A DNA stretch of 14,001 nt from Leptolyngbya sp. SIO4C5 (GTDB lineage: Bacteria > Cyanobacteriota > Cyanobacteriia > Phormidesmidales > Phormidesmidaceae): the NCBI GenBank assembly GCA_010671965.1, contig JAAHIC010000039.1:1-14001 (forward strand), written 5' to 3'. Position 1 is the first letter of the stretch; every line of letters begins with the position of its first letter. The position numbers and the translations under genes were made by a program. Under the pieces are notes generated by a model. That model searched no databases. It had not been told where the DNA came from and saw only the letters and a program-made list of their open reading frames with translations. Shown one piece after another: positions 1 to 14,001 of the stretch.

Positions 1-2
1 GG

Positions 3-2030
3 CGCGAGCATCCCAAGTACGGCCCGCAGTTCCAGGTGGCTCAATATCGGGAAACTAAACCCGCGACGCTGACGGGCATCGAGAAGTATCTAGGCAGCGG
101 ACTGATCAAAGGGGTTGGCCCGGTGACCGCTAGGCGCATTGTGGCTCACTTCCAACTTGATACTTTAGACATCATCGAGCATCAGATTGAGCGGCTGATA
201 GAGGTGCCAGGGATAGCTAAGAAGCGGATAAAGCTGATTCAAGTGGCTTGGCAAACGCAGAAGGCGATCAAAGAGGTGATGCTGTTTTTGCAGGGGCACG
301 GCGTCTCTACCACCTACGCCGTCAAGATCTACAAGCAGTATGGTGATGAGTCGATCGCCAAAGTGACCGAAAACCCTTATCAGCTTGCCACCGATGTCTA
401 CGGCATTGGCTTTGTGACTGCTGATGCGATCGCCCGCAATCTGGGCATCGCGCCGAACTCAGAGTTTCGCTACCGGGCAGGCATCTTGCATGTGCTCAGC
501 GAAGCTGCCGAGGAAGGCCACTGCTTTCTGCCGCAGCCAGAGCTAGTGGAGCGCACCGCAGCGCGGCTAGCATTGCCAGAACACCGAGCTGCGCCAGAAG
601 ACATCCTATCGCTGACGACCGAGATGGCCATAGACGCGGATCTGATGCTGCAGGGCGGCAGCGGTGAATTTCAAGGTCAGTTTCTCTGTTATGCTCCCCC
701 CTTCTTCCATGCTGAGCAGGGACTGACCAACCGAGTCAAGCATCTGCTGAGTCAAGCGCTCTTTGTCGATGTGCCGCGCGTAGAGCGCTGGATTGATCGC
801 TTTAGCGCCAAGACAAAGCTACAGCTATCGGAGCAGCAGCGACAGGCAGTGGTGATGGCAGCCTCGCAGCGGCTGCTGATTCTCACCGGCGGTCCTGGTG
901 TGGGCAAGTCGTTCACCTGTCGCACCATCGTGGCGCTGTGGCAGGCGATGGGCAAGACGATTGAGCTAGCCTCTCCCACCGGACGAGCCGCCCAGCGCCT
1001 CAGTGAGCTGACAGGTCAGCCCGCTCGGACAATTCACCGTCTGCTGGAGTTTGACCCCAAGCAGATGAAATTCAAGCGCGACTTAGAGAATCCGATACCT
1101 GCCGATGCCATCGTGGTAGACGAAGCTTCGATGCTGGATCTGTTTCTGGCCAACTCGCTATTCAAGGCGATCGCGCCGCAGACGCAGCTATTGTTCGTGG
1201 GCGATATCGACCAGCTGCCAAGCGTGGGGCCAGGGTCAGTGCTGCAAGACTTGATCGCCTCTGAGCAGATTCCGGTAGTGCGGCTGACGCAGGTGTTCCG
1301 GCAGGTGCAGGCATCGGCGATTATCACCAACGCTCACCGCATCAATCAGGGACACTTCCTGCAGCTAGAGCCAGTGACCAATCAGCCGCGCAGTGACTTT
1401 CTCTGGTTCGAGGCAGCCGAGCCAGCGCACGGTGTCACCGCCATCGAGGATGTGATCACCCATCTGATACCAACACTAGGCTTTGAACCCGCGAAAGACG
1501 TACAAGTACTCTGCCCGATGAGCCGAGGCGATGTAGGGACACGTCAGCTCAACCAAACGCTGCAGCAGTTGCTGAATCCACCTAGCCTCGCCAAAGCCGA
1601 AATTGTCAGGGCCGGGATGACGCTGCGAGAGGGCGACCGCATATTGCAGCAGAAGAACGACTACGACCGCGAAGTCTTCAACGGCGACCTGGGGGTGCTC
1701 ACCGCGATAGATGTTGAAGAAGCAGAAGTGATGGCTCAATTTGGCGATCGCCGGGTGAGCTACGACTACGCCGACCTGAACGAAATCACGCTGGCGTTTG
1801 CCACGACGATTCACAAGTCTCAGGGCAGTGAGTATCCAGTGGTGATTCTGCCAGTCTTCATGCAGCACTATGTGATGCTATCGCGCAACCTGCTCTATAC
1901 GGGGGTGACGCGGGCCAAGCAATGGGTCATTCTGGTGGGAGCGCAGAAGGCGATCGCGCTGGCCGTGAAGCAAATCAAGTCGCAGCAGCGCTATACGAGA
2001 TTGGCGTACCGTTTACGTTTAGATGCTTAG
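3..2030 (+). CDS. recD2: RecD2-type ATP-dependent DNA helicase, 5' end outside the window
   Basis: This is a superfamily 1B 5'-3' DNA helicase of the RecD2 (RecD/TraA) type, a cytoplasmic enzyme linked to DNA repair and replication-fork handling. The frame is open from base 3, and the residues before the GTG at 36 (HPKYGPQF) match the conserved RecD2 N-terminal region, so that GTG is not the true start and the gene begins upstream. Counting from 36, helix-hairpin-helix segments lie at about residues 12-130 (GSGLIKGVGPVTARR, VPGIAKKR, VYGIGFVTADAIA). Walker A (GGPGVGKS) is near 285, motif II (VDEAS) near 360, motif III (VGDIDQLPSVGPGS) near 390, and the C-terminal UvrD-like motifs TIHKSQGSEYP near 591 and YTGVTRAK near 625. 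No key motif is missing. It carries HIP1 sites at 426, 1167, 1744 and 1950, as expected for resident chromosome. The family assignment is firm; the exact cellular role is not shown by the sequence. Confidence 0.93.
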   Translation, partial: REHPKYGPQFQVAQYRETKPATLTGIEKYLGSGLIKGVGPVTARRIVAHFQLDTLDIIEHQIERLIEVPGIAKKRIKLIQVAWQTQKAIKEVMLFLQGHGVSTTYAVKIYKQYGDESIAKVTENPYQLATDVYGIGFVTADAIARNLGIAPNSEFRYRAGILHVLSEAAEEGHCFLPQPELVERTAARLALPEHRAAPEDILSLTTEMAIDADLMLQGGSGEFQGQFLCYAPPFFHAEQGLTNRVKHLLSQALFVDVPRVERWIDRFSAKTKLQLSEQQRQAVVMAASQRLLILTGGPGVGKSFTCRTIVALWQAMGKTIELASPTGRAAQRLSELTGQPARTIHRLLEFDPKQMKFKRDLENPIPADAIVVDEASMLDLFLANSLFKAIAPQTQLLFVGDIDQLPSVGPGSVLQDLIASEQIPVVRLTQVFRQVQASAIITNAHRINQGHFLQLEPVTNQPRSDFLWFEAAEPAHGVTAIEDVITHLIPTLGFEPAKDVQVLCPMSRGDVGTRQLNQTLQQLLNPPSLAKAEIVRAGMTLREGDRILQQKNDYDREVFNGDLGVLTAIDVEEAEVMAQFGDRRVSYDYADLNEITLAFATTIHKSQGSEYPVVILPVFMQHYVMLSRNLLYTGVTRAKQWVILVGAQKAIALAVKQIKSQQRYTRLAYRLRLDA

Positions 2031-2218
2031 CGGTAGTTGGCCGATGCTGAACTCCATCTTTGCTAAAAAGAATCGTTCGTGTAAGTTTTTGTGTAATCAA
2101 GCTGCGATCGCAGGGTAGTCTACCTGTGGAATATTGTTCCTACAGGCTGTATCGATATGAATGCGGGATTGACTTCCATAAGAGAGACAGACTACTCAGA
2201 AATTTCACCTTTGACGGC

Positions 2219-2224
2219 TATACT
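2219..2224 (+). promoter_or_regulatory. possible -10 box for the DUF2949 gene
   Basis: The gap 2031-2258 between the helicase and the DUF2949 gene shows no convincing coding sequence or hairpin terminator. It contains one HIP1 site (2104-2111) and TATACT at 2219-2224, one mismatch from the consensus -10 box, about 35 bases before the ATG. No good -35 box sits at the right distance, so this is a weak guess. Confidence 0.22.
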
Positions 2225-2258
2225 ACGCCCAGCAAGCTGTAACAGGCAGGAAGATGCG

Positions 2259-2450
2259 ATGAGTCAGCAGGCCCAGCTAGTCGAATATCTGCAACGAGAA
2301 CTGGCGGTTCCGTCAGAAGCGATTGCTTTGGGACTGCGGCAGTCGGCTGCGATGCCAAATCTACTGCCGATGGTGCTGTGGCAGTATGGGCTGGTGACAA
2401 CGGCTCAGCTAGAGCAGATCTTTGACTGGTTGGAAGCGAGGGTAAGTTAG
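2259..2450 (+). CDS. DUF2949 family small protein (63 aa)
   Basis: This is a small hypothetical protein that I recognise as DUF2949, a family of about 60 residues known mainly from cyanobacteria and without an assigned function. The core LVEYLQRELAVP, the middle NLLPMVLWQYGLVTTAQLEQ and the end IFDWLE match my memory of the family across its full length. I chose the ATG at 2259 over a longer open frame from 2157. An AGGAAG ribosome-binding sequence lies at 2248-2253, just upstream, and the family starts near this residue. The protein is acidic and probably helical, with no signal peptide or membrane segment. The gene follows the RecD2-type helicase after 228 bases, and nothing links the two functionally. 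Its frame is intact, unlike the Uma2 remnant directly downstream. Confidence 0.82.
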   Translation: MSQQAQLVEYLQRELAVPSEAIALGLRQSAAMPNLLPMVLWQYGLVTTAQLEQIFDWLEARVS

Positions 2451-2482
2451 ATTGGACAGGAGTGGGTCGCAGGAATTAAATT

Positions 2483-2659
2483 ATGGTTCAAACTGTCGCA
2501 AGCCCTGATGTTTTATATCCTGATGCCGACGGTCAACCAATGGCAGACAACACTAAGCAGTACCGTTGGATTGTGCGTCTGGTGACTAATCTGAGGCAGC
2601 TGCTCAAAGATAAAACTGCTTTTGTAGCAGGTGACTTGCTTTTGTCCGGTCAAGGTAGA
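2483..2659 (+). pseudogene. Uma2 family (DUF820) N-terminal remnant, cut by an insertion sequence
   Basis: The first ~57 codons resemble the start of cyanobacterial Uma2-family proteins, a PD-(D/E)XK nuclease-fold family, with the hallmarks YPDADGQPMADNTKQYRWIV and FVAGDLL. The family normally runs to about 190-250 residues, so most of the protein, including the catalytic core, is missing. The frame now runs into the insertion sequence and stops at 2716 on transposon-derived residues. The gene appears to have been broken before the insertion. Joining 2659 to 4942 gives an immediate TAA in the Uma2 frame (GGT AGA TAA). The residues expected after GDLL (WYPV in relatives) are only approximated in the +1 frame (CCG GTC), which suggests a small frameshifting deletion near 2640-2646. 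I see no Uma2 C-terminal half after 4942. The family call is fairly confident; the order of events is inference. Confidence 0.75.
2652..2659 (+). repeat. left target-site duplication of the outer insertion sequence
   Basis: AAGGTAGA lies directly before the left inverted repeat and matches 4934-4941 exactly. It marks a real transposition event into the Uma2 remnant. Confidence 0.85.
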
Positions 2660-2677
2660 CAGCAATTCTCATTTTGG
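2660..2677 (+). repeat. left terminal inverted repeat of the outer insertion sequence
   Basis: CAGCAATTCTCATTTTGG is an 18-of-18 inverted match to 4915-4932. Similarity falls off inside these 18 bases. Confidence 0.9.
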
Positions 2678-3157
2678 CGAAAAGTTGTTCAAGCTCCAGG
2701 AATGCCGGTATGGTAATGACATCTGAGCAACCCAAGAGAGCCAGAACTGGTGAAAGAACGGGGATTGTTTGACACGTTAGTCGGGTCGTTTCGCCAACGG
2801 TTGTCGTCGCTACCAGACAATCGCACCGGTAAAAATACCCGTTACGGGATGGAGGATGCCGCGTTAAGCGCGTTTAGCGTTTTTTTTACCCAAACGCCGT
2901 CCTTTCTGGCCTATCAGCGCAAGATGGCAGATAGCAAGGGAAAAAGTAACGCTCAAAGTCTGTTTGGGGTGCATCAGATTCCGAGTGACAACCAGATTCG
3001 AAACTTGCTGGACGGAGTTGCCCCCGAGCAGGTGTTTCCGGTGTTTGAGGAAATCCTGCAGGTGTTGAACGAGCAAGGTCAGTTGGATGGGTTCCGCTCG
3101 GTGTCAGAGACGCTTTTGGTGGCGATGGATGGCACGGAATACTTCAGTTCGACCCAA

Positions 3158-3165
3158 CTCTGCTG
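3158..3165 (+). repeat. left target-site duplication of IS1
   Basis: CTCTGCTG lies immediately before the IS1 end and is repeated exactly at 4011-4018. Eight bases is within the usual IS1 range of 8-9. Confidence 0.92.
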
Positions 3166-4010
3166 GGTAGTGCTTTTTAGTAAAGGACAGAGGAAATAGC
3201 TGGATGGCCCGATTCGATGAGTCGTTTTCTGATTAAGCGATTGTATTCGTGGATGAACGTCCAGATCGCGCCAATATGGTTTTCTAGCTTCTTTGAGAAC
3301 GACAGGGTCTTTCTGACTAATCGCGATACCCGCTGTCGCATCGTGTTGTTCAACCGCTCGATATAGCTCGTCAACCCGCTCTCTTTGCCGACTACCACGT
3401 GGCGCTTGCTCGGAATAACGGTTTCATAGGCCTCCCAATAGTCGGTGTAGACTTTGGCGCATTGTCGGTAGACCGCCGGTAGCGACTGCCATAACTGCCG
3501 GGCTGATACTCTCGAACGGTCGCCGACATGACAGGCGATAATTTCTCGGGTGTCTACATCGATGGCTAACCAGACCCACTGCTTATTGCCCTTGTCATCG
3601 ACAAACGACCACAACTCATCCATCTGTACCGTCAGCTTACCCTTGGCCTTAGGGATAACCGGCGCGGTTCGGACCACCTGGGCATAAGCGTTGTTGACGT
3701 GCTCCTGGAGCCACCTCTGGCAGACCTGAGTGACTCGGGCAATACCGGCTAAGGGAATCTTCTCCAATAGAAGTAAGGTGACGAGACCGATAGTGTCTTT
3801 GTCTTTGGGTTTCCATTGCGGGTCTTCGACGAACTGACGTCCACAGTCTCGGCACTTGTAGTTTTGCTTGCCCCGGCGCGTTGTACCGTTCTTTGAGATG
3901 TCGTGGGAGCCGCAGGTGGGGCAGGTCATCTCGATCGCCATCGCGCTCATGCCTCAGAACACGGTAGATAGGTCACCTTTATTCTCTATCCTTTACATTA
4001 GTGGACTACC
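3166..4010 (-). mobile_element. IS1 family insertion sequence, complete
   Basis: This is an 845-bp element inserted inside the outer transposase gene, opposite to its direction. Its ends start GGTAGT on both sides. The imperfect inverted repeats match at 20 of the first 27 positions, with a shared GTAAAGGA block at positions 15-22. Both ends abut the 8-bp direct repeat CTCTGCTG. The single transposase gene is intact, so this element could be active. The precise flanks and undamaged gene suggest that it arrived more recently than its host element. Confidence 0.95.
3177..3950 (-). CDS. IS1 family transposase, single open frame (257 aa)
   Basis: This DDE transposase moves the IS1 element that encodes it. 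The N-terminus has a zinc finger (CPTC at residues 10-13 and CRDC at 33-36), corresponding to the DNA-binding InsA part of classical IS1. The catalytic half has MDELWSFVDD with Asp111, YTDYWEAY with Asp170 and ERLNNTMRQRVSRLVRK with Glu198, a plausible DDE set with the basic stretch typical of IS1 after the glutamate. In the enterobacterial IS1, InsA and InsB are joined by programmed -1 frameshifting; here both halves are read in one frame. The TAA stop lies inside the left inverted repeat, as in compact IS elements. The ATG at 3950 is the longest choice; ATGs at 3941 and 3929 are alternatives that still keep the zinc finger. Confidence 0.93.
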   Translation of the reverse strand: MSAMAIEMTCPTCGSHDISKNGTTRRGKQNYKCRDCGRQFVEDPQWKPKDKDTIGLVTLLLLEKIPLAGIARVTQVCQRWLQEHVNNAYAQVVRTAPVIPKAKGKLTVQMDELWSFVDDKGNKQWVWLAIDVDTREIIACHVGDRSRVSARQLWQSLPAVYRQCAKVYTDYWEAYETVIPSKRHVVVGKESGLTSYIERLNNTMRQRVSRLVRKTLSFSKKLENHIGAIWTFIHEYNRLIRKRLIESGHPAISSVLY

Positions 4011-4018
4011 CTCTGCTG
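4011..4018 (+). repeat. right target-site duplication of IS1
   Basis: CTCTGCTG is identical to 3158-3165. Coding of the interrupted transposase resumes directly after it. Confidence 0.92.
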
Positions 4019-4914
4019 TCCGCAGTGCTCAACCCGCACCTTGAGGTCCGGGGACACCCATTACTTCCATAGCGTGGTCACCCCGGTCATCGTCTGTCCG
4101 GGGCAGACCCAAGTGATTCCGTTGGTGCCTGAGTTTGTCCGACCGCAAGATGGCCACGACAAACAAGACTGTGAGAATGTGGCGGCCAAACGGTGGCTAA
4201 CCCAGCATGGAGAACGCTTCAGCCGCTTGAAGGTGACCCTGCTGGGCGATGACCTGTATTGCCACCAACCGCTATGCCAGCAACTGGTAGACCACCAGTT
4301 GAACTTTATCCTGGTCTGTCGCCCGGACTCACACCCCACTCTCTATGACCATCTGGAGGGGATTGACCTGCCGACAGTGATTTTTAAACGGTGGACTGGA
4401 ACCGTTGAAGAGACCTGGACCTACCGCTATCTCAATGGGGTGCCTCTCAGAGATGGAGAGGATGCACTATTGGTGAATTGGTGTGAAGTCACCGTCAGCC
4501 GTCCGGACGGTCGGGTGACCTACCACAATGCTTTCGTCCCCCGATACCCCATCACCGATGACACCGTGGCCGAGATGGTTCAAGCCGGGCGGACCCGGTG
4601 GAAGGTTGAAAACGAGAATAACAACACCCTCAAGACGAAAGGCTACAACCTGGAACACAATTTCGGCCATGGCTAACAGCATCTCGCTTCCTTGCTCGCC
4701 ACCCTCAACATCTTGGCCTTCCTCTTCCATACCGTGCTGGATTTGCTCGACCAGAAGTACAAACTGTTGCGCGCGCACCTGCCCACCCGCAAGACCTTCT
4801 TTGAGGATCTGCGGGCCTTAACCCGGTACTTGTATTTCGATAGTTGGGATCATCTGCTCACCTTCATGCTCCAGGGACTTGAGCTAGAGATTCCACCCAA
4901 TAGCAGTTGAATTT

Positions 4915-4932
4915 CCAAAATGAGAATTGCTG
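4915..4932 (+). repeat. right terminal inverted repeat of the outer insertion sequence
   Basis: CCAAAATGAGAATTGCTG is the exact reverse complement of 2660-2677. If the target duplication is AAGGTAGA, one extra A at 4933 belongs to the element end. Confidence 0.9.
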
Positions 4933-4933
4933 A

Positions 4934-4941
4934 AAGGTAGA
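4934..4941 (+). repeat. right target-site duplication of the outer insertion sequence
   Basis: AAGGTAGA is identical to 2652-2659. The 147 bases from here to the next gene show no coding signal, no clear terminator hairpin and no recognisable remainder of the Uma2 gene. Confidence 0.85.
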
Positions 4942-5088
4942 TAAGCCGCTTGTGCCACGCAAGCTTCTGTGTGATTGTGGTATTGAGTCGTCCAGCGGTC
5001 AATTGTGGTAGCTATAAGCAAAGGAAGTGGGATTTTATACCCTGACTTTATTTTTGCGACAGAACCAAAATTTGTTTTATGAGACAAA

Positions 5089-7134
5089 TTAGTTGTGGGA
5101 CTTAAGCAAGCCTTCCAGAAACTGAGTTGGCTGATCGGTCCAGCAGAGATAAGCAAAATCGCGGGCACGGGTAATAGTGACGTATAGCAGATGCCGCTCA
5201 CGCTCCATCGCCTCTCCGAAGGCATCTTCATCCTCTAGATTATCAAATACTTTTGGAAACGGCAGTTTGTCGTCGGATAGCTGAATCGCAAAGACAGCTT
5301 TGAACTCAAGTCCTTTGGCTCGATGCATGGTGCCCAAACGCACTGCACTTACTGTTGCATTCTCCTGCTCATCAAGGTTAATAGCAGGGAGTTGAAGCTT
5401 TTCGAGCTGTTTTTGCACAGGTTTCAGAAGATATTTCACCCTAGCAAAGACGCCAATTTCTTCTAGCAGTACCCCTCGCTCACTGAGACGCTGAATTTCT
5501 TGTGCCACAAACTGTGTTTGCTGTTCCTGAGTATCAGTTGCTTTTAGGAGGGGCTCTGGCCTTTGCAGAAGACTGATTGTTCCCTTGCGGCTCTCACGGA
5601 TCCCATCAAGATCATCACTTTCTAGCTCTGAAATGCGGTCAGCAAAGCGTCTAATTTGCTCGGTCGTACGATAGTTGATTTTAAGCGTTCTAGAACGTCC
5701 CTGAACATTGATTCCTAGGGACTTAAGAGTGAATTTACCTCGGTAAATTCGCTGTCCCCCATCACCAACCAACATGAGGCGATTGTCTCCTTCTCCAGCG
5801 AGGGTGGCTAAGAACTTAAGTTCCTGAGGGCGTAAATCTTGCACTTCATCCACAATTACGGCATCAAACAGGCTTTGCCCTTGGCCAGACAGTAAAACGT
5901 CGGTAGCACGCCGAAAATAATGACCCCAATCAAATTTATGTTCGCTAGAGAGGTGAGTGATCACCTTGTCGAGGACCGTCCAAACTTGTTTGCGATCGCG
6001 CACGCTGAGCGGCGTTCCGCGTCCTTTTCGGCTTACCGAGCGATACTCATCCCAGCTGAGGATGCCATAGGTTTGAATGACCAGCTGCCATTCCTGCCAG
6101 AGTCCTGAAACATCTAGCGGACAGTCCTCGGTGCAGTAGAGTTCGATGAGATGCTGGATTTCTTTTTCATGGGGAACTCTTCCCCCCTGTTTGGCTTTGC
6201 CCAGAATCGAGCCCGCCTGGCCGGCAACAGTTAAAACAGTAATCTGATCGAGTTCTTCCGGGGTGCAGAGTAGCTGCAAATTGTGCTTCAAATTATCGCA
6301 AAGGGTTTTGACAAAGGTGGTGACAAAAACCTGCTTACCCTGCTGAGCCAAATATCGGGCTCGATGGAGAGCGACAACCGTTTTACCGGTTCCAGCAGAC
6401 CCAGTCACTTTAGCAGGCCCCTTAAACTCTCCTGTTACCAGCTTTCGTTGGGAAGGATGCAAAAAGCCAATCCAGGTAGCCAGGGGCGCTTGTAGCATGC
6501 GCTCCAGTTCGCTCGAATTTTTAACGGTGATGAAGCGGCGTTGGGTATCAGTATTTTCGATGATGGATTGTGTGAGTTGGGTGCTAGGTGGGGTGACTAA
6601 CTCACCGGCAGCGAGAGCTAACAAGCGCTCTGTCACCTCTTCCGGCAACTCTTCAATGATGTTAAGCAAGTCATCTTCGGTAATGAGCTGTCTGAGGACG
6701 GGCAACCAATCTTCGGGAACGCCGAGGCTAAGCAGATACTCGTCTTCAAAAGCATCGAGAAGGCCAATCTGCCAGGATTGGCGTTGGGGGACCACTTCTT
6801 GCACCGATTTAATGACCTTGACGACCTGCAACGCGCCGGTGCGAGGGTTGAACTCAACTTTACGGTTAGTGGCCCAATTGTAGGCATCGTCATGATGTCC
6901 CGCGTGCAGCAACGCCCAGGTATCGCCGTCTTTGTAGACGATCGCTCGCAATTCCTGAGTGATGCGGGCTGACCATAAGTTGTCATTCTTAGTTTTCGTA
7001 ACCCGCTCTAAGCTCAGCCCCGGCTGAGCGGGATTGTCCTGGAACTTGAGAATGAAGTCATTGGCTCGCTTGATCTCATTGCCAGTCAGGTTGCCTAAAG
7101 CTTGGAAAAGAGATTTGCATAGGAGAACATTCAT
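5089..7134 (-). CDS. UvrD/Rep-like helicase with N-terminal RelE/ParE-like domain (681 aa)
   Basis: This is a superfamily 1A helicase, expected to unwind or translocate on DNA using ATP. Residues 1 to about 100 look like a RelE/ParE-toxin fold: helices, then LSLERVTKTKNDNLWSARI, ELRAIVYKDGDTWALLHAGH and HDDAYNWA. About 100 helical residues follow. The helicase motifs are a Q-like HPSQRKLV (226-233), Walker A GSAGTGKT (245-252), motif II VDEVQD (about 428-433), motif III LVGDGGQRIYRG (about 450-461), motif IV INYRTTEQI (about 480), motif V GTMHRAKGLEFKAV (about 605) and motif VI YVTITRARDF (about 652). All key residues are present. The start ATG overlaps the stop of the giant helicase gene (ATGA at 7131-7134), so the two are probably translationally coupled. 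Whether the RelE-like part is a nuclease or only a binding module cannot be told here. It is probably a component of the upstream operon's system. Confidence 0.88.
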   Translation of the reverse strand: MNVLLCKSLFQALGNLTGNEIKRANDFILKFQDNPAQPGLSLERVTKTKNDNLWSARITQELRAIVYKDGDTWALLHAGHHDDAYNWATNRKVEFNPRTGALQVVKVIKSVQEVVPQRQSWQIGLLDAFEDEYLLSLGVPEDWLPVLRQLITEDDLLNIIEELPEEVTERLLALAAGELVTPPSTQLTQSIIENTDTQRRFITVKNSSELERMLQAPLATWIGFLHPSQRKLVTGEFKGPAKVTGSAGTGKTVVALHRARYLAQQGKQVFVTTFVKTLCDNLKHNLQLLCTPEELDQITVLTVAGQAGSILGKAKQGGRVPHEKEIQHLIELYCTEDCPLDVSGLWQEWQLVIQTYGILSWDEYRSVSRKGRGTPLSVRDRKQVWTVLDKVITHLSSEHKFDWGHYFRRATDVLLSGQGQSLFDAVIVDEVQDLRPQELKFLATLAGEGDNRLMLVGDGGQRIYRGKFTLKSLGINVQGRSRTLKINYRTTEQIRRFADRISELESDDLDGIRESRKGTISLLQRPEPLLKATDTQEQQTQFVAQEIQRLSERGVLLEEIGVFARVKYLLKPVQKQLEKLQLPAINLDEQENATVSAVRLGTMHRAKGLEFKAVFAIQLSDDKLPFPKVFDNLEDEDAFGEAMERERHLLYVTITRARDFAYLCWTDQPTQFLEGLLKSHN

Positions 7135-10100
7135 AGGTATTCTGACGCTTCTGACAGTTGGTCCAAAATGGTTTGCAGCGTAGTTGAATCAGCAGCTTCG
7201 ACGAGTACAGCCTCTTGCCCCTGCGTTTGCAGGGCTTGATGCATGGCTTCTGCTTGAGGATGATGGCGATCGCACAGCTTCAGGCAACGTTCACCCCGCC
7301 TGATTTCAGCAAAATATTGGCCAATCACTTGGCCGTTGGCTTGAATATCGCTGCCAGCATCTACGGTCAGAGACTCGTCACTGGCAATTTGTTGAATCAG
7401 AGGTCGCCACCGGGGATCAAATAACTCGAGATCTAGAGAGCTGTCTGGGCGATAGTTGGAGGGTGATGCGGTAGCTGCGTCAGCTTGGGGGACTACAAAC
7501 CAGTCAGGGCGATCGCGAATAGCTTTGGCCTGTTGCTTCCCTAACAACATCCGACCTATGCGGAATAAGGTTTTGGCCATCTTGTCGCGATCGCTTAAGT
7601 CGCCACAGGCGATCGTGACCACTTCATAGCCTTCATTGACTAACTCATCCCGAATCGCCTGGTCTTTCTGCGAGCGCTCTGGATCCCCGTGCAAAGACCG
7701 ACTCATACCATCTAAGTACAGGCAAATCCCTTCCTTGAGGTCATTGGGATCTTCAAAGAAGAAATCGGGGGTGGTGCTGCCTAATGGACGGCCCAAATCG
7801 ATTGACTTTTGGGGAATTGGATTTGGGAAGCCCGCTCGCTCCAACATGGTTTGCAGCAACTTTTCGGGGGCGTTGACGGGCCGATGCTCAGCATCTTCGG
7901 TCTTAGAGGGTAGCTTGGCTGGAATCGGATGGCTTTGCGTGAGAATATCACCCCACTGCTGCAATTTCTTGAGCGCCGTATGCCGATTGAGAAAGCGATG
8001 ATAGTAGGCGTTACGGAAATTGAACAAGCAATCGATGCAGGCGGTCTCACACCGGGATTGGCAGCCGTCCACGACTGCGATCGCGGCATCGACGATAGCT
8101 GGCCACTTGGCGGTGAGCTGCTCGAGCAAACCGGACCCACCGGGCATCGGGTCATACAACAACACATCAACCCGCTCTGTCCCCGAATGACCGATGGTGA
8201 GGATCTGGAGATCTTCTAAGTCCATTTCGAGGATGTTGCTGGCCCCATGACGAATCGCTTCCATGATGCTGTAAGCCACCTCGCGGTTCTCACAGTCTTG
8301 GAAGCTCAGGGCATCGGCGATCACATCGGCAAAGACCCCTGTCGGCTGAGTGTCACTGCCACAGCGGTTTTTGTGATCCTCTAAAAAGAGTTGTAGATCG
8401 CGATCAGAGGTAAACGGCGAACGGCTCTGGCCGCAGACGAGGCAGATGGTGTAGCCCAGATCATTAGTGCGAACCCGGTTAGCCGGTCCTACATTGACCA
8501 GCCGAAAATGGACATTTTGGCGGAGTTGAACGGGTTGCATGCCCCAGTTAAAGGCCAGTCCGCCGCTATGGCGATCCTGCTCATAGCCCAGGATCGTGAC
8601 AGGCATCTGGAAACGGTTATCTTCATCATCTGAGATGTTGGATTGATGGGACAAGTCCACATCACACATCGGGACCGCTTTGAGCGCTGAGGATAACAAG
8701 CTAGCGGAGAGCTGCTGTCCGGCCCCAATTTCTTTGATCGCTTCATTGCCAACGTCCACTTGGAAATACGTTGGATCATCAAGTTCTAAATGAAAATAGC
8801 GCGGGACAAACCGTTGCCCGTTGGCATAGATCAAGTTACCAGGAACGTATTCCCGCAACGCGACACTGGATGGCCGGGGCAGTTCGAAATCCTGCATCCA
8901 GCTAATACTACGGGGCATCAAAGCAGTTCCTCGAACGCTGCCGATATCTAACCCATATCCTGGCAGAAAGCCCTCAGCCGCCAGCACGCTATAGGTGACG
9001 GTATCGTCAAAGCCTTCGGCATCACTGCGCTTGCCTCGGCTTTGCCCTTTGAGTTTCTTCACCAGGCGATCGCAGCGGCGAAATAGTGCTTCCCCTTCTG
9101 GATCGAGCGACCCTTTGACCGTGCGCTCCTCCGAGAGTCGCCGGATTTGGCTCATGGCCCACTGCAAACGTTTCCAAAGACGGTCAATTACATCCGCCAG
9201 CTTGTCGCCCATCTGCGCAATGTGCTGCTTGAGTTCTTTTTCCTGAACGGCCATTGCATCGATAGCGGGCCAGGTTTCGGCAAAGGCTTGAGCAACCTGC
9301 TTGTAAAGAGACGGAGCATATTTCTGCATGAGGTCAGTGAGGGCGCTGACATCGAGGGGCGATCGCCGGATATAGCCGCTATCGTCAAACAGATATGCTT
9401 TGACTTGGCCGGGGAAGCAGGTGCCCAAAACGGTGGCGATTTCTTCGCGATCGTCCTGCGTGAGATCAGGGGCGCTGCGGGCCATCTGATGAAGCGCCGT
9501 CAGTACCGTTGCCCGAACGTGTTTGCCCACCATCAAGGTGTTGCGCAAATTGAGCTTTGGGGGATCAATCTGGCCTTCGAGGAGTCTCAAAGGCTCTTTG
9601 AAGTAGGCGCGATCGTGACTCGCGCCTCGGGCATAGGTCAGGTTGACCGCCATGCGGTGACGTCGACCCGCGCGGCCTACCCGCTGCCAGTAGTTGGAGG
9701 GCAAGGGAGGCACGTTGCGCATCAGCACTGAATCGAGCGAGCCAATATCGACGCCCATTTCCAGGGTTGGCGTGCAGACCAACGAATTAATGAGTTCGCT
9801 ATCGCCTTTGAAAATACGCTCAATGCGATCGCGCTTTTCATGGGGCACCTGAGCCGAATGCTCTTCGGGGCGGAGCATTTCAAACTGCTCATCTAAGACC
9901 CGCAGGTCATAGTCATCTGGATTCTCCGGTTCATAGGCAATGGTGCCATCGCAGCGCCAACCGGGGCAGGCCATATGGGGAGTGGGTCGCGGATGCGATC
10001 GCCGACAGACACCACAGCGATAAACCCCGGAGCTGGGCAGGATACGCAATTTGTCAGCATCAATTTGATAAACCCCTTCGCAGCCCCGCAGGGGTTTGTT

Positions 10101-12890
10101 GTAGGCATTTTTGAGGACGCTGGGCACCAACAGCTGTAGTTTGCTCTGTAAGCAGTACCAAAGCTCTTGGAAAAAGACATCCATGTCCTCAGCCGCAACG
10201 CCCCAACTGCGGGCGGCTTGACGGGCGACGGTATCCCCTTTGGAACTGAGCCATTGCTGCACTCGGGATGCACTGTCTTCATTCTTACGGGTCAGCTTGA
10301 GGCCACGAGGAACGCCCGTTAAAATCGGCATGTAGCCGCGCTGAATTTCAAAATCGCCTTCTTTCCACTTTTTGGAGAAGAGATACCCCTCGCGATCCAA
10401 CAGGATATTGTTGCGTCGGGTCACATCGAGCAGAGTGGCAATTCCTTGCACCAGCGCTTCAGGTGGCACCCCCAGGCGCGGTGCCCAGTGCTGAATGAAA
10501 TCCAAATTGGGCGTTAAGCCTCGATACTCAATTTGAATACGGCCCCAGGGTTCAAGCCCAATGCGCTGCTTCACTCCAGCCGTAATCTCGCGTAAAATTT
10601 GAATCCGCAGGAAGCACTTGCGCTCTTCGGCGTGCTTCAATCCCTCTGCCTCTTTTCGATGCACCCGCCAGACTTCGGGGATGAGGGAGCGGCTTAAATC
10701 ATCATCAGCATCAATGACGGCATCCAGACGGGCGGTCAAATCACCGATGGAAATGGCACCATCCGCAATTTGGTCATACATCAAACTGCGGAGGCGATAT
10801 CGGCGAGCATGGTCTTGCATCCATCCGGCCTGGAACGCTGCGTCTTGTCGATTGTCGGCAAAGACCAGAAGTCGCTTGCGCTCGGCATGGTGCAGCATGT
10901 TTTGGGCTAACACATGCACGTCTGAAACGGCGGTTGCTCGAATCGGACGGGCAGGCTCACGATAACGGCCAAAGTAGCTGCGCCCGCTTGCCTGACATGC
11001 AATACAGGAACTTAAATGTCCAGGGTGTTTAGAATTTTGCCGAACCACCAGTAGCGAAACAAGCTCACCTTTACGACCGCAACTCCCACACTGGTAAATG
11101 GAATCAGTGTGGAGCGTGCCGCAGGCTCGACAAAAATAGATGGGGGTGGTCGATCGCGGGTGACTGCGAGGCTTGTTCTCAGTCTCGTCTTCATCTTGGG
11201 TGATGAGGCGGTCAACTAGCAGTAGGCGATCGCCCTTGTGCTCTAAGCCCAATGGCTTCCAGAGGGTGAGGTCGTCGTGGGCTTGACCGCCAGTAGGCTG
11301 TTTATCCGTAAATTTGAAATCAGCGACAGAGTGAGCGAAGTAATGCTGCCCACAGGTATTACAGGTCAGCACCGGCAGACGGTAAAGGTCATCTTGATTG
11401 GTGCCTGCGGTATCTTCAGCGGAGAGCCATAATTTAGGCCGTTTTTGCTCCTTCGGGAAGGTAACCACCGCACCGCCTACACCGCGCACAAAGCCATGAA
11501 TCACCGGGCGCAATAGTGGGCGACCGTCTCGGCGGGAGGCGGCTCCTAATGCCAGCCAAATTAAAACTTCTTCTTCAGAGACAGGGCGATCGATAAGCTG
11601 TTTGAGATGGCGAAGCACATCGGTTAGGTGCCGAGGATGCTTGAGCACCTGGGTCGCGAGTTTATGAACTAGGGTATTGGCAGCTAAGGAATCGTAGAGC
11701 TGTGCTTGCCAATTGTCTGGATTAAGACTGAGGCCAGTGATCTGGCGGTAAACGTGGCAGACTGAAGGCCCAGGATTATCTTCTTCTACAGCAGCCAGCA
11801 CATACCTCAGCAGGGTCGCAGGCTCAGTCACCAAAGGGTCTGCCAGTTGGCGCTGATTAGCCCAGACATCTTGTTGATATTGCTCACCGACTAAAGCAAC
11901 ATTCTCTTCTGGGATGCCGAAGAAACGAGCAGCAAATTCCTGAGCAACGGAAAAACCTTCAGAGGTATTAGGATTGGCGATGGTGGCTGAAGTGGCGACA
12001 CAAACAGTTTTGGTGAGCGATTTGCCGCAGAAGGCTCGCAAACGGCGAATTAGGCAGGCTGTTTCGGCTCCATTGGCCCCGCTGAAGGTATGTGCTTCGT
12101 CAAAGACGAGAAAATCTAGACGCGCATTGTCGAACAGCGTGATATCACACTGGCGAGTTAGCAGGAGTTCGAGCTGCTTGACGTTGGTGAGCAAAATGCG
12201 GGGCGGTTTCTCGCGCATCTCTTCACGGGAAACGCGCTCTTCGGGGGGGAAAATGGCATCCGGACGCTTTTCGGCTTGCGCTTTTTGGACGGCGGCTTGA
12301 TAGTCGGCTTCAGAAGCTCCCGGTTTGAGGCGGGTTCCAGCGATGTAGGCTGCTTGTTCAGCGGTCTTGCCCACGTACATGCCAAAAGAAATGCCGGTAC
12401 CTGCTAGCAAACTCCGTAAACGCCCTAGCTGATCTTCGGCGAGGGCATTCATGGGGTAAACGATGACAGCGCTAATGCCTTCAGGCGTGCCTTGTTCGCG
12501 GAGTTTGAGGCAATGGCTGATGATGGGATAAAGGAAGCACTCGGTTTTACCCGAACCTGTGCCGGTCGAGACTAAGGTTGTCTTGCCTTCATGAATTGCC
12601 CGAATTGCTGTTTCCTGATGCCCATATACTGACGGATAGGGAATCAAGGACTGCATGAAGGTGTGAAAAATACCTTCTTCGATCAACTGCTCGACACTTG
12701 CACCCTGTCGAAAGACCTGGCTGAGACTGATGTAAGGACCTTTGAGTAAAGGGGTAGAGCGAGTAGTCTCTAAATTAAGCAGCGTGCGCATCTGCTCGTA
12801 GAGATTACTATCGGAGAATGGGTAAGCTGTCAGTTGGTATCGGAGAAAGTCGCTGACGACGTTTTCCGTGTAGACAATAGGATTGAGCAT
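7131..12890 (-). CDS. giant DEAH helicase with zinc clusters, DUF1998 region and nuclease-like C-terminus (1919 aa; DruE/COG1205-like)
   Basis: This is a superfamily 2 helicase of the COG1205/DUF1998 class. Counting from the ATG at 12890, it has Walker A STGTGSGKT (about 108-116), motif Ia YPMNALAEDQ (145-154), DEAH (264-267) and motif III TSAT (300-303). Motifs V and VI follow as TLEMGVDIG (about 1040) and QRVGRAGRR (about 1070). Cysteine pairs suggest several zinc sites: CNTCG near 511, CRACG and CGSCG near 597-615, CIAC near 632, CGVC near 958, CLVC near 1484. The DUF1998 signature is DPMPGGSGLLEQL (about 1578) followed by a four-cysteine run ending CETACIDC (about 1615). Residues ~1700-1770 look like a Vsr/DUF559-type nuclease. 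I prefer this ATG over a TTG at 12914, because relatives appear to begin near MLNPIVYTENVV, although neither start has a good ribosome-binding site. Size and layout recall DruE of Druantia (about 1,800-2,100 aa) or fused DrmA/DrmB of DISARM. A defence role is inference. Confidence 0.85.
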   Translation of the reverse strand: MLNPIVYTENVVSDFLRYQLTAYPFSDSNLYEQMRTLLNLETTRSTPLLKGPYISLSQVFRQGASVEQLIEEGIFHTFMQSLIPYPSVYGHQETAIRAIHEGKTTLVSTGTGSGKTECFLYPIISHCLKLREQGTPEGISAVIVYPMNALAEDQLGRLRSLLAGTGISFGMYVGKTAEQAAYIAGTRLKPGASEADYQAAVQKAQAEKRPDAIFPPEERVSREEMREKPPRILLTNVKQLELLLTRQCDITLFDNARLDFLVFDEAHTFSGANGAETACLIRRLRAFCGKSLTKTVCVATSATIANPNTSEGFSVAQEFAARFFGIPEENVALVGEQYQQDVWANQRQLADPLVTEPATLLRYVLAAVEEDNPGPSVCHVYRQITGLSLNPDNWQAQLYDSLAANTLVHKLATQVLKHPRHLTDVLRHLKQLIDRPVSEEEVLIWLALGAASRRDGRPLLRPVIHGFVRGVGGAVVTFPKEQKRPKLWLSAEDTAGTNQDDLYRLPVLTCNTCGQHYFAHSVADFKFTDKQPTGGQAHDDLTLWKPLGLEHKGDRLLLVDRLITQDEDETENKPRSHPRSTTPIYFCRACGTLHTDSIYQCGSCGRKGELVSLLVVRQNSKHPGHLSSCIACQASGRSYFGRYREPARPIRATAVSDVHVLAQNMLHHAERKRLLVFADNRQDAAFQAGWMQDHARRYRLRSLMYDQIADGAISIGDLTARLDAVIDADDDLSRSLIPEVWRVHRKEAEGLKHAEERKCFLRIQILREITAGVKQRIGLEPWGRIQIEYRGLTPNLDFIQHWAPRLGVPPEALVQGIATLLDVTRRNNILLDREGYLFSKKWKEGDFEIQRGYMPILTGVPRGLKLTRKNEDSASRVQQWLSSKGDTVARQAARSWGVAAEDMDVFFQELWYCLQSKLQLLVPSVLKNAYNKPLRGCEGVYQIDADKLRILPSSGVYRCGVCRRSHPRPTPHMACPGWRCDGTIAYEPENPDDYDLRVLDEQFEMLRPEEHSAQVPHEKRDRIERIFKGDSELINSLVCTPTLEMGVDIGSLDSVLMRNVPPLPSNYWQRVGRAGRRHRMAVNLTYARGASHDRAYFKEPLRLLEGQIDPPKLNLRNTLMVGKHVRATVLTALHQMARSAPDLTQDDREEIATVLGTCFPGQVKAYLFDDSGYIRRSPLDVSALTDLMQKYAPSLYKQVAQAFAETWPAIDAMAVQEKELKQHIAQMGDKLADVIDRLWKRLQWAMSQIRRLSEERTVKGSLDPEGEALFRRCDRLVKKLKGQSRGKRSDAEGFDDTVTYSVLAAEGFLPGYGLDIGSVRGTALMPRSISWMQDFELPRPSSVALREYVPGNLIYANGQRFVPRYFHLELDDPTYFQVDVGNEAIKEIGAGQQLSASLLSSALKAVPMCDVDLSHQSNISDDEDNRFQMPVTILGYEQDRHSGGLAFNWGMQPVQLRQNVHFRLVNVGPANRVRTNDLGYTICLVCGQSRSPFTSDRDLQLFLEDHKNRCGSDTQPTGVFADVIADALSFQDCENREVAYSIMEAIRHGASNILEMDLEDLQILTIGHSGTERVDVLLYDPMPGGSGLLEQLTAKWPAIVDAAIAVVDGCQSRCETACIDCLFNFRNAYYHRFLNRHTALKKLQQWGDILTQSHPIPAKLPSKTEDAEHRPVNAPEKLLQTMLERAGFPNPIPQKSIDLGRPLGSTTPDFFFEDPNDLKEGICLYLDGMSRSLHGDPERSQKDQAIRDELVNEGYEVVTIACGDLSDRDKMAKTLFRIGRMLLGKQQAKAIRDRPDWFVVPQADAATASPSNYRPDSSLDLELFDPRWRPLIQQIASDESLTVDAGSDIQANGQVIGQYFAEIRRGERCLKLCDRHHPQAEAMHQALQTQGQEAVLVEAADSTTLQTILDQLSEASEYL

Positions 12891-12927
12891 GTGTGTCGCG
12901 ATCTGGGGCAGCAAGTTTCGTGTGTAG

Positions 12928-13077
12928 TCAATACACCTCTAGCTCTCTAAAGTACTTCTTTAAAGATGCCCCAAAATCTCCGTGAATCAACGGATTTACC
13001 ACTATATCCGAAGTGAATGTTTGGTCAAACAAACTTAGTACATTCACACCAGCGACATCGAGAAAGAGCCTAGACAT
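12928..13077 (-). CDS. small hypothetical protein in the helicase operon (49 aa)
   Basis: This short open frame fills the gap between the coiled-coil gene and the giant helicase gene. It starts with ATG only 5 bases after the coiled-coil stop and ends 37 bases before the helicase ATG (13 before the alternative TTG). The translation begins MSRLFLDVAGVNVLSLFDQ and ends ASLKKYFRELEVY. It has a protein-like composition: hydrophobic positions spaced as in strands and helices, one histidine, no cysteine, and a basic-acidic helical end. It has no signal peptide or clear membrane span, and I do not recognise the family. The tight spacing on both sides and the lack of any stop over 49 codons favour a real gene. 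It could instead be the tail of a larger protein shifted out of frame, or chance. No strong ribosome-binding site precedes it, so translation may depend on coupling to the upstream gene. Confidence 0.55.
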   Translation of the reverse strand: MSRLFLDVAGVNVLSLFDQTFTSDIVVNPLIHGDFGASLKKYFRELEVY

Positions 13078-13082
13078 AGAAA

Positions 13083-13931
13083 TTAGGACTTCTGTGTTGT
13101 GTTGTCTTTAGATTCATTCAAGGAATTGAACAGCTTGAAGGGATTGCACAGCTTAATTTTCTTGCGTTCTTCTTCTAGCTGTTGCTTAACTGTGCTTAGT
13201 TCATCTTGACATTGTTGCTGCGCTTCTTTCTGAGCTTGCTCACTGCGTTCAAGGTGGGCTACTCGATCGTTGAGCTTGCCTTTTTCATAGTTTGAGCGAT
13301 GATGTTTCTCTTGAAGGGCATCATATTTAGCTTCTAATGCCTCTAATTTGCCTGCTAGCAAACTTTTTTGTGCAACTTCTGCGCTGAGACTTTTTTGGCA
13401 AGCCAAAACTTCTGCTCTTGAAGAATCGTATTTTGTTTGCAGGCTATTACCGGCTTTAGCTAAATCCTGAAGATGTTGAGCTTGCAGTGCTAACTGTTCT
13501 TCTGTATGTCTAACCTGTGTAACTAAGGTCGCAGAGGCTGAGGGAATCGCCTTCAGCGAATTAGTGACAGCTGAGAGACTCTGTTGAAGATCGGAGAAGT
13601 CAATAGACTTAGACCCTGAAGTTAAACTGTACCTGTTCCAGAGTGAGCGAAGTATGGTTACAGCTTGCTGTGGTGAGTTTTTGGCTCTGAAATCGTATCT
13701 CACTGGAAGTAGAATCGCGACATCCGATGAGTTATTGGTATCTTCAGCTTCAGCACTATTAAGACGTTCAATAAGCTCAGTTAGCGATGATGACAAGGAA
13801 TCCCTAAGTATTTGGAGCTGTTGCTCTCGTTCAGTCACTAGGCGCTGGTAACCATCCAAATCATTTGTTAGGGTTTGCTGTCTAGTCTGAGCTTTGTCTA
13901 ACTCCTGGCGATGTTGATTGCTCAATACTCT
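13083..13931 (-). CDS. coiled-coil protein of unknown function, 5' end missing or chimeric
   Basis: The protein is about 280 residues and mostly charged helix with long heptad-like stretches rich in Q, E, K and L. One runs from the start to about residue 65 (QHRQELDKAQTRQQ onwards) and a longer one from about 140 to 265 (RHTEEQLALQAQHL to KQQLEEERKKIKL). Between them a non-coiled part (about 70-125) includes DVAILLPVRYDFRAK and AVTILRSLWNRY, which could be a small globular domain. There is no signal peptide and no clear membrane segment. The only available start is TTG at 13940, but the first three codons lie inside a 70-base inverted copy that reaches the window edge, so I begin the trustworthy coding part at 13931. 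It stops at TAA 13085-13083, five bases before the 49-codon ORF, so it is the first visible gene of the helicase operon. A structural, tethering or sensing role is possible but not shown. Confidence 0.65.
   Translation of the reverse strand, partial: RVLSNQHRQELDKAQTRQQTLTNDLDGYQRLVTEREQQLQILRDSLSSSLTELIERLNSAEAEDTNNSSDVAILLPVRYDFRAKNSPQQAVTILRSLWNRYSLTSGSKSIDFSDLQQSLSAVTNSLKAIPSASATLVTQVRHTEEQLALQAQHLQDLAKAGNSLQTKYDSSRAEVLACQKSLSAEVAQKSLLAGKLEALEAKYDALQEKHHRSNYEKGKLNDRVAHLERSEQAQKEAQQQCQDELSTVKQQLEEERKKIKLCNPFKLFNSLNESKDNTTQKS
13523..13592 (+). repeat. internal arm of a 70-bp perfect inverted repeat
   Basis: These 70 bases, coding inside the coiled-coil gene, are repeated in inverted orientation at 13932-14001 without a mismatch. 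The arms are separated by 339 unique bases. Confidence 0.95.
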
Positions 13932-14001
13932 GATCTTCAACAGAGTCTCTCAGCTGTCACTAATTCGCTGAAGGCGATTCCCTCAGCCTCTGCGACCTTA
14001 G
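13932..14001 (-). repeat. terminal arm of the 70-bp perfect inverted repeat, reaching the window edge
   Basis: This is the exact reverse complement of 13523-13592. The match ends at a GATC shared by both arms and may continue past base 14001. Read on the minus strand it has no sensible coding connection to the coiled-coil gene, with an in-frame TGA just before the TTG at 13940. This suggests a fold-back junction at about 13931/13932. Confidence 0.95.

Follow-up and report, generated by a model that had tools for sequence, protein, structure and literature searches.

The two large helicase genes of a 14,001-base contig of Leptolyngbya sp. SIO4C5, which was analysed in its entirety and is called the window here, most likely encode ArmC and ArmD, the 3′ part of an ARMADA operon; the 5′ part (ArmA, a gene x and ArmB) appears to lie on another contig of the same genome, C428. 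ARMADA is a four-enzyme anti-phage system introduced in a 2025 preprint (PMC12458937); according to its main text, all four genes of the E. coli type II system are required and the cells survive. The system is thus already named, and what is new is the linkage between ArmD and a C-terminal tail of ArmC in this ArmC clade, together with an S24-type tail. An anti-phage role for the window's pair is most likely, judging from what the sequences show: the domain content, helicase and methyltransferase motifs that are intact, the gene order of the operon in relatives, and the linkage of tail and ArmD.

Two intact helicase genes on the minus strand

The minus strand carries four ORFs, encoding a coiled-coil protein, a 49-aa protein, a 1919-aa helicase and a 681-aa helicase, spaced by 5 bases, 37 bases and a 4-base overlap between ArmC and ArmD. 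The features discussed below are:

5089-7134, minus strand: ArmD-like UvrD/SF1 helicase, 681 aa (ORF calling, domain profiles and motifs; 4-base overlap with ArmC)
6850-7134, minus strand: RelE/ParE-superfamily-like N-terminal domain of ArmD, residues 1-95 (sub-threshold YoeB/ParE matches and predicted topology)
7131-12890, minus strand: ArmC-like YprA/DUF1998 helicase-nuclease, 1919 aa (ORF calling, domain profile searches and motifs)
7134-7499, minus strand: C-terminal tail (CTD) of ArmC, residues 1798-1919, second degenerate PD-(D/E)xK-like fold, ArmD-associated
7506-7880, minus strand: Vsr-type PD-(D/E)xK nuclease domain of ArmC, residues about 1671-1795
8025-8264, minus strand: MZB (MrfA Zn-binding, DUF1998) domain of ArmC (domain profile search)
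12928-13077, minus strand: 49-aa ORF upstream of ArmC, no family match; probable cargo or spurious
13083-13927, minus strand: orphan ORF for a coiled-coil protein, lacking its 5′ end; probably cargo between ArmB and ArmC
13928-14001, no strand: inverted copy (74 nt) of 13523-13596 that closes the contig, probably a foldback artefact of assembly

The original prediction had described four same-strand genes. The ORFs, both gaps and the overlap stand as described; as genes, the two small ORFs have no support beyond an open reading frame. Its two large helicases were borne out by profile search, which revealed DEAD, Helicase_C and MZB (DUF1998) domains in one protein, with an MZB match (E 2e-11) that agrees with the DUF1998 class proposed for it, and UvrD-helicase and UvrD_C domains in the other. 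Both helicase genes are intact, and they are real genes since close relatives of both exist elsewhere. The ATG of armC at 12890 lies in the same place as the starts of its relatives; an alternative TTG at 12914 would add 8 residues.

ArmC retains a Walker A motif (GTGSGKT, residue 110), DEAH (264), motif VI (QRVGRAGR, 1069) and seven CxxC pairs. In its Vsr-type domain, D1709, D1727, H1734, D1743 and R1747 are invariant across nine aligned orthologues. A model of the C-terminal 280 aa yielded no Foldseek match at E<=0.001, and with a second aligner it resembles Vsr-type and VRR/Hjc-type PD-(D/E)xK folds; profile comparison gave the tail no resemblance to the active Vsr domain (at most 7%). ArmD carries Walker A (GSAGTGKT, 245) and VDEVQD (428). 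Its N-terminus is likely RelE-like, as suggested by the sub-threshold Pfam matches and by a predicted topology for residues 1-95 of beta-alpha-alpha-beta-beta-beta-beta-alpha; in fold searches with the whole protein, the match lists were filled by the helicase part. No antitoxin gene was noticed for this RelE-UvrD helicase, which stands directly after ArmC, as expected of an ARMADA type II ArmD.

The helicase pair among relatives

Among 115 genomes searched (its own included), an ArmC-like protein with 58-76% identity (61-77% in a separate alignment) was found in eight others, further matches being more distant family members. The UvrD gene directly follows ArmC in 7 of these 9 close orthologue loci (six of the eight others, plus the window). 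This same-operon pairing is consistent with the defence module that had been predicted from a DruE-like DUF1998 helicase-nuclease and a RelE-UvrD protein. The accompanying statement that no named system pairs the two does not hold, given that ARMADA type II joins ArmC to the RelE-UvrD helicase ArmD in the description of PMC12458937.

We also scanned one genome per species, which gave 126 stretches with an ArmC relative; the 80 most similar to the query were retained, and one locus from viral contigs brought the set to 81. That the two helicases might mostly occur apart, a possibility raised with the original prediction, is thus partly true: they are together in the close loci, but a UvrD gene lies directly downstream of ArmC at only 7 of the 81 wider-clade loci (best 80 of 126 plus one), and ArmD homologues also occur without ArmC (L076-L083, in stretches of 3.7-19.9 kb).

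Of the explanations weighed here, the least probable is that an MrfA-like helicase and a UvrD form a housekeeping pair for DNA repair. The MZB/DUF1998 and UvrD families do include repair enzymes, but the distribution is patchy: among 386 genomes sampled from the phylum (its own included), 3 have such an ArmC at E<=1e-200. Furthermore, the neighbours in relatives are methyltransferase, Mokosh, McrBC and type IIG-like genes, and the genome has a separate MZB match on contig C271. Phage records gave no match at E<=1e-50. The ArmC clade of the window also includes an archaeal metagenome-assembled genome (L163), and on plasmid CP101713.1 a copy is split into several ORFs, with no helicase annotated after it. 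To our knowledge, no member of this clade has been subjected to a phage test.

The probable 5′ half of the operon on a second contig

At E<=0.001 the genome has a single ArmB match, which runs from position 10090 to the last base of C428. This contig encodes ArmA (1089 aa), x (138 aa) and an ArmB that runs off its end, which are 78%, 60% and 75% identical to their copies in L087; ArmA has an SNF2-rel_dom match (E 1.8e-20), and ArmB an Eco57I domain with NPPW. C428 and the window contig have no sequence in common that joins them, and their adjacency, most likely on present evidence, is suggested by operon order in relatives. In L087 (Leptolyngbya PCC 7375) the order is A-x-B-C-D. In the genome represented by L170 and L035 it is A-x-B-MkoA-MkoB-Uma2-388 aa-C-D, and in that of L172 and L034 it is A-x-B-192 aa-C-D, where the 192-aa gene resembles the Uma2 gene. 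From these orders and the content of C428, the window is most likely the cargo-C-D part of an A-x-B-(cargo)-C-D arrangement.

A free-standing two-gene system, in which ArmC and ArmD work without ArmA and ArmB, appears unlikely. It would fit the window itself, where ArmC and ArmD alone are visible and overlap by 4 bases, and it would fit L089 and L137, which show no ArmA or ArmB before the contig ends. It does not fit the genome's own ArmA and ArmB genes on C428, a contig that breaks off within ArmB, nor the ArmB gene or fragment upstream in six of the eight other close orthologue loci. In the remaining two the contig runs out first; one of these has 2.7 kb of upstream sequence, which contains small ORFs only. 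The requirement for all four genes in E. coli, as reported in the main text of PMC12458937, also speaks against two genes sufficing. A reading in which the orthologue loci lack ArmA and ArmB was rejected, since it held only for stretches that are too short and overlooked that the type IIG-like gene is ArmB. For ArmB of L034 and L037, the PADLOC labels are type IIG enzyme and DrmMI.

In the wider set (best 80 of 126 plus one), the fetched stretch contains an ArmB-like gene at 49 of the 81 loci, at 25 of them directly upstream of ArmC; at 37 loci it contains an ArmA-like gene, which in 22 cases lies two places upstream. The two genes overlap by 4 bases in 23 of the 33 loci that show both.

Other genes between ArmB and ArmC

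In the window, the coiled-coil and 49-aa ORFs sit at the expected place of the slot between ArmB and ArmC and are probably cargo. The coiled-coil ORF found only itself in a word-seeded search of 5.8 billion proteins and had no match in any of the other 114 genomes searched, and the 49-aa ORF had no family match in three libraries. A new four-gene system with a coiled-coil partner was rejected, these searches having yielded no relative of the coiled-coil ORF and the related loci carrying other genes or none in its place. The four-gene composition first proposed thus gives way to ArmA and ArmB as the likely partners, the two small ORFs not being conserved.

The contig end also affects this ORF. 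Positions 13928-14001 are an inverted copy, 99% alike, of 13523-13596, and for a 29-base piece of it 200 shuffles gave no match; the 74-nt copy is probably a foldback assembly artefact. The start assigned earlier to the coiled-coil gene (13931/13940) falls within it. We therefore regard that start as untrustworthy and the 5′ end as cut.

In other genomes the gap is often a slot for defence genes such as Mokosh, AbiE, Shango and DRT. Among the 49 loci with ArmB upstream, it is shorter than 150 bases in 22 and at least 300 in 25, with a maximum of 9.1 kb. Of 80 ORFs in these gaps, 46 were scanned for families. Among the families listed (the 25 most frequent of 48 and the 25 most frequent of 147) were AbiEi/AbiEii, Shango, Mokosh, DRT1a, BrxD, BrxH, OLD, PemK, GmrSD and PIN, each in one or two of the ORFs scanned. 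Such a slot hints at how composite defence islands are assembled.

Relation to ARMADA, Druantia and DISARM

E. coli ATCC 8739, with its Zorya-Druantia-ARMADA array, supplied the reference proteins; within that array, ArmA-ArmD, DruE and DruH were assigned by gene order and by the descriptions in the text of PMC12458937. We built a FastTree tree of our own, distinct from the published one, from 73 proteins that represent 42 of the 81 loci in the scan set, and rooted it at the midpoint. It places the window's ArmC among 49 members drawn from many phyla (support 0.996); this clade joins that of E. coli type II ArmC (support 1.0) and is separate from E. coli DruE (Druantia III). It is thus sister to E. 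coli-type ArmC in a tree without type I/II reference labels. A third group (L041, L062, L069-L073) stands apart from the window's clade.

A Druantia type III variant, with a DruE and an unknown partner, is less probable again than the two-gene system. In its favour, Druantia III has a large DUF1998 helicase of the same family. The window's ArmC is 22.6% identical to E. coli DruE and 21.6% to E. coli ArmC (over 1694 aligned positions), and PADLOC scores it highest against DruE3 (402 bits) and DruE1 (371 bits), although PADLOC 2.0.0 dates from 2023, before ARMADA was named. Its best PDB sequence, 9tu7 (2108 aa, E 9.5e-60), is called a DEAD/DEAH box helicase, and our guess is that it may be a DruE. 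Against this reading are the tree position with ARMADA ArmC, the partners ArmA and ArmB in relatives, and a C-terminus that models as PD-(D/E)xK folds, where Druantia III has PLD-like domains according to the main text of PMC12458937. E. coli DruH, by BLAST, matched no fetched locus, not even the Druantia-like L056-L061; the query is too distant, and this result is therefore no argument against Druantia. Overall, the defence profiles and tabulated neighbours proposed as a check returned the DruE3 match and defence neighbours, but the same four families did not recur.

With ARMADA type II of E. coli ATCC 8739, the loci described here share the ArmA-ArmB-ArmC-ArmD order (as given in the text of PMC12458937), a YprA helicase with a Vsr-type nuclease followed by a degenerate nuclease-fold domain, a RelE-UvrD protein immediately downstream, and the presence of Walker motifs and of NPPW in ArmB. 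They differ in that ArmC belongs to a separate clade at the low identity given above, in the extra gene x between A and B and the use of the ArmB-ArmC gap as a cargo slot, and in an ArmD of another lineage, about 35% identical to that of E. coli. ARMADA type I, as the preprint's text has it, consists of ArmA-ArmB-ArmC without ArmD, a condition shared by most members of the window's ArmC clade; the general type I order in that text is YprA-first, unlike the loci here. DISARM class 1, by its description in the same text, likewise has an SNF2-type helicase, a PglX-like methyltransferase and a YprA helicase, but its DrmA helicase and DrmB DUF1998 protein are separate genes, whereas a single 1919-aa ORF carries both here.

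ArmC tails and their linkage to ArmD

Beyond the Vsr-type nuclease (residue 1797), the ArmC proteins of this clade show three kinds of C-terminus: no tail (<=26 aa), an S24/LexA-type tail of 174-208 aa (Pfam Peptidase_S24, E 3.4e-9 in L100; PF00717 is also listed for relatives), or a degenerate PD-(D/E)xK tail of 118-138 aa. We classed 84 proteins and, counting only intact genes with enough downstream sequence, set aside 16 (15 in which gene or contig ends too early, and the broken L165), leaving 68. ArmD directly follows ArmC in all 10 loci with the degenerate nuclease-fold tail, and in 0 of 27 with the S24 tail and 0 of 31 without a tail (0 of 58 together). The Fisher value of 3.4e-12 overstates independence, because close relatives are among the 10 positives: L089 (= L033), L035 and L034 are 92-97% identical.

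Tail and ArmD appear and disappear together among relatives, and the small end domain of ArmC therefore looks like the matched partner of ArmD. L036 lies inside the ArmD-bearing cyanobacteria in the ArmC tree, yet has neither tail nor ArmD. Its DNA matches that of L033 on either side of a single 2,431-base stretch of L033, in place of which it has 46 other bases; the missing stretch comprises 111 of the 118 tail residues, ArmD and 53 bases beyond. In L041, ArmC shares 24% identity with the window's and ends in the same tail (E 5e-23), ArmD is 52% identical to that of the window, and the DUF262 protein encoded between the two also has the CTD (E 1e-23). A CTD-like domain is likewise present in a DUF262 protein of L171, with no ArmD in the 19.9 kb fetched. 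The clusters headed by P0131 and P0011, whose longest contigs are equal in length, have an ArmC without a tail, whose last residues resemble an out-of-frame tail, and an ArmD cut short; in L066, ArmC is shorter with an unrelated end and ArmD is in two pieces. L062, L069 and L071-L073, from another clade, carry a more distantly related UvrD gene upstream of that for the YprA protein; no CTD was detected there.

In a tree of 34 ArmDs (the two L066 pieces left out), three lineages adjoin the window's ArmC clade: the window type, with L041 and L076-L078 (support 1.0); a planctomycete type, nearest E. coli ArmD and weakly supported; and L159, with genes of L079-L083 (support 0.982). The cyanobacterial CTD profile alone misses the tails of L121, L128 and L159 (E 3 to 10) and gives 2.4% probability in direct comparison with type II tails. 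The link between the two runs via an intermediate set, some members of which were picked with a profile trained partly on L121/L128; a profile of planctomycete-type and type II tails reaches only E 0.011 on the window's own tail. A literature search, with supplementary files outside its scope, found no published account of the tail-ArmD rule or the S24 tail; among the papers listed, PMC12458937 alone deals with ARMADA at any length, and S24, LexA, protease and Mokosh are absent from the main text of PMC12458937.

A possible mechanism

We propose that ArmB, an Eco57I/PglX-like methyltransferase, may mark self DNA, and that the SNF2-like ArmA and YprA-like ArmC would translocate on unmarked phage DNA, which ArmC would cut via its Vsr-type nuclease. 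ArmD, a UvrD helicase with a RelE-like domain, could be tethered to ArmC through the tail with its degenerate nuclease fold, and may help to unwind or degrade nucleic acid. Here we infer contig adjacency, methylation-based self-recognition, the docking of ArmD on the tail (from the linkage of the two) and the role of the RelE-like domain.

More tentatively, and with slightly less than even confidence, we suggest that ArmC is a common DNA-cutting chassis whose tail sets the effector: none, an S24/LexA-like self-cleaving switch responding to a damage signal, or a dead nuclease fold that docks and restrains the RelE-UvrD protein. Tail and ArmD would then form one mobile cassette, with ArmD recruited from at least three lineages. 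The S24/LexA-like tail found elsewhere in the clade may give the same machine a second mode of control, one linked to damage, and the natural allele without ArmD and nearly all of the tail, together with the tail-ArmD pairing, lends itself to a simple binding and deletion test.

Nested transposases adjoin the helicase genes, in line with the transposons originally reported next door: an IS1-family transposase at 3177-3950 is flanked on both sides by pieces that resemble one DDE-type transposase, the DDE matches being weak.

Variant C-termini of ArmC and relatives of its tail

Among the 84 classed YprA helicase-nucleases, 30 carry a C-terminal fusion to an S24/LexA-like peptidase motif or domain. 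Judged by eye in a few sequences, both the serine and the lysine of the S24/LexA-like dyad are apparently present. In the ArmC of one relative (L159), the LDG motif of the Vsr-type nuclease has been lost, while the tail and ArmD are retained. A putative DUF262-type protein, so labelled from its sequence likeness, contains a homologue of the tail domain of ArmC.

Coordinates within each fetched locus:
L100 15401-15952 and 29 more loci, S24/LexA-like peptidase motif or domain at the YprA helicase-nuclease C-terminus
L159 14912-15781, ArmC with a Vsr-type nuclease lacking the LDG motif
L041 10449-13013; L171 7644-10229, DUF262-type protein with ArmC-tail-like domain

Additional genes in and after ARMADA operons

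A Mokosh-like pair, MkoA and MkoB, is inserted between ArmB and ArmC in an ARMADA operon. A small gene, here termed gene x, occupies the ArmA-ArmB interval. Domain searching revealed a NOV_C domain in the 317-aa form of gene x; a Pfam search with the 138-aa form returned no family. In relatives, two large genes lie downstream of ArmC-ArmD, or of ArmC; in L033 they encode proteins of ~1066 and ~1339 aa, for which the sole domain match is a weak Helicase_C in one.

L088 4917-9889; L035 14926-19835, Mokosh-like MkoA and MkoB in the ArmB-ArmC gap
L169 9613-10029; L087 3727-4680, gene x
L033 1106-8190; L036 1548-8635, two large genes 3' of ArmC-ArmD or ArmC

Other features of the window and its genome

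The window also encodes a RecD2 helicase matching model positions 62-712 of 713, its N-terminus probably being cut by the contig start. Elsewhere in the genome, a second match to MZB, the DUF1998 Zn-binding domain, lies close to a contig end.

window 36-2030, RecD2 helicase (profile match)
G000:C271 (own genome, contig C271) 6785-7015, second MZB match
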